In this document: positions 1 to 64,000 of the stretch, in pieces | Numbering within the stretch: position 1 is the stretch's first letter | Layout: each line of letters starts with the position of its first letter | Origin: Plantactinospora soyae | GTDB lineage: Bacteria > Actinomycetota > Actinomycetes > Mycobacteriales > Micromonosporaceae | Direction: 5' to 3' | DNA: 64,000 nucleotides | Assembly: GCF_014874095.1 (NCBI RefSeq) | Contig: NZ_JADBEB010000001.1 | Location: forward strand, 9,052,001-9,116,000 | The notes under the pieces: model-generated | Seen by the model: only the letters and a program-made list of their open reading frames with translations | Database searches by the model: none | What the model was told of the DNA's origin: nothing | Program-made: the position numbers and the translations under genes

Positions 1-557
1 TCGACGCGGTGGAACGGGCGGTCACCGGGCTGATCCGGCTGGCCCGGCGGCGCGCCGCCGAGGGCGGTGGCGAGCCGGCCTGTGACGCCACGACGGTGGT
101 CCGGGAGCGGGTCACGTTCTGGTCGGTGCTGGCCGAGGACACCGGCCGGCAGGTCGTCCTCGACCTGGCCGACCGGCCACTGCCGGTACGGCTACCGGCC
201 GACGAACTCGCCGCGGTGCTGGACGCCCTGCTCGGCAACGTCTTCGCGCACACGCCGGACGGGGTCGACTTCGCCGTGACGCTGGTCCCCGGTCCCGCCG
301 GCGGCGCCCTGCTGACCGTCGCCGACGCCGGCCCCGGACTGCCGTCGACCCTGGTCGACCCGGCGGCGCTGGTGGAGCGGGGGGCGAGCGCCGCCGGGTC
401 GACCGGTCTCGGCCTGGACATCGCCCGCCGGGCCGCCCGGGCCAGCGGGGGTCACCTCGATCTCTCCACCGGCGGCGACGGCGGGGCACGGGTCGCGCTC
501 ACGCTCGGGCCGCCGGTCCTCGCCCCGACCCCGAGGCGTGGGGTCGGGGCGACCTGA
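1..557 (+). CDS. Sensor histidine kinase, C-terminal part (5' truncated by window)
   Basis: The reading frame is open from the window edge, so only the C-terminal ~185 residues are seen. They form a HATPase_c (GHKL) domain: an N-box-like stretch around LDALLGNVFAHTPDG, a G1 box at VADAGPGLP and a G2 box at GSTGLGLDIARRAA, ending with the usual GGHLDLSTGG strand. This domain binds ATP and phosphorylates the kinase's own histidine. The dimerisation/phospho-acceptor helix would lie upstream. The next gene encodes an exported PepSY protein, a common companion of two-component systems, so the two may work together. The N-box asparagine is present (GNVFAH). The partner response regulator is probably just outside the window. 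Confidence 0.85.
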   Translation, partial: DAVERAVTGLIRLARRRAAEGGGEPACDATTVVRERVTFWSVLAEDTGRQVVLDLADRPLPVRLPADELAAVLDALLGNVFAHTPDGVDFAVTLVPGPAGGALLTVADAGPGLPSTLVDPAALVERGASAAGSTGLGLDIARRAARASGGHLDLSTGGDGGARVALTLGPPVLAPTPRRGVGAT

Positions 558-637
558 CGATCGCGGTCTTTACCTCGGCTTAGCATTCCCACAGCGCGCC
601 GCTATCCCCCGTCCGGCGAACCTTCCCAGGACAACAC

Positions 638-652
638 CGAACAGAGTGTTCG
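638..652. promoter_or_regulatory. Palindrome upstream of the PepSY gene
   Basis: Perfect inverted repeat CGAACA-GAG-TGTTCG lies 20 bases before the start codon. It resembles a repressor half-site pair (it is one base too widely spaced for an actinobacterial LexA box). Function unknown. Confidence 0.35.
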
Positions 653-671
653 AGGTTCGAGGAGGACTGTG

Positions 672-1199
672 ATGCGGCGCAAGACGCTGATCCTGAGCAT
701 CGGTGGCGCGCTGGCCGCTGCCGCCGTCGTCGGTACCGCGATCGGTGCCAGCGCGGCGGAGGGCGAACGGCAGGGGCTCGGGCTGGCGCCGTTGGCCACC
801 ACAGCCGCCACCACCGATCCGACCGGCACACCCGGCACCGGTCCGTCCGGTACGCCGACGAGCGGCCCCACCGGCACGCCCGGCGGTACGCCGACGGGTT
901 CGCCGACAGGCTCACCGGGCGCGACCGGCGGTACGGCGGTCAGCTCCGAGCGGGCCGTCGAGATCGCGCTGGCCAGCGCGGGCGGCGGCCAGCTCGACGA
1001 GGTCGAGCGGGAGCAGGAGCACGGCCGGACGGTGTGGAGTGTGGAACTGGTCAAGGACGGCGGGGAGGTCGAGGTCGACGTGGACGCGACCACCGGCGAA
1101 GTCGTCAAGACCGAGCGTGACGACAAGGACGACGACTCCGACGACGACAAGGGTTCCGACGACCGGGACGACGACGATGACGACGGTGACGACGACTGA
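672..1199 (+). CDS. Exported PepSY-domain protein with acidic tail
   Basis: 175 residues. A signal peptide or anchor (about 1-29, MRRKTLIL then an Ala/Val-rich core) is followed by a Thr/Pro/Gly low-complexity linker (about 42-87). A single PepSY domain follows (about 90-148, with the typical VWSVELVKDGGEVEVDVDATTGEV ending described by position 121-144). The last ~27 residues are almost all Asp with some Lys/Ser. PepSY domains are thought to inhibit or modulate extracytoplasmic enzymes. The Asp tail might bind cations, which is inference. The ATG at 672 has a strong Shine-Dalgarno (gaggagga) 6-8 bases upstream; an in-frame GTG at 669 adjoins it. A strong hairpin terminator follows the stop. 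Its position after a sensor kinase suggests a signalling or envelope-stress role. Confidence 0.8.
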   Translation: MRRKTLILSIGGALAAAAVVGTAIGASAAEGERQGLGLAPLATTAATTDPTGTPGTGPSGTPTSGPTGTPGGTPTGSPTGSPGATGGTAVSSERAVEIALASAGGGQLDEVEREQEHGRTVWSVELVKDGGEVEVDVDATTGEVVKTERDDKDDDSDDDKGSDDRDDDDDDGDDD

Positions 1200-1224
1200 T
1201 TGCTGCGACAGCCCGTAGTGCCAC

Positions 1225-1258
1225 CCACCGCCCGCTGGCGTCGTCCAGCGGGCGGTGG
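1225..1258 (+). terminator. Hairpin terminator after the PepSY gene
   Basis: Perfect 14-bp GC-rich stem (ccaccgcccgctgg / ccagcgggcggtgg, arms 1225-1238 and 1245-1258) with a 6-base loop, 25 bases after the stop codon. There is no U-tract, as is usual for actinobacterial terminators. Confidence 0.75.
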
Positions 1259-1300
1259 ACGGTTTCCGGCGCGCGCGGCGTCGCTGTCGGCCGGCACTGT

Positions 1301-1306
1301 TAACCT
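1301..1306 (+). promoter_or_regulatory. -10 box, probable leaderless promoter
   Basis: TAACCT ends 8 bases before the ATG at 1315, so transcription would begin at or next to the start codon. No Shine-Dalgarno is present. Confidence 0.5.
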
Positions 1307-1314
1307 TCGCCGCC

Positions 1315-2610
1315 ATGGAATCCGGGAACGGCCAGGACACGCTGCGGGAGCAGGTCGAGACGTACGTCCGGCTGCAGGTCGCCATCGGCGAGCGGCCGTA
1401 CGCCGCGATCGTCGACGGTGCCGTGGAGTACCTCGACGACGTGGAGGACGAGGAAACCGTCGAGGCGCTGGCCCGGGAGGTGGCCGCGGTGGAGTTCGCC
1501 GCGCACGCCACCGCCCAGGCGCAGTGGCCCGAGGTCAGCGATGCCGACCGGCTCACGCTCGCCTTCCGCGCCCTGGACGTGGCCGGGATCGTCGCCCGGG
1601 AGGCGTTCACCTGTTGTCAGAACTGTGGACTGGCCGAAATCGGCGCGGAGGTCGCCGACGGCGAGACGCCCCGGGGGTACGCCTTCTACCACCAGCAGGA
1701 CGCGGAGCACGGCGCCGACGGTGCGAGCCTGCACGTCGCGTACGGGCTCTTCGGGCAGCCGCCCTCGGCCGAGATCGGCGCCGAGGTGGCGGCGGCGCTC
1801 CGCGAGCAGGGGCTGCCGGTCCACTGGACCGGTGACCTCGGCCAACGGATATCCGTGCCGCTGACCTGGTGGCGGCGGCGTACCGGTCGGCTGGCGGCGG
1901 TCCCGCCCACAGTGGACGACGACGTGGAGGTCGAGATCGAACTGCTCGACGCCTGGACCGGGCGGTACGCCCCGACCGACGGTCCGATCGCCGCCACCTG
2001 GCTGACCAGCCTGTACCTGCCCTGGCTGCCGACCGGGACCCGACTGCGGATCAGCCTGGGCGGCACGGCGATCACCGTCCACCGCGACTGGGACGTCCTG
2101 GTGGGGACGTCCGCCGCCGCCGACCGCCCCGAGATCCGGGTGGACCGGCAGGACGGGATGGCACTGGTACGACGCCTTCGGGCCGACCCGGCCAGCACCG
2201 GCCGGCCCGCTCAGGCCAGCGAGCGGGCGGCCCCGGCGGAGCGGACCGGCCCCGGCGGGGAGGCGGGCGCCGCCGGGCGAGCGGGTCTGTTGGAGGTCAC
2301 CTGGCAGCACTCCGCCGGGCACGAGTACCAGGGCGTACCGCTGACCCGCTCGGAGAGCGTCGACGTGCTGCGCCGGATGCCCGTCCGGACCGACGCCTGG
2401 ATGTCCTGTCGGGGCCGGTCCCGCGGCATCGTCCAGGTGCGCTGGGAGGAGCGGCGACTCTGGCTGGAGACGCCGGACCCGGAGGCGTCCGCCTCGTTCG
2501 GCCGGTACGTGACGATCCCGGAGGCGGAACGCATGATCGGCGTACTCGCCACCGAGGACCGGGTCGCCGTGGCGGAGCTGGGCGACCTGGTCAGGAACTC
2601 CTGGGGCTGA
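1315..2610 (+). CDS. DUF6891-like protein of unknown function
   Basis: 431 residues. The N-terminal ~200 residues match the DUF6891 type as I know it: a helical start, then FTCCQNCGLAEIGAE (about residues 99-113), then a GYAFYHQQD segment and a HVAYGLFG strand. The CCxxCG motif could bind metal. The remainder has further alpha/beta segments, an Ala/Gly-rich linker (about 300-325) and a C-terminal domain ending in a helical tail. No catalytic site is recognisable. The ATG at 1315 is preferred over an upstream GTG-frame extension because a -10-like box sits just before it. Its last 20 bases overlap the convergent gene at 2591. Function unknown. Confidence 0.7.
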   Translation: MESGNGQDTLREQVETYVRLQVAIGERPYAAIVDGAVEYLDDVEDEETVEALAREVAAVEFAAHATAQAQWPEVSDADRLTLAFRALDVAGIVAREAFTCCQNCGLAEIGAEVADGETPRGYAFYHQQDAEHGADGASLHVAYGLFGQPPSAEIGAEVAAALREQGLPVHWTGDLGQRISVPLTWWRRRTGRLAAVPPTVDDDVEVEIELLDAWTGRYAPTDGPIAATWLTSLYLPWLPTGTRLRISLGGTAITVHRDWDVLVGTSAAADRPEIRVDRQDGMALVRRLRADPASTGRPAQASERAAPAERTGPGGEAGAAGRAGLLEVTWQHSAGHEYQGVPLTRSESVDVLRRMPVRTDAWMSCRGRSRGIVQVRWEERRLWLETPDPEASASFGRYVTIPEAERMIGVLATEDRVAVAELGDLVRNSWG

Positions 2611-2968
2611 CCGACGGGCCGACCCAGGCGCCGGAGGCGGCGTGCGCCAGCGACCTCTCGGGCCCGGGCACGGTCCCCGGGACGCCGGCCACGCACTGTC
2701 CCGGATGTCCCTCGCGCTCGCCGCACCGGCCGTCACCGAAGAGCAGCCGGTCGCAGAACACCCGGTGCCGCTCGTGTTGCGCGTCCTCCGCCGAGACGGT
2801 GACCTCGCCGGCGTCGAGTTCCGGAAGGAAGGCCAGCGACTCGGCCAGCAGCGCGGCCAGTTCGGCGGCGGCGTCCAGGGTGTGTACGGCGACCGGAAGG
2901 TGGATGACGTGGCCCGGTACCGCGTCGCCGCGACCGAGACTTCCCGTGACCGGACCTTTCTGACCCAT
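2591..2968 (-). CDS. Hypothetical protein, 125 aa
   Basis: I do not recognise this family. The frame has normal high-GC third-position usage. The protein has a hydrophobic/amphipathic helix region (about 28-50) and a central EDAQHERHRVFCDRLLFG stretch (about 62-79). A Cys/Gly/His-containing loop RCGEREGHPGQCVAG follows (about 82-96), so a metal site is conceivable. The C terminus is poor in structure. It is tail-to-tail with, and overlaps by 20 bases, the DUF6891-like gene, and it is divergent from the acyl-CoA synthetase gene, sharing a ~300-bp intergenic region. The start is the ATG at 2968, which has no strong Shine-Dalgarno. Confidence 0.5.
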   Translation of the reverse strand: MGQKGPVTGSLGRGDAVPGHVIHLPVAVHTLDAAAELAALLAESLAFLPELDAGEVTVSAEDAQHERHRVFCDRLLFGDGRCGEREGHPGQCVAGVPGTVPGPERSLAHAASGAWVGPSVSPRSS

Positions 2969-3271
2969 GGTTGACGACCCTCATCCGTGGTTGGCGATTC
3001 CGTGGTTGACGATGACTCCCGCCCCCGGTCCGGCGGCGCGATCTGCCGGGCCGACCTGGGCCGACGCCCCGATAGCTTAGAGACGTATCCGGTCATTCCG
3101 GGTTTGCCACTCGGATCGACCAGGGACCGCCACCAGGTCTCTTCCGCCGGCTCGGTCCACCCGGCCTGGCCGAACGGGACTAGCCGATTCGAGGTCAGAC
3201 CAAATACCCTTCGGTAACCGCGAGTTAACGTGACCGCCGTCACGCCACGATATCCGGAGGCTGCCCCCGCC
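2969..3271. promoter_or_regulatory. Divergent intergenic region upstream of fadD
   Basis: About 300 bases between two divergent genes, with no gene seen. A perfect palindrome CGTGAC-CGCC-GTCACG (3229-3244) lies 28 bases before the fadD start and could be an operator. A Shine-Dalgarno ccggagg (3254-3260) precedes the ATG at 3272. AT-richer patches near 3073-3081 and 3201-3210 may hold promoters. Confidence 0.4.
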
Positions 3272-5098
3272 ATGGCTCTCGATGTCCCCTACCGCTCCAT
3301 CCCTGACATGTTTCTCAAGCGTGTCTCGGCCTCCCCCGACCGGGACGCTTTCGCCCATCCCGCGCCGGACGACTCCGGCCCGGTCTGGCTCAGCTGGGCG
3401 CAGGTCGGCCAGCGGGCGAAGGCGATCGCCGCCGGGTTGCGCGGCCTCGGCGTCGGCCACGAGGACCGGGTGGCCATCCTGGCCAACACCCGGCTCGACT
3501 GGATCCTCGCCGACCTCGGAATCATGTGTGCCGGAGGCGCGACCACCACGGTCTATCCGACCACGGAGCCGGAGGACACCGCCTTCATCATCGCGGACTC
3601 CGGGTCCAGGGTGCTGATCGCCGAGGACGCCGGCCAGGCCGCCAAGATCTCCGGCGCCGACCTTCCGTCGCTGACCCATGTCGTACTGATCGACGGGCCG
3701 GCCGACCCGGGAGCCACGCCGCCGCAGCTCACCCTCGCCGATCTCGAGGTGCAGGGGGCGCTCGTGCTGGAGAGCGATCCCGACCTGATCGACCGGGTGG
3801 TCGCCGAGATCGACCAGGACCACCTGGCGACGCTGATCTACACCTCGGGTACCACCGGCCGCCCCAAGGGCGTCGAGCTGATGCACGCCGGCTGGTGCTG
3901 GGAGGGCGTGGCCCAGGCGCAACTGGGCCTGATCAGGGCCGAGGACCTCCAGTACCTCTGGCTGCCGTTGTCGCACTCGTTCGGCAAGACGCTGCTCTGC
4001 GGCGTGATCCACGTGGGCATGCCCACCTACGTCGACGGTCGGCTCGACAAGCTCGTCGAACTGCTCGGCGTGATCAAGCCGACCCTGATGTGCGGCGCAC
4101 CCCGGATCTTCGAGAAGGTCTACAACCGGGCCGTGACCACCGCCCAGACCGGAGGCGGCGCCAAGGCCAAGATCTTCGCCTGGGCGGTCCAGACCGGCAA
4201 GCGGAAGGTCTCGCTGGAGCAGGCCGGCAAGCCCGTCTCGGCGGGACTGCGGATCAGCTACGGACTCGCCGAGAAGCTGGTCTTCAGCAAGTTGCAGGCC
4301 CGGCTGGGCGGCCGGATCCGGGTCCTCGTCTCCGGGTCCGCGCCCCTGAGCCAGGACATCGCACTCTTCTTCGCCGCGGCCAACCTGCCCATCTCCGAGG
4401 GGTACGGCCTGACCGAGACCAGCGCCGGCAACTTCGTCAACCGGCCCGGAGCCCTCAAGATCGGCACCGTCGGCAAGGCACTCGGCGACCTGGAGTGCAA
4501 GATCGACTCCGACGGCGAGATCCTGCTCCGTGGCGCACCGGTGATGCGCGGCTACCACAACCTGCCCACCGAGACCGCCGACGCGTTCACCCCGGACGGC
4601 TTCTTCCGGACCGGCGACATCGGCGAGCTCGACGACAACGGGTTCCTGAAGATCACCGACCGGAAGAAGGACCTGGTCAAGACGTCCGGCGGCAAGTACG
4701 TCTCGCCGTCCCGGATCGAGGGCATGTTCAAGGCGCTGTGCCCGTACACCTCCCAGGCAGTGGTGATCGGCCAGGCCCGCAACTACTGCACGATGTTGCT
4801 CACCCTGGACGCGGACGCGATCGCGACCTGGGCCGCGAACGGTCCCCTGGCCGGCCGGCCGTACGCCGAGATCGTCGGCTCCGCCGAGGTGGCCGCGATG
4901 ATCGACGACTACGTCAAGCAGCTCAACGACAAGCTCAACCGCTGGGAGACGATCAAGAAGGTCACGGTGCTGTCCCGCGACCTGACCGTCGAGGACGGCG
5001 AGATGACGCCGTCGATGAAGATCAAGCGTCGCTCCGTGGAGACCAGCTTCGCGACGGAGATCAACGGGATGTACCAGGGCACCCTCGCCCAGATCTGA
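3272..5098 (+). CDS. fadD: Long-chain fatty acid--CoA ligase (AMP-forming)
   Basis: 608 residues, the usual length of the FadD15-like long-chain acyl-CoA synthetases. The enzyme activates fatty acids with ATP to acyl-adenylate and then acyl-CoA. Visible motifs are the P-loop LIYTSGTTGRPKG (about 190-202), the GYGLTET motif (about 375) and the adenylate-binding FRTGDIGELDDNGFLKITDRKKDLVKT block (positions about 445-470). The C-terminal SMKIKRR contains the catalytic-type lysine. The start at ATG 3272 is chosen because ccggagg lies 11 bases upstream; a GTG at 3230 in frame has no ribosome site. It is monocistronic, with its own terminator after the stop. It most likely feeds lipid synthesis or beta-oxidation. 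Confidence 0.9.
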   Translation: MALDVPYRSIPDMFLKRVSASPDRDAFAHPAPDDSGPVWLSWAQVGQRAKAIAAGLRGLGVGHEDRVAILANTRLDWILADLGIMCAGGATTTVYPTTEPEDTAFIIADSGSRVLIAEDAGQAAKISGADLPSLTHVVLIDGPADPGATPPQLTLADLEVQGALVLESDPDLIDRVVAEIDQDHLATLIYTSGTTGRPKGVELMHAGWCWEGVAQAQLGLIRAEDLQYLWLPLSHSFGKTLLCGVIHVGMPTYVDGRLDKLVELLGVIKPTLMCGAPRIFEKVYNRAVTTAQTGGGAKAKIFAWAVQTGKRKVSLEQAGKPVSAGLRISYGLAEKLVFSKLQARLGGRIRVLVSGSAPLSQDIALFFAAANLPISEGYGLTETSAGNFVNRPGALKIGTVGKALGDLECKIDSDGEILLRGAPVMRGYHNLPTETADAFTPDGFFRTGDIGELDDNGFLKITDRKKDLVKTSGGKYVSPSRIEGMFKALCPYTSQAVVIGQARNYCTMLLTLDADAIATWAANGPLAGRPYAEIVGSAEVAAMIDDYVKQLNDKLNRWETIKKVTVLSRDLTVEDGEMTPSMKIKRRSVETSFATEINGMYQGTLAQI

Positions 5099-5107
5099 GC
5101 GGACGGA

Positions 5108-5143
5108 CCGGCCGCCGAGGAGATTCGTGTCCTCGGCGGCCGG
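5108..5143 (+). terminator. Hairpin terminator after fadD
   Basis: Perfect 14-bp stem (ccggccgccgagga / tcctcggcggccgg, arms 5108-5121 and 5130-5143) with an 8-base loop, 10 bases after the stop. Confidence 0.75.
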
Positions 5144-5299
5144 CACCCGACGTCGCCGTCCGACTACTGCCGGACAAGGTGACATCTGGTCGGCTTCACC
5201 GGACCACCACCGGGGTAAGACCAGGGTCAGAGCGCGAAAGGACCGGCCGAGAGCGGGGCCGATCGCGGCGGCGTACGGGTGGGCGAGGGGGTTCCGGTA

Positions 5300-6121
5300 A
5301 TGGCGGCCACGGTGGCAGCTCACATCGAGACCGGAGCCTTGGTGATCACCATGGCCGGGCGATGGAGCGTGGGACAGGCGTACGCACTGCAGCGGGCATT
5401 CGAACGGTGCGCGGCGCACCGTCCGCCGTACGTGGCGGTGGACTGCACCCGGATCGTTCCGGACGGGCTGGTGCCGGCGCTGCTGCCGGCCCTGGTGGTG
5501 CTCGGGGAGTCCTGCCGGCGCGGCATCACCGTGCTGGTCTGCGCCCCGGCCTCGACCCTGACCGGTCTGCTCCGTCGCCTGCCGACCACCCGGATCCGGT
5601 TCTACCCGCGGCTGACCGAGGCGCTCAGTCGGGTCCGGCCCTACCATCTTCCGGGCCCGAGCCGACGCGTCCACCGCCGGTTCACCCCGTCCCCCGGTGC
5701 GGTCGGTACGGCCCGCCGGCTGGTCCGCGAGTGCTGTGAGCGGTGGCGGCTGGACGGCGTGACCGACAACGCCCAGCTCGTCGTCTCCGAGCTGATGGCG
5801 AACGCGGTGGAGCACGCCGGTACCGATATCGACCTGACCATCTGTCACCACCGGCAGCACCTCCGGATCGCGGTCGCGGACCGGCACCACGCGGTACCGG
5901 CGATCGACCACAAGGGTGCGGACGATGGCGACGCCGATCCGCGACAGGAAATCGCCCTCCGGGGACGCGGTCTGGCCCTGGTAGCCCGGTCCGTCGCCAA
6001 CTGGGGCGTGCTGCGGGGTACGGACGGCAAGGTCATCTGGGCGGCCCTGGCGGCACCCCGGGCGACTCGGCTGCGCCTGTCGGACCTCGCCCTGCTCTCC
6101 GGAAGCGGCTACCCGGCCTGA
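5300..6121 (+). CDS. STAS domain fused to an anti-sigma-type ATPase domain
   Basis: 273 residues. The N-terminal half (about 1-105) looks like a STAS/anti-sigma-antagonist fold (GALVITMAGRWSVGQAYALQRAF, then VAVDCTRIVPDGLVPALLPALVVL). After a short linker, the C-terminal half (about 125-260) is a HATPase_c_2 domain of the RsbW/SpoIIAB type. It has the N-box VVSELMANAVEHAGT, a weak G1 region at VADRHH and the G2 box RGRGLALVARSVANWG. RsbW-like proteins bind sigma factors or anti-anti-sigma factors. Having both partner domains in one chain suggests self-regulation, which is inference. The STAS half lacks an obvious phosphorylatable DSSG motif. The ATG at 5300 follows a gggcgagggg ribosome site; GTG 5279 is an alternative. 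Confidence 0.75.
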   Translation: MAATVAAHIETGALVITMAGRWSVGQAYALQRAFERCAAHRPPYVAVDCTRIVPDGLVPALLPALVVLGESCRRGITVLVCAPASTLTGLLRRLPTTRIRFYPRLTEALSRVRPYHLPGPSRRVHRRFTPSPGAVGTARRLVRECCERWRLDGVTDNAQLVVSELMANAVEHAGTDIDLTICHHRQHLRIAVADRHHAVPAIDHKGADDGDADPRQEIALRGRGLALVARSVANWGVLRGTDGKVIWAALAAPRATRLRLSDLALLSGSGYPA

Positions 6122-6124
6122 CCC

Positions 6125-6152
6125 GTGGCCACGGCGGGTTTCGCCGGGCCAC
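6125..6152. terminator. Hairpin between convergent genes
   Basis: GTGGCC/GGCCAC outer arms with an inner GGCG/CGCC pair lie directly after the stop of the STAS/ATPase gene and before the convergent Nudix gene. It may serve both strands. Confidence 0.5.
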
Positions 6153-6169
6153 CGGTGCCACCGACAGCC

Positions 6170-6568
6170 TCAGCCGAGGCTGCCCGCGTCGTGGAGATGG
6201 TCGAAGATGACCTGGTCGACCGGGGAGACGCGGTGCCGGTCGGCGTGGGTCAGCCAGACGATCTCGGCAACCTCGTTACTCGGTCGCAGTTCGCCGTGAT
6301 AGTCCGCCGTGTAGCAGGTCATCCGGACTATCGTTCCGGCCGGATGCCCGTACGCCTGGGCCCGGAAGGTGCCGAGATGTCGGGCGCTGTCGGCGGCGAT
6401 GGCGACACTCAGTTCCTCTTCGATCTCGCGTACCAGCGTCTCGACGTCGGTTTCGCCCGGCTCCCGCTTGCCGCCGGGAAGGAAGTAGACGTCCTTGCCG
6501 TGCGATCGCGAACTGAGAATCCGACCGTCCTCCAGGCGGATCCAGGCGATCTTGTCAATCATGCCCAT
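6170..6568 (-). CDS. Nudix hydrolase
   Basis: 132 residues, a single Nudix domain. The Nudix box GX5EX7REUXEEXGU-like motif is seen at GGKREPGETDVETLVREIEEEL (positions about 32-53), with the REIEEEL core that binds divalent metal. The final Gly of the consensus is Ser here (ELSV). The family hydrolyses nucleoside diphosphates linked to other groups, often as housecleaning or mutT-like enzymes. Substrate cannot be told from sequence. The start ATG at 6568 gives MGMIDKIAWIRL, the first beta strand of the fold. It is on the same strand as, and downstream of, the MocR-type regulator, with an ~90-bp gap. Confidence 0.85.
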   Translation of the reverse strand: MGMIDKIAWIRLEDGRILSSRSHGKDVYFLPGGKREPGETDVETLVREIEEELSVAIAADSARHLGTFRAQAYGHPAGTIVRMTCYTADYHGELRPSNEVAEIVWLTHADRHRVSPVDQVIFDHLHDAGSLG

Positions 6569-6656
6569 GCGGGTTCGACTCTCCAGTCTTCCGGGGACAC
6601 CGGTGGCTCCGCCGAGGACGCCGACCCTCGCGGTGTTCCGATGCGCGGGCCGGCGG

Positions 6657-8114
6657 TCAGGCGATGACCACCGGCTCGCGCCACAGCGAGCGTTCCGCCC
6701 GGTCGATGTCGTAGCGGACCGCCGCGATCCGGCGTACCGCCTCGGTCAGTTCGGTGGCGGGAAGGGTGAACGGGAGCCGGAGAAAACGCTCCAGCGTGCC
6801 GTCCAGGCCGAACCGTGGGCCGGGCGCGAGCCGTACCCCGACCTCCTCCGCCGCCCGGGCGAGCGCGCTGGCGATCGGTCCGTCCAGCTCCGCCCAGAGG
6901 GTGACCCCGCCGAGCGGGGTGCGGACCCGCCAGCTGGGAAGTTCGTCGCGCAGGGCGGCCAACAGGGCGTCCCGCTGCGTGGCCAACTGCCTGCGCCGGG
7001 CCGCCACGATCGCGTCGGCGTCGGCGAGCAGCCGCACCGCGACCAGTTGGTCCAGCACCGGACCGGCCATGTCGACCCCGACCCGCGTCGCGGCCAGCCG
7101 CTGCACCTGGGGAGCCGAGGCACGGATCCAGCCGATCCGCAATCCGCCCCAGTACGGCTTGCTCATCCCGCCGATCGTGACCACCCGGGAGTGCCGGTCG
7201 AAGACGGCGGTCGGCGGCGGCATCTCGGTGCCGTCCAGTGCCAGATCCACGAAGGACTCGTCGACGACCAGGTCGGTACCGCTGGCGTGCGCGGTGGCCA
7301 CCACCCGCTCGCGCAACTCGGTCGGCATCAGGTGGCCGGTGGGATTCTGGAACTCCGGGATCAGGTACGCCAGCCGGGGGCGCGTCTGCCGCAGGCTGCC
7401 GAGCAGCAGGTCGGCGTCCCAGCCCGCGCGCTCGGTGGAGAGCCCGTGGGTGCTGATCCGGGCCCGACGCGCGGCGAACGCGGCCAGCGCGTTGGGATAG
7501 GTCGGCGACTCGACGAGGACGCCGGCCCCGGGCGGCAGGACGAGCCGGAGCACGAGGTCCAGCGCGTGCTGCACCCCGTTGGTCACCATGATCTGCTCGG
7601 GGCTGGTGGTCAGGCCACGGTCGGTGTACGACCGGGCCACCGCCGCGCGGAGCTCGACGATCCCGGTCGGGTGGTATCCGGCACCGCCGAGATAGCGCGG
7701 CAGGTCCTCGGCGGCGCCCCGGGCCGCCCCGCCCAGTTCGGCCGGGGCCGCCAGCGCGGCACAACCGAGGTCGATCATGTCCAGATCGTCCTGCGGCGTC
7801 CACAGCCCGGAACTGGCCACCCGGTGTCCGCCCGGCAGCGTCGTCCAACTGCCGGCACCCCGGCGACTCTTCAGATGACCGGTCTCGCGCAGTTCGCGGT
7901 AGGCGGCGGTGACCGTGGTCCGGCTCACCCGCAGCGCCTCGGCCAGTTCCCGCTCGGCCGGTAGGCGTACCCCGAGCGGTAGCCGTCCGTCGGCGAGCAG
8001 TCCGCGTACCGCACCGGCCAGCGCGATGTAGTCGGGGCTCCGCCGCCGGCCCGGAAGGGCATGCCACTGGCCGAGCATCCGGCCCAACTGTGGACCCCGA
8101 ACGAGGTTAGTCAC
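6657..8114 (-). CDS. yczR: MocR/GntR-family transcription regulator with aminotransferase domain (YczR-like)
   Basis: 485 residues. An N-terminal GntR winged helix (about 25-95, with LPAERELAEALRVSRTTVTAAYREL at about 50-74) is joined to a fold-type I aminotransferase-like domain (about 125-480). The PLP lysine is in the GGMSKPYWGGLRIGW segment (about 320-334). MocR regulators sense PLP or amino compounds and bind direct repeats. The divergent neighbour encodes a YczE-type membrane protein, the classic target of YczR, so this assignment rests on both sequence and context. The GTG at 8114 is chosen because gaggggaa lies 8 bases before it; GTG 8120 is too close to that site. Confidence 0.85.
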   Translation of the reverse strand: MTNLVRGPQLGRMLGQWHALPGRRRSPDYIALAGAVRGLLADGRLPLGVRLPAERELAEALRVSRTTVTAAYRELRETGHLKSRRGAGSWTTLPGGHRVASSGLWTPQDDLDMIDLGCAALAAPAELGGAARGAAEDLPRYLGGAGYHPTGIVELRAAVARSYTDRGLTTSPEQIMVTNGVQHALDLVLRLVLPPGAGVLVESPTYPNALAAFAARRARISTHGLSTERAGWDADLLLGSLRQTRPRLAYLIPEFQNPTGHLMPTELRERVVATAHASGTDLVVDESFVDLALDGTEMPPPTAVFDRHSRVVTIGGMSKPYWGGLRIGWIRASAPQVQRLAATRVGVDMAGPVLDQLVAVRLLADADAIVAARRRQLATQRDALLAALRDELPSWRVRTPLGGVTLWAELDGPIASALARAAEEVGVRLAPGPRFGLDGTLERFLRLPFTLPATELTEAVRRIAAVRYDIDRAERSLWREPVVIA

Positions 8115-8129
8115 AGCCACTTCCCCTCG

Positions 8130-8160
8130 ATTGGCCCTTCGTACATCCTGGATTGGCCCT
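8130..8160. promoter_or_regulatory. Direct-repeat operator for the MocR-type regulator
   Basis: Two identical ATTGGCCCT repeats (8130-8138 and 8152-8160) are 22 bases apart, two helical turns, in the short gap between the divergent regulator and yczE genes. A third partial copy ATTGGC is at 8183-8188, 31 bases further, three turns. MocR proteins of the GabR/PdxR type bind direct repeats with such spacing. Confidence 0.65.
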
Positions 8161-8173
8161 CAGAGTGGCACGC

Positions 8174-8923
8174 ATGGCAATGATTGGCAACAGCGGTGAC
8201 CGGCTCGTCCGGCGACTCGGGCAGCTCTACGTCGGTCTGGCGCTCTACGGGGTCAGCATGGCGTTGATGATCGAATCAACGCTCGGGCTCGATCCCTGGG
8301 ACGTCTTCCACCAGGGGCTGTCCAGGCTCACCGGCGCGTCGATCGGCACCGTCACCATCGCCGTCGGCGCGCTCGTCCTGCTGCTGTGGATCCCGCTGCG
8401 CCAACGCCCCGGCCTGGGCACGCTGAGCAACGTCGTCGTGATCGGCCTGGCCGTCGACCTCGTACTGGCGGTCCTGCCGACCGTCGGCTCGCTGCCCGCC
8501 CGGATCGGCTTCGTCGTCGCCGGCATCCTGCTCAACGGCGTGGCGACCGGCCTGTACATCGGCGCCCGATTCGGCCCCGGACCGCGTGACGGCCTGGTGA
8601 CCGGGTACGTCGCCCGCCGGCCGCACCGGTCCATCCGACTGGTCCGGACGGTCGTCGAGGTGACCGTTCTCGCGATCGGCTTCGTGCTCGGCGGAAAGGT
8701 GGGGATCGGCACGGTGGCGTACGCGCTCGCCATCGGTCCGCTCACGCACGTCTTCATTCCGATGTTCACCGTACGTCCCGTCGCCGCCGGGCCGGTGCCG
8801 CCGACGGGACCCCGGGCGACGCCGGAGACCGGGATCGGACAGTCGGCCGCCCGAGGACCGGAATCCGACAGCCGGGCCGTGGAGCCGGCCGGACCGGACG
8901 CCCGAACTGCACCGGTCCGCTGA
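8174..8923 (+). CDS. yczE: YczE/YitT-type integral membrane protein
   Basis: 249 residues with five or so membrane segments. They begin at about residues 15-35 and 45-70, with others near 78-95, 103-125 and 150-190. The family motifs LGLDPWDVFHQGLS (about 37-50) and GARFGPGPRDGL (about 131-142) are clear. The C-terminal ~45 residues are Pro/Ala-rich and cytoplasmic. YczE-family proteins are of uncertain function; transport is often proposed. The start is ATG 8174 or 8180. The TTG-frame extension to 8153 would run into the operator repeat and is rejected. It is probably controlled by the divergent MocR-type regulator. Confidence 0.8.
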   Translation: MAMIGNSGDRLVRRLGQLYVGLALYGVSMALMIESTLGLDPWDVFHQGLSRLTGASIGTVTIAVGALVLLLWIPLRQRPGLGTLSNVVVIGLAVDLVLAVLPTVGSLPARIGFVVAGILLNGVATGLYIGARFGPGPRDGLVTGYVARRPHRSIRLVRTVVEVTVLAIGFVLGGKVGIGTVAYALAIGPLTHVFIPMFTVRPVAAGPVPPTGPRATPETGIGQSAARGPESDSRAVEPAGPDARTAPVR

Positions 8924-9041
8924 AAAAGATCGTCGATCTGGACCGGATCGTCCCACGTGGAGGGCGGGTGGCCGGGGTTCGCCGGAATGAACGGGTGGCC
9001 AACGGTTCCGTCGGCCCGCGTCGCACGGCATCATTTCCCCC

Positions 9042-9497
9042 ATGGGGGATGAGGGCTGGCGATGGTCCGACGCCTGGATCTTCGTATCGCTGATCATCGC
9101 GGGCGGCGCCGGTCGCCACCGACGTTCGAGCAGCACGCGGCGACCGGAAGGCGTCCGGCTCGCCGACGTGCTGTCCACGGCCGACCATCTCAACCGGGCC
9201 ATCCCGGCCCGGCACGAGATCGAGGCCGCCGTGCGCCGCCTGGTCGGCGCGGGACTGATCACGGTCGCGGACGGTTGGTTCCGGGTCACCACGGCCGGAG
9301 AGCAGTTGTGGCGGACCCGCCCGCACGGCGGCCTCGCCACCACCGTGGAGACGGTGCACGGGGTGCTGACCCGCCGGCACGCCCCGGGCAGTCACGACTG
9401 GGAACTCGGCGAGGACGAGCACGCCGCCGCGGTCCAGGAGTACGCCGCCCGGTTCACCCTGCCGATGCCGCGCCGCTCCCCGGAGAACGGTTCCTGA
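9042..9497 (+). CDS. Hypothetical protein, winged-helix-like
   Basis: 151 residues. After an N-terminal GDEGWRWSDAWIFVSLIIAG segment, residues about 35-90 read like a winged helix. There is a helix LADVLSTADHLNRAIP, a recognition-type helix HEIEAAVRRLVGAGLI, and a wing ADGWFRVTTAGEQLW. Similar small proteins are common in actinobacteria beside unrelated genes and have no established function. DNA binding is inference. The 3' end overlaps a 36-bp sequence that is duplicated just after the gene. The start ATG 9042 lies within ccccatggggga and has no clear ribosome site. Confidence 0.6.
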   Translation: MGDEGWRWSDAWIFVSLIIAGGAGRHRRSSSTRRPEGVRLADVLSTADHLNRAIPARHEIEAAVRRLVGAGLITVADGWFRVTTAGEQLWRTRPHGGLATTVETVHGVLTRRHAPGSHDWELGEDEHAAAVQEYAARFTLPMPRRSPENGS

Positions 9498-9550
9498 CCG
9501 GCCGCCGGGGATCTCGCCGCTCCCCGGAGAACGGTTCCTGACCGGCCGCC
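9471..9550 (+). repeat. 36-bp tandem duplication spanning a stop codon
   Basis: The same 36 bases (starting cgccgctccccggagaacgg) occur at 9471-9506 and 9515-9550, separated by 8 bases. The first copy holds the C-terminal codons and stop of the preceding gene; the second is a non-coding echo. It looks like recent slippage or duplication. Confidence 0.9.
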
Positions 9551-9579
9551 AGGGACCTCGACGGGTCCCGGGTGACCGG

Positions 9580-10350
9580 TCAGCGGACCGGATGTCCGGC
9601 GGCCTGTAGCGCGCCCTTGACCTCGCCGACGCTCAGCTCGCCGAAGTGGAAGACGCTGGCCGCGAGGACCGCGTCCGCGCCGGCCGTGACCGCCGGCGCG
9701 AAGTGCGCCACCGCCCCGGCGCCGCCACTGGCCACCACCGGCACGTCGACAACCTGCCGGACCGCGCCGATCAGCTCCAGGTCGAACCCGGCCTTGGTGC
9801 CGTCCGCGTCCATCGAGTTCAGCAGGATCTCCCCGGCGCCCAACTCGGCGACCCGGGCCGCCCAGTCGACCGCGTCGATGCCCGTGCCACGCCGGCCGCC
9901 GTGCGTCGTCACCTCGAACCCGCTGCGGGTGGAGGTGCCCGCCGGAGTCCGCCGGACATCGAGCGAGAGCACCAGCACCTGCCGCCCGAACCGCTCGGCG
10001 ATCTCGGCGATCAGCTCCGGCCGGGCGATCGCGGCGGTGTTCACCCCCACCTTGTCGGCGCCGGCCCGCAACAGCACGTCGACGTCGGCGACCTGTCGCA
10101 CTCCCCCGCCGACGGTGAGCGGGATGAACACCGACTCGGCGGTGCGGCGTACCACGTCGAGCATGGTGCCGCGATCGTCGGACGAGGCCGTGACGTCGAG
10201 GAAGGTCAGCTCGTCGGCGCCGGCCTCGTCGTACGCCGCCGCCAGCTCGACCGGGTCACCCGCGTCCCGCAGGTCGACGAAGTTGACCCCCTTGACCACC
10301 CGACCGGCGTCCACGTCCAGACAGGGAATCACCCGTACCGCCACCGTCAT
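9580..10350 (-). CDS. hisF: Imidazole glycerol phosphate synthase cyclase subunit
   Basis: 256 residues, full length. HisF forms the cyclase half of the HisHF enzyme. Using ammonia from HisH it converts PRFAR to imidazole-glycerol phosphate and AICAR in histidine synthesis. The (beta/alpha)8 barrel shows the catalytic Asp in [14 protein letters not shown] (about 9-22) and the second in the [13 protein letters not shown] region (about 128-140). Phosphate-binding GGGVR and SGGAGA motifs are present. It is the last gene of the his cluster on this strand, after an inserted ohr gene. Its own -10 box lies directly upstream of the ATG, so it may be transcribed separately. Confidence 0.97.
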
Positions 10351-10356
10351 ACGGCG

Positions 10357-10362
10357 AGCCTA
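10357..10362 (-). promoter_or_regulatory. -10 box of a probable leaderless hisF promoter
   Basis: On the minus strand TAGGCT is followed by 6 bases (cgccgt) and then the hisF ATG. The mRNA would start at the start codon. Confidence 0.55.
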
Positions 10363-10426
10363 GCCAGCGCCGCCGACGGAGCGCAGGACGAATCCAGCCG
10401 GCGGGACGGACCCGGAGCGGGGCCGT

Positions 10427-10858
10427 TCACCCCTGCCCGTCCCCCGCCACCGCCAGGGTCACCTCGACGTTGCCCCGCACCGCGTTGGAGTACGGGCACA
10501 GCTCGTGCGCCTTCGCCGTCAGCTCGCGCACCACGTCCCGGTCGACTCCGGGTACGTCGACGGTGAGCGTGACGGCCAGGCCGAAACCACCGGTGTCGGC
10601 GCGGCCTATCCCCACCTGCGCACTGACGCTGGAGCCGGCGAGGTCGACCCCGGTCCGCCCGGCCAGCCGTCGCAGCGCCGAGTGGAAACACGCCGCGTAG
10701 CCGGCGGCGAAGAGCTGCTCCGGATTGGTCGCACCGCCCTCGCCACCCATCTCCTTGGGAACGGCGAGGTCGAGCGCGAGGATGCCGTCCGAGGTGGCGA
10801 CGTGACCCTCCCGACCCTCGCCGGTGGCACGGGCCTGGGCGGTGTAGAGCACCCGCAT
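10427..10858 (-). CDS. ohr: Organic hydroperoxide resistance protein (Ohr, OsmC family)
   Basis: 143 residues, typical of Ohr. It reduces organic hydroperoxides through two reactive cysteines. These are visible at C57 in AAGYAACFHSAL and C121 in AHELCPYSNAVRGN, both in the standard Ohr context. The N-terminal strand begins MRVLYTAQARATG. It sits between priA and hisF, where no redox gene is needed. An aaggag ribosome site lies about 14 bases before the ATG. An OhrR regulator is not adjacent. Whether it is co-transcribed with the his genes is unknown; the gap to priA is 229 bases. Confidence 0.95.
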   Translation of the reverse strand: MRVLYTAQARATGEGREGHVATSDGILALDLAVPKEMGGEGGATNPEQLFAAGYAACFHSALRRLAGRTGVDLAGSSVSAQVGIGRADTGGFGLAVTLTVDVPGVDRDVVRELTAKAHELCPYSNAVRGNVEVTLAVAGDGQG

Positions 10859-11087
10859 TGTCGCTCACGTCTCCTTCCGGCACCGGTCGCCACGTGCCGG
10901 CCGGGGCCTGACTGGGCCGGGGCCGGCCGGCAACCTGGCTGGCCGGGCCCCGCCGGCCGTGCTGGCCGGTCGGCCCAAGATACGCCTCGGCACCGCCCTC
11001 GACCAGGCACCCGGATGATCAGGTGACCAGTCCCTCAGCTGTGCTCCGGACCGCGTCGCACCCGGCCAGCGTCGCACCCGACCAGCG

Positions 11088-11813
11088 TCAGGGCTGCGCC
11101 AGTACGGCGAGAGCCTGCGCGACGGTGAACGCCCCGGCGTAGAGCGCCTTGCCGGCGATCACGCCCTCGACCCCGATCGGCTCCAGTGCGGCGAGCGACC
11201 GCAGGTCGTCCAGTGTGGATACGCCGCCGGAGGCGATCACCGGGGCGTCGGTACGGGCACAGACCTCTCGCAGCAGCTCCAGGTTCGGTCCACGCATCGT
11301 GCCGTCCTTGGTGATGTCGGTCACCACGTACCGCGTCGCGCCCGCCTTGTCCAGCCGCTCCAACACCTCGAACAGGTCGCCGCCGTCCCGGGTCCAGCCC
11401 CGGGCCGAGAGGGTACGGCCGCGCACGTCCAGCCCGATCGCCACCCGGTCGCCGTACTCGCCGAGCACCCGGTCACACCAGAGTGGGTCCTCCAGCGCGG
11501 CGGTGCCGATGTTCACCCGCGCCGCCCCGGTGCCCAGGGCCGCCAACAGCGACTCGTCGTCGCGGATCCCACCGGACAGCTCCACCCGGACGTCGATCCG
11601 GCGGACCACGTCGGCGAGCAGGTGCGCGTTCGAGCCCCGGCCGAACGCGGCGTCGAGGTCGACCAGGTGAATCCAGTCGGCACCGTCGCGCTGCCAGGCC
11701 AGCGCCGCCTCCAACGGGTCGCCGTAGCTCGTCTCGCTGCCGGCGGCGCCCTGGATCAGACGGACGGCCTGGCCGTCCGCGACGTCGACGGCGGGAAGCA
11801 GGGTCAGGCTCAA
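11088..11813 (-). CDS. priA: Bifunctional HisA/TrpF isomerase PriA
   Basis: 241 residues. In most actinobacteria this single (beta/alpha)8 enzyme isomerises both ProFAR (histidine pathway) and PRA (tryptophan pathway). The catalytic Asp residues are in [15 protein letters not shown] (about 5-19) and in the [14 protein letters not shown] loop (about 128-141). Phosphate-binding SGGIRD and SGGVST motifs are seen. No separate trpF is in the window, but the window is too small to conclude from that. The start codon is TTG at 11813, with gaggag 6-7 bases before it. There is no ATG alternative near the family N terminus. Confidence 0.93.
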
Positions 11814-11953
11814 GGTGTTCTCCTCGGTCGGCTGGCGCGGTTGTCGGATCGGATGTCGTCCGGTCCAGCGATCAGGCTCGCCGTCCCAGCACTCGGGTCG
11901 GTCGGTCCGGCGTTCGGGTCCGCCGGCCCGGCACTTCGGTTCGTCCTCCGGCG

Positions 11954-12280
11954 TCAGGTCCGCCGGCCCAGGGCGATCACCACGACCGCCGGCAGCACCA
12001 GCAGCAGCAGCGCGATCAACCCGAGACGCAGGGCCAGGTCGTCGACCAGCAGCCAGATGACCGCCAGCGCCGTCAACGAGAGTACGACCACCCCGGCCCG
12101 CTCGCCCCGGCTGCGCCGGACGAAGATCCGCCCGGTACGCCGGTCGGGCAGCCGGGGCGTGAGCCGGCGCAGCAGCGCCCGCCGACGCTGGCGACGGGAC
12201 ACCGCACGGGCCCGCACGGCCCGATCCCGCTCTGCCTCGGCCAGCCGTACCGCCCGGCGCCTGGCTCGTTCCTTGCTCAC
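11954..12280 (-). CDS. Small basic membrane protein between hisH and priA
   Basis: 108 residues, function unknown. The first ~60 residues are extremely rich in Arg and Ala ([20 protein letters not shown] and so on). They are followed by two hydrophobic segments at about 66-83 ([17 protein letters not shown]) and 86-105 ([20 protein letters not shown]). The start chosen is GTG 12280, which gives the basic helix directly; the open frame extends upstream into hisH but that part is not credible. It lies 25 bases downstream of hisH and 140 bases before priA, so it is probably in the his transcript. A similar membrane gene occurs at this position in related genomes as far as I recall. Confidence 0.7.
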
Positions 12281-12305
12281 CGGACCGCCCCGGACGGGTC
12301 CGCGC

Positions 12306-12956
12306 TCACAGCGTGGCCAGCCAGTTGCGGAGCAGGATCCGGCCCGTCTCGCCGGACTTCTCGGGATGGAACTGGGCGGCCGACAACGGCCCCCGCTCCA
12401 CCGCCGCGACAAACCGCGACTCGTGCTCGGCCGTCGTCGCCAGCGCACCGGCCTCGGCCAGTACCGCCGTGTCGGTCGAGGCGTACGAGTGCACGAAGTA
12501 GAAGCGGGCCCCGGAGGGCAGGTCCGCGAAGAGCCGCGTTCCGGGCGACGGCGCGACGGTGTTCCAGCCCATGTGCGGCACCCGCCGGGCGGCGAGCCGG
12601 GTCACCCCGCCGGGCAGCAGCCCGAGACCCTTGGTGACCACGCCGTGCTCCTCGCCGTACTCGAAGAGGACCTGCATGCCGACGCAGATGCCCAGCACCG
12701 GACGGCCCGCCGCGACCCGCTCGGCGATCACCGGACCGGCCCGGAGTGCCTCGATGCCGGCCATGCAGGCGGCGAAGGCACCCACCCCCGGCACCACCAG
12801 CCCGTCCGCGCCGGCCGCCGCGGCGAGGTCGTCGGTGACGGTGACCTCGGCACCGGCCCGGGCCACGGCACGCTGGGCGGAGCGGAGATTGCCCGAGCCG
12901 TAGTCCAGGACCACGACGGTGGGCGGCCGGCCCGGGACGGCGGGCGAGCCGGTCAT
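12306..12956 (-). CDS. hisH: Imidazole glycerol phosphate synthase glutaminase subunit
   Basis: 216 residues, class I glutamine amidotransferase. It supplies ammonia to HisF. The catalytic triad is visible: C91 in LGICVGMQVLFE, H197 and E199 in AAQFHPEKSGETG. The N-terminal strand is VVVLDYGSGNLRS (about 14-26). A ~12-residue extension precedes the domain. The ATG at 12956 overlaps the stop of the preceding 56-aa gene as TGATG, so translation is probably coupled. It sits in hisB-[56 aa]-hisH order. Confidence 0.96.
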   Translation of the reverse strand: MTGSPAVPGRPPTVVVLDYGSGNLRSAQRAVARAGAEVTVTDDLAAAAGADGLVVPGVGAFAACMAGIEALRAGPVIAERVAAGRPVLGICVGMQVLFEYGEEHGVVTKGLGLLPGGVTRLAARRVPHMGWNTVAPSPGTRLFADLPSGARFYFVHSYASTDTAVLAEAGALATTAEHESRFVAAVERGPLSAAQFHPEKSGETGRILLRNWLATL

Positions 12957-13126
12957 CAGCCGTCTCCGGGAACCAGATACAGCACGCCACCGGCGGTGGC
13001 GAGCAGCGCGAGGGCGCCGACGATCAAGAGTGCGCCCCGGGGCGCACCCTGGCGGTGCAGCGACCAGGCGCCGCCGATCAGCACGCCGCCCAGGGCGAAC
13101 AGCAGCACCGGCAGTACCGCGCCCAT
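12956..13126 (-). CDS. 56-aa membrane peptide inside the his operon
   Basis: This frame is short but well supported. It starts ATG at 13126 and ends TGA at 12958-12956. The start overlaps the hisB stop (TGATG) and its stop overlaps the hisH start (TGATG), the tight coupling typical of a real operon gene. The product begins MGAVLPVLLFALGGVLIGGA and has two hydrophobic segments (about 3-20 and 31-52) joined by a short WSLHRQGAPRG loop, ending in PGDG. No family is recognised. It may be a small membrane protein of unknown role carried with the his genes. Confidence 0.75.
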   Translation of the reverse strand: MGAVLPVLLFALGGVLIGGAWSLHRQGAPRGALLIVGALALLATAGGVLYLVPGDG

Positions 13127-13737
13127 CAGAGCAGTCCCTTGGTGCTCGGGATCGCGCCGGCCGACCGGGCGTCGATCGCCACGGCCTCGCGCAGCGCCCG
13201 GGCCACCGCCTTGAACTGCCCCTCCACCACGTGGTGGGCGTCCGGATGCCCACCCGGCCGGGCGGCCCGGAGCACGGACACGTGCAGGGTCATCCGGGCC
13301 GACTGGCCGAACGACTCCCAGATGTGCCGGGTCATGCTGGTCGGATAGACCGGCCCGATGTACGGCGCCAACGCGGGCTCGTCGTGCACCACGTACGGCC
13401 GGCCGGAGAGGTCGACGGCGGCCCGGACGAGCACCTCGTCCATCGGAATGGTCGCCGACCCGTACCGCCGGATGCCCGCCTTGTCGCCGAGCGCCTGGTC
13501 GAAGGCCGCGCCCAGGGCCAGCGAGGTGTCCTCGATCGTGTGATGTGCATCGATCTCCAGATCGCCGACCGTGTGCACGGTCAGGTCGAAACCGCCGTGC
13601 CGGGCGATCTGGTTGAGCATGTGGTCGTAGAAGCCGACTCCGGTGATGATGTCGGCCTGACCGGTGCCGTCGAGATCCAACTCGACGAGGACCTTGGTCT
13701 CGGCCGTGGTCCGCTCGACCCGGGCGGTTCTGCTCAC
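13126..13737 (-). CDS. hisB: Imidazoleglycerol-phosphate dehydratase
   Basis: 203 residues, the monofunctional dehydratase without a phosphatase domain, as in other actinobacteria. It dehydrates imidazole-glycerol phosphate in histidine synthesis. Manganese-binding motifs are visible: GFYDHMLNQIARHGGFDL (about 46-63), EIDAHHTIEDT (about 71-81) and, near the end, HPDAHHVVEGQFKA (about 166-179). The GTG at 13737 (VSRTARVERTTAETKV) is the family-typical start; the longer open frame upstream overlaps hisC and is not used. Its stop overlaps the start of the 56-aa gene. Confidence 0.96.
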   Translation of the reverse strand: MSRTARVERTTAETKVLVELDLDGTGQADIITGVGFYDHMLNQIARHGGFDLTVHTVGDLEIDAHHTIEDTSLALGAAFDQALGDKAGIRRYGSATIPMDEVLVRAAVDLSGRPYVVHDEPALAPYIGPVYPTSMTRHIWESFGQSARMTLHVSVLRAARPGGHPDAHHVVEGQFKAVARALREAVAIDARSAGAIPSTKGLL

Positions 13738-13769
13738 GGTAGGACCTTTCGCTGTTCGGGTAGCTCGAC

Positions 13770-14942
13770 TCACTGTTCGGGATCGGTCGACGCCGCCTCC
13801 GGGCCGCTCGACGCCGGCCCGGGACGGGTCGACGCCGATCCGGGGCCGATCGGGTCGGACCCGGGACCGGTCGCCCATGAGTCTAAGGCGGCCAGGAAGG
13901 CGTCGGTCTCCTGCGGCGTGCCGGCGGTGACCCGCAGCCATCCGGGCAGCCCGACGTCGCGGACCAGCACACCCCGGTCGAGCAGCGCCCGCCAGGCCAC
14001 CCGCTGGTCCCCGCCGACGGCGAACAACACGAAGTTGGCGTCGCTGTCGGCCACCGCTCGACCGCCGGCCCGCAGGCCGGCCACGATCCGGTCCCGCTGC
14101 TCCTTGATCGCCTGCACCGTGCCGAGCAGGATTTCCCGGTGGGCCAGCGCTGCCCGGGCCGCGGCCTGGGTCAGCGCCGAGAGGTGGTACGGCAGCCGGA
14201 CGAGTTGCACCGCGTCGACCACCGCCGGATCGGCGGCGAGGTAGCCCAGCCGCCCACCGGCGAAGCCGAACGCCTTACTCATGGTCCGGGTCACCACCAG
14301 GCGGGGATGGCCGGGCAGCAGGGCCAGCGCGGTCGGCGTACCGGCACGGGCGAACTCGGCGTACGCCTCGTCCACCACCACCATGCCGGGCGCCTCGGCG
14401 AGCACCGCGTCGATCACCGCCGGATCCAGCGCGGTGCCGGTCGGGTTGTTCGGCGAACAGAGGAAGACCAGGTCGGGCCGGTGCTCGCGGACCTGCGCCA
14501 CCGCGTCGGCGGCGGTCAGGCCGAAGTCGGCCCCCCGGTGGCCGTCCCGCCAGCCGGTACCGGTGCCGGTGGCGAGCAGCGGATGCATCGAGTACGCCGG
14601 GGTAAAGCCGAGCGCAGTCCGCCCCGGACCGCCGAAGACCTGGAGCAGTTGCTGCTGGATCTCGTTCGACCCGTTCGCCGCCCAGACGTCGGCGGTACTC
14701 AGCCCGTGTCCCAGGTAGTCGGCCAGGTCGGCGCGGAGCGCCACGGCGTCCCGGTCCGGATAGCGGTTGAGGTCCCGCAGCTCGGCCGCGACCGCCTTGC
14801 CGATCGCCTCCACCACCGGCTCCGGCAGCGGGTACGAGTTCTCGTTGGTGTTCAGCCGCACCGGCACGTCGAGCTGCGGTGCGCCGTACGGACTGCGACC
14901 GCGCAGGTCGTCGCGAATGGGGAGATCGTCCAGCGAGGTCAC
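13770..14942 (-). CDS. hisC: Histidinol-phosphate aminotransferase
   Basis: 390 residues, PLP-dependent fold-type I transaminase converting imidazole acetol-phosphate to histidinol-phosphate. Seen are the [15 protein letters not shown]-terminal motif (about 27-40) and the [11 protein letters not shown] block (about 160-170). The [10 protein letters not shown] segment (about 187-196) and the PLP lysine in [17 protein letters not shown] (about 221-237) follow. The last ~30 residues are a Gly/Pro/Ser low-complexity tail not typical of the family. The GTG at 14942 overlaps the hisD stop (GTGA), indicating translational coupling. Confidence 0.96.
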
Positions 14943-16360
14943 GCCGACGGCCCGCCCGGGGACTCGATCGCCGACGCCCCGGCCGGGGAGCCGAACCCGT
15001 CCGACGACTCGATCGCCGACGCCCCGGCCGGGGAGCCGAACCCGTCCGACGACTCGAACCGCACCCGCACCGCCTGACCGTGCGCGGGCAGGTCCTCCAC
15101 GGTGGCCAGGGTCACCACGTGCCGGGCGGTGTCCCGGAGCGCCGCCTCGTCGTACTCGATGATGTGGACGCCGCGCAGGAAGGACTGCACCGAGAGGCCG
15201 GAGGAGTGCCGGGCACAGCCACCGGTCGGCAGCACGTGGTTGGAGCCGGCGCAGTAGTCGCCCAGCGACACCGGCGCGTACGGCCCGACGAAGATCGCCC
15301 CGGCGTTCCGGACCCGCATCGCCCACTCGCGGGCGTTCCGGGTCTGGATCTCCAGGTGCTCGGCGGCGTAGAGGTCGACCACCCGCAGCCCGGCTTCGAG
15401 ATCGTCGACCAGCACCGCGCCGCTCTGTGGACCGGTCAGCGCCGTGCCGACCCGGTCCGCGTGCTTGGTCTCCGGGACCTGCCGGCGCAGTTCCCGCTCC
15501 ACCGCCTCGACCAGCTCGACCGACGGGGTGACCAGTACGCTCGCCGCGAGCGGATCGTGCTCCGCCTGGCTGATCAGGTCGGCGGCGACGTGCACCGGAT
15601 CGGCGGTGTCGTCGGCGAGTACGGCGATCTCCGTCGGTCCGGCCTCGGCGTCGATGCCGACCACACCGCGCAGCAGTCGCTTGGCCGCGGTGACCCAGAT
15701 GTTGCCCGGTCCGGTGATCATGTCGACGGGATCGCAGTGTTCGCTCCGCGCCGCGTCGGTCCACGAGCCGTACGCCAGCATCGCCACCGCCTGGGCGCCG
15801 CCGACCCCGTAGACCTCGTCGACGCCGAGCAGCGCGCAGGCGGCCAGCACCCGGGCGTCGGGCAGGCCGCCGTTCTCCGCCTGCGGCGGGCTCGCCACCA
15901 CCAGCGACCGGACCCCGGCCGCCTGGGCCGGCACCACGTTCATCACCACGGTCGACGGGTACATGGCCAGGCCGCCGGGGACGTAGAGGCCGACGCGGTC
16001 GACCGGGATCCACCGCTCGGTGACGGTGCCGCCGGGGACCACCTCGGTGGTGAGGTCGACCCGCCGCTGGTCGGCGTGCACCCGGCGGGCCCGGTCGATG
16101 CTCTCTACCAGGGCCTCCCGGACCTCCGGCTCCAGCATCGCCTCGGCCTGCATGATCACCTCGGTCGGCACCCGGAACCGGTCCAGCCGCAGCCCGTCGA
16201 GGCGATGGGTGGCGTCCTGGATCGCCGCGAACCCATGCTCGCGGACCGCCTCCACGATCGGGCGGATCCTGTCCACCGCGACGGACACGTCAAGCTGGGC
16301 ACGGGGCAGCAGCGCGCGCGGGTCGCGCCAACCTCCGCGCAGGTCGATCCGGTTCAACAC
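14939..16360 (-). CDS. hisD: Histidinol dehydrogenase
   Basis: 473 residues. It oxidises histidinol to histidine in two NAD steps and is the first gene of the his operon here. Seen are the [12 protein letters not shown] motif (about 215-226), [11 protein letters not shown] (about 239-249), the zinc/substrate loop [13 protein letters not shown] (about 263-275) and the [17 protein letters not shown] segment near residue 380. The C-terminal tail beyond the domain carries two copies of a 15-residue unit encoded by a 45-bp tandem duplication. The GTG start lies 7 bases after a TAGACT -10 box, so the his mRNA is probably leaderless. Confidence 0.96.
14961..15050 (-). repeat. 45-bp tandem duplication in the hisD 3' end
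   Basis: Two identical 45-bp units (14961-15005, 15006-15050) begin gactcgatcgccgacgcccc. They encode a repeated 15-residue Ser/Gly/Ala-rich unit. The reading frame is kept, and the start of a third unit (gactcga) follows. Confidence 0.95.
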
Positions 16361-16367
16361 CCTTGGG

Positions 16368-16373
16368 AGTCTA
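16368..16373 (-). promoter_or_regulatory. -10 box of the his operon (leaderless)
   Basis: TAGACT on the minus strand, 7 bases before the hisD GTG. No leader peptide or attenuator is seen. Confidence 0.5.
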
Positions 16374-16438
16374 TTCGCCGGCCACGGATCGCCACGCCGC
16401 CCGTCCAGCGGGCGGGACGGTGAGCCGAGCCACGTCCG

Positions 16439-16466
16439 TTCACTGCCGGCCGGTACGGGCTAGGCT
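16439..16466 (+). promoter_or_regulatory. Leaderless promoter of the LON-domain gene
   Basis: TTCACT (16439-16444) and TAGGCT (16461-16466) are spaced by 16 bases, and the GTG start is only 6 bases after the -10 box. It is back-to-back with the hisD promoter. Confidence 0.5.
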
Positions 16467-16472
16467 CGACCG

Positions 16473-17237
16473 GTGGATGCGCGGCTGCCGGTGTTTCCGC
16501 TCGGGACGGTGCTCTTTCCCGGCCTGGTACTACCGCTGCACATCTTCGAGTCCCGGTACCTCGAACTGATGCAGCACCTGATCAATCTGCCCGACGGCAC
16601 GCCCCGGGAGTTCGGCGTCGTCGCCATCCGCAGCGGCGGGTCGGCCCCGGTCGCCGCCGGCCCGGACCAGGAGCGGCACGCCGGGCCGGAGCAGTCGCCG
16701 GGGCGACCGGAGCAGTCGGAGCCCTCCGCACGGCAGCCGGACGGCGCTCCGGTGACCCTGCACGAGATCGGCTGCACCGCCGAACTCCGCCAGGTGACCG
16801 AGCTGCCCGACGGCCGGCTGGACGTGGTCACCGTGGGCCGCCGGCGGTTCCGGATCGCGGAGGTCGACGAAGAGTCGACGCCGTACCTGACCGCCGAGGT
16901 GGAGTGGCTGCCCGAGCCCACCGGCCAGGAACAGCTCGCCGATCTGCTCGCGCCCCGGGTGCTGGCGGTGTTCCGACGCTATCTCACGCTGGTCCGGGAC
17001 GACGAGGACGAGGTCACGGAGCAACTGCCGGACGACCCGACCGTGCTGTCGCACCTGGTGGCGGCCACCGCCGCGCTGACCCTGACGGACCGGCAGCGGC
17101 TGCTGGCCACCCCGGACACCGCCGGCCGGCTGACCGCGGAGCTGCGCCTGCTCAACCGCGAGGCGGCTCTGCTGCGTCAGGTCCGGGCGGTGCCGGTGTC
17201 GCTGTCGGACCTGGCGGTACCGGCAAGTCCCAACTGA
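16473..17237 (+). CDS. LON peptidase N-terminal (substrate-binding) domain protein
   Basis: 254 residues. It consists of a stand-alone Lon N-terminal domain without ATPase or protease parts. The family motif PVFPLGTVLFPGLVLPLHIFESRY is seen at about residues 6-29. A strand with GVVAIRSGG follows (about 50-58). There is an inserted Gly/Pro/Gln-rich loop (about 60-92), then the IGCTAELRQVTELPDGRLDVVTVGRRRFRI core (positions about 96-125) and a C-terminal helical region. Such proteins may bind misfolded or specific proteins; the partner is unknown. It is divergent from hisD. Its last 86 bases overlap the DUF2567 gene on the opposite strand. Confidence 0.85.
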   Translation: MDARLPVFPLGTVLFPGLVLPLHIFESRYLELMQHLINLPDGTPREFGVVAIRSGGSAPVAAGPDQERHAGPEQSPGRPEQSEPSARQPDGAPVTLHEIGCTAELRQVTELPDGRLDVVTVGRRRFRIAEVDEESTPYLTAEVEWLPEPTGQEQLADLLAPRVLAVFRRYLTLVRDDEDEVTEQLPDDPTVLSHLVAATAALTLTDRQRLLATPDTAGRLTAELRLLNREAALLRQVRAVPVSLSDLAVPASPN

Positions 17238-18117
17238 GCACGGTCGGGGCGGGCTCGGCCTCGGGCCGCAGTCCCGGATACCGGGACCAGCCGGCCAACA
17301 GGGTGTACATCACGGCGGCGCCGAACGCCGGCACCAGCAGGTCCTGGATCCGGGGAATGAACCCGAGCACCATCTCGAACTGCCCGCCGTGCAGGTCCGG
17401 CGGTTTCGAGAACGTCTCGCCGGGCGGTGCGGTCTGCAACAGCCGCTCGTAACCGGAGAGGCCGATCTGCCGCCCGACCTGCCAGGCCAGCACCGCCGCA
17501 CCGATCATCCCGAGGACGACCAGCAGCAGTCCGAGCGGACCCCGGTACCGGCGCAGCAGCAGCCACACCGCGATCGCGGCCAACACCCCCAGGCCGAAGC
17601 CGAGCAGGCTGAACCAGCCGTCGGCGGCGATGAACTCCTCCGGCTGTGGCTGGGCCAGCAGCGCGCCGTCGTCGGTCTGTACCACCGGCACCCCGGGTGC
17701 GAGGGCCGACCAGATCAGCCCGAGCGGGAGTCCCAGCAGGATCATCACCAGCAGCGCGACGGCGCTGACCGCGAGGCCCCGGAGCAGCCCGCCGCCCGCC
17801 GGGGAGTCGCCGGAAGCGGCGCCGAACCCGGCGGCGGCCGGGTCGTGCCCGAAGTCCGGCCGGCCGGCCGGATCCGGTCCGGGCCAGGCCAGCGGATCGA
17901 GATCGGTTCCGGACCCGGAAGTCGTGCCGGGTCCGACCGGAGGTTCCGGATGCCCTGGTACGGACCCGGCCGGGGTACGTCGTTCCGCCTCGCCGCCCGG
18001 CGGTCCACCGGTGGTCGGCGGGGCCGGAAAGGTCGGGGCAGGCGTCGACGGGGCGGCGGGGCGGCCGTCGTCCCCATCGCCGAGCGGGCCTTCGGGATGG
18101 GAGTTTGCCGGGCTCAC
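17152..18117 (-). CDS. DUF2567 membrane protein
   Basis: 321 residues. The first ~105 residues are Pro/Gly/Asp-rich and probably cytoplasmic. Four membrane segments follow at about 112-135, 166-186, 194-212 and 262-280. The layout LGLPLGLIWSALAPGVPVV, then FIAADGWFSLLGFGLGVLAA, is that of the actinobacterial DUF2567 family, whose function is not known. The start is GTG 18117 with gagagga upstream. The 3' end overlaps the convergent LON-domain gene by 86 bases, an unusually long antisense overlap; the C-terminal Pro/Thr/Ala-rich tail is the part involved. Confidence 0.8.
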   Translation of the reverse strand: MSPANSHPEGPLGDGDDGRPAAPSTPAPTFPAPPTTGGPPGGEAERRTPAGSVPGHPEPPVGPGTTSGSGTDLDPLAWPGPDPAGRPDFGHDPAAAGFGAASGDSPAGGGLLRGLAVSAVALLVMILLGLPLGLIWSALAPGVPVVQTDDGALLAQPQPEEFIAADGWFSLLGFGLGVLAAIAVWLLLRRYRGPLGLLLVVLGMIGAAVLAWQVGRQIGLSGYERLLQTAPPGETFSKPPDLHGGQFEMVLGFIPRIQDLLVPAFGAAVMYTLLAGWSRYPGLRPEAEPAPTVLSWDLPVPPGPTATPAPPGPDAAEPPRG

Positions 18118-18234
18118 CGGATGATCCTCTCAGGCGGGGTGGACCGGCCGGGGCCCGGATCCGGAGAACGGCTCAGGACAGGGGTGATCCGGAGCCCTCG
18201 CCGTCACCCGGGCGCCCCGGCAGCCCGGATGTTG

Positions 18235-18280
18235 GGAAGGGCCCCTTCCTATACAGAAAGCGATAGGAAGGGGCCCTTCC
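18235..18280 (-). terminator. Repeat-family hairpin after dnaE1 (copy 1)
   Basis: Perfect 18-bp inverted repeat (arms 18235-18252 and 18263-18280, ggaagggccccttcctat) with a 10-base loop. It begins 7 bases after the dnaE1 stop. A related hairpin is at 59581-59638 in the same orientation relative to its upstream gene. It is probably a terminator and a dispersed repeat. Confidence 0.8.
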
Positions 18281-18287
18281 TTGCACC

Positions 18288-21200
18288 TCAGCCGGCGACG
18301 GCGCTGGGGCCGAGCAGGGCCTTGAGGTCGGCCATCAGCGCGGTGGTCGGGGCCACCCGGAGGGGGCTGAGCCGGAGCAGGGTGGCCCGGGAGCCGTTGA
18401 TCAGTTTGACGTGCACCTCGGCCGAGCCGGGATGGCTGGTCAGCACCTCGCGGAGTCGTTCGACCAGAGGTGGGGTGCAGCGGGACGGCGGAAGGGCGAG
18501 GACGATCGGCTTGACCTCGTCGGCGGCGGTGATCTCCGGCATGGAGAGGTCCATGGCCATCATCCGGGGCTGATCGTCCCGGCGGTCGACCCGGCCCTTG
18601 ACGACGACGATCGCGTCCTCGGCGATGTACTGGCCGACCAGTTCGTAGGTGTTCGGGAAGAACAGCACCTCGACCGCCCCGCCGAGGTCCTCCAGGGTGG
18701 CCGACGCCCAGGCCCGGCCCTGCTTGGTGATCCGTCGCTGGACCCCGGAGAGGATGCCGGCCAGGTTCACCACCGCACCGTCGCTGACCGCGCCCTCCTC
18801 GGCGAGCGTGGCGATGGACATGTCCGCGGCGGCGGCGAGGACGTGCTCCACGCCGAACAGCGGATGGTCGGAGACGTAGAGGCCGAGCATCTCCCGTTCG
18901 AAGGTGAGCAGGTCGGTCTTGTCCCACTCCGTGGTCGGGATCGGCGGGGTGACCACCATGCCGCCGCCGGCACCACCGTCGCCACCGCCACCGAAGGCGT
19001 CGCCGAACAGGTCGTACTGGCCGACCGCCTCGTTGCGCTTCAGCGCGATGAACGAGTCGATCGCGTCGGTGTGTACGGCGAGCAGCCCCTTGCGGGTGTG
19101 CCCGAGCGAGTCGTAGGCGCCGGCCTTGATCAGCGATTCCATCGTCTTCTTGTTGCAGGCGACGGCGTCGACCTTGCGCAGGTAGTCGTAGAAGTCGGTG
19201 AACCGGCCCTTCTCCTTGCGGGAGCGGCGGATCGACTCGACCACGTTCGTGCCGACGTTGCGGACGGCGGCCAGCCCGAACCGGATGTCGGTGCCGACGG
19301 CGGCGAACCGGGCGTTGGACTCGTTGACGTCCGGCGGCAGCACCTTGATGCCCATCCGCCGGCACTCGGCGAGGTAGACCGCCGACTTGTCCTTGTCGTC
19401 GCCGACCGAGGTCAGCAGCGCGCTCATGTACTCGGCCGGGAAGTTGGCCTTCAGGTAGGCGGTCCAGTAGGAGACCACCCCGTACGCGGCACTGTGCGCC
19501 TTGTTGAAGGCGTAGTCGGAGAACGGGACCAGGATGTCCCAGAGCGTCTTGATCGCCGCGTCGCTGTAGTTGTTGGCCTTCATGCCGGCGGCGAACGGCT
19601 TGAACTCCTTGTCGAGGATCTCCTTCTTCTTCTTGCCCATCGCCCGGCGGAGCAGGTCCGCGGCGCCGAGGGTGTACCCGGCGACCTTCTGGGCGATCGC
19701 CATCACCTGCTCCTGGTAGACGATCAGCCCGTAGGTGTCGCCCAGGATCTCGGAGAGGGACTCGGCCAGCTCGGGGTGGATCGGCACCACCGGCTTGCGG
19801 TTGTTCTTCCGGTCGGCGTACTCGTTGTGCGCGTTGGCGCCCATCGGGCCGGGCCGGTAGAGCGCGCCGACGGCCGAGATGTCCTCGAAGTTGTCCGGTG
19901 CCATCGAGCGGAGCAGGGCCCGCATCGGGCCGCCGTCGAACTGGAACACCCCGAGGGTGTCGCCCCGGCCGAGCAGGGCGTACGTCGCCTTGTCGTCCAG
20001 CGGCAGGTCCTCCAGGACCAGGTCGATCCCCCGGTTGTCCCGGATGGCGTCCAGCGCGTCGTCCATGATGGTCAGGTTGCGCAGGCCCAGGAAGTCCATC
20101 TTGAGCAGGCCGATGGTCTCGCAGGCACCCATGTCCCACTGGGTGATGATCGAGCCGTCCTGCTCGCGCTTGTGGATCGGCAGCACGTCGAGCAGCGGGT
20201 CCCGGGACAGGATGACGCCGGCCGCGTGTACGCCCCACTGCCGCTTGAGCCCCTCCAGCCCCTTGGCGGTGTCGACGATCTTCGCCACCTCGGCGTCACC
20301 GTCGTAGAGCTGGCGGAACTCGGCCGCCTCCTGGTAACGCTGGTGGTTCGGGTCGAAGATGCCGCCGAGCGGGATGTCCTTGCCCATCACCGCCGGGGGC
20401 ATCGCCTTGGTGATCCGGTCACCCATCGCGAACGGGTAGCCGAGGACCCGGGCCGCGTCCTTGATCGCCGCCTTCGCCTTGATCGTGCCGTACGTAATGA
20501 TCTGCGCGACCCGCGCCTCGCCGTACTTCTCGGTGGCGTAGCGGATCATGTCACCGCGCCGACGCTCGTCGAAGTCCATGTCGATGTCGGGCATCGAGAC
20601 GCGGTCGGGGTTGAGGAACCGCTCGAAGAGCAGGCCGTGCGCCATCGGGTCCAGTTCGGTGATGCCCAGCGCGTACGCGATCAGCGCGCCGGCCGCCGAG
20701 CCACGGCCCGGTCCGACCCGGATCCCCTCCCGCTTGGCGTACGCGATGAGGTCGGCGGTGACCAGGAAGTAGCCCGGAAAGCCCATCGTGATGATCACGT
20801 CGAGCTCGTACTCGGCCTGCTTGCGGCGGTCCTCCGGAATGCCGCCCGGGAACCGCCGCTCCAGCCCGCGCAGCACCTCCTTGCGGAGGTACGTCTCCTC
20901 GGTCTCCCCGGCCGGGATCGGGAACTGCGGCATCAGGTTGCGCGAGGCGAACACCGTCGAGTAGTCGCCGATCTTCTCGGCGATCTCCAGGGTGTTGTCG
21001 CAGGCCCCGGGGACCTCGGCGTCCCAGAGTGCGCGCATCTCGGCCGGCGACTTCAGATAGAAGTCCCGGGCGTCGAACCTGAACCGCTTCGGGTCGGCCA
21101 TCGTCGACCCGGACTGCACGCAGAGCAGCACCTCGTGCGCGTCCGCGTCCTTGGCGTACGTGTAGTGCAGGTCGTTGGTGGCCACCGGCTTCAGGTTGAG

Positions 21201-21827
21201 CTTCTTGCCCAGCCGGATCAGGTCCTGCCGGATCCGGGTCTCGATGTCGAGCCCGTGGTCCATCACCTCGAGGTAGTAGTTGTCCGCCCCGAAGATGTCC
21301 CGGAACTCCGACGCCGACTCGCACGCCTTCTCGAAGTTGCCGATCCGCAGCCAGGTCTGCACCTCGCCGGACGGGCAGCCGGTGGTGGCGATGATGCCCT
21401 TGCCGTACTCGTGCAGCAGTTCCCGGTCGGCGCGCGGCTTGTAGAAGTAGCCCTCCAGGCTCGACCGGGACTGCAACCGGAACAGGTTCCGCAGCCCCTC
21501 GGCGTCCGCCGCCAGCATCGTCATGTGGGTGTACGCGCCACCGCCGGAGACGTCGTTCTCGCCGCCGTCGGCCCAGCGGACCCGGGTCCGGTCCCGACGG
21601 TCCGTCCCCGGAGTCAGATAGATCTCACTGCCGATGATCGGTCTGACCCCGGCGGCCGTGGCCTGCTTGTGGAAGTCGTACGCGCCGAACAGGTTGCCGT
21701 GGTCGGTCATCGCCAGCGCCGGCATGCCGAGCCGGTCCGTCTCGGCGAACAACTCCTTGAGTCGGGCCGCCCCGTCGAGCATCGAGTACTCGGTGTGCAC
21801 ATGAAGGTGCACGAACGAGTCAGACAC
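18288..21827 (-). CDS. dnaE: DNA polymerase III alpha subunit
   Basis: 1179 residues, the normal length of the main replicative DnaE1. The PHP domain starts at [19 protein letters not shown] (about 5-23). The palm carries the catalytic triad region with [16 protein letters not shown] (about 413-428), preceded by [18 protein letters not shown]. Thumb, fingers with [12 protein letters not shown], a tandem HhH region and a C-terminal OB fold (about 980-1070) follow. No intein is present. The start is GTG 21827 (VSDSFVHL) with an agggggcc ribosome site; the long upstream open frame is not coding. A hairpin of a repeat family follows the stop. Confidence 0.97.
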
Positions 21828-22407
21828 CCAGGGCCCCCTTCCCTCACGCGGCTGCCGGCCGACCCGCCAACCCACCGGTCGACGGCGGCTACCGGTCACC
21901 CAGCGACGCATCCCCCACGGCACCACCGCCGCACCTGGCGTACGCAGCCGGAACGGCACGATCCATGCCCTACGGCAGGACACCGTCCCCGGCGAAGCGC
22001 CACCGCCGGCCCCCGAGCCTAGTCCCCGGATCGTCCGGCCTCTAGGGGCCACACCCGCCGTCGCGAGCTGTCCCACATCCCGCCCGCGACACGCCGACCG
22101 ACGCCACCGTTCCGGCCCGGACGGTGCCCTGATCCGGACCGGACAGCGGGACGATCCGGCCCGGCCGGAAGCGCGTCCCGGAACCGGTCGACCCGGCCGG
22201 GGACACGGCCCGGGACTCGGCGGGGACGCCGCAGGTGAGCAGGGTCCGGGTGCCGACACGGCCCGGAACTCGGCGGGGACACGGCCCGGGGACCGGCCGA
22301 CCCGGGACCGGCCGACCCGGGACCGGCCGACCCGGGACCGGCCGACCCGATCCGGGCGACCCGATCCGGGCGACCCGATCCGGGCGACCCGATCCGGCGG
22401 CCGGCGG
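21828..22407. other. 580-bp gap upstream of dnaE with tandem repeats
   Basis: No gene is supported here on either strand. The segment holds the dnaE upstream region and, further away, GC-rich tandem repeats described separately. A gggactcggcggggac-type phrase also recurs around 22203-22228 and 22255-22292. Confidence 0.6.
22291..22392. repeat. Two adjoining tandem repeat tracts
   Basis: Four 15-bp units gaccggccgacccgg (22291-22350, the last unit ending in a) run directly into three 14-bp units tccgggcgacccga (22351-22392). The two units are variants of one theme (gacccg). They lie 16 bases from the end of the ParA-like gene. Confidence 0.9.
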
Positions 22408-24261
22408 TCAGCGGGCGAAGGGCTCGATCATCATGGACGCCGCCTGGAGCCAGGCGTCCCGGGTCTCCTGCTGGAGATGGCCGTACTCGATGGACGAGCC
22501 GGTCTCCAGCGCCGGGTCGTACGGCACCACGGCGACCGCGCGGGTCCGGGTGGCGAAGTGCCGCTTCAGGTCGTCGAGCAACGGCGAGCGGCCCGGCGTC
22601 GGGCAGGAGAGCAGGGTCACCGCGTTGTCGGCCAGCTCGCCCATGCCGATCTCGTGCAGCAGGTCGAGCATCCAGTCCGCGGTGAACGCGGCGTCCTCCC
22701 GGGGGACCGTGGTGACCACCAACTGGTCGGCCGCGCGCAGCACCGTCTGCCAGTTGGCACTCTCCACGTTGTTGCCGGTGTCCACGCAGATGACGTCGTG
22801 GGTGCGGCGGAGCAGTTCCAGCACCCGGCGGACGGTGTGCTCGTCCAGCCGCTGGGCGAAGCGCGGGCTCTCCTCGCCGGCCAGCACGTCGTACGACCCG
22901 TCGGAGGCGTGCCGCAGGTAGTCGTCGAGTCGCTCGATCAGCTGTGGGTCGGGTAGCGCCTCGGTCTCGATCAGGTCGGCGACCAGGTGCCGGATCGTAC
23001 GCGCGTGCCGGGCGCTCCCCGCCCGTAGCCCGAGCGTGCCGCGCAGTTCGTTGTCGTCCCAGGCGAGCACACCCCGGCCGCGCACACTGCCCACGGTCGC
23101 CGCCGCGAGGACGGTGGCCGTGGTCTTGTGCACGCCGCCCTTCGGGTTGGCGAAGGCGACCACCCGGGGCGTACCGAGGTCGCGTCGCAGTACGCCCATC
23201 GCGCGCTCGACCTCGGGATTCGACGATCGTTGCTGCCGCTCGATCCTGGCCAGGTAACCGGGCTCGACGCTGGCCCGCCGGGACACCTGGGCGTACCCGA
23301 CGTCGGACGGCGGCGCCGGGGCGGGCGCGTCGCCCGGCGTCGTCGGCGGAGCCAGGATCGACGGCTGTCCGGCGGGTGGCATCGGCGGCGCGGGAGGTAC
23401 CGGGGTCACCGGCGGCGACAGGGACGTGCGGGGAGCGGGGATCGACCGTCCCGGTGCCGCCGGTGGCAGCGCCGGCTGCGGCAGGGCGGGCATGGTCGGC
23501 GGGGCCGGGCGGCGGGCCAGCGGCGGCGGACCCGACGGGGGAGCCGGACGCGGGGCCGGGGCGACCGGCGGCGGAGGTTGGTAGCCGGTACCGAGGGCCG
23601 CGTACCGGGACTCGCCCGGGTAGCCCGGTTCCGTCGGATAGCCGGGCTCGGGTCGGTAGCCGGGATCGGACCGGTAGCCGGGGGCCGGCTGGTACGCGGA
23701 GTCGGGCCGTGGTTCGGGGCCGGTCCGGTAGCCGGAATCCGGCCGGCGCTCCGGCTCTGCCCGGTAACCGGATTCGGGCCGGAAGCCGGGATCGAGCCGG
23801 TAGCCCGGTTCCGGGCGGTAGCCGGGATCGGGCCGGCCGTAGCCGGGGTCGACCGGCCGGGCCGGAAGGCCCGGGTCGGCGGAGGGCGTCCGCCCGGGGT
23901 CCGGGCCGAAACCGGGATCCGGACGGTAGCCGCTCTCGAGCGCGGCGTAGCGGGATTCGCCGGAGTATCCGGGCTCGGGGCGATGTTCGGGCGCTACGCC
24001 GTAACCGGGCCCGGACAGGTAGCCGGGGCCGGACGGTTGGCCCGGGTCGGGTGCCGGGGCGCGCTCCGGCCGGCCGGGATACCCGGTGCCGGCGCCGCGC
24101 CCGGCGCCACGGCCGGGCTCCGGCGGCTGCTCCGGGCCCGGTCGTTCGTCGAGAACATGCTGCTCACCGGTGCGGCCACCGTGCAGGGCCCGATCGAGCA
24201 GCGCCCGCCAGCGCGGCGCTGATTCCGCCGGCCGGCCCCAGCCGGTCTCGGTGCCGTCCAC
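22408..24261 (-). CDS. MinD/ParA-like ATPase with long Gly/Pro/Tyr-rich N-terminal region
   Basis: 617 residues. The first ~330 are low complexity, built from irregular repeats of the type GYRPEPG/GYRSDPG. Two longer copies ([11 protein letters not shown] and [11 protein letters not shown]) are also present. The C-terminal ~255 residues are a SIMIBI-class ATPase. Its deviant P-loop is [10 protein letters not shown] with K374, H378 and K379, followed by [14 protein letters not shown] and, later, [13 protein letters not shown]. The canonical sequence is KGGVGKTT, so His replaces Gly. Related proteins occur near type VII secretion genes (EspI-like) and as orphan partitioning-type ATPases. The GTG at 24261 has ggaggggcga upstream. 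It is probably co-transcribed with the membrane gene upstream. Confidence 0.75.
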
Positions 24262-24396
24262 GGCTCGCCCCTCCCAGCACCATCGGTCCCCGCCCTGACA
24301 GGCTACGAAGCAAACCCTATTCGGGCCACATCGGGAGCGCACCCACCACGGTCGGCGTGGCCACCGTCGAACAGTCGCCCTCGGACGTAACCATCG

Positions 24397-25536
24397 TCAC
24401 GGTTCTCCGTCCGTCGGGCCGGAGGGCAGGCCCGACGTGGTGCTGGGCACCTCGGCCGACGGCACGTCGACCGACGGCCGGCCCGGCTCCGGATCCTCGA
24501 ACGTCGGCGGGTCGACGGGATTCTCGCCGGTCGGCAGCGGATCGGGAAAGTCGGGGCCGGTCGTGCCCACCCCGGGGGTGGCCTCCGGCTCGGGGAGCGG
24601 ATCGGTCGCGGCACCGGTCGACGGAACCGTGGTCGTCGTCCGGGCCGGCTCGTCACCCGGCGCGCCCGGCCCACCCGGGCCGGTCGGTTGCCCGGTCAGC
24701 CCGCCGCCGGCCGCCGGCATGCTGGCATCGGCCGGCGGGCGGACCACGTCGACCTGCTCCGGTAGCGGCGGGGTGAAGACCGTACGGTCCAACCGCTGCA
24801 CCTCGGGGGCCGGATCGACGGCGCGGATCTCCGATCGGGCGGCGATCCGCTCCAGTGCGGCCGGCTCGCCCCGCACCACGGCGGCGTAGACGCAGGAGCA
24901 GCCGGCGCGGTAGGCGGTCGCCTCCTCCGAGGCGACCTGGGCCCCGCTCTCGTACCACTGCCGCAGGTCCCGCTCCGGTGTGCCGTCCCCGATCACGGCG
25001 GCGCCCCGCTCCTGGTAGTCCCGGACCTCCTGGTCCTTGCGCTCGGCGACCCGCAGCATCCCGGCGACCACGTCCTCGGGGATGCGGAACGCCGGAATAC
25101 GCACGATCTGGGTCTGGGTACCCGGCCGCCACAACCGGCTGAAGACCTCGGAGACCGAGACCCCGGTCAACACCGGGGTCAACCGGTCCGGCGCCAGGTA
25201 CGCCGACATGGTCACCAGGGCGTACGTCTGCCGGCTCGACTCGTCCGGTCCGGCGGCGAGCAGGGCCCGCAGCTCTCCCCGGCTGGACTCGACGTAGCCC
25301 GGAATGGACTGGCCCTGCGTCACCCCGACCCGGGTCACCTCGCCGACGGTCTGGTCGACGGCCGGCCGCCGATCGGCAGCCCACACCGCCGTGACGAGTA
25401 CGGCGGCCGAACTGAGCAGCGCGACGGTGGTCAGCAGCCGGAGCCGCAGCCTGCCGTGCCCGAGCCGGGCCATCCCACGGGCCAGGGGCGGCAACAGTTG
25501 CCGGTCCAACTGTCGCAACAGGTCGCCGGGGCGCAC
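24397..25536 (-). CDS. Predicted single-pass membrane protein, function unknown
   Basis: 379 residues. A short basic cytoplasmic part is followed by one membrane segment (about 33-53, RLLTTVALLSSAAVLVTAVW). A ~200-residue extracytoplasmic helical region follows. The tail (from ~290) is rich in Pro/Thr/Gly and disordered. Cys-Ser-Cys occurs at AGCSCVYAAVVRG. It lacks any recognised catalytic motif. GTG 25536 is preceded by ggggga. It lies 135 bases upstream of, and on the same strand as, the ParA-like ATPase gene, so the two may form one operon and act at the membrane together. That link is inference. Confidence 0.65.
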   Translation of the reverse strand: MRPGDLLRQLDRQLLPPLARGMARLGHGRLRLRLLTTVALLSSAAVLVTAVWAADRRPAVDQTVGEVTRVGVTQGQSIPGYVESSRGELRALLAAGPDESSRQTYALVTMSAYLAPDRLTPVLTGVSVSEVFSRLWRPGTQTQIVRIPAFRIPEDVVAGMLRVAERKDQEVRDYQERGAAVIGDGTPERDLRQWYESGAQVASEEATAYRAGCSCVYAAVVRGEPAALERIAARSEIRAVDPAPEVQRLDRTVFTPPLPEQVDVVRPPADASMPAAGGGLTGQPTGPGGPGAPGDEPARTTTTVPSTGAATDPLPEPEATPGVGTTGPDFPDPLPTGENPVDPPTFEDPEPGRPSVDVPSAEVPSTTSGLPSGPTDGEP

Positions 25537-25576
25537 GGGCGAAACTCCCCCTCGTCGGGTAACCGCTGACGGTCGG

Positions 25577-26536
25577 TCAGTCGCGCAGTTTGCGAAGCGC
25601 AACTTCCAGGTCGTCAGGGTAGTCGCTGACGAACCGAACCTGCTCGGCCGTACGGGGGTGCTCGAAGGCCAACTCGTGGGCGTGCAACCACTGTCGGGCA
25701 AGGCCGAGCCGGGCCGACAGGGTGGGATCGGCCCCGTATGTCAGATCGCCGACACAGGGATGCCGCAGGGTGGAGAGGTGCACCCGGATCTGGTGGGTCC
25801 GGCCGGTCTCCAGCCGTACGTCGAGCAGGCTCGCCGCCGGAAACGCCTCCAGGGTGTCGTAGTGGGTGATGCTGGGTTTGCCACCCGCCACCACCGCCCA
25901 GCGGTAGTCGTGGTGCGGATGGCGGTCGATCGGGGCGTCCACCGTCCCGCGCAGCGGGTCGAGATGGCCCTGGACCACCGCGTGGTACCGCTTCTCCACC
26001 TCCCGGGCCTTGAAGGCCCGTTTGAGGAGGCTGTACGCCTGCTCGCTCTTGGCCACCACCATCACGCCGGTGGTGCCGACGTCGAGCCGGTGCACGATCC
26101 CCTGCCGCTCGGCCGCGCCACTGGTCGCGATGGTGTGCCCGAGCGCGGCGAGCCCGCCGATCACCGTCGGCCCGGACCAACCCGGACTCGGATGTGCGGC
26201 CACGCCAACCGGCTTGTCGACCACCACGATGTCGTCGTCGGAGTAGACGATCCGCAGCCCCGGCACCGTCTCGGCGATGACCGTCGGCGCCGCGGCCGGT
26301 GCGGGCAGCACCACCTCCAGCCACGATCCGGCGGAGACCCGCTCGGACTTGAGTCGGGCTACACCGTCGACGAGCGCGTCGCCGGCCTCGACCAGCGCCG
26401 CCGCCGTGGTGCGGGAGAGGCCGAAGAGCCGGGAGACCGCCTGGTCCAGCCGCATGCCGTCGAGTCCGTCCGGCACGGGCAGGGACCGGACGTCTCCGGT
26501 GGGCCGGAGTTGGCCGGCGCCGTAGGTCGAGGTCAT
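25577..26536 (-). CDS. rluD: RluA-family 23S rRNA pseudouridine synthase (RluD-like)
   Basis: 319 residues. An S4 RNA-binding domain (about 22-80, [27 protein letters not shown]) precedes the catalytic domain. The catalytic Asp lies in the [15 protein letters not shown] motif (about 150-164). The [14 protein letters not shown] motif (about 229-242) is also present. RluD-type enzymes modify uridines in 23S rRNA. Its ATG overlaps the lspA stop (ATGA), the usual lspA-rluD order in actinobacteria, so both are probably translated together. The exact target uridine cannot be told. Confidence 0.93.
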
Positions 26537-27201
26537 GCCCGGTCCTGCCGCTCGGTCTCGGCCGTGGCGTCGGCCTTCGGTTCGTCGTCCGGACCGGTGG
26601 CCGGGTCGGCCGCCTTGGGCCGGGCCCGGAGCCGGGTGCCGTCGCGCTGGCGGCCGGTGAGTTCCAGCAGCACCGCCAGGACGACACCGCTGACCAGAGC
26701 GCTGTCCGCGAGGTTGAAGATCGGCCAGACCTGCCCGTACGGGTCGAACAGGCTGACCATGTCGACCACGTGCCCGACGAACACCCCGGGAGCCCGGAAG
26801 ATCCGGTCGGTCAGGTTGCCGAGGGCGCCGCCGAGTACCAGGCCCAGTGAGATCGCCCAGGGCAGCGAGCGCAGCCGGGCGGCCATCCAACCGATCCAAC
26901 CGATCACCACGGCGGTGACCAGTGGGAACACCCAGGTGTGATCGGAGGCGAGACTGAACGCCGCCCCGCTGTTGCGGGTGAGCGTCAGGTACACGGCGCC
27001 GCCGAGCAGGCGTACCGGTTCCCGGTCGGAGAGTTCCGCCAGGGCCAGGTGCTTCGTACCGAGGTCGGCGAGCCAGGCCAGTACGGCGGTGGCCAGCAGG
27101 ATGGTGACGGCGATCCGCCGCGCGCGCCCGGGGGTCGGCCGATCCGGGGACGAGCCGATGGGCCCTGCCTCGGTCGTCCGCTCGTCGTCGATGTTCAGCA
27201 G
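26533..27201 (-). CDS. lspA: Lipoprotein signal peptidase, apparently with a CTG start
   Basis: LspA cleaves the signal peptide of prolipoproteins in the membrane. Four segments are seen: the first in [17 protein letters not shown] before the conserved lysine, then [19 protein letters not shown], a third, and a fourth. The catalytic Asp residues are in GNLTDRIF and FNLADSALV. The first GTG in frame (26994) lies inside the second conserved block and would remove the first membrane segment. Upstream to the preceding stop codon there is no ATG, GTG or TTG in frame. CTG at 27201 or 27198, 4-8 bases after ggagaggga, is the best start (~222 aa). A Lys/Asp-rich tail follows the last segment. Confidence 0.85.
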
Positions 27202-27234
27202 GGGTCCCTCTCTCCGTTCACGACCCGGCTGGGC

Positions 27235-27681
27235 TCACCGGCGCTCCTCCAACTGCTTGCACGAGACGCACAGCGTGGCGGATGGGAACGCGGCGAGCCG
27301 CTCCACCGGGATCGGATTGCCGCACCGCTCGCACCAGCCGTAGCTGCCCTCGTCAAGCCGCTCCAGGGCCCGCTCCACCTGAGTGATGCGTTCCAGGATG
27401 CTGTTGGCGAGGGTGATCTCCTGCTCCCGCTCGAACGTCTTGGTGCCGGTGTCGGCCTGGTCGTCCCCGGCCGAGTCGGTCAACCGGTCGCGCTGCAGCT
27501 CGGTGATCTCGCTCAACGTCTGATCGTACTCGCCGCGCAGTTCGTCGCGGCGGGCCGCCAGGGCGGCCCGGATCTTCTCGGTCTCCGCGGCGCTGCGGGC
27601 GGTCCTCGGCGCGGCCTTCGGTGCGGCCTTCGATGCCGACTTACGGCCGGCGGCGGTCCTGGTCTCGGCTGGCTTAGCCAT
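27235..27681 (-). CDS. DksA/TraR-type C4 zinc-finger protein
   Basis: 148 residues. A Lys/Ala-rich N terminus is followed by a coiled-coil region (about 33-110, with the LTDSAGDDQADTGTKTFEREQE core). A C4 zinc finger follows with C117, C120, C138 and C141 (GWCERCGNPIP and LCVSCKQ). DksA-family proteins bind RNA polymerase through the secondary channel; in actinobacteria this group is often next to lspA and its role is not settled. The ATG has tagggagc upstream. Its TGA is in the same frame as the lspA coding sequence 12 codons later. Confidence 0.9.
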   Translation of the reverse strand: MAKPAETRTAAGRKSASKAAPKAAPRTARSAAETEKIRAALAARRDELRGEYDQTLSEITELQRDRLTDSAGDDQADTGTKTFEREQEITLANSILERITQVERALERLDEGSYGWCERCGNPIPVERLAAFPSATLCVSCKQLEERR

Positions 27682-28115
27682 CGTCGCTCCCTAGGCCGCG
27701 GACTCCGCGGCGATCGGCCGTGCCTGGACAGGATGCTCCGGTGCCCCGGCGGCGGATCGAGTGATCCTGTTCGGTCCGGTCGCTCCGGCGGGTGCGACCG
27801 GCGGGGTGGCGTCGACAGCGGACGGCGCCGTCGCCGGGCCGCTGGGTCGCCGGGTGTCGCCGTCGCGGGACGCCGACCGGTGGTCGGGCCTGCGGGGCCC
27901 TGAGCGACAAACCCGACCTTCCGGGTGTCTCACCCCCGACCTTCGCCCGCTCGCCCACGGCTTTGCCCCCAATTGCAAAACGGGCGCGGCGGGACGCCGC
28001 GCACTCCGGAGGTTGGCAAGAATACGGAACGTACAGACGTCCGACAACATGCCGCACCGATGTGACGCATTTCAGCCCGTAATAAACCACAAACCGGGCA
28101 AAAGGAACGGTAGCA
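27682..28115. other. 434-bp gap between the DksA/TraR gene and the antiporter
   Basis: No gene is supported. It presumably carries the promoter for the DksA/TraR-lspA-rluD operon (minus strand). The part near 28020-28115 is relatively AT-rich. No clear consensus promoter, riboswitch or tRNA was recognised. Confidence 0.5.
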
Positions 28116-29636
28116 TTATTTGTCGCGATCGTCGCCGGACTCCCCAAACCAGCGCGCCAGCCGCCCGCGCCGGCTGACCGCCCGCAGCCGACGCTCGACG
28201 TCGTCCCGAACCCGCGCGGTCGCCACGATCAACACGCTGTCCCCGACCTTCAACCGGGTGTCCGGCGCCGGCACGAACCCGACGCCGTCCCGGGAGACCA
28301 ACGTCACCGAGGCGCCGACCGGCAACCGCAGTTCGTCGAGGTGTACGCCGACCAGCCGGGAACCGGGCGGAATCTCCAACTGCAACAGGTCCGCCTGCAT
28401 CCGCTCCAGCGGAGCCGTCTCCACCCGCAGTTCCGTCAACTCCGCCGGGGCGGTGATCCCCAGCCGGCGGGCCACCGGACCGAGGGTGCCGGCCTGCACC
28501 AACGTGAAGATCACCACCAGTACGAAGACCGTGTCGAAGAGTTGCTCGGCGCCCGGCAGGTTCTCCGAGAGCGGGATCGTGGCCAGCACGATCGGCACGG
28601 CCCCGCGCAGCCCCGCCCAGGACAGGAACGCCTGTTGCCGGGCCGGGACCCGGAACCCGAGAGCGCAGAACACCACCGACAGCGGCCGGGCCAGGAAGAG
28701 CAGCGCCAGCCCGGCGACCACCGCCGGCAACAGGGCGTCCACCAGTCGACCCGGCACGCTGAGCAGGCCGAGCAGCACGAACAGGCCGATCTGGGCGAGC
28801 CAGGCCAACCCGTCGGCGAACCCGAGAATCGCCTGCCGGTGCGGCAACCGGGAGTTGCCCAGCACCACCCCGGCCACGTAGACGGCGATGAATCCGGACG
28901 CGTGCAGCACGGTGGCGGCGCCGTACGCGAGCACGGTGAGCCCGACCGCGGCGATCGGATAGAGCCCGGACGACGGCAGGGCGGCCCGGCGCAACGTCCA
29001 GCGCCCGAGCATTCCCACACCGAAGCCGAGCACCGTGCCGAGGCTCAGTTCGTAACCGAGCACCAGTACCTCGTACCACCAGGGGTGCGCGCCGAGCCCG
29101 GAGGTGGAGAGGAGGACGACCAGCAGCACCGCCGGGGCGTCGTTCATCCCGGACTCGGCCTCCAGCGTCGCCACCAGCCGGGGTGGCAGCCGGAGCCAGC
29201 GCAGGGTGGCGAAGACCGCCGCCGCGTCGGTGGAGGAGAGCACCGCGCCGTAGAGCAGGGCGAGCCGCCAGTCCAGCCCGAGCAGGAAGTGGACCACCAC
29301 GCCGACCACCGCGATGCTGACCACCACACCGACCGTGGCCAGCGTGGCGGCGATCCCGAGTACCGGCCGCACGGCGGTCCACCGCGAGGTCAGTCCCCCC
29401 TCGGCGATGATCACGATCAGCGCGCAGAAGCCGAGGGCGCGGGTCAGTTCGGCATCGTCGAACCGGATCCCTAACCCGGATTCACCGATGGCCACCCCGA
29501 GCGCGAGATAGACCAGCAGGCTGGGTAGTCCGAGCCGGGTCGACAGCCGGACGGCCCCGACGGCGACGAGCAGCACCGCGGCGCCGATCAGCAGCGCCAT
29601 ATCGAGCCGGTCGGTCACGGCAACCGCGCTCGGCAC
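28116..29636 (-). CDS. CPA-type K+(Na+)/H+ antiporter with TrkA-C domain
   Basis: 506 residues. About 12 membrane segments from residue ~14 to ~390 form a Na+/H+ exchanger domain. The ion-site motifs STDAAAVFATL (about 147-157) and ESGMNDAPAVLL (about 171-182) are visible. The C-terminal ~100 residues contain a TrkA-C-like regulatory domain (IPPGSRLVGVHLDELRLPVGASVTLVSRDG at about 412-441, then LKVGDSVLIVAT). This architecture matches NhaP2/CvrA-type potassium/proton antiporters that export K+ under stress. The start at GTG 29636 is uncertain; GTG 29618 and ATG 29600 also give complete first membrane segments. Confidence 0.88.
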   Translation of the reverse strand: MPSAVAVTDRLDMALLIGAAVLLVAVGAVRLSTRLGLPSLLVYLALGVAIGESGLGIRFDDAELTRALGFCALIVIIAEGGLTSRWTAVRPVLGIAATLATVGVVVSIAVVGVVVHFLLGLDWRLALLYGAVLSSTDAAAVFATLRWLRLPPRLVATLEAESGMNDAPAVLLVVLLSTSGLGAHPWWYEVLVLGYELSLGTVLGFGVGMLGRWTLRRAALPSSGLYPIAAVGLTVLAYGAATVLHASGFIAVYVAGVVLGNSRLPHRQAILGFADGLAWLAQIGLFVLLGLLSVPGRLVDALLPAVVAGLALLFLARPLSVVFCALGFRVPARQQAFLSWAGLRGAVPIVLATIPLSENLPGAEQLFDTVFVLVVIFTLVQAGTLGPVARRLGITAPAELTELRVETAPLERMQADLLQLEIPPGSRLVGVHLDELRLPVGASVTLVSRDGVGFVPAPDTRLKVGDSVLIVATARVRDDVERRLRAVSRRGRLARWFGESGDDRDK

Positions 29637-29676
29637 AGACCCGGGCCAGGGTCGGCGGATCGCCGGCCCCCAGCAG

Positions 29677-29982
29677 TCACTGCGCGGATCCGTCCCGCAG
29701 CTGGCGCAACCGCGCGTCGATCGCCGAGGTGAGGCCGTCGACCTGGAAGAGCTTGTCGCGGCTCGCCGCGCCGGTGCGGAGGCTGACCGCAGCCGGACGC
29801 AGCCCGAGCGTCTCGGCGAGCGCCCGCCGGGCGGCCTCGGTGGCCCGACCGTCGACCGCCGGCTGATGCACCGCGATCACCAACGCCGGGCCGTACGGGC
29901 CGTCGAACCGGCCGCCCACCCGAGCCCTGGACGAGCCGGGCTTGACCCGGACCGCAACGGTGACCGTCTCGGATCCGGCCAT
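29677..29982 (-). CDS. DUF167 (YggU-like) protein
   Basis: 101 residues, the size of the DUF167 family, whose function is not established. Family features visible are TVAVRVKPGSSRARVGGRF at about 8-26, then GPALVIAVHQPAVDGRATEAARRALAE (positions about 31-57), and a helix-strand ending GAASRDKLFQVDG (about 71-83). The ATG at 29982 is chosen because it directly starts the first beta strand; the longer open frame upstream overlaps the neighbouring membrane gene. It follows that gene on the same strand with a 41-base gap. Confidence 0.85.
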   Translation of the reverse strand: MAGSETVTVAVRVKPGSSRARVGGRFDGPYGPALVIAVHQPAVDGRATEAARRALAETLGLRPAAVSLRTGAASRDKLFQVDGLTSAIDARLRQLRDGSAQ

Positions 29983-30023
29983 CGACCGGACCCGCCCACC
30001 GCCGTCCGACACCCCTGCCGCCG

Positions 30024-30818
30024 TCAGCCGCGACGGGCGTCGGCGAGCAGGAAGCTGTCCGGCTCGCAGCGCCCACACGGGCTGAATCCCAGCTCCACCG
30101 CCTCGCCCACCGGCACCGGCTCGCTCTCCCGGCTGTGCAGATGCGGGCAGTCGGCCAGGTGGTAGCGGGGTCGTCCGTCGACCACGTACACGTCGTCGAC
30201 CAGCCCGGCCACCAGCGCCGCGTCGGCCTCGGAGACCACCTGTGCCGCCGGCTCGTCCGCCGGAACGGCGTCGTCGCCGGGCTCGCCCCGGCTCACCGGC
30301 CCGGAACCGGGCATCTCCGACGCGTTGGCCGGTTGCCGCCAGCCGGCGTCGTCGATGTCCGCGTCCGCGTCGGCCGGTTGCCGCCAGCCGGCGTCGTCGA
30401 TGTCCGGGTCCATGCCGGACCGGTTGGCCTGGCCGGGTACCGCAACGTCGCGCGGATCGGTCAGCACCGGGCCCGCCACGTCGAACGGATCCGCCCCGCC
30501 GTCCCGACCAGCCCCGGCCAGCCGGGGATCGGTCGGTGCCATCCGGGTGCTGGTCGGTGGCCGGCGGCGGCTCGGTGCCGGCTCGCCCTCGCCGCCGTCG
30601 TCCAGCTCCACCCCGTCGTCGACGAACCGCTCGTCGTCGGCGGCGAAGCCGGTCCCGCCCCGGGCGCCGGCGGCCTGCCGGGCACCCACCACCAGCGCGA
30701 CGGCGGCCAGCAGGCTGACCGCGATCGAGCCGATCAGCAGCCCGCTAGACCCACTCGCCAGACCGAGCACGAGCAGCATGACGGCGACGAGGATGAGCAG
30801 CAGACTGCCGACTATCAC
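30024..30818 (-). CDS. Membrane protein with C-terminal Cys/His metal-site-like domain
   Basis: 264 residues. Two membrane segments (about 3-21 and 26-46) are followed by a long acidic, disordered linker (about 55-200) that holds two copies of DIDDAGWRQPA. The C-terminal ~60 residues have the pattern YVVDGRPRYHLADCPHLHSRESEPVPVGEAVELGFSPCGRCEPD (positions about 208-253). That is an Ada-like or zinc-ribbon-like Cys/His set (YHLADCPHL ... SPCGRCEP). The function is unknown. GTG 30818 has gggggtga upstream. It precedes DUF167 on the same strand and follows wag31 by 53 bases, so it may belong to the division-cluster transcript. Confidence 0.7.
   Translation of the reverse strand: MIVGSLLLILVAVMLLVLGLASGSSGLLIGSIAVSLLAAVALVVGARQAAGARGGTGFAADDERFVDDGVELDDGGEGEPAPSRRRPPTSTRMAPTDPRLAGAGRDGGADPFDVAGPVLTDPRDVAVPGQANRSGMDPDIDDAGWRQPADADADIDDAGWRQPANASEMPGSGPVSRGEPGDDAVPADEPAAQVVSEADAALVAGLVDDVYVVDGRPRYHLADCPHLHSRESEPVPVGEAVELGFSPCGRCEPDSFLLADARRG
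30327..30406 (-). repeat. 35-bp repeat inside the membrane-protein gene
   Basis: A 35-bp sequence beginning ggccggttgccgccagccgg recurs at 30327-30361 and 30372-30406 with a 45-bp offset. It encodes the repeated DIDDAGWRQPA unit. Confidence 0.9.
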
Positions 30819-30871
30819 GGCTCACCCCCGACGCATCGTTTCCAGTTGTCGTTCCGTGTCGACCCGGTGGA

Positions 30872-31678
30872 TCAGCGGCCGGTCTCGAGCGCACCGGACC
30901 GGCTTCCCCCGCCGTACGAGTTCGCCAGGCCCGCGGTCGCCAGCCCGGGGGTGCTGCCGCTGGACCGATTGCCGTCGGTCCGCGTCATCTCCACCTCCAG
31001 GCCCTGACCACGCCCGTCGAGATCCCGCAACTGGCTCTCCAGGTATGCCTTGAGCCGGGTCCGGTACTCGCGCTCGAACTGCTTGAGCTCCTCGATGTGC
31101 TTCTGCAGCGCGGTCCGCTTGGCGTCCAGGCCGCCCATCGCCTCCTGGTGCCGCTGGCGGGCGTCCCGCTCCAGCGCGTCGGCCTTGGCCCGCGCCTCGC
31201 GGGTGACCTCTTCGGCCTTGGTCCGCGCGTCGGAGAGCAGCTTGTCGGCCTCACGCCGGGCGTCGGAGACGTGGTCGTCAGCCGTACGCTGCGCCATCAT
31301 CAGCACCCGGAGAGCCTGCTGCTCGCCGTCGCCGCCCACCGCCGGACCCCCCTGGGCCCGTACCTGCTCCAGCTCGGCCTGCATCGCGCGGGCGGCCTGC
31401 TCGGCCTGAGCCTTGTCCCGCTGCACCCGGTCGAGCTGGGCCTTCACATCGCCCAGCTCGGCGGCCAGGCGCGGATCGGCGCTCGGGCCGGCTGGCGCGC
31501 CGCCACGACCGCCGCGCTCCACCTGGGCGCGCAGCTCGTTGTTCTCTTCAATCAGACGGGCGAGCTCGCGCTCGACCTCGTCCAGAAACGCGTCGACTTC
31601 CTCCTCGTCATACCCCCGCTTGCCGATCGGCGGCTTCTTGAAGGCGACGTTGTGGACGTCGGCCGGGGTCAGCGGCAT
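30872..31678 (-). CDS. wag31: Wag31/DivIVA polar growth protein
   Basis: 268 residues. The N-terminal DivIVA membrane-binding domain begins [20 protein letters not shown]. The [22 protein letters not shown] segment (about 21-42) follows. A Gly/Pro-rich linker leads to a long coiled coil (about 70-235, [21 protein letters not shown] and so on). The protein ends in a Ser/Gly tail. Wag31 marks curved membranes and cell poles and recruits wall synthesis. Here it is downstream of sepF-yggT, the standard actinobacterial order. gaggag lies 6 bases before the ATG. Confidence 0.95.
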
Positions 31679-31730
31679 CGAAACTCCTCGGGTCAGTTGC
31701 GGCCGCGTGGCACGCCGGTCACCAGGTTGT

Positions 31731-32033
31731 TCAACTGACGATCAACGGCCTTAACACGAACTCCATCAGCACGAACAGGATAACCAGGAGCACAAGGGAG
31801 GCCAGGTCGATGCTCACGGTACCAATTCGCAATGGAGGGATCACACGCCTCAACGCCTTGAGAGGGGGATCAGTGACGCTCCACACCGACTCCATTCCGG
31901 CGGCCGCCCCTCGGCTGGGCTGCCAGCGGCGGCCGTACTGAAGGACGGCACTTAGGACAAAACGGCCCAAAAGCACCAGAAGGAAGACGTAGAGGATCAG
32001 GTAGAGGACCTGAAACAGGATGGACAGAAACAC
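31731..32033 (-). CDS. YggT-family membrane protein (YlmG)
   Basis: 100 residues, two hydrophobic segments (about 5-25 and 75-97) flanking a loop with [34 protein letters not shown] (positions about 46-79). This is the standard YggT (CCB3/YlmG) signature. The function is not settled; it lies in the division cluster of most actinobacteria and may help distribute or modify division proteins. GTG 32033 is the start, with gaggga upstream. Confidence 0.92.
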
Positions 32034-32057
32034 GGCAGGCGAGATCCCTCGTTCGGG

Positions 32058-32759
32058 CTAACTCAGGCTGAAAAACCCACCCTCAGCGATCTTGGCCTTG
32101 TCCTCAGCGGTGACCTGGACGTTGGCCGGTGAGAGTAGGAACACCCGATTGGTCACGCGCTCGATCGTACCGCGCAGCCCGAACGCCAAACCGGCGGCGA
32201 AATCCACCAATCGGCGGGCATCGGCCTCATCCATCTCGGTGAGGTTGATGATCACAGGTACACCATCGCGGAAGTGCTCCCCGATAGTGCGGCCCTCGCG
32301 GTAGGTGGTCACGTGCAGCGTGGTGATCTGGTAGCGCTGTTCTGGCTCCGCCGGCACCGCGCGCTCACGCAGCTGCGGCTGCGGTGCCAACGCGAGATTG
32401 TCCCGGGTCTGGTACGTCAACGCGCCCGACGGCTCCGCGTTGCCCGGCCGGCTGATCGACCGCACGCTCGACCGCTCCGTGCGCTCGTTCCGCTCCGGCC
32501 GATCGCCGTCCGACCGGTCGTGGTCGGTCGTCCGGGCGGCCGACCGTTCCGAGAGCCGGGTCCGTTCGCCGGCCCGGGACCGGGGCGGCGGCGGATCGTC
32601 CTGCTCCTCGTCCTCGTCAGCGAACTCGTCGGCGTACCGGCGCTGCCGGTAACGCGACTCGCGGTAGCCACTCTTCTCGTAGCCACCGTCGTCGTAGGCT
32701 CGCTCGTCGTCCTCCTCGACCAGTCCGAGCCAGACCCCCGCCTTGCGCAGTGCACCCAT
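32058..32759 (-). CDS. sepF: SepF, FtsZ membrane anchor
   Basis: 233 residues. The N-terminal membrane-targeting helix [19 protein letters not shown] is typical of actinobacterial SepF. An Arg/Asp/Ser-rich linker (about 20-125) follows, and then the DUF552/SepF core. The core contains [51 protein letters not shown] (positions about 147-197) and ends [15 protein letters not shown]. SepF binds the FtsZ C-terminal peptide, which is present in the FtsZ of this window. ATG 32759 has ggagggg upstream. Confidence 0.95.
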
Positions 32760-32951
32760 CCCGCGCCCCTCCGTCCGCCGTGCGACACACACCCCCCGTG
32801 CCGTGCCACTGTCACGCGCGTGAACACTGCCAGTGCCCACCGGCCTGAGACTTCAACCCCTGGCACGACCGCAAGCGGTCTCACCCCGACCCCCGCCAGC
32901 GGGGATGTCGTCTCAAACAACACTGATGTAGTTTGGTGTCCGGTTGTCAGG

Positions 32952-33698
32952 CTACCGCAGCGTGCTACGCATTCCGAGCAACGCGCTACCGATCCGCACA
33001 TGTGTCGCGCCGTGGGCGATCGCCGGCTCCAGGTCACCGCTCATCCCGGCCGAGACGACCACCGCACCCGGATACCCGGCCCGCAGCCCGGCCGCGATCT
33101 CGGCCAGCCCGGCGAACGCCCGCTCCGGATCCCAGTCCAGCGGCGCCACCGCCATCACTCCGGCCAGCCGTAACGTCTCCCGCCCGGCGATCTCGGCGGC
33201 CACCGCGTCGATCTCCCGGTCCGGATCGTCCCCGCCCCGCAGCGCGCCGCCCCGGTCGACGGCACCGTCCAGGTTGACCTGGACCAACACCTCCAGCGGC
33301 CGGTCACGGTGCCGCTGCGCCGCGTCGGCGAGGGCGCCGGCCAGCCGTACGCTGTCGACCGAGTGGACCAGGTCGGCGTACCGCACCACCGAACGGGCCT
33401 TGTTGCGCTGCAACTGCCCGACGAAGTGCCACCGTACCCGGGCACCGGCCGACGCCACCTCGGCCGCCTTGGGCGCGGCGTCCTGGTCGCGGTTCTCCCC
33501 CACGTCCAGCACACCCAGCTCGGCCAGCAGGCGAACGTCGCTGGCCGGATACGTCTTGGTCACCGCGACCATGGTGACCTCGGCCGGATCCCGGTCGGCA
33601 GCGGCGCAGGCCGCGTCGATCCGGGACCGCACCCGGGCCAGGTTGACCGCGAGCTGCGCCCGGCGCTCGTCCAGCGCCGGGGAAGGGGCTTGGCTCAT
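32952..33698 (-). CDS. YggS-family PLP-binding protein (YlmE)
   Basis: 248 residues. The PLP lysine is in VTMVAVTKTYPASDV (about 41-55), followed by ELGVLDVGENRDQDA, WHFVGQLQRNKAR and the phosphate-binding SAGMSGDLEPAIAHGATHVRIGSALLG end (positions about 214-240). YggS/YlmE/PLPBP proteins take part in PLP homeostasis. It lies directly after ftsZ (9 bases), where many actinobacteria have ylmD/pgeF first. Confidence 0.95.
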   Translation of the reverse strand: MSQAPSPALDERRAQLAVNLARVRSRIDAACAAADRDPAEVTMVAVTKTYPASDVRLLAELGVLDVGENRDQDAAPKAAEVASAGARVRWHFVGQLQRNKARSVVRYADLVHSVDSVRLAGALADAAQRHRDRPLEVLVQVNLDGAVDRGGALRGGDDPDREIDAVAAEIAGRETLRLAGVMAVAPLDWDPERAFAGLAEIAAGLRAGYPGAVVVSAGMSGDLEPAIAHGATHVRIGSALLGMRSTLR

Positions 33699-33707
33699 CT
33701 GCGGAGT

Positions 33708-34820
33708 TCAGGAACCGTTCTTGAGAAAGTCGGGCACGTCCACGTCGTCGAAGAGCACCCGACGCGGCGCCTGGCTCGGTGCCGACACCGGAGGTGGCGA
33801 AACCGGGACCGTGCTGTGCGGCGTCGTCGGCGTGCTCGCCTTGCGGGGCGGATCGGCCGGCTTGTACGCCGGAGTTCCGCCGTCGAAGCCGGCCGCGATC
33901 ACAGTCACCCGGACCTCGTCGCCGAGCGCGTCGTCGATCACCGCACCGAAGATGATGTTCGCGTCCGGGTGGGCGGCGTCGGTGACCAGTTGTGCCGCGT
34001 CGTTGATCTCGAACAGGCCAAGGTCGGAGCCGCCGGCGATGGAGAGCAGCACTCCCCGGGCACCGTCCATGCTCTGCTCCAGCAGCGGGCTGGAGATGGC
34101 CGCCTCGGCCGCCTCCACCGCCCGGTTGTCCCCTCGGGCACTGCCGATGCCCATCAGCGCGCTGCCGGCGCCGCTCATCACGCTCTTCACGTCCGCGAAG
34201 TCCAGGTTGATCAGACCCGGCGTGGTGATCAGGTCGGTGATCCCCTGCACACCGGAGAGCAGCACCTGGTCGGCCTGCCGGAACGCGTCCATCATGCTGA
34301 TGCCACGGTCGCCGAGGGCGAGCAGCCGGTCGTTCGGGATCACGATCAGGGTGTCGCACTGGTTGCGCAGCTCGTCGATGCCGGCCTCGGCCTGGACCTG
34401 GCGACGCTTCCCCTCGAAGGAGAACGGCCGGGTCACCACGCCGATGGTCAGCGCGCCGAGCTTGCGGGCGATGTTCGCCACCACCGGAGCGCCACCGGTA
34501 CCCGTACCGCCGCCCTCACCGCAGGTGACGAAGACCATGTCGGCGCCCTTGAGCACCTCCTCGATCTCGTCGCGGTGGTCCTCGGCGGCGTTCTTGCCCA
34601 CGTCGGGGTTGGCGCCGGCGCCCAGCCCCCGGGTCAGCTCCCGACCCACGTCGAGCTTGACGTCGGCGTCACTCATCAACAGCGCCTGCGCATCGGTGTT
34701 GATCGCGATGAACTCGACGCCCTTGAGTCCGACCTCGATCATCCGGTTCACGGCGTTGACTCCACCGCCGCCGATGCCGACGACCTTGATGACCGCCAGG
34801 TAGTTGTGCGGAGGTGTCAT
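33708..34820 (-). CDS. ftsZ: Cell division protein FtsZ
   Basis: 370 residues. The tubulin-type GTP-binding site has [13 protein letters not shown] (about 12-24), AINTDAQAL (about 39-47) and the signature [12 protein letters not shown] (about 101-112). The T7 loop, with [11 protein letters not shown] around residue 205, follows. The C-terminal linker is short (about 315-355) and ends in the conserved [12 protein letters not shown] peptide, the SepF-binding tail. It polymerises into the Z ring. ATG 34820 is preceded by aaggaaagga. A possible promoter with TTGACA is ~130 bases upstream. Confidence 0.98.
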
Positions 34821-34925
34821 CGGGGTCCTTTCCTTCGATCTCGGCGGAGTGCCCACCCGCCCGGCGATCCGGCCGGGTCAAGGCCGACAACCATTCGGTA
34901 CGAGGAGGCGAAGGGTAACCCTCAC

Positions 34926-34954
34926 CCTCTACTAGAGGCTTACAGTTATGTCAA
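34926..34954 (-). promoter_or_regulatory. Possible ftsZ promoter with a palindrome
   Basis: On the minus strand TTGACA (34954-34949) is followed 17 bases later by TAGAGG (34931-34926). The latter is part of a palindrome cctct-act-agagg (34926-34938). This is the only AT-rich patch between ftsQ and ftsZ. The -10 match is imperfect. Confidence 0.45.
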
Positions 34955-35078
34955 CTATTTGATCCTCTCGGGGCAACGTATGCGGACGCGAGGCAGGAGC
35001 CAAGGACCCGCCCGGCGTGTCGGCGCGCCCACCGACAAACGTCTCGGGCGACCACCCCGGCCGAAGCGCCGAAACGGA

Positions 35079-36026
35079 TCAGCGGATGGTCACCACGTCC
35101 GGGGTCCGGACATCGATGGTGTTGCCCTTCCTGGCCAGCAACGACGTCGCCACCTGAGACTTCGTGTCGCTGCGCGAGGCGTCACCCCAGAGCACCGTAC
35201 GGCCGCCGCGCAGCTTCACGGTGATCCTGGCCGGTCCCTCCACCACCACCTCGGTGAGCCGTTCTCGCAGCTCCGGGCTCAACGCGGCGAGCACCGTCAG
35301 CGCCCCTGTCGTCGCCAGGTCGTCGGGACCGGGCGTACCGAGCCGGGCCAGCGGCAGCCCCGCCGGATGGTCGGAGCGGGTCTGGAACACCACTCCGGAA
35401 CCGTCGATCACCACGAACCGGCGGTTCTGCGGCACCACCGCCACCGGGGTCCGCTCGACGAGTTCGACCAGGATGGTCCGGGGCCACTGTCGGGAAACCG
35501 TCACCCGGGCCACCGGGGGCAGCTCGGCCACCCGGTCCTCCACGGCGGCCAGGTCGATCCGGGCCAGCGGAACGCCGTCCGACAGCCGGGCCGCCTCGCG
35601 TACCTGCTCCGGGGTGACCAGGGCCGCACCGACGATCCGGAGCGTACGGAAGCCGAGCGCCGAGGTGCCGTACACGATCCCGGTGCCGACCAGGGCGACC
35701 ACCAGCGCCCCGGCGAGCACCGTCCACGGCATCGCGGCGCGCATCCGCCGCTGCCGGGCCCGGGCCGTGAACCGGCGCACCGACGGCGGTACCGCGTCGC
35801 TGCCCGCCCGGACCAGCCGCCAGCCCCGACCGGCGGTCCGTCCCGCGCCGGGCCGGGCCGCGCCGGACCGGGGAGTCGCACCGGAACCGCCCCGGGGGGA
35901 CCGCCCGGTCCCCCGCCCGCCGGAGCCTCGCCCGCCGGATGAGCCCCGCCCGGCTGGGGCCGGACCACCGGACCGGCCGCCCGGCGTCGGTCCGCCGGCC
36001 CGGCCGCGAGGCGAGCCGGGGCTCAT
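35079..36026 (-). CDS. ftsQ: Cell division protein FtsQ
   Basis: 315 residues. A ~98-residue Gly/Arg/Pro-rich cytoplasmic tail precedes one membrane segment (about 100-120). The POTRA domain (about 126-196, LRIVGAALVTPEQVREAARLSDGVPLARIDLAAVEDRVAELPPVARVTVSRQWP) and the FtsQ beta domain follow. FtsQ links the early ring with FtsL/FtsI. Its ATG overlaps the murC stop (ATGA). The N-terminal tail is far longer than in E. coli but similar tails are common in actinobacteria. Confidence 0.93.
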   Translation of the reverse strand: MSPGSPRGRAGGPTPGGRSGGPAPAGRGSSGGRGSGGRGTGRSPRGGSGATPRSGAARPGAGRTAGRGWRLVRAGSDAVPPSVRRFTARARQRRMRAAMPWTVLAGALVVALVGTGIVYGTSALGFRTLRIVGAALVTPEQVREAARLSDGVPLARIDLAAVEDRVAELPPVARVTVSRQWPRTILVELVERTPVAVVPQNRRFVVIDGSGVVFQTRSDHPAGLPLARLGTPGPDDLATTGALTVLAALSPELRERLTEVVVEGPARITVKLRGGRTVLWGDASRSDTKSQVATSLLARKGNTIDVRTPDVVTIR

Positions 36027-37531
36027 CCGGCGTCGGTGGCCGCTGCGTCCGGCCCGACCGGCCCCACTCCGCCGGCACCCGGCAGCCGGGTCTGCGCCGG
36101 ATCGCTGGCGGCGGAGGTACCGGAGAGCGCGTCGAGCAGGTCGTCACCCATCAGCGAGATCGGCGGTGCGCCCATCGTCACCACCACGTCCCCGCGCCGG
36201 GCCCGCCGGGCCACCTCGGCCGGCACGTCCTCCCAGGAGGGCATGAAGATCTTCCGTTCGGCCGGCAGCGTGATCGCCTCGGTGAGCGCGGCCCCGCCCT
36301 CGCCGGGCGCCCGGACCTCACCCGGCCCGAAGACCTCCAGCACCACCGCCTCGTCGGCGATCGCCAGCGCGGCGGCCAGCTCGGTCTGGAGGTCGCGGGT
36401 GCGGTAGACCCGGTACGGCTGGAAGACGACGACCACCCGCCCGTCACCGGCCACCTCACGCAGCGTCTTCAGCGCGGCGGTCATCGACGTCGGGTGGTAC
36501 GCGTACTCGTCGTACACCTGGATGCCGGCGACGACACCCTTGCGCTCGAACCGGCGGCGTACCCCGGGGAAGGAGGCCAGCGTCGAGACGACCGAGTCCA
36601 GCCCGAGGCCGAGCTTGCGGGCGGTGAGGACCGCCGAGGCGCTGTTCAGCCCGATGTGGGCCCCGGGCACCGGCAGCCGGATCTCGCCCAGCGACTCCCC
36701 GTCCAGGGCGGCGAGATAGCGTACGCCGCCGGCCGACGAGACCAGTTCGGTCAGCCGCAGGTCAGCGTCCTGCGCCGTACCGTAGGTGTAGACCGTACGA
36801 CCCTCGGAGCGGAGCACCTCGGCCATCCGCCGGGTACCCGGGTCGTCCGCACAGGTCACCACGAACCCGTCCGGGTCGGTCAGCCGGGCGAAGTCCGCGA
36901 ACGCCTGCTCCAGCCCGGCGTAGTCGCCGTAGGTGTTGAGATGGTCCGCGTCGATGTTGGTGATTATCGAGACGTACGGCCGGTAGAGCAGGAACGACCG
37001 GTCGCTCTCGTCGGCCTCCGCGATGAAGTACTCGCCGCTGCCGTGGTGGGCGTTGGATCCGACCTCGGAGATCTCGCCGCCGATCACGAACGACGGGTCC
37101 TGGCCGGCGTGCTGCATGATCAGCGTGACCATCGAGGTGGTGGTGGTCTTGCCGTGGGTACCGGCGACCGCGATGGTGCGCCGGCCCGTCATCGCGGCGG
37201 CCAGCGCCTCCGACCGGTGCAGCACCCGCAGCCCGCGCTCCCGTGCCTCGACCAGTTCCAGGTGGTCGGACGGGATCGCGGTGGAGTAGACGACCGTGTC
37301 GACGCCGTCCAGGTTGGTCCGCGCGTGGGTCATGTGGATGGTGCCGCCCAGCGCCCGCAGTCCGGCCAGCGCCGGCCACTCCCGCAACTCGCTGCCGGAG
37401 ACCTGGATGCCCCGGGTCAGCAGCAGCCGGGCCAGGCCGCTCATGCCGACCCCGCCGACCCCGATCAGATGGATCGTGCCCAGGTCCTCGGCCGCCAGCG
37501 TGCCGACCGGGCTGAACTGCGCGGTGTTCAT
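36023..37531 (-). CDS. murC: UDP-N-acetylmuramate--amino acid ligase MurC
   Basis: 502 residues. Three Mur domains: the UDP-binding Rossmann region (HLIGVGGVGMSGLARLLLTRG, about 21-41), the ATP-binding P-loop AVAGTHGKTTTTSMV (about 121-135) with EADESDRSF and IITNIDADHLNTYGDYAG, and the C-terminal domain with DEYAYHPTSM. MurC adds the first residue of the stem peptide, usually L-Ala; in Micromonospora walls the residue at this position is glycine, so this enzyme may accept glycine. The C-terminal ~30 residues are a Ser/Gly/Pro tail. The ATG has ggaagg upstream. Confidence 0.96.
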   Translation of the reverse strand: MNTAQFSPVGTLAAEDLGTIHLIGVGGVGMSGLARLLLTRGIQVSGSELREWPALAGLRALGGTIHMTHARTNLDGVDTVVYSTAIPSDHLELVEARERGLRVLHRSEALAAAMTGRRTIAVAGTHGKTTTTSMVTLIMQHAGQDPSFVIGGEISEVGSNAHHGSGEYFIAEADESDRSFLLYRPYVSIITNIDADHLNTYGDYAGLEQAFADFARLTDPDGFVVTCADDPGTRRMAEVLRSEGRTVYTYGTAQDADLRLTELVSSAGGVRYLAALDGESLGEIRLPVPGAHIGLNSASAVLTARKLGLGLDSVVSTLASFPGVRRRFERKGVVAGIQVYDEYAYHPTSMTAALKTLREVAGDGRVVVVFQPYRVYRTRDLQTELAAALAIADEAVVLEVFGPGEVRAPGEGGAALTEAITLPAERKIFMPSWEDVPAEVARRARRGDVVVTMGAPPISLMGDDLLDALSGTSAASDPAQTRLPGAGGVGPVGPDAAATDAG

Positions 37532-37634
37532 AGCGCCAGCCTTCCACTTCCGGGCCGCCCGGTCATCGGGTCGTCCTCCTTTGCGACCACCAGCCCGTGG
37601 ACCGGGCCGGATCCGTACCTCGGCGCCGACCCGG

Positions 37635-38741
37635 TCACCGGGCCACCGCCTCGTAGACGAAGTCGAGCAGCGCCTCGTCGCCGTCGCGCCGGCCGTACGC
37701 CGCCGCCGCCGCGCCCATCGCCGCCAACCGAGCCGGATCGCGGATCAGCGGGATGATGTTCTGCTCGACCCAGCCCGCCGTCATCTCGGCGTCGTCCACC
37801 AGCAGGCCGCCGCCCGCCTCGACCACCGGCAGGGCGTTGCGCTTCTGCTCCTGGTTACTGTGCGGGTACGGCACGTAGACGGTGGGCAGCCCGATCGCCG
37901 CTACCTCGGCACAGGTCATCGCGCCGCCCCGGCCCAGCATCAGGTCGGCGGCGGCGTAGCCCAGTTCCATCTGCGAGAGGTACGGCAGCGTCACGTACGG
38001 CACCGGCAGGTCGTGCGGCAGCGCCACGGGCTCGTTACGGGCCCCGATCACGTGCAGTACCTGCACTCCGGCGGCGGCGAGCGCCTTGGCGCCCTCGGCG
38101 ACGGCCAGGTTGATCGAACGGGCGCCCTGTGAGCCACCGGCGACGAACAGGGTCGGCAGGTCGGGATGGAGGCCGAACTGCCGGCGTGCCTCGGCCTGCT
38201 GCCGTGCCCGGTCCAGGGTGGTGATCCCGCGCCGCAGCGGTACGCCGACCACCCGGGCGTCGCGCAGCGAGTCGGCCTGGGCCGGCTGGTGCGGGAAGCC
38301 GACCGCCACGTGCTTGGTGAACTTCATGCCGAGCCGGTTGGCCACCCCCGGCGGCACGTTGACCTCGTGGATCACGATCGGCAGTTCCCGGCGCCACGCG
38401 GCAAGGTAGCCGGGCACCGAGACGTAGCCGCCGAACCCGATGACCACGTTGGCCTGCACCTCGTCGATCACCTTGCCGGCGGCCCGGGAGGCCTTCCACA
38501 TCCGGTCCGGAGTACGCATCAGGTTCATGTTGACCGAACGCGGGAGTTGATACGCCGGGATCTGCCGCAGATCGTAGCCATGTGGCGGAATCAGGTCGTT
38601 CTCAAGCCCTCTCGGGGTACCGAGGCAGGTGATGCGGACGCCCGGGTCGTGTCGACGCAGACAGTCGGCGAAGGCCAGCAACGGGTAGATGTGGCCGCCC
38701 GTGCCTCCTCCCGCGAGCACCACCGACCGCAGCGGACCCAT
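37635..38741 (-). CDS. murG: Lipid II synthase MurG (GlcNAc transferase)
   Basis: 368 residues, GT-B fold family 28. The N-terminal VVLAGGGTGGHIYPLLAFADCL (about 7-28) and the C-terminal donor-binding motif LMLGRGGAMTCAEVAAIGLPTVYVPYPHSNQEQKRNA (positions about 267-303) are present. MurG adds GlcNAc to lipid I on the inner membrane face. The ATG overlaps the ftsW stop as TGATG. A long upstream open frame in the same phase is inside ftsW and is not coding. Confidence 0.96.
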   Translation of the reverse strand: MGPLRSVVLAGGGTGGHIYPLLAFADCLRRHDPGVRITCLGTPRGLENDLIPPHGYDLRQIPAYQLPRSVNMNLMRTPDRMWKASRAAGKVIDEVQANVVIGFGGYVSVPGYLAAWRRELPIVIHEVNVPPGVANRLGMKFTKHVAVGFPHQPAQADSLRDARVVGVPLRRGITTLDRARQQAEARRQFGLHPDLPTLFVAGGSQGARSINLAVAEGAKALAAAGVQVLHVIGARNEPVALPHDLPVPYVTLPYLSQMELGYAAADLMLGRGGAMTCAEVAAIGLPTVYVPYPHSNQEQKRNALPVVEAGGGLLVDDAEMTAGWVEQNIIPLIRDPARLAAMGAAAAAYGRRDGDEALLDFVYEAVAR

Positions 38742-40450
38742 CAGCGTCTCCTCTCGCTCGCCGTACCGGCGCGCCCTTTCCTGGCCCGGCCACCCGCCGG
38801 TCCGGCCTCGGTCTCCCGCCGCTTCCCGGCTCCGGATACGGGCTCCCGACGGGCCGGCGCGGGGACCTTCCCCCGGCGGCGCGCCGGCGGAATCGGCGGC
38901 AACGGGGCCCACACTAGTCGGACCCAACGGGGCGCCGGGCGGGCGTGCAGGGCTCGCGCGGCGTCCGGTTCGGCGCGGGCGAACGAGGCCAGCATGCCGA
39001 TCGCGGCCAGGGTCACCACGAGGGCACTACCGCCGTCGGAGATGAACGGAAGCGGCAGCCCGGTGATCGGCAGCAGGCCGACGACGCCACCGATGTTGAT
39101 CACGGCCTGGCTGACCAGCCAGGCCGTCGCGGCGGTGGCGGCCAGCCGGCGGAACGGATCGGCCACCCGGCGGGCGATCCGCAACCCGGTGTACGCCAGC
39201 ACGGCGAACAGGCTCAGCACCACCACACAGCCGACCACGCCCAGTTCCTCGGCCAGGATGGCGAAGATGAAGTCGTTGTGCGCCTCGGGCAGCCAGTTCC
39301 ACTTCAGGCTGCTCTTGCCCAGCCCCACGCCGAACCAGCCGCCGTTGTCGATCGCGTACCGGGCCTGGAAGTACTGGTAGCAGTCGTTGAGCCCGCACTC
39401 CTGCGGCGGTGGCGGGTTGAAGAACGTGGTGAGCCGGGCGAGCCGGTAGTTGGGACCGCCGTCGCCGCTCGACCCGGCGCCGATCGAGGCGGCGGCGACC
39501 AGCAGCCCGACGCCGAGCAGCCCGAAGATCGACAGGGTGGCGAAGATCCGCTTTCGGATGCCGGCCGCCCAGAGCAGGCCGACCAGCACGGCGAGCAGGC
39601 AGAGCATGGTGCCGAGGTCGTTGTAGCCGACCAGCAGGAACAGCAGTCCCACCACCGGGAACAGCGGGGTGGCGAGCTCCCGCCACCAGCCCAGTGCGGC
39701 CCCCTTGCGGGCGATCATGTCGGCACCCCAGAGCACCAGGCCGAACTTCGCCAACTCGGAGGGCTGCACCTGGATCGGGCCGATGTACAGCCAGAGCAGC
39801 CTGGCCTCCAGCGGCCCGAGGCTGGCGTCCCCGCCGTCGCCGTTCAGCTTGTCGAACAGGTGCAGGATGTCCAGCACCACCAGCAGCACCACGGCGACGC
39901 CGAGGGTCGGCAGCCCGACCGCCCGGAACGTCCTGGCCGGCAGGCGCTGGCAGATCCAGAACGCGCCCAGCCCGATGAGCGCGAAGAGCGCCTGCTTGGC
40001 GAGCATCGCGAAGGCGTTGCCGTCGGTGGCGTACGCCCGGACGCTGGTGGCCGAGAAGACCATCGTCAGCCCGATCAGCAGCAGCAGCCCCGAGCTGGAG
40101 ATGAGCAGGTAGTAGGAGGCGAGCGGGCGGGCCAGCAGCCCACGCAGGGCGGCCAGACCGCCGGCCAGGTCGACCCCGGCCGGCTGGCCGGACGCCGGTT
40201 TCGCCCCGGCGCCGTCCGTCGTACGCCCACCACCTGGAGCCGGACGGCCGGAGTTCTCCCCCGTACGCCCGCTGCCCGGAGCCGGACGCCCGGCGTTGTC
40301 TCCCGTGGTACGCCCACCGCCCGACGCCGGGCGCTCGTTACCGTCGCCCGGACGGCCACCACCGTCATCCGCGCGCGCACCGCCGGAGCCCGTACGCCCG
40401 CCGCCGGAAGCGGCCGGGCCGGTCTGCCGGCGGAACTGGTCCTCGGTCAC
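38741..40450 (-). CDS. ftsW: Septal peptidoglycan glycosyltransferase FtsW (SEDS)
   Basis: 569 residues, longer than usual because both ends are extended. The first ~105 residues are a Gly/Arg/Thr-rich repeat region (GGGRT, APGSGRT and so on). Ten membrane segments start at about 112-134. SEDS motifs include QVQPSELAKFGLVLW (about 231-245), GNDLGT-type VGYNDLGTM (about 278-286), and the AHNDFIFAILAEELG-LPLPFISDGGSALV region. FtsW polymerises glycan strands with FtsI. The C-terminal ~75 residues are basic and disordered. GTG 40450 is the start. Confidence 0.95.
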   Translation of the reverse strand: MTEDQFRRQTGPAASGGGRTGSGGARADDGGGRPGDGNERPASGGGRTTGDNAGRPAPGSGRTGENSGRPAPGGGRTTDGAGAKPASGQPAGVDLAGGLAALRGLLARPLASYYLLISSSGLLLLIGLTMVFSATSVRAYATDGNAFAMLAKQALFALIGLGAFWICQRLPARTFRAVGLPTLGVAVVLLVVLDILHLFDKLNGDGGDASLGPLEARLLWLYIGPIQVQPSELAKFGLVLWGADMIARKGAALGWWRELATPLFPVVGLLFLLVGYNDLGTMLCLLAVLVGLLWAAGIRKRIFATLSIFGLLGVGLLVAAASIGAGSSGDGGPNYRLARLTTFFNPPPPQECGLNDCYQYFQARYAIDNGGWFGVGLGKSSLKWNWLPEAHNDFIFAILAEELGVVGCVVVLSLFAVLAYTGLRIARRVADPFRRLAATAATAWLVSQAVINIGGVVGLLPITGLPLPFISDGGSALVVTLAAIGMLASFARAEPDAARALHARPAPRWVRLVWAPLPPIPPARRRGKVPAPARREPVSGAGKRRETEAGPAGGRARKGRAGTASERRR

Positions 40451-40627
40451 CGCGTCGACCCCCCGTCCTCCCCCATCCGCCCATCATCGGCGTTGGCCCC
40501 GCCGGCCCGGCGCAGGTGCCCGGCCGGCGTGTCGGATCGGAGCCGGATCCCGTTCGCCCGTAAGCCGGTCCCGTTTCCGTTCCCGGAGAACGGCTGCGGG
40601 TCAGGTGGTCGCGGCGGAGGACGTCGC
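40451..40627. other. Gap where murD would be expected
   Basis: Only 177 bases separate ftsW and mraY. In the standard cluster murD (about 1.4 kb) lies here. No murD remnant is visible. The first 30 bases after mraY repeat its 3' end. Confidence 0.7.
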
Positions 40628-40647
40628 TCAGGTGGTCGAGGCGAGGA
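40601..40647 (-). repeat. Echo of the mraY 3' end
   Basis: The last mraY codons and stop (40628-40646) recur in similar form (tcaggtggtcgcggcggagg, 40601-40620) 27 bases downstream, in frame. They encode two stops separated by eight sense codons. Confidence 0.6.
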
Positions 40648-41731
40648 ACTCGCTGTAGAAAAGGCCGAGCGCGATGGCCACCCCGATCCCGGCGATGATC
40701 CAGAACCGGACGACGATGTTGACCTCGCTCCAGCCGGCCAACTCGAAGTGGTGCTGCAACGGCGACATTCGGAACACGCGTTTACCGGTGGTCCGGAACG
40801 AGATGATCTGGATGACCACCGACATCGTGATGATGACGAAGAGGCCGCCGAGGATCAGCAGCAGGATGACCGTCCGGGTGGCCATCGCCATTCCGGCGAT
40901 CAGCCCGCCCAGGCCGAGTGCTCCGGTGTCGCCCATGAAGATCCGGGCCGGCGAGGTGTTCCACCAGAGGAAGCCGACACAGGCCCCGGCCGCCGCCCCG
41001 GCGATCAACGCGATCTCCAACGGATCTCGCACCGTGTAGCAGTAGGCCCCGCCCCGGGCGTAGTCCGTGTCCGCGCACCAGTGCCGGTACTGCCAGAACG
41101 CGATCAGGGCGTACGCGGCGAGCACCATCACCGAGGCACCGGTGGCCAGCCCGTCCAGCCCGTCGGTCAGGTTCACCCCGTTGGTCGTCGACATCACCAC
41201 GAAGATGAAGATGACGACCGAGGCGACCTTGCCCACCTCCAGGGCGTTGATGTCCCGGATGAAGGAGAGCGCGGTGCTGCCGACGGTCGCGCCTGCCGTG
41301 CTCGGGAAGTAGAGCGCGACCACTCCGAAGACCGCGCCGACCAGGATCTGCCCGAGCAGCTTGCCGCGCTTGTTCAGGCCGGCGCTGTTCCGTTTGCGTA
41401 CCTTGAGGAAGTCGTCGATGAAGCCGACGGCACCGGAGAAGACCATCAGGCCCAGCAGCACCAGTGCGGTGATGGTCGGGGTGACCTGGGCGATCTGCGC
41501 CTCGGGCAGGGTGGTCAGGGCGAGGTGCCCGGCGACGTACGCGATCACCGTGGCGACGATGAAGACGACCCCGCCCATCGTCGGGGTGCCCTTCTTGCCC
41601 TGGTGCATGATCGGGCCGTCGGCGCGGATCGGCTGACCGGCCTTCAACCGGGTGAACACCTTGATCGCGACCGGTGTGGCGAAGAGCGAGATCAGGAACG
41701 CCACGAAGATGGCGACGATGACCGCCCTCAC
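40628..41731 (-). CDS. mraY: Phospho-MurNAc-pentapeptide transferase MraY
   Basis: 367 residues, ten membrane segments. It transfers phospho-MurNAc-pentapeptide to undecaprenyl phosphate, giving lipid I. The family motifs are [21 protein letters not shown] (positions about 42-62), [13 protein letters not shown] (about 190-202) and the active-site block [20 protein letters not shown]-like sequence [19 protein letters not shown] (about 262-280). GTG 41731 is the start. A 40-base gap separates it from murF. Confidence 0.97.
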
Positions 41732-41771
41732 GCCGGCACGCCGTCCGCCGGAACCGCCCCGACCAGATCGC

Positions 41772-43178
41772 TCATCGGGACCCGCCCGTGGACTGGGCGG
41801 CCTCGGCGCGCAGCGCGTCGGCCACCTCCCAGGTGCGGTAGCGCGAGCCCTTCACCAGGACGACGTCGCCCGGCCGCAGCTCGCGCCGCAGCTCCACGAC
41901 CGCCGCCTGCTGATCGGTAACCAGCACCGACTCTCCTCCCCAATCCGCCACTGCCACCGCCCCGTCGTGAATCGGCGTGGCAAGTTCACCGACCACCAAC
42001 AACCGATCGACGCCCAGTTCGGCCGCGAGCTGGCCGACCTCGACGTGTCCGTCCCGCTCGTACTCACCCAGTTCGGCCATGTAGCCGAGCACCGCGATGG
42101 TCCGCCGCCGCGCACCCATGCCGGCCAGCGCACGCAGCGCGGCGGTCGTGGACGCGGGGTTGGCGTTGTACGAGTCGTCGATCACCGTCACCCCGTCGGT
42201 GCGGTCGAAGACGTCCATCCGGCGGGTCGAGGGCAGGCCCAGCGTGCCGAGCGCCTCGGCCAGTTCGGCCAGCGGCATGCCGAGTTCCAGCGCCACCGCC
42301 GCCGCGGCGAGCGAGTTCCCCACCTGGTGCCGCCCGCTGATGCCGAGCCGGACCGCCGCCCGCCCGGCCGGGGTGACCAGGGTGTACGACGCCCGTCCCC
42401 GGTCGTCCACGGTCACGTCCACGGCCCGGATCTCGGCGTCGGACGCCTCACCCACCAGTACGGTCCGGGCGGCGGTACGGGCCGCCATGGCGCGTACCCG
42501 GGGGTCGTCGGCGTTGAGCACCGCGAGCCCGTCGGCCGGCAACCCCTCGACCAGTTCGCCCTTCGCCTCGGCGATCGCCTCGACGGAACCGAACTCGCCG
42601 ATGTGCGACGACCCGACGTTGATCACCACGGCGATCCGGGGCGGTGCCACCTCGCACAGGTAGCGGACGTGTCCCAGCCCCCGGGCGCCCTTCTCCAGCA
42701 CCAGGAACCGGGTGTCGGCGTCGGCCTGCAACGCCGTGTACGGGTGCCCCAGCTCGTTGTTGAACGACCCGGGCGGCGCGACCGTGGCGCCGAGCCGGAC
42801 GGTGAGCTGGGCGATCAGGTCCTTGGTGGTGGTCTTGCCGGACGAACCGGTCAGCCCGATCACCGTCAGTGCGGGCAGCCGGTCCAGCACCGCCCTGGCC
42901 AGCCGGCCCAACGCGGCGCGCGGGTCGTCGACCAGCACCATGGGCACGCCGTCGACCGCCCGGGAGCCGAGCACCGCCACCGCGCCGCCGTCGGAGACCG
43001 CTCCCGCCGCGTAGTCGTGGCCGTCCACCTTCTCGCCCGGGAACGCCACGAAGAGCCCGCCGGGACGCACCTTGCGGGAGTCGAACTCGACCGGGCCGGT
43101 GACCTGCGCCTGCGGGTCGGCCCCCGCCAGTCGGCCGTCGACGGCGGCGGCCAGTTCGGCCAGGGTCATCGGGATCAC
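41772..43178 (-). CDS. murF: UDP-MurNAc-tripeptide--D-Ala-D-Ala ligase MurF
   Basis: 468 residues. Typical MurF features: N-terminal [12 protein letters not shown] (about 6-17) and [24 protein letters not shown] (positions about 33-56), the P-loop [17 protein letters not shown] (about 106-122), [14 protein letters not shown] and [11 protein letters not shown] near residue 332. It adds D-Ala-D-Ala. GTG 43178 overlaps the murE stop (GTGA), indicating coupled translation. Confidence 0.96.
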
Positions 43179-44704
43179 GGCGCCACCTCCGAGTTTTCGA
43201 ACCGGGCGGCGAGCGCGGCGGCCAACTCGACCCGGTCGTCGAACGGGTACGTCCGGCCGGCGATCTCCTGGCCCCGCTCGTGGCCCTTGCCGAGCACCGC
43301 GATCACGTCGTCGGGTTCGGCGAGCCGGACCGCCTCGTCGATGGCGGCGCGGCGGCCGGCCACCTCCAGGACCCCGGCCGAGGTGCCGGCCCGCTCGGCG
43401 CCACGCCGGACCTCGGCCCGGATCAGCGCCGGGTCCTCGGTCCGCGGGTTGTCGTCGGTGACCACCACCAGGTCGGCCCCGTTCGCCGCGGCGGCGCCCA
43501 TCAGCGACCGCTTGCCGTGGTCACGGTCGCCACCGGAACCGATCACGCAGATCAGCCGGTTGCCGGAGGTGGTCAGGTCGCGCAGTGCGGTGAGGGCGGC
43601 GACGACCGCGTCCGGGGTGTGCGCGAAGTCGACGACGCCGCGCACCGGTCCGGGCGCGTCTACCAGTTCGAGCCGGCCGGGCACCCCCGGGCAGGCGGCG
43701 ACGCCGTCGGCCGCGACCGTCGGGGCGACCCCGGCGGCGACCAGGACGGCGATCGCGAGCAGCGCGTTGGCGACGTTGTGCCGGCCCGGCAGCGCCACCC
43801 CCGCCGGGACCGGCGAGCCACCCGGGCCGAACGCGGTGAAGGTCTGGGTGTAGCCGGACTCGTTGACCTCGCCGGCCCGCCAGGTCGCGTCCGGGTTCCC
43901 GGCGGCGGAGTAGGTGGTGGTGCCCGGCCTGACCAGTGGGCGCAGCGCCGGATCGTCGTGGTTGAGCACCTCGGCCGCACACCTGCCGTCGAACAGCCGC
44001 GCCTTGGCCGCGAAGTAGTCCGCGACGTCGGCGTGGAAGTCCAGGTGGTCGTGGCCGAAATTGGTGTAGCCGCCGACCGCGAACCGCACCCCGCCGACCC
44101 GGCCCATCGCCAGGGCGTGGCTGGAGACCTCCATCGCCACGGCGGTGACCCCGCGTTCCCGGGCCGCCGCCAGCATGGCGTGCAGGTCCGTCGCCTCCGG
44201 AGTGGTCCGGACGCTCTCCACGGTCAGGTCGCCGAGGCGGCACTCCACGGTGCCGATCAGCCCGGTGACGTGACCGGCGGCCCGCAGCCCTGACTCGATC
44301 AGGTAGGTGGTGCTGGTCTTCCCGGCGGTGCCGGTGATCCCGATGACGGTCATCGCGGCGGTCGGATCGCCGTAGACCGCGCTGGCGACCTCGCCGAGCA
44401 CCGCCCGGGGGTCCGGTACGACCAGGGCGGGAAGCCCGGCCTCGGCCGCCGCCGCAGCGCCGGCCGGATCGGTCAGTACGGCCACCGCGCCCGCCGCCGC
44501 GGCCGCCGCGACGAATTCGGCGCCGTGCCGGCGGGCCCCGGGCAGCGCCGCGTACAGGTCGCCGGGGCGGACCTCGGTACTGGCGTGGGTCACACCGGTG
44601 ATCGTCACGTCGGCGGTATCCGACGGCGACTCGGCGGCGACTCGCGCGACGAGATCGGCGAGCCGGAGCGGCGTCACGGCGCGGGGACGGGGATTGCCGG
44701 GCAC
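43175..44704 (-). CDS. murE: UDP-MurNAc-dipeptide--diamino acid ligase MurE
   Basis: About 509 residues. P-loop IGITGTAGKTSTTYLIESG, EVSSHALAMGRV and the central TNFGHDHLDFHADVADYF block are present. The C-terminal domain has DDNPRTEDP, the DNPR signature for meso-diaminopimelate (as opposed to lysine). This fits a DAP-type wall; 3-hydroxy-DAP occurs in some Micromonospora. Start: GTG 44704 (VPGNPRPRAVTPL) is chosen; GTG 44677 and GTG 44743 are possible. It precedes murF with overlap. Confidence 0.95.
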   Translation of the reverse strand: MPGNPRPRAVTPLRLADLVARVAAESPSDTADVTITGVTHASTEVRPGDLYAALPGARRHGAEFVAAAAAAGAVAVLTDPAGAAAAAEAGLPALVVPDPRAVLGEVASAVYGDPTAAMTVIGITGTAGKTSTTYLIESGLRAAGHVTGLIGTVECRLGDLTVESVRTTPEATDLHAMLAAARERGVTAVAMEVSSHALAMGRVGGVRFAVGGYTNFGHDHLDFHADVADYFAAKARLFDGRCAAEVLNHDDPALRPLVRPGTTTYSAAGNPDATWRAGEVNESGYTQTFTAFGPGGSPVPAGVALPGRHNVANALLAIAVLVAAGVAPTVAADGVAACPGVPGRLELVDAPGPVRGVVDFAHTPDAVVAALTALRDLTTSGNRLICVIGSGGDRDHGKRSLMGAAAANGADLVVVTDDNPRTEDPALIRAEVRRGAERAGTSAGVLEVAGRRAAIDEAVRLAEPDDVIAVLGKGHERGQEIAGRTYPFDDRVELAAALAARFENSEVAP

Positions 44705-44795
44705 GGCGTCAGACCCTACCCCGTCGGGGGGTCCACCCCGCACAGCCGCCCCGGTGGTTTGCCCGCACCCACCGATGATGTCCCGTTTCGGCTGG

Positions 44796-47030
44796 TCAAC
44801 GCGGATAGACGACGAACTTGGGCGGTGCGCTGCCGGTCGACGGCACCCGATAGTGGCGCAGCACGTAGTTCATCATCTCCTTGAACGCCGGGGCGGAGAT
44901 GTCTCCACCGCCGCCGCCCGGGGTGTAGCCGAAGACCGCGATCACGTAGCGCGGCTGGTCCGCCTGGTCCATCCCGATGAACGAGGCGACCTCACCGCCG
45001 ACGTACTCGCCGTTCACCACCCGCAGTCCGGTGCCGGTCTTGCCCGCCACCCGGTAGCCCGGGATCGCCGCCTGGGTACCGGTGCCGCCCTCGATGGTCA
45101 CCGGCGCCTCCATCAACCGGCGCAGGGCGGCGGCGTTGGTCGGGCTGATCACCTGTCGGGTCTCCGGTGTCGTCGCGGGCTTCCGCTTGCCGTCCGGGCC
45201 GATGATCTCGCGTACCAGGTGGGGCTGCACCCACTTGCCGTCGTTGGCGATCGCGGCGTACGCGGCGGCCATCTGCAGGGGCGTGACGTCGACGCTGTGT
45301 CCGATCGGCACCGACCCGTACGTCGACTCGCTGTACTCCGACGGTTTGAGCACCCGGCCGGACGCCTCGCCGAGCACTCCCTCGCCGGTGGGCTGGCCCA
45401 GCCCGAACTTGAGCTGGTACTCGTAGAGCTTCTGCGCGCCGAGCTTCTCGGCGATCTTGATCGTGCCCACGTTGGAGGAGTACCCCAGCATGCCCGCCAC
45501 GCTCAGTTTCCTGCCCCCGACGGGGTGGGTGTCCGGGAAGGGCTCGCCGCCCTTGCGGATCACGCTCGGGACCGGCCAGGCGGTGTCCGGAGTGATCACA
45601 CCCTCCTCCAGCCCGGCACCGAAGACGAGGGCCTTGTGCACCGATCCGGGGTCGACGACGAAGCTGGTGGCGGCGTCGTCGCGGTCGGTGGCCCGGTACT
45701 TCCGCCAGTCGGCCGCGTCGTACGTCGGGTAGCTGGCCTGGGCCAGCACCTCGCCGCTGCGTACGTCGAGCACCACCGCCGCACCGATGGTGCCGTCCAC
45801 CTCCAGCATCCGGTCGGTCAGGATCCGCTGCACCGTGTACTGGAGGTCCCGGTCGATGGTGAGTTCCAGCGAACTGCCCGGCTGTGCCTTGACAACCCGG
45901 CTGTAGCCGCCCGGGATCTCGGCGGCCAGTTCGCCGTTGCCCACCTCGTACTCCCGCTTGCCGTTCACTCCGCGCAGCAGGTCGTCGTAGCCGGCCTCGA
46001 TGCCCTCCAGGCCGTCGAGGTCCTGACTGGTGAAGCCGATCAGGTTGGCGGCCAGGTCGCCGCCGGGCACCTCGCGTCGTTCGTCCCGGCCGGTGGCGAT
46101 CCCGCCCAGGTTGAGTTCCATGATCTTCTCGGCGGTGCCGATCTCGACCCCACGGGCGAGGTACTCGAACTCCGAGGGGCGCCCGTCCGGCCGCTTCTGC
46201 TTCTTCATCCGCGCGGCCAGGTCGGAGGCCGGAAGGCCGAGCAGCGGCGACAGGGTCGCGGCGGTACGGGCGGGATCCTCGATCAACTGGGGGTCGGCGT
46301 AGACGTACCGGGCCTCCACGCTCCGGGCCAGCGGCGCTCCGGACCGGTCGTAGATGGCGCCCCGGGGTGCCGGCAGGACGACCTGGCGGACCCGGTCGTT
46401 GACCCCGCCGCCGTCGTACTCGGGGGCGTCCACGACCTGGAGCGCGACCAGCCGGATGCCGATGGTGGTGAACATGGCGAGCGCGAGCAGGGTGCCGAGG
46501 CGCAGCCGCCGGTGCGGGTCGGCCAGTCGGGGTGGCCGGCGGGGCCGACGCCCCGGCCGGCGGGTGGGGGCGGCGGCCCGGGTCGGGCCACCGGCGCCGT
46601 CGGCCGGACGCCGCCGGACCGGCTTCGCCACGTCGCCGCCCCGGACCGGGCGCGGGGTGATGGTGCGGCCGGTGCCGGTCGCGGCGACCCGCCGGGTGGT
46701 CCGCGAGGCGCCGGTCCGACCACCGTCGAGCACCTGCAACGCGGGCCGGAACGGGTCCGCCGATCGGCTGGACCGGGGAGTACGCCGGGACCGGCCGGCG
46801 GCGTCGCCACCGGCCGGCACCGGTCGGGTGGGTTCGGGGTTGTCCCGCACGGTACGACCGCGCGGGGTGTAGGCGCGGGCGTCGGAGATACCGCCGAGAC
46901 CCGACCCGGAACCGGAGCGCCCGCCGTGGCCGGCGCCGCGTTCGTCCGGCTCCCGACCGCCACCCGTACGTGACGAGCCGCGCCGGGACACCGAAGCGTC
47001 CCGGCGCGGCTCCTCGGACCGCGGTGCCAT
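44796..47030 (-). CDS. ftsI: Septal transpeptidase FtsI (class B PBP)
   Basis: About 744 residues, long because of a ~177-residue Arg/Gly-rich cytoplasmic tail. A single membrane segment (about 178-200) precedes the pedestal (PAPRGAIYDRSGAPLARSVEA) and the transpeptidase domain. The catalytic motifs are SVHK (S463, K466 in DPGSVHKALV), SSN in MLGYSSNVG and KTG in VAGKTGTGLRVV. The usual SxxK context is PGSTxK. It crosslinks septal peptidoglycan with FtsW. ATG 47030, 4 bases after the preceding gene's stop, is chosen; GTG 47048 would overlap it. Confidence 0.94.
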   Translation of the reverse strand: MAPRSEEPRRDASVSRRGSSRTGGGREPDERGAGHGGRSGSGSGLGGISDARAYTPRGRTVRDNPEPTRPVPAGGDAAGRSRRTPRSSRSADPFRPALQVLDGGRTGASRTTRRVAATGTGRTITPRPVRGGDVAKPVRRRPADGAGGPTRAAAPTRRPGRRPRRPPRLADPHRRLRLGTLLALAMFTTIGIRLVALQVVDAPEYDGGGVNDRVRQVVLPAPRGAIYDRSGAPLARSVEARYVYADPQLIEDPARTAATLSPLLGLPASDLAARMKKQKRPDGRPSEFEYLARGVEIGTAEKIMELNLGGIATGRDERREVPGGDLAANLIGFTSQDLDGLEGIEAGYDDLLRGVNGKREYEVGNGELAAEIPGGYSRVVKAQPGSSLELTIDRDLQYTVQRILTDRMLEVDGTIGAAVVLDVRSGEVLAQASYPTYDAADWRKYRATDRDDAATSFVVDPGSVHKALVFGAGLEEGVITPDTAWPVPSVIRKGGEPFPDTHPVGGRKLSVAGMLGYSSNVGTIKIAEKLGAQKLYEYQLKFGLGQPTGEGVLGEASGRVLKPSEYSESTYGSVPIGHSVDVTPLQMAAAYAAIANDGKWVQPHLVREIIGPDGKRKPATTPETRQVISPTNAAALRRLMEAPVTIEGGTGTQAAIPGYRVAGKTGTGLRVVNGEYVGGEVASFIGMDQADQPRYVIAVFGYTPGGGGGDISAPAFKEMMNYVLRHYRVPSTGSAPPKFVVYPR

Positions 47031-47034
47031 CCTG

Positions 47035-47712
47035 CTATCCCCCGGCACCCTGGGTACTGGTGATGGCGGGCTCGCCGTCGGCCGGTTGCGGTACCCCGAT
47101 CAACCGGCCGTCGGGCAGCCGGATGAAGGCGGGCGGCCCGGAGTCGACCAGGCCCAGCTTGCGGGCCCGGGCGGCCAGGTTGCCCGGCACCTCCGCCTCG
47201 GCGATCTTCTGCTCCAGCTCCTGCTGTTTGACGTCCAACGTGGACTGCTGCTGTTGGAGCCGCTCCAGCCGGAAGGCGTTCTCGTTGACCTTGCTGTTGA
47301 CCACCAGGATGCCGAGCATCCCACCGACCACCAGCACCAGGACCAGCGCCACGAAGGAAACCCGGGGCCGGGCGACCGGATGCGGTGGCGCCACCCGGAG
47401 CCGGGAACGCCGCGCGGGCGTGTCGGACTCCGGCGACCGGTCGGGCCGCTCCTCGGAACTGTCCCAGACCCGCAGTTCCGGGTTGGGTTCGCTCGGCTGG
47501 TCGAAGGCCCGCTCCCGCAGCGCGGCACTGCCCTGTGTCGGATACTGTCGCGCCCCCCGGACACGAGTCTCCGAAGCCGGATTCGACCGGCTGTTACCCG
47601 CTCGCGGAGCCCGCTCCACCGTGGTCCGGCCCCCCGACCGCGGTGTGCGCTGCTCAGCGCCGCGCGCCGCGTCGGGCTGTCCCCGACGGTCGCGCTTGTT
47701 GGCGTTCATCAT
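47035..47712 (-). CDS. ftsL: FtsL-type septal membrane protein
   Basis: 225 residues. A ~115-residue Arg/Ser/Pro-rich cytoplasmic tail is followed by one membrane segment (about 118-139, [21 protein letters not shown]) and a short coiled coil (about 141-175, [22 protein letters not shown]), then a PxxLAxRARxLGLV motif (about 176-190). The position between rsmH and ftsI and the architecture indicate FtsL. Sequence similarity alone is weak, as usual for FtsL. The start is ATG 47712 or 47709, both overlapping the rsmH stop. Confidence 0.85.
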
Positions 47713-48848
47713 CCCTCCCCCTGTACTGTCGTGCCGCTGCCGTCCCCTGGCGATCGCGGCATCTCCCGTCGTGCTACTTCGAACCCGTCCGCTATCCCCG
47801 TATCGGACGTGCGCACTTCCTCGGCGACTCGGCCGGGCCGTTCGCGGGCGGCCCTTCTCCTCGTCGTCGTCTCCGTACCGTTCCTGCCGTCCTGCTCGAT
47901 CCGCTCCGCCGCCCGCAGCCGCACCGATGCGGCGCGCGGATTGGCCTCGACCTCCGCCTCACCCGCCAGCTCGGCCCCCCGGCTGAGCAGCCGCAACGTC
48001 GGCCCGGTACCGGGCAGCTCGACGGGAAGGTCGACCGGCCCCGTGCTCCGGGACCGGGCGGTCAGCGCCTGCTTGGTGATCCGGTCCTCCAGAGAGTGGT
48101 AGGACAGCACCACCATGCGACCGCCCAGGGACAGCGCGTCCAGGGCGGCCGGCAGCGCCGTTTCCAGCGCGGCCAGCTCCCGGTTTACCTCGATCCGCAA
48201 AGCCTGAAACGTCCTCTTCGCCGGATGTCCACCGGTACGCCGGGCCGGTGCTGGAATCGAGTCCCGGACCAGCTCGGCCAGCCGCGCCGACGAGGTCATC
48301 CGGGTCCGTTCCCGTTCCCGGATGATCGCCGAGGCGATCCGACCGGCGAACCGCTCCTCGCCGTAGACCCGTAGTACCCGGGCCAACTCGCCGTGTGAGT
48401 AGGTGTTGACCACCTCTTCGGCGGTCGTACCCGTCGACTGGTCCATCCGCATGTCCAGCGGCGCGTCCTGGGCGTAGGCGAACCCGCGGTCGGGTGCGTC
48501 GAGCTGGAGCGAGGAGACGCCCAGGTCGAACAGCACACCGTCCACCCGGGGGTGGCCGAGCCGGTCCAGTACCTCGGTGAACTCGTCGTAGACCGCGTGC
48601 ACCAGATGGATCCGGTCGGCGTACCGGTCGAGGCGGGCCCGTGCGTGGGCGAGCGCCTCCGTGTCCCGGTCGAGTCCGATCAGGACGGTACGCGGATGCG
48701 CCGCCAACACCGCCTCGGCGTGCCCGGCCAGGCCGAGCGTGGCGTCGACGTACACGGTCGCCCGGTCTTTCCGGTCCAGCGCGGGGGCGAGCAGCTCGAG
48801 ACATCGCTCAAGCAGCACCGGCACGTGTGTACCGCGTAGCTCCCCCAT
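47709..48848 (-). CDS. rsmH: 16S rRNA (cytosine-N4)-methyltransferase RsmH (MraW)
   Basis: About 379 residues. SAM-dependent Rossmann fold with [16 protein letters not shown] (about 33-48), GLDRDTEAL and [20 protein letters not shown] (positions about 107-126). The [19 protein letters not shown] motif follows (about 242-260). It methylates C1402 of 16S rRNA. Residues beyond ~310 form an Arg/Gly-rich disordered tail. ATG 48848 ([16 protein letters not shown]) is preferred to the GTG 12 bases upstream. Its stop overlaps the ftsL start. Confidence 0.95.
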
Positions 48849-49054
48849 GTCGACCCCCACTGACCACTGTTCCGTCCGGACGTGCCCCGGTTACCGTTCC
48901 TGCTCGTCGTACCGCCAGATCCCCATCCGCTCTGGTCCCCCGGGTCCGACCGTCGGACCATTTCGGGGGATCGCGCCTGGCACCGGGGAAGAGGCGCCAG
49001 GAACTTCGAGCGGGTGGAGATCTCGCAGTACGTCGGGCGTTGGCAGGCAGCGCC

Positions 49055-49486
49055 CTACAGTCCGCCCGGCAGCACCCCCTCCTCGATGTCGGCGAAGTCT
49101 CCTTCGCTCTCCGCGAGGTAGGTCTCCCAGGCCCGCTTGTCCCAGATCTCCACCCGGGTACTCGCCCCGATCACCACCAGCTCCCGATCCAGCGCCGCGT
49201 ACTCGCGGAGGTGGATCGGGATGGTGACCCGGCCCTGCTTGTCCGGGATCTCGTCGTGGGCGCTGGCGAAGAACACCCGGCCGTACGCCCGGGCCGCCTT
49301 GTGTGTCATCGGCTGCTCACGCAACTGCCCCGCGATGCGCTGGAACTCGGGCATCGGGAAGACGTAGAGGCAGCGCTCCTGCCCTTTGGTGATCACGACA
49401 CCTCCCGCCAACTCATCCCGGAACTTGGCCGGAAGAATCAGCCGGCCCTTTTCGTCCAGGCGCGGAGTGTGCGTGCCGAGAAACAC
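49055..49486 (-). CDS. mraZ: Transcriptional regulator MraZ
   Basis: 143 residues, two SpoVT/AbrB-like swapped hairpin domains: [26 protein letters not shown] (about 1-26) and [25 protein letters not shown] (positions about 73-97). MraZ binds repeats upstream of its own gene and represses or tunes the dcw operon. The GTG start is preceded by gaggggg. Three matching direct repeats lie ~85-110 bases upstream. It heads the cluster; rsmH follows after 206 bases. Confidence 0.96.
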
Positions 49487-49569
49487 CGGCCCAACCCCCT
49501 CGCCCTTCCAGCGACGTTCGCGGCGCCGCTGTCCCCCGGGCCGGCGGGCCTTCCTGGCCCCCCATCGCG

Positions 49570-49595
49570 CCCCACTCTACTCCACTTCCCTCCAC
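49570..49595 (-). promoter_or_regulatory. MraZ binding box (three direct repeats)
   Basis: On the minus strand GTGGAG, GTGGAG and GTGGGG recur at exactly 10-base spacing (49595-49590, 49585-49580, 49575-49570) upstream of mraZ. MraZ is known to bind such TGGGN-type repeats spaced by 10 bases upstream of its own gene. Confidence 0.8.
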
Positions 49596-49715
49596 CCGCA
49601 ACCAGAATCGCCCGGAAAGCGCCGCTACCGCTCGGACGAAACCGCACGTCAGAAGGGGTGGCCGTCGGTGGAGGGAAATGGGCCACCCCGGGCGGGGGTC
49701 CGCTATCCGACACGG

Positions 49716-52661
49716 TCAAGGCCGGTGCCAATCGTTCGGGAATGCCCGGTTTTCCCGGCCCAACTGTCCATCGGCACCGGCCCGATCGGACGGTGCGGGG
49801 AGCGAAGTGGAGGAAAAAACACGGTGCTCGGCACGGTGGGCCGAGATCTCCAGGGCGGCCCGGACGGGATCGCCGGCCCAGCGGCTGGCGAAGGCGTCCA
49901 CCAGGACCCAACCGGCCTGGTCGAGCGCCCGCTGCCGGGCGATGTGCGCGGCCGCCCCGGTGGGGTGCACCGCGCAGATCAGCCCGAGTGCCGACGCGCC
50001 CTCGCCCACGCACAGGTCCACCGTCCAACGGCCGACCGGATAGCGGAGCCGGACCGCCAGCCCGATCCGGGTCAGCTCGGCCGCCAGCTCCCCGGTCCAG
50101 TCGGCCGGGTTCCGGACCGGCCGGGTCGAGCGGGTACCGGCGGTAGGGGTGTCGGGCAGGACGTACGGCTCGCCGTACGGCGACGGCGGTGCCGACGCGT
50201 AGCGCAGGTACTCCCCGAGCAGGCCGTTCGGGGCGGACTGCGAGGTCAGCACGACCATCCGCCGACGGGCCCGGGTCACCATCACGTTGAACAGGTTCGG
50301 ATCGGTCAGGAAGCGCATCCGCCCGGCGGGTACCGGGTCGGTGACCGCCAGCGACACCAGCACCGTCTCCGCCTCGCTGCCCTGGAAGGAGTGCACCGTG
50401 CCGACCCGCAGCCCGAGCCGCTCGATCTCGGTCACCTCGAACGCGGCGACCAGCGCGGACTCCAGCGCGTCGGCCTGGGCCCGGAACGGGGTGATCACCC
50501 CGATGCCGACCCGGCCCGCCTCCGCCAGCCGCCGGACCTCGGCCACCGCGGCCTCGACCTCGGCCGGGTTCACCCCCGACTCGGTGCTCGTCGCCTCGAC
50601 CGTCAACACGTCGATCACGTCCGCGGTCTCGTTGCCGGGATGCCTCGTGGCCACCGCGATCCGGTCGTCGTAGAAGCGGTGCGCGGAGAAGTCGATCAGG
50701 TGCGGGGCACACCGGTAGTGCTCGTCGAGCCAGGTGACGGGTGCGGCGCCGGCAGCCAGGTCGAAGGCGCTCACCCGGCGTACGTCGACCCGTGCGTCGA
50801 GGCCGTGCCGGTCCAGGGTCTGCGCGACGTCGACGTCGGCGACGAACGAGACGAACCGCAGCTGCCGGGGATCGCCCACCACCAGCGCCCGCCGGGCCCG
50901 GGCCAGTGCCGGCGCCGCCCGGATCTGGTCGGTGTGCGACGCCTCGTCCAGGATCACCAGGTCGAAGAGGCCGGCGGTCGGCGGCAGCAGCTCCTCGACG
51001 TCGGTGACCGTGCCGATCCACAGTGGCAACGCGCGGACCAGCGAGTCCCCGCGCAACTCGGCGAGGAGTTCCCGACGCCGGTTGCGGCCCGCCCGAAGCG
51101 CCCCGCTCAGCGCGGCGGCACTGCGCCGCCCGGCGTCGTCCCAGCGCCGGGCGCTGCGGCTGCGATGCTCCATCGCCGTACCGAGCGCCACCGACAGCGC
51201 CTGGTGGGCCCGGTCCAGCGCCGACCACAGTGGCCCCGGATCGGCACCGCCGACCGTCGCCAACCGGGCCGCCGCGACCTCCGCCCGGGCTGCCGCGATC
51301 GCGTCGTCGAGCCGGTCGAGCGACACCGTCTCGGCCGCGCCGAGCCGGCGCCGCAGCCGGCGTCCGGGTGACCCCGGCGCCCAGCGCCGCCACCAGGCAT
51401 CGATGGAATCCCGGGCACGCCGGGCCGACCGCACCGCCGCGGCCAGGTCGGCCCCCGGCTCGAAGGCACCGGGTACGTCGAGCCGCAGCCCACCCAGCAG
51501 TGGCTGCCACCGCTCGACGGAGTCGGCCAACAGTTCGAGTTCCAGCAGCTCGGTGAGTTGACCGGTGACCCGGTCGAGTTCCGCGCCCGCCTCGGCGACG
51601 GCGCTCCGGTCCGCGTCGAGGGTCGCGGACGACACCACGTCGCCGACTCCGAGGCCCAGCGTGCTGGCGATCGCCGCCCGACGTTCGGCGTCACCGAAGA
51701 GCACCGGCTTCGGCCCGGGGTAGCGGTCCAGCAGGTCGCCGAGCACGTCGGCGGCGTGTGCGGACTGGGTGACCACGAGGACGCTGCCGCCCCGGTCCAC
51801 CACGTCCAGGGCCGCCGCGACCACAGCGTGGCTCTTGCCGTTCCCGGGTGGTCCGGAGACCACGGTCACCGGCTGGTGCCGGACCCGGCGTACCACCTCG
51901 ATCTGGGCGTCGTTGAGCGGCAGCGGCGAGTTGACCGGCTCGACGGGGCCGGTGGGTACGGCCGGCGCGGTGGTGACGGCGCCGTCCTCCGTCGGGCGGG
52001 TGCCGTACACCTGCGCCAGCGCGGTCGACTCCACTCCCGGCCGTCCAGCCCAGGCCCGCAACCGGTCGCCGAGCGCGATGCCGGCGATGTCCCGTACCCC
52101 GAACAGCGCCGCCGCGACGAACAGCACCAGGCCCTTGGTGGGCAGCGGAGCCGACCCGCTGCGCTCCGTCCGGTCGACCCCGGTCACCGGCAGCCCGGCC
52201 GCCTCGGCGACGGTACGCAGCCAGGCCTCGGTTCCGGTGGCGGAGAGCCAGCGCGGCCCGGCCAGGCCCGGTGCCGCCTCCAACCGCGCCGCCAGGGCCC
52301 GGTCCTCGACCAGCGGGGTGATCTCCAGGTCGCCCGCCGGGACGATCCGGTAGCCGTGCGACGCGTTCTCCACCCGTACTGGCTCGCTGAGCAGCGGCAG
52401 CCGCACCTTGCGGGTACCGCCACCGGCCACCTCCACCGTCCCGGCGACCACGCCCCAGGCGCGGCGCACCGTCCGCTCGTCCCGGTGCAGCAGGTCGGCG
52501 GCGGCCAGCCGGGCCACCTCGCGGTACCGGCCGCAGTAGTCGGGGTTCCCCGGCAGCCAGATCAGTGGCTGCCCGGGGCGGGTGACGTCGAGGACCCGGG
52601 CGGACGCGGCCGGCGCGAGGTCGGCGAGGGCCCGCAGGACGGTCGCGGCGGAGGGACTCAT
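49716..52661 (-). CDS. SF1 DNA/RNA helicase with C-terminal nuclease-like region
   Basis: 981 residues. After a ~245-residue N-terminal region, the helicase core begins. Walker A is VVSGPPGNGKSHAV (about 266-279), and there is an inserted helical region. Walker B/motif II is ILDEASHTDQI, motif III is VVGDPRQLRF, followed by WLDEHYRCAPHLIDF (IV), TVHSFQGSEAETVLVSLA (V) and NVMVTRARRRMVVL (VI). The DEAS/UvrD-Dna2-like pattern places it in the SF1B/AAA_11-AAA_12 group. The C-terminal ~110 residues (ELTRIGLAVRLRYPVGRWTVDLCVGEG) resemble a restriction-type nuclease fold (Vsr/DUF559-like). It is next to the dcw cluster but has no obvious link. Confidence 0.8.
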   Translation of the reverse strand: MSPSAATVLRALADLAPAASARVLDVTRPGQPLIWLPGNPDYCGRYREVARLAAADLLHRDERTVRRAWGVVAGTVEVAGGGTRKVRLPLLSEPVRVENASHGYRIVPAGDLEITPLVEDRALAARLEAAPGLAGPRWLSATGTEAWLRTVAEAAGLPVTGVDRTERSGSAPLPTKGLVLFVAAALFGVRDIAGIALGDRLRAWAGRPGVESTALAQVYGTRPTEDGAVTTAPAVPTGPVEPVNSPLPLNDAQIEVVRRVRHQPVTVVSGPPGNGKSHAVVAAALDVVDRGGSVLVVTQSAHAADVLGDLLDRYPGPKPVLFGDAERRAAIASTLGLGVGDVVSSATLDADRSAVAEAGAELDRVTGQLTELLELELLADSVERWQPLLGGLRLDVPGAFEPGADLAAAVRSARRARDSIDAWWRRWAPGSPGRRLRRRLGAAETVSLDRLDDAIAAARAEVAAARLATVGGADPGPLWSALDRAHQALSVALGTAMEHRSRSARRWDDAGRRSAAALSGALRAGRNRRRELLAELRGDSLVRALPLWIGTVTDVEELLPPTAGLFDLVILDEASHTDQIRAAPALARARRALVVGDPRQLRFVSFVADVDVAQTLDRHGLDARVDVRRVSAFDLAAGAAPVTWLDEHYRCAPHLIDFSAHRFYDDRIAVATRHPGNETADVIDVLTVEATSTESGVNPAEVEAAVAEVRRLAEAGRVGIGVITPFRAQADALESALVAAFEVTEIERLGLRVGTVHSFQGSEAETVLVSLAVTDPVPAGRMRFLTDPNLFNVMVTRARRRMVVLTSQSAPNGLLGEYLRYASAPPSPYGEPYVLPDTPTAGTRSTRPVRNPADWTGELAAELTRIGLAVRLRYPVGRWTVDLCVGEGASALGLICAVHPTGAAAHIARQRALDQAGWVLVDAFASRWAGDPVRAALEISAHRAEHRVFSSTSLPAPSDRAGADGQLGRENRAFPNDWHRP

Positions 52662-52850
52662 CGGCCGCCGAGGGTAGCAACGGGATACCCCTGGCCGCGT
52701 CGTCCGGCTCCGGCCCGGCCGGCCGACGAGGAACATCGATCGCAAAACGGACCCACCGGCCCGGGACACGGCGGCGCCGGCCGACCTCGGTATCGGGTCG
52801 CCCGGTGAACCGGTCCTTCGTGCGGCGGTCGTCCGCCCCGTGTCGTCCGG

Positions 52851-52856
52851 TAACCT
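52851..52856 (+). promoter_or_regulatory. -10 box of a leaderless murT promoter
   Basis: TAACCT ends 7 bases before the GTG at 52864. It supports that start over ATG 52879. Confidence 0.5.
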
Positions 52857-52863
52857 CGCTCGG

Positions 52864-54126
52864 GTGACGGACGGGAAAATGCCCCTTCGGGCGAAGGTGG
52901 CCAGTTCGGTATCGCGTACCGCCGCGGCCCTCTCCCGGGCCGCCGGCCGGGGCGACGGATCTGTGATCGGCGGGTGGATAGGACTCAAGATCGACCCGGA
53001 CCTGCTGGCGCATCTGGCCGCCGGCCGGGCCATCGCGCTGGTCTCGGGAACCAACGGAAAGACGACCACCACCCGGCTGACCGCGGCGGCGGTCGGCGTA
53101 CTCGGTCGGGTGGCGACCAACTCGTTCGGGGCCAACATGCCCACCGGACACACCTCGGCGCTGGCGAAGGCGGGCACCACCCCGTACGCGGTGCTCGAGG
53201 TCGACGAGCACTACCTGGCCCAGGTGCTGGAGGCCACCGAGCCGAACGTGGTGGCCCTGCTCAACCTCAGCCGGGACCAGCTCGACCGGGCCAAGGAAGT
53301 GGCGATGATGGCGCAGCTCTGGCGCGCCGCCCTGGTCCGGCATCCGAACGTACGGGTGGTGGCGAACGCCGACGACCCGATGGTGGTCTGGGCCGCCACG
53401 CCGCCACCGATCCGCAGCAACCAGGTGCAACCTCCCTCGGTGACCTGGTTCAGCGCCGGCCAGCGCTGGCACGACGACTCGTGGGTGTGCCCGGAGTGCG
53501 GCTCCCCGATCGAGCGGATGTCCGACCAGTGGTGGTGCACGGGCTGCTGGCTGCGCCGGCCGGAGCCGCAGTGGGTGGTCGAGGACGACGGGGTGGTCGA
53601 CCCCGCCGGTGACTGGCACAAGGTGGTACTGCAACTGCCGGGCCGGGTCAACCTGGGCAACGCGGCCACCGCGCTGGCCGTCGCGGCGGAATTCGGCGTA
53701 CGCCCGACCGACGCGGTCTCCCGGCTCGGCGGCGTCGCCTCGGTGGCCGGACGCTACGCGCAGGTGGTCCGGGACGGGCGCACCGTACGGCTGCTGCTGG
53801 CGAAGAACCCGGCGAGCTGGCTGGAGGCCTTCGACATGGCCGACGTGGCGCCCACCCTGCTGTCGATCAACGCTCGGGACCCCGACGGGCTGGACACCTC
53901 CTGGCTCTTCGACGTCGACTTCGCCCCGCTGCGGGGTCGGCAGGTGCTGATCACCGGCGACCGGGCGTACGACCTGGCGGTGCGGCTCGACGTCAACGGC
54001 GTGCCGTTCCAGCACGTACGGACCTTCGCCGACGCGATCGCGAACGTCCCGCCGGGCCGGCTTGAAGTGATCGCCAACTACACGGCGTTCCAGGACATCC
54101 GAGCGGAGTTGGACCGTGTCAACTGA
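52864..54126 (+). CDS. murT: Lipid II isoglutaminyl synthase subunit MurT
   Basis: 420 residues. A Mur ligase central domain has the P-loop SGTNGKTTTTR (about 61-71). An inserted C4 zinc ribbon is present: C209, C212, C225, C228 in WVCPECG and WWCTGC. A C-terminal DUF1727 domain carries LAKNPASWLEAF. With GatD it amidates the alpha-carboxyl of D-Glu to D-isoGln in lipid II. GatD follows and overlaps by 11 bases. The leaderless-type promoter supports GTG 52864. Confidence 0.95.
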   Translation: MTDGKMPLRAKVASSVSRTAAALSRAAGRGDGSVIGGWIGLKIDPDLLAHLAAGRAIALVSGTNGKTTTTRLTAAAVGVLGRVATNSFGANMPTGHTSALAKAGTTPYAVLEVDEHYLAQVLEATEPNVVALLNLSRDQLDRAKEVAMMAQLWRAALVRHPNVRVVANADDPMVVWAATPPPIRSNQVQPPSVTWFSAGQRWHDDSWVCPECGSPIERMSDQWWCTGCWLRRPEPQWVVEDDGVVDPAGDWHKVVLQLPGRVNLGNAATALAVAAEFGVRPTDAVSRLGGVASVAGRYAQVVRDGRTVRLLLAKNPASWLEAFDMADVAPTLLSINARDPDGLDTSWLFDVDFAPLRGRQVLITGDRAYDLAVRLDVNGVPFQHVRTFADAIANVPPGRLEVIANYTAFQDIRAELDRVN

Positions 54127-54874
54127 GGCCGCCTACCCGATGCCGCCCTCGCCGGGTGGGGAGAGCAGTCTGCGCATCGTCTGGATCTATCCGGACCTGC
54201 TCTCCACCTACGGCGACCGGGGCAACATGCTGATCCTGGCCCGCCGGGCGTACCTGCGCGGGATGCCGGTGGAGACCATCGAGGTCCGTTCCGACCAGCC
54301 GTTGCCGATCTCGGCCGACATCTACCTGCTGGGTGGTGGCGAGGACGGCCCGCAGGCCCTGGGCGCGCAGCGGCTGATCGCGGACGGCGGCCTGCGCCGC
54401 GCCGCGCAGCAGGGCTCGGTGGTGTTCGGGGTCTGCGCGGGCTACCAGCTGCTCGGCGGCTCGTTCTTCGCCAAGGGCGCCAAGTGTGCCGGGCTGGACC
54501 TGCTCGACCTGCACTCCGACCGGGGGCCGTCCCGGGCCGTCGGCGAACTCGCCGGTGCCATCGACCCACGGCTCGGGCTGCCGCCGCTGAGCGGGTTCGA
54601 GAACCACGGCGGGCGTACCCACCTCGGTTCCGGGGTGTCCCCGCTGGCCCGGGTGAGCACCGGGATCGGCAACGACGGCGCCACCGAGGGCGCCTGGCGG
54701 GGCAAGCTGCTCGGCACCTACTCGCACGGGCCGGCCCTGGCCCGCAACCCGGCGCTGGCCGACCTGCTGCTGCGCTGGGCCACCGGGGCACACCAGTTGC
54801 CGCCGCTGGACGAGACCTGGTCCGACCGGCTCCGGGCCGAACGCACCGCGGCACTGGCCGCCACCCGGCAGTGA
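54116..54874 (+). CDS. gatD: Lipid II isoglutaminyl synthase glutaminase subunit GatD
   Basis: 252 residues, class I glutamine amidotransferase (CobB/CobQ-like). The nucleophile is C107 in VVFGVCAGYQLLG and the catalytic His is H204 in LGTYSHGPALARNP. It supplies ammonia to MurT. The start GTG 54116 overlaps murT; the stop overlaps the next gene (GTGA). The gene pair murT-gatD is characteristic of Gram-positive bacteria with amidated D-Glu. Confidence 0.95.
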   Translation: MSTEAAYPMPPSPGGESSLRIVWIYPDLLSTYGDRGNMLILARRAYLRGMPVETIEVRSDQPLPISADIYLLGGGEDGPQALGAQRLIADGGLRRAAQQGSVVFGVCAGYQLLGGSFFAKGAKCAGLDLLDLHSDRGPSRAVGELAGAIDPRLGLPPLSGFENHGGRTHLGSGVSPLARVSTGIGNDGATEGAWRGKLLGTYSHGPALARNPALADLLLRWATGAHQLPPLDETWSDRLRAERTAALAATRQ

Positions 54875-55569
54875 TCGGGCGCGTCCGGCGGCTGCTAGGT
54901 CAGCGGTCGGTCGCGCGATTCGCCGTACTGCTCCTGGTCCTCGGTCTGTTCGGGCTGGCTCTGTTGCTGGTGCCCCGTCCCGACGTGGCGCAGTTGCCCG
55001 GCCTGGCCGACCGGCTCGGCCCGCTGGCTCCGGTGGCCGCCGTCGGTGGCGGCGCGCTGTTGATGGTGGCGCTGGTGCCCCGGACCGCCGTCACGGTGGT
55101 CTGGGGAGCGATCTTCGGGCCGTTGCTGGGCGCCGGCTACATGCTGGCCGCGGCGTTGCTGGCGGCGGCCGCCGGTTTCGCGGTCGGCCGGCTGCTCGGT
55201 CGGGAGTTCGTCGCGGAACGCGTACGGGGACGGCTGGCCCGGCTCGACCGCTGGTTCACCCGGCAGAGCCTGCTCGGGGTGATCAGCGTCCGGCTGCTCC
55301 CGGTCGGCGGCTTCGGGCTGGTCAGCTACGGCTACGGCACCACGGGTGCCCGGCTGGCGCCGTTCCTGCTGGGCAGCATGCTCGCCTCCGCCCCGTCCGC
55401 GTTCGGGTACGCCGCGGTGGGCGCGGCGGTGGTGTCCCCGGGCGAGGTGAACTGGCTGGCCGTGGCCCCGGCCGGGCTGGGCCTGGTGGCCGCCCTGGCC
55501 CTCGGGGCACGCTGGTGGCGGGCGGAGCGGGCCCGGCCGGTCGATCAGTCGACACCTCGTCCACTTTAG
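54871..55569 (+). CDS. TVP38/TMEM64 (DedA-like) membrane protein
   Basis: 232 residues, about five to six membrane segments. The SNARE-associated (VTT) domain shows PRTAVTVVWGAIFGPLLGAGYMLAAALLAAAAGFAVGRLLGREF (positions about 70-113) and LLPVGGFGLVSYGYGTTGARLAPF (about 145-168). Such proteins are thought to be lipid scramblases or transporters, some recycling undecaprenyl phosphate; the role here is inference from its place after murT-gatD. GTG 54871 overlaps the gatD stop. Confidence 0.85.
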   Translation: MIGRVRRLLGQRSVARFAVLLLVLGLFGLALLLVPRPDVAQLPGLADRLGPLAPVAAVGGGALLMVALVPRTAVTVVWGAIFGPLLGAGYMLAAALLAAAAGFAVGRLLGREFVAERVRGRLARLDRWFTRQSLLGVISVRLLPVGGFGLVSYGYGTTGARLAPFLLGSMLASAPSAFGYAAVGAAVVSPGEVNWLAVAPAGLGLVAALALGARWWRAERARPVDQSTPRPL

Positions 55570-55766
55570 GTTATTTGCCCGAAAAGAACGGAATGGGCGA
55601 TAAGGTGGGGAACACCACCGCCCGATCGAGTGGCAGCTTTACCGGGCGGGTGGCCAGTCCTCACCCCGGGGTCGGCAACCCCCGCTCCGGGGTGAGCGGT
55701 CCCACCGACGGCCGACGGCCTCGGCGGGGTACGCAGTCCACTCCGGAAGGTCAGCGAGGTGGCCCG

Positions 55767-56324
55767 GTGAAGTCGTACGCGGAAACGGCCGGCGCGGTGC
55801 AGGTCGCCGACACCGCCGTGGTGCGCGGCCCCAACTCGGTGGTCGTACGACTCTCCGTCAACGGCACGCTCCGGAACATGCTGATCGAACCCCGGGTCAG
55901 CCTGCTGGACGCCCTCCGGGACCGACTCGACCTCACCGGCGCCAAGAAGGGCTGCAACCAGGGCGCCTGCGGGGCGTGCACGGTCTGGGTGGACAAGCGG
56001 CGGGTCCTGGCCTGTCTGACCCTGGCGATCACCTGCGAAACCCGCGAGGTGACCACGATCGAGGGGCTCTCCGACGGGGTGGACCTGCATCCGATGCAGC
56101 AGGCGTTCGTGACCCAGGACGCCTTCCAGTGCGGCTACTGCACCCCCGGTCAGATCATGTCGGCGGTGGCCTTCCTGGCCGAGGGGCACGCCACGGACGA
56201 CACGCAGATCCGGGACTGGATGAGCGGCAACATCTGCCGGTGCGCGGCGTACCCGAACATCCGGGCGGCGATCCGGCAGGTCCGCGACGAGGCCGCGACG
56301 GAGGACCCCGATGCGACCGCTTAG
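55767..56324 (+). CDS. PaoA-type [2Fe-2S] subunit of aldehyde/xanthine oxidoreductase
   Basis: 185 residues from GTG 55767. It carries two [2Fe-2S] clusters: a plant-ferredoxin type with C63, C68, C71 and C83 (GCNQGACGACTVW ... LAC), and a second with C122, C125, C157 and C159 (CGYCTPGQ ... NICRCAAYPN). It passes electrons from the molybdenum to the FAD subunit. An in-frame ATG at 55593 would add a 58-residue Ser/Gly/Pro tail and cannot be excluded. It overlaps the next gene by 14 bases. Confidence 0.92.
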   Translation: MKSYAETAGAVQVADTAVVRGPNSVVVRLSVNGTLRNMLIEPRVSLLDALRDRLDLTGAKKGCNQGACGACTVWVDKRRVLACLTLAITCETREVTTIEGLSDGVDLHPMQQAFVTQDAFQCGYCTPGQIMSAVAFLAEGHATDDTQIRDWMSGNICRCAAYPNIRAAIRQVRDEAATEDPDATA

Positions 56325-57327
56325 CTACTCGCGGGTGGCGGACGTCGCGACCGCGATCGGCACCGTCGTCGCGGATCCGGGCAGTTCGTTCCTGGCCGGC
56401 GGCACCACCGAGGTCGACCTGCAACGCATCCAGGTCGCCCGGTCCCGTCGACTCGTCGACATCAACGACCTGCCGCTGCGGCAGATCGAGGAACTTCCCG
56501 GCGGCGGAGTACGGATCGGGGCACTGGCCCGGATGAGCGACGCGGCCCAGTCACTGCCGATCCGGCGCCGGTTCCCGATGCTCTCGCAGTCGCTGTTCCT
56601 CAGCGCCTCGCCGCAACTGCGCAACATGGCGTCGATGGGCGGCAACCTGATGCAACGGGTCCGCTGCGGCTACTTCCGGGACGTGATGGCCCCGTGCAAC
56701 AAGCGGGTGCCCGGCACCGGGTGCAGCGCCCTGACCGGCGTCAACCGTGGCCACGCCGTGCTCGGGACCAGCGAGCACTGCATCGCCACCCACCCCTCCG
56801 ACGCCGCCGTCGCGCTCGTCGCGCTCGACGCCGTGGTGCTGACCCAGGGACCGGCCGGACACGACCAGATCCCGATGGACGACTTCTTCCTGCTGCCCGG
56901 GAACACCCCCGAGCGGGAACATCCGCTCGCACACGGCGAACTGGTGGTGGGCATCGAGGTCCCGCCGATGCCGATGGCGAGTACGTCGCTCTACCTGAAG
57001 GTCCGCGACCGGGAGTCGTACGAGTTCGCGCTCGCCTCGGCCGCCGTCGCGATCTCGCTGGACGCCGGCGTGATCACCGACGTACGGCTGGCGCTGGGCG
57101 GCGTCGCGACCAAGCCCTGGCGGGCGTGGCGGGCCGAACGGGTGCTGACCGGTGCACCCGCGACCGTCGAGACGTTCACTTCGGCGGCCCGGGAGGAACT
57201 CACCGGCGCGGTGTCGCACGGGATGAACGCGTACAAAATCGAACTTGCCACCCGCACCATCGTCCGGGCACTGCACATGGTCACCGGTGACGCCCGGATG
57301 GTCAGCGACGACGGGAATCCGCCATGA
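56311..57327 (+). CDS. PaoB-type FAD subunit with [4Fe-4S] site
   Basis: 338 residues. FAD-binding domain with LAGGTTEVDLQRI (about 28-40) and SMGGNLMQRVRCGYFR (about 108-123). Four cysteines (C119, C129, C138, C157) lie in the CGYFRDVMAPCNKRVPGTGC and HCIATHPSD segments. These are the [4Fe-4S] ligands typical of PaoB/YagS. C-terminal domain CO_deh_flav_C. It accepts electrons from the [2Fe-2S] subunit and passes them to oxygen or another acceptor. The ATG of the next gene overlaps its stop (ATGA). Confidence 0.92.
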   Translation: MRPLSYSRVADVATAIGTVVADPGSSFLAGGTTEVDLQRIQVARSRRLVDINDLPLRQIEELPGGGVRIGALARMSDAAQSLPIRRRFPMLSQSLFLSASPQLRNMASMGGNLMQRVRCGYFRDVMAPCNKRVPGTGCSALTGVNRGHAVLGTSEHCIATHPSDAAVALVALDAVVLTQGPAGHDQIPMDDFFLLPGNTPEREHPLAHGELVVGIEVPPMPMASTSLYLKVRDRESYEFALASAAVAISLDAGVITDVRLALGGVATKPWRAWRAERVLTGAPATVETFTSAAREELTGAVSHGMNAYKIELATRTIVRALHMVTGDARMVSDDGNPP

Positions 57328-59567
57328 GCCCAGCGATCGGGGCCGCCATCGACCGGGTGGACGGCCGCGCCAAGGTCAGCGGCGCCGCCCGGTACTCGGG
57401 CGAGATGAACCTGACCGACCTGCACCACGCCGTACTGGTCGGCGCCCGGATACCCAGCGGTCGGATCATCGGGATCGACTGCCGGCAGGCCAGTGTGGCG
57501 GACGGGGTGCTCGCCGTACTGACCCACCTCGACCTGCCCAAGGTCGCCGTGCAGCCGAAGCTGTTCCCGTCGCTGGCCGGGCTGACCGCGCACGGGCAGA
57601 GCTTCTTCCCGATGCAGGACGACGTGGTGCACTACGCCGGGCAGCCGGTCGCGATGGTCGTCGCCGACACCGTCGAACGCGCCGAGTACGCGGCCACGCT
57701 GGTCGAGGTGAACTACGCCGAGACCCCCTCGGTGACCCTCCTCGACCAGGGACGCGACCAGACGTACGAGCCGGAACGGATCTTCGGCGGGCTGATGCCC
57801 GGCCGGAATCCCACCCGGGGCGACCCGGAGGCGGGGTTCCGAGACGCCGTGATCAAGCTCGACCTCAGCTACCGGTACGCGGCCAACCACCAGAACCCGC
57901 TGGAGCCGTCGACGACCACGGCGGTCTGGGACGACGTCGACCGGTTGACCCTCTACGACGCGACCCAGGGACCGACCGCGACCCAGCTCAGCGTCGCCGA
58001 ACTGCTCGGCCTGCCCCCGACCGTGGTCCGGGTGGTGAGCCACTTCGTCGGCGGCAGCTTCGGCGCCAAGGCACTGATCTGGGCCCATCCGACCCTGGCC
58101 GCGCTCGCCGCCCGTCGGGTCGGCCGGCCGGTACGGCTGGCGTTGAGCCGCGAGCAGATGTTCCACTCCTGCGGACACCGGGAGGAGCAGGAGCAGCGGA
58201 TCAGCATCGGTGCCGGCCCCGACGGCCGGCTGACCTCACTGCGGCACGACAAGATCTCGCTGACCTCGCACTACGACGACTGGGCCGAAACCTCCCTGCT
58301 CTCCGCCGCGATCCTCTACGCCAGCCCGAACTACGCCGGCGGCTACCGGCTGGCCCGGGGCAACACCATCAGCCCGACCTTCACCCGGGGACCCGGGGCG
58401 GCCACCGGGATCTTCGCGCTGGAGTCCGCGATGGACGAACTGGCGTACGAGATCGGCGTCGACCCGATCGAGCTGCGGCTGCGCAACCATGCCGACGTGG
58501 ACCCGTCCACCGGCAACCCGTGGTCGAGCAAGGGGCTCAAGGAGTGCTACCAGCGCGGCGCCGAACTCTTCGGCTGGTCCGAGCGCGACCCGCAGCCGGG
58601 TACCCGCCGCGAGGGGCAGTGGCTGATCGGCACCGGCATGGCCAGCGCCGCATATCCGGTCGCCGCCCCGATCAACCCGCAACGGGCCCGGGCCCGGCTC
58701 TACGCCGACGGCAGTGCGGTCGTCGAGGCCGGCGTCTCCGAGTTCGGCACCGGAATGACCACCGTGATGACCCAGGTCGCCGCGGACGGCCTCGGACTGC
58801 CGGTGGACCGGGTACGTTTCCTCGGCGGCACCACCGACCTGCCCAACATCGCCGCTGCGGTGGGCTCGGCCGGCTCCGGTGCGGCCAGTTCCGCCGTACA
58901 CCTGGCGACCACCGCACTGCGCGACCAGCTGATCGGTCAGGCGGTGGCGGACGGCCAGTCTCCGCTGCACGGCGCCGACCCGTCCGGCGTGGTGGTACGC
59001 GACGGCCGGATGTGCCTGCGCGACCACCCCGACACCGGCGAGACGTACGTCGACCTGCTCCAGCGCAACCACATGCCCGACGTCGAGGCGCTGGGCAGCT
59101 GGATGCCGACCCCACCGGACGGTGGCGGGCACGGCATGCACACCTTCGGGGCACAGTTCGCCGAGGTCGCCGTCGACGCCGACCTGGGCCTGGTCCGGGT
59201 ACGCCGCCTCGTCGGTGTCTTCGCGCCCGGCCGGATACTGAACCGCAAGACCGCGCACAGCCAGCTGATGGGCGGGATGCTGTGGGGGCTGGGCCAGGCG
59301 CTGCTGGAGGCGACCCGGATGGACCCGTACACCGGTCGGTGGGCCAACGCCAGCCTCGCCGACTACCTCGTCCCGGTCAACGCCGATGCCCCGGACATCA
59401 CCATCGACACCATCGAGGTCCCGGACCAGGTGGTGAACCCGCTGGGCGTCAAAGGAGTCGGTGAGATCGGCATCGTCGGCACCGCCGCCGCGATCGCCAA
59501 CGCCGTACACCACGCCACCGGCCGCCGGATCCGCCACCTCCCCATCACCCTCGAAGACCTGCTGTAG
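57324..59567 (+). CDS. PaoC-type molybdopterin subunit
   Basis: 747 residues, the large molybdenum-binding subunit. Domains are Ald_Xan_dh_C (about 17-125, with YAGQPVAMVVADTVERAEYA) and MoCoBD. The MoCoBD region has the GTEMPASHFVGGSFGAK-type stretch VSHFVGGSFGAKALIW (about 231-246) and the conserved active-site glutamate E714 in GVGEIGIVG. With the two preceding subunits it forms an alpha-beta-gamma enzyme that oxidises aldehydes with water. The substrate cannot be told. No PaoD/XdhC-type maturation protein lies beside it. A repeat-family hairpin follows the stop. Confidence 0.93.
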   Translation: MSPAIGAAIDRVDGRAKVSGAARYSGEMNLTDLHHAVLVGARIPSGRIIGIDCRQASVADGVLAVLTHLDLPKVAVQPKLFPSLAGLTAHGQSFFPMQDDVVHYAGQPVAMVVADTVERAEYAATLVEVNYAETPSVTLLDQGRDQTYEPERIFGGLMPGRNPTRGDPEAGFRDAVIKLDLSYRYAANHQNPLEPSTTTAVWDDVDRLTLYDATQGPTATQLSVAELLGLPPTVVRVVSHFVGGSFGAKALIWAHPTLAALAARRVGRPVRLALSREQMFHSCGHREEQEQRISIGAGPDGRLTSLRHDKISLTSHYDDWAETSLLSAAILYASPNYAGGYRLARGNTISPTFTRGPGAATGIFALESAMDELAYEIGVDPIELRLRNHADVDPSTGNPWSSKGLKECYQRGAELFGWSERDPQPGTRREGQWLIGTGMASAAYPVAAPINPQRARARLYADGSAVVEAGVSEFGTGMTTVMTQVAADGLGLPVDRVRFLGGTTDLPNIAAAVGSAGSGAASSAVHLATTALRDQLIGQAVADGQSPLHGADPSGVVVRDGRMCLRDHPDTGETYVDLLQRNHMPDVEALGSWMPTPPDGGGHGMHTFGAQFAEVAVDADLGLVRVRRLVGVFAPGRILNRKTAHSQLMGGMLWGLGQALLEATRMDPYTGRWANASLADYLVPVNADAPDITIDTIEVPDQVVNPLGVKGVGEIGIVGTAAAIANAVHHATGRRIRHLPITLEDLL

Positions 59568-59580
59568 ATGCAAGGAAGGT

Positions 59581-59638
59581 GTGTAAGGAAGGGCCCCTTA
59601 TTATCGTTTTCCGTTGTAGAAGGGCCCCTTCCTAACAC
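59581..59638 (+). terminator. Repeat-family hairpin after the molybdopterin gene (copy 2)
   Basis: Arms gtgtaaggaagggcccctt (59581-59599) and aagggccccttcctaacac (59620-59638) pair in 17 of 19 positions around a 20-base loop that contains tatcgttttcc. It starts 14 bases after the stop. It matches the hairpin after dnaE1 in stem and loop and has the same orientation relative to its gene. Confidence 0.8.
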
Positions 59639-59746
59639 CCTGGCCCGAGACGGCGCCGCGCGTTGGCCTAGTGCGGGCGCGGCTCGGCGACCTTGCGCCA
59701 GCCCCAGGCGGCGTAAGGCGTACGCGTTTCCGCTCTGACGGTCCCC

Positions 59747-60055
59747 TCAGAGGGGGTACCCGAGGGTTGCGAAGTTGTCGCACGCCACCCTGTGCTCGGC
59801 TTCGTTGATCCAGAACGAGCAGAGCACCATCGTGAACGACGCCCGCTGACCGACGGCGGTGCCTCGGATCCGTACCGACCACAGGTCTGGGAATCCGGGC
59901 TCCCGCTGGGCACCCTCGTACGGGTCCTCCATCCGGGTCAGGATCCACTCAGCGACAACGAACCGCAGGTCCGGCGATGGATTGTCGCGATCGGCCCAGG
60001 CTTCGAAGCGGTCTTCGAAGTCCGCCAACTGCCACAATCCGCGCCCGTCAGGCAC
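59747..60055 (-). CDS. Putative toxin partner of the Panacea antitoxin
   Basis: 102 residues, no named family. The N terminus reads PDGRGLWQLADFEDRFEAWADRD (positions about 2-24). A helix with LRFVVAEWILTRMEDPYEG follows, then FPDLWSVRIRGTAV and ASFTMVLCSFWINEAEHRVACDNFATLGYPL (positions about 55-102). This could be a small alpha/beta RelE/ParE-like fold, but no catalytic residues are clear. It starts at GTG 60055, overlapping the Panacea gene by 8 bases (GTGCCTGA), so both are co-translated. The adjacency to a Panacea gene, not the sequence, suggests toxicity. Confidence 0.6.
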   Translation of the reverse strand: MPDGRGLWQLADFEDRFEAWADRDNPSPDLRFVVAEWILTRMEDPYEGAQREPGFPDLWSVRIRGTAVGQRASFTMVLCSFWINEAEHRVACDNFATLGYPL

Positions 60056-60617
60056 TCCGCCCCAGTTGTGCCCGCAGCTCCGCTACCTGGGCGCGCAACC
60101 GCTCCGGGTCGTCGGGTCGCGGGTTCGGGTTGCGGCGCGCTTCGGCGCCCTTGAGGATCGCCCGCACCTCGGCGGCGTCGACGGGTGTCTCATCGTCGTC
60201 GTCCAGCGCGCCGGTGGTGGTGAAGTAGTCCCGTAGCCAGTCCAGCTCGATCCGGGCTGACTCGCCTGGCATCCGGGCGGTATTGGCGTACTGCCACGGG
60301 GTTTCGGAGTGGGTGAGGTGTTCCAGGTCGGTGCCGGTGAGCTTGCCGTAGCGGGAGACGACGTAGCCGATGGTGTTGAGTTCGGCTTCACCGAGTCGCT
60401 GGGGACCTGGGATGTCACCGCTGCGTTCGGCTCGCCAGAGGGTGCCGACGACCGGACCCATGTCCCAGGCCGAGATCGCCTCACCAAACAGAGGTGTGCC
60501 GAATGCGGCCAGATGGTGCCCTTGGCAGTAGTAGAGCAGTTTGTGCAGCTTCTTTGTCGGTAGACCGGGAAGCCGGGCGCGGAGCGCTGCGGCTACGTCG
60601 TGGGCTGACACGGTCAT
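60048..60617 (-). CDS. Panacea (DUF4065/SocA-like) antitoxin domain protein
   Basis: 189 residues. The Panacea domain runs from ~5 to ~130, with PTKKLHKLLYYCQGHHLAAFGTPLFGEAISAWDMGPVVGTLW (positions about 20-61). This is the family signature (KLxKLLYYxQG ... PLFxExIxAWxxGPVV). The C-terminal ~50 residues are charged and coiled (DDPERLRAQVAELRAQLG). The domain is known as an antitoxin that pairs with unrelated toxins and as a proteolysis adaptor. ATG 60617 is 6 bases after a TAGGCT box. The overlapping downstream gene is the presumed toxin. Confidence 0.85.
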   Translation of the reverse strand: MTVSAHDVAAALRARLPGLPTKKLHKLLYYCQGHHLAAFGTPLFGEAISAWDMGPVVGTLWRAERSGDIPGPQRLGEAELNTIGYVVSRYGKLTGTDLEHLTHSETPWQYANTARMPGESARIELDWLRDYFTTTGALDDDDETPVDAAEVRAILKGAEARRNPNPRPDDPERLRAQVAELRAQLGRSA

Positions 60618-60938
60618 TGCGCCAGCCTACTTTCCTGATCTCTGCCGTGGGGGGCGCCACGCGTCGCGGGTCGCTCGCACATGCGTACGAGAGTGCCAGG
60701 TACGTCCGACAAGGTTGGGCGAACGCCTGCGACATCCGTCGCCGGCCCGGTTGTGCATCAGGGAGGTTGGTGTGACGATTGGTAAACCTTCATTACAGTT
60801 ACTCGGGATATCGCCCTTAAGTTCGCAAGTTACTCACTTCGCTTAAGTCGGATATTGACGCAAGATCCTTTGAGTCATAGCGTGTCATCGATCGCCGCGC
60901 CCCACCCCCACCGCGCGGCGACGAGCGAGAGGACGCGC
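60618..60938. promoter_or_regulatory. Divergent intergenic region with repeat pair
   Basis: 321 bases between the Panacea and ThuA-lectin genes; no gene seen. -10 box TAGGCT for the antitoxin (minus strand, 60629-60624). A low-GC part (60770-60865) contains two CTTAAGT copies (60818 and 60842 region) flanking aagttcgcaagttactcacttcg, an imperfect inverted repeat. It could bind a regulator of the secreted gene. Confidence 0.5.
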
Positions 60939-62240
60939 ATGATCGGCCGTACCCGCACCAGCCTGACCCGACGACTGGCCCAGTTCCTCGCGCTGTTCCT
61001 GGCGCTGGCCACCGTCTTCGCCCAGCCCGCCTACGGCACTGCCCGAGCCGCCGCCGCCCCGGCCTTCAACGTGATCGCCTTCTACAACGGCACCTGGGAC
61101 GCGGCCCACATCAGCTTCGTCAAGGAAGCCAACCAGCGGTTTCCGCAGCTCGCCGCCGAGCACAACTTCTCCTACACCGCCACCACTGACTGGAGCCGGC
61201 TCAACGCCGCCAACCTGGCCCAGTACCAGGTGGTGATGTTCCTGGACGACCTGCCGCCGGCCGCGCAGCGCCCGGCGTTTGAGCAGTACATGCGGGGTGG
61301 CGGCGGCTGGCTCGGCTTCCACGTCTCCGCGTTCACCACCAACCCGGGCGGCTGGGACTGGTACCACAACCAGTTCCTCGGCACCGGCGCGTTCCAGTCC
61401 AACACCTGGGGACCGACCACCGCCGTGCTGCGGGTCGAGGACCGCGCCCACCCGTCCACCGTCCGGCTGCCCGCCACCTTCACCTCGGCGGTGAGCGAGT
61501 GGTACAGCTGGAGCCGCGACCTGCGGACCAACCCGAACATCGACATCCTGGCCTCGGTCGACCCGAGCAGCTTCCCGCTCGGCACCGACCCCAACCAGAC
61601 CTGGCGCAGCGGCTACTACCCGATCATGTGGACGAACACCAACTACAAGATGTTGTACGCGAACTTCGGCCACAACGCGATGGACTACGCCAACAACGTG
61701 CCGCTGTCCTCCACCTTCGCCAGCGAGGTGCAGAACCGGTTCCTGATCGACGGGCTGCTCTGGCTCGGCGGGGGCGGCGGTACCACTCCCCCACCGTCCG
61801 ACCCGATCTCCCCGACCGCCTGGTACAGCCTGGTCAACCGGGGCAGCGGCAAGTGTGTCGACGCCCGGGCCGCCGGCACCACCAACGGCACCGCCATCCA
61901 GCAGTACGCCTGCAACACGAGCCTCGCCCAGCAGTACCAGTTCCAGCCGACCAGCGGCGGCCACGTACGGGTGAACAACCGCGCGAACAGCGCCCAGGTG
62001 ATCGACGTGACGAACGTGTCCACCGCCGACAACGCCGCGATCCAGCTCTGGAGCTACGGCGGCGGCAACAACCAGCAGTGGCAGGCGGTACCGGAGACCG
62101 GCGGCTACCACCGGCTGGTGAACCGGCTCAGCGGAAAGTGCCTGGACGTCCCGGGCGCCTCCACCGCCGACAGCGTGCAACTGGTGCAGTACGCCTGCAA
62201 CGGCAGCGCCGCCCAGTCGTTCCGGCTCGTACAGCGGTAG
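60939..62240 (+). CDS. Secreted ThuA-domain protein with ricin-type lectin domain
   Basis: 433 residues. A signal peptide (about 1-37: IGRTRTSLTRRLAQFLALFLALATVFAQP then AxAAA) precedes a ThuA-like domain (about 40-270, FNVIAFYNGTWDAAHISFVKEANQRFPQLA). The domain reads RGGGGWLGFHVSAF and WTNTNYKMLYANFGHNAMDYANN, typical of ThuA class I glutamine-amidotransferase-like folds. A Gly/Thr/Pro linker leads to a CBM13/ricin B lectin (about 289-433) with repeated SGKCxD and QW-type motifs. The domain pair suggests polysaccharide-related action; activity unknown. ATG 60939 follows gagagga. Confidence 0.87.
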   Translation: MIGRTRTSLTRRLAQFLALFLALATVFAQPAYGTARAAAAPAFNVIAFYNGTWDAAHISFVKEANQRFPQLAAEHNFSYTATTDWSRLNAANLAQYQVVMFLDDLPPAAQRPAFEQYMRGGGGWLGFHVSAFTTNPGGWDWYHNQFLGTGAFQSNTWGPTTAVLRVEDRAHPSTVRLPATFTSAVSEWYSWSRDLRTNPNIDILASVDPSSFPLGTDPNQTWRSGYYPIMWTNTNYKMLYANFGHNAMDYANNVPLSSTFASEVQNRFLIDGLLWLGGGGGTTPPPSDPISPTAWYSLVNRGSGKCVDARAAGTTNGTAIQQYACNTSLAQQYQFQPTSGGHVRVNNRANSAQVIDVTNVSTADNAAIQLWSYGGGNNQQWQAVPETGGYHRLVNRLSGKCLDVPGASTADSVQLVQYACNGSAAQSFRLVQR

Positions 62241-62275
62241 GGCCCGGGCCACGGTAAGCGGACCGCCAGGGCTCA

Positions 62276-62326
62276 CCTGGACACCAGCGGCGCTAACGGC
62301 TTCGCATAACGCCTCTGGTGTCCAGG
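62276..62326. terminator. Hairpin terminator between convergent genes
   Basis: 17-bp stem with one mismatch (cctggacaccagcggcg / cgcctctggtgtccagg, 62276-62292 and 62310-62326), 17-base loop. It lies between the lectin gene stop and leuS and can serve both strands. Confidence 0.7.
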
Positions 62327-62384
62327 TCGACGGTCCAGGTCGACAGTCCAGGTCGACGATCCAGGTCCCCTGTCCAGGTCGCCG
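62320..62384. repeat. Five 13-bp tandem repeats
   Basis: Units gtccaggtcgacg, gtccaggtcgaca, gtccaggtcgacg, atccaggtcccct and gtccaggtcgccg follow each other without gaps. The first overlaps the right arm of the terminator. They lie 25 bases from the end of leuS. Confidence 0.9.
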
Positions 62385-62408
62385 AGCGGAATGCCCGGCG
62401 GGGCCGGG

Positions 62409-64000
<1,592 letters not shown>

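Follow-up and report, generated by a model that had tools for sequence, protein, structure and literature searches.

A Panacea-domain antitoxin gene of Plantactinospora soyae and its overlapping partner, a predicted RelE/ParE-fold toxin

The small partners encoded beside Panacea-domain antitoxins have been surveyed, and in the available portions of the 2022 survey (Kurata 2022, PMC8832971) most were without a CDD domain match (938 of 1,268 sequences; 41 clusters), with HHpred hinting at relatives for 30 clusters. ParE and MqsR, a RelE homologue according to a cited title, were among the Panacea partners reported in the available portions of that work and of the NetFlax study (NetFlax 2023, PMC10440598). 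The latter describes exchangeable antitoxin elements, Phd-C, ZBD and PAD1, that provide linear neutralisation, including Phd-C which acts on a Fic/Doc toxin. The RelE/ParE (BECR) toxins comprise 13 Pfam families in a recent account, and the word Panacea is absent from its available text (Gerdes 2025, PMC11980606).

The window analysed here, a stretch of 64,000 nucleotides from a Plantactinospora soyae genome of one 9.7 Mb contig, carries on its minus strand a gene of 189 aa with an ATG start (60048..60617) and a partner gene of 102 aa with a GTG start (59747..60055), the stop of the former overlapping the start of the latter by 8 nt (60048..60055). Both open reading frames and the overlap had been given in an initial annotation and were found as stated, as were the N-terminal and C-terminal peptide motifs that it listed for the partner. 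The longer gene had been called a Panacea antitoxin, which was confirmed by a match to Pfam SocA_Panacea (E 1.1e-16, 62.2 bits against a cut-off of 25.7) covering residues 24-109 (60291..60548, minus strand), and PHROG 1281 also matched the protein (E 7.3e-26). From sequence comparison the partner is judged a real, conserved gene. The partner protein was 85-86% identical in the congener G006 (dN 0.063, dS 0.725) with a weaker signal against the more distant G003 (dN 0.275, dS 0.578), while the Panacea gene compared with G006 gave a dN of 0.085 and a dS of 0.563. We consider it likely that the two genes make up a PanAT-like type II toxin-antitoxin operon, in which a RelE/ParE-fold toxin is neutralised by the Panacea protein. 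The Panacea protein would act by direct binding, and growth would stop once the antitoxin is lost and the toxin released.

Gene junctions were compared at 25 loci, a tally that includes the window and two loci with broken partners and for which start codons were picked by hand. The 8-nt overlap occurred at 14 loci, an 11-nt overlap at five, a 4-nt overlap at one and a gap of 1-16 nt at five. Upstream of the Panacea gene a -10 box, TAGGCT (60624..60629, minus strand), lies at -12 to -7 from the ATG. The pattern TANNNT was present within -14 to -5 of the Panacea start in all 26 loci (window included, some being near-copies), compared with 2.5% in shuffled upstream sequence and with 0.2% (n=403) and 0.8% (n=374) before window ATGs on the two strands. 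In the 26 aligned loci, T was found at -12 in 77%, A at -11 in 81% and T at -7 in 85%. The earlier suggestion that the pair has its own leaderless-type promoter is well supported by this conserved box near the start codon, and transcription would begin from the Panacea ATG or immediately beside it, so that the antitoxin would be made first. Translational coupling is likely, and the toxin would be translated through it across the 8-nt overlap. Directly 3' of the toxin gene is a terminator- or REP-like palindromic repeat of about 58 bp (59581..59640, no strand assigned), which forms a strong predicted hairpin (-32.4 kcal/mol, z -6.35) and is dispersed in the genome in at least 40 copies of 89-100% identity (40 of 200 candidates scored), with more in congeners.

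Relatives of the partner, with the window genome counted each time, were present in four of seven genomes of the genus and 27 of 354 of the family, and hardly extended beyond it (three of 396 genomes of the phylum sample, one being the rejected L034). L034 was a chance match with an internal stop opposite a 620-aa open frame, and L002, a match in the window's own genome at E 0.7, was also rejected as a relative. No partner relative was returned by tblastn from phages (50,697 records) or plasmids (72,556 records), nor by peptide-pattern scans of viral contigs, which reach close relatives only. The family search gave 29 places, 28 of them outside the window, and Panacea was directly upstream in 25 of the 28. 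The upstream Panacea of L011, in a fragmented genome, was split over two frames; L019 at a contig edge retained a Panacea-like C-terminal tail overlapping the toxin gene, and L005 was a broken remnant without Panacea. Putative xanthine-dehydrogenase-like genes to the left of the pair, named by reading, were matched in all seven genus genomes, own included. The pair was located elsewhere in G006 and G003, and in G002 it was absent from between its flanking genes, indicating that it has moved, as toxin-antitoxin pairs do in genomes. No convincing repeats marking mobile-element ends were found around the pair.

The gene following Panacea was classified at 93 loci of the family and belonged to the 102-aa toxin family at 47, to Fic at 19 and to neither at 27. 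The count of 47 includes training rows, the family model having absorbed 19 of the counted loci after four rounds, and with the first model at E < 0.01 a toxin-family partner followed at 16 of the 67 loci that remain once the first 26 are set aside. Five of the 19 Fic loci had served to build the Fic model, and Pfam confirmed Fic for two loci. The loci with neither partner include a group of L195, L196, L200, L201, L204 and L211 and a second group of L197, L198, L202, L203 and L209. In a Panacea tree of 91 of the 93 rows (L215 and L216 left out), the 47 toxin-paired proteins together with L180 and L181 were separated from the rest by a branch supported at 100/99.

The antitoxin was also exchanged. 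At L009 the gene upstream of an intact toxin-family member overlaps it and encodes a small protein that is ribbon-helix-helix (RHH)-like by pattern and had no Pfam match; two relatives of this small protein lie just before PemK matches in other genomes (G349 contig 60 and G006 contig 2). At L033, from another family of the phylum, a 60-aa non-Panacea ORF (1323-1505, plus strand) overlaps a 102-aa bridging relative (1489-1797) and may represent a further antitoxin type for the same fold.

Several Panacea genes stood without an intact toxin gene. L039 retained only a C-terminal toxin fragment (29 residues aligned), the toxin gene was frameshifted in L018 and interrupted in L020, and no toxin was detected after the Panacea gene of L181. 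The Panacea gene of L180 is a second copy of that of L179 (both in G073; 477 nt at 99% identity), is followed by no toxin gene and is, on its sequence, a recent orphan antitoxin. Wherever the partner gene was intact among the 29 family-search places, an antitoxin-like neighbour accompanied it, and this asymmetry is the one that a real toxin predicts. Linkage, partner swapping, antitoxin-only copies and the conserved -10 box thus support the toxin-antitoxin reading of the initial annotation well. We infer that the 102-aa protein is toxic. Alternatively, the partner would be no toxin at all, and the pair would form a sensor or regulator complex or serve as an accessory to another system. Eight PanT candidates were nontoxic in E. 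coli, although in the available portions of that report the authors do not count this as proof of no toxicity (Kurata et al., PMC8832971). Such a role is quite unlikely given that Fic occupies the same slot after Panacea elsewhere, that the antitoxin itself is exchanged at L009 and L033, that antitoxin-only copies exist with no lone intact partner among the 29 places, and that the predicted fold is RelE-like.

With the L009 antitoxin as query, a search of 300 family genomes matched the C-terminal tail of the window Panacea protein (E 6.7e-5) and that of G006 (E 4.2e-6). Conversely, a profile of 21 Panacea tails found the L009 antitoxin (E 4e-8) and an RHH-like protein of G103 (E 0.007) among 3739 frames from 67 loci, and no Fic-paired Panacea protein was among the best 40 rows of this search. 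In G103 (L166/L174, contig 4) the RHH-like protein with the shared tail, a Panacea protein and a distant toxin member are encoded in a row. The tail, residues 147-185 of the window protein (60063..60179, minus strand), is probably the main toxin-binding element and would engage the toxin in the way that RelB or ParD tails do. As it is shared between scaffolds like the exchangeable elements in the available portions of NetFlax (PMC10440598), it is proposed as a further such element, specific to the 102-aa toxin family. Counting against a toxin-specific neutralising element, shorter and more distant Panacea partners lack the tail, and its presence on all Panacea partners of the family was rejected.

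The partner had no match in Pfam, NCBIfam, PHROGs or PADLOC profiles, and the best match among PDB sequences had an E of 0.87. Scanned singly against Pfam, 25 family rows gave four other families with one member each (best E 0.087), which were taken as chance. The statement of the initial annotation that the protein fits no known toxin fold with confidence is superseded by structure prediction and structural alignment, in which the top of the list was uniformly RelE/ParE with RelE proteins as the closest structures. The structural Z of the predicted model lies at values that the tool describes as typical of models without a match, which slightly lowered confidence in the preferred explanation. 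An hhalign comparison of the family with ParE hinted at a sequence relation, with 52% probability, above 600 shuffles, and L033 was a bridging relative; a hunt for more bridges in the 27 genomes of its class gave one further weak match. Gp49 and PemK profiles gave no match; the rows of both began at the match start, which makes the Gp49 comparison weak. The 102-aa protein is predicted to be a toxin of RelE/ParE (BECR) fold, from a family missed by the profile libraries searched.

A different fold, cystatin- or NTF2-like for example, with a wholly new mechanism would make the RelE-like model an artefact of a shallow alignment. A single-sequence AF2 model consisting of one helix and a sheet would fit this, as would the absence of profile matches and the Foldseek comparison proposed in the initial annotation, in which the partner model had no significant match in the PDB or a viral library. 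This is unlikely, however, as the conserved L30, V34, W37 and R41 are spaced helically in agreement with the better model, RelE/ParE fills the top of the structural list and L033 provides a bridge.

Assuming the RelE/ParE fold, conserved positions were examined for the target. Alignment A1 was made without L002, L005, L011, L018, L020 and L031 (broken, frameshifted, cut or doubtful) and without L001, for which the window sequence stands, and a 45-row alignment was made with L039 and L183 dropped for length. The columns conserved in at least 60% of the 45 rows were W8, L10, F13, W20, P26, V34, W37, R41, P45, G48, E52, P64, V77, C79, Y81, E85, V90 and C92 in addition to the start, R41 (27 of 45) being the only basic residue. 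The catalytic residues of RelE were used for comparison, and, as read from these sequence alignments, a RelE-type conserved basic catalytic set with a C-terminal R/Y motif was not found. With no such set conserved, a protein target such as gyrase appears somewhat more likely than mRNA cleavage, at low confidence. Within the preferred explanation, a RelE-type toxin that cleaves mRNA in a ribosome-dependent manner is less likely than a ParE-type toxin that binds a protein. In favour of the nuclease, the nearest structures are RelE proteins and arginines were frequent in the closer 25 rows (22 at column 41, 18 at column 51 and 15 at column 50), and 11 of the 13 Pfam BECR families are reported as mRNA cleavers in the available text of PMC11980606. 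Against it are the sole conserved basic residue, the absence from the 45 aligned members of the C-terminal HRxxVY of the ParE-family alignment, and the description in the same portions of that account of ParE as without the catalytic residues of the BECR RNases.

Several known systems resemble this pair in part. SocA of the type VI system SocAB also bears a Panacea domain, but the window Panacea protein scored 35.7 against a cut-off of 190 for the NCBIfam SocA equivalog. As in the available descriptions of PanAT (PMC8832971; PMC10440598), a Panacea antitoxin adjoins a small partner and toxin folds are exchanged, Fic/Doc included, and the conserved two-gene neighbourhood used to define PanAT was found here (25 of 28 places; 47 of 93 Panacea loci). 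Among the papers listed in the literature searches were the two PanA studies and none on the 102-aa toxin family, which may be an unnamed cluster in the datasets of those two studies. The family differs from PanAT toxins in having no profile match, and the tail shared with RHH-like antitoxins is not among the elements named in the available portions of PMC10440598. With the RelE/ParE (BECR) toxins, as far as the available text describes them (PMC11980606), the family shares predicted topology, structural matches and size, and the antitoxin-first gene order is that given for ParE. Unlike the Pfam BECR families, neither the window protein nor any of the 25 rows scanned matched Pfam, and unlike RelE/ParE the family lacks the conserved basic catalytic set and the C-terminal HRxxVY. 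The window pair suggests that Panacea partners without recognisable sequence can be RelE/ParE-fold toxins. L009, where a toxin-family member accompanies an RHH-like antitoxin that would bind it through its tail, resembles RelBE/ParDE with their RHH antitoxins, whereas the usual scaffold here is Panacea. The tail on both antitoxins is a natural test of a change of scaffold with the toxin kept, and comparison of the two would help to ask what role the Panacea domain itself plays. A tentative view, held at somewhat less than even confidence, is that this is a BECR-fold family beyond Pfam's 13, without the RelE catalytic set or a shown gyrase role, whose C-terminal neutralising tail has moved between the unrelated Panacea and RHH scaffolds while the toxin stayed unchanged.
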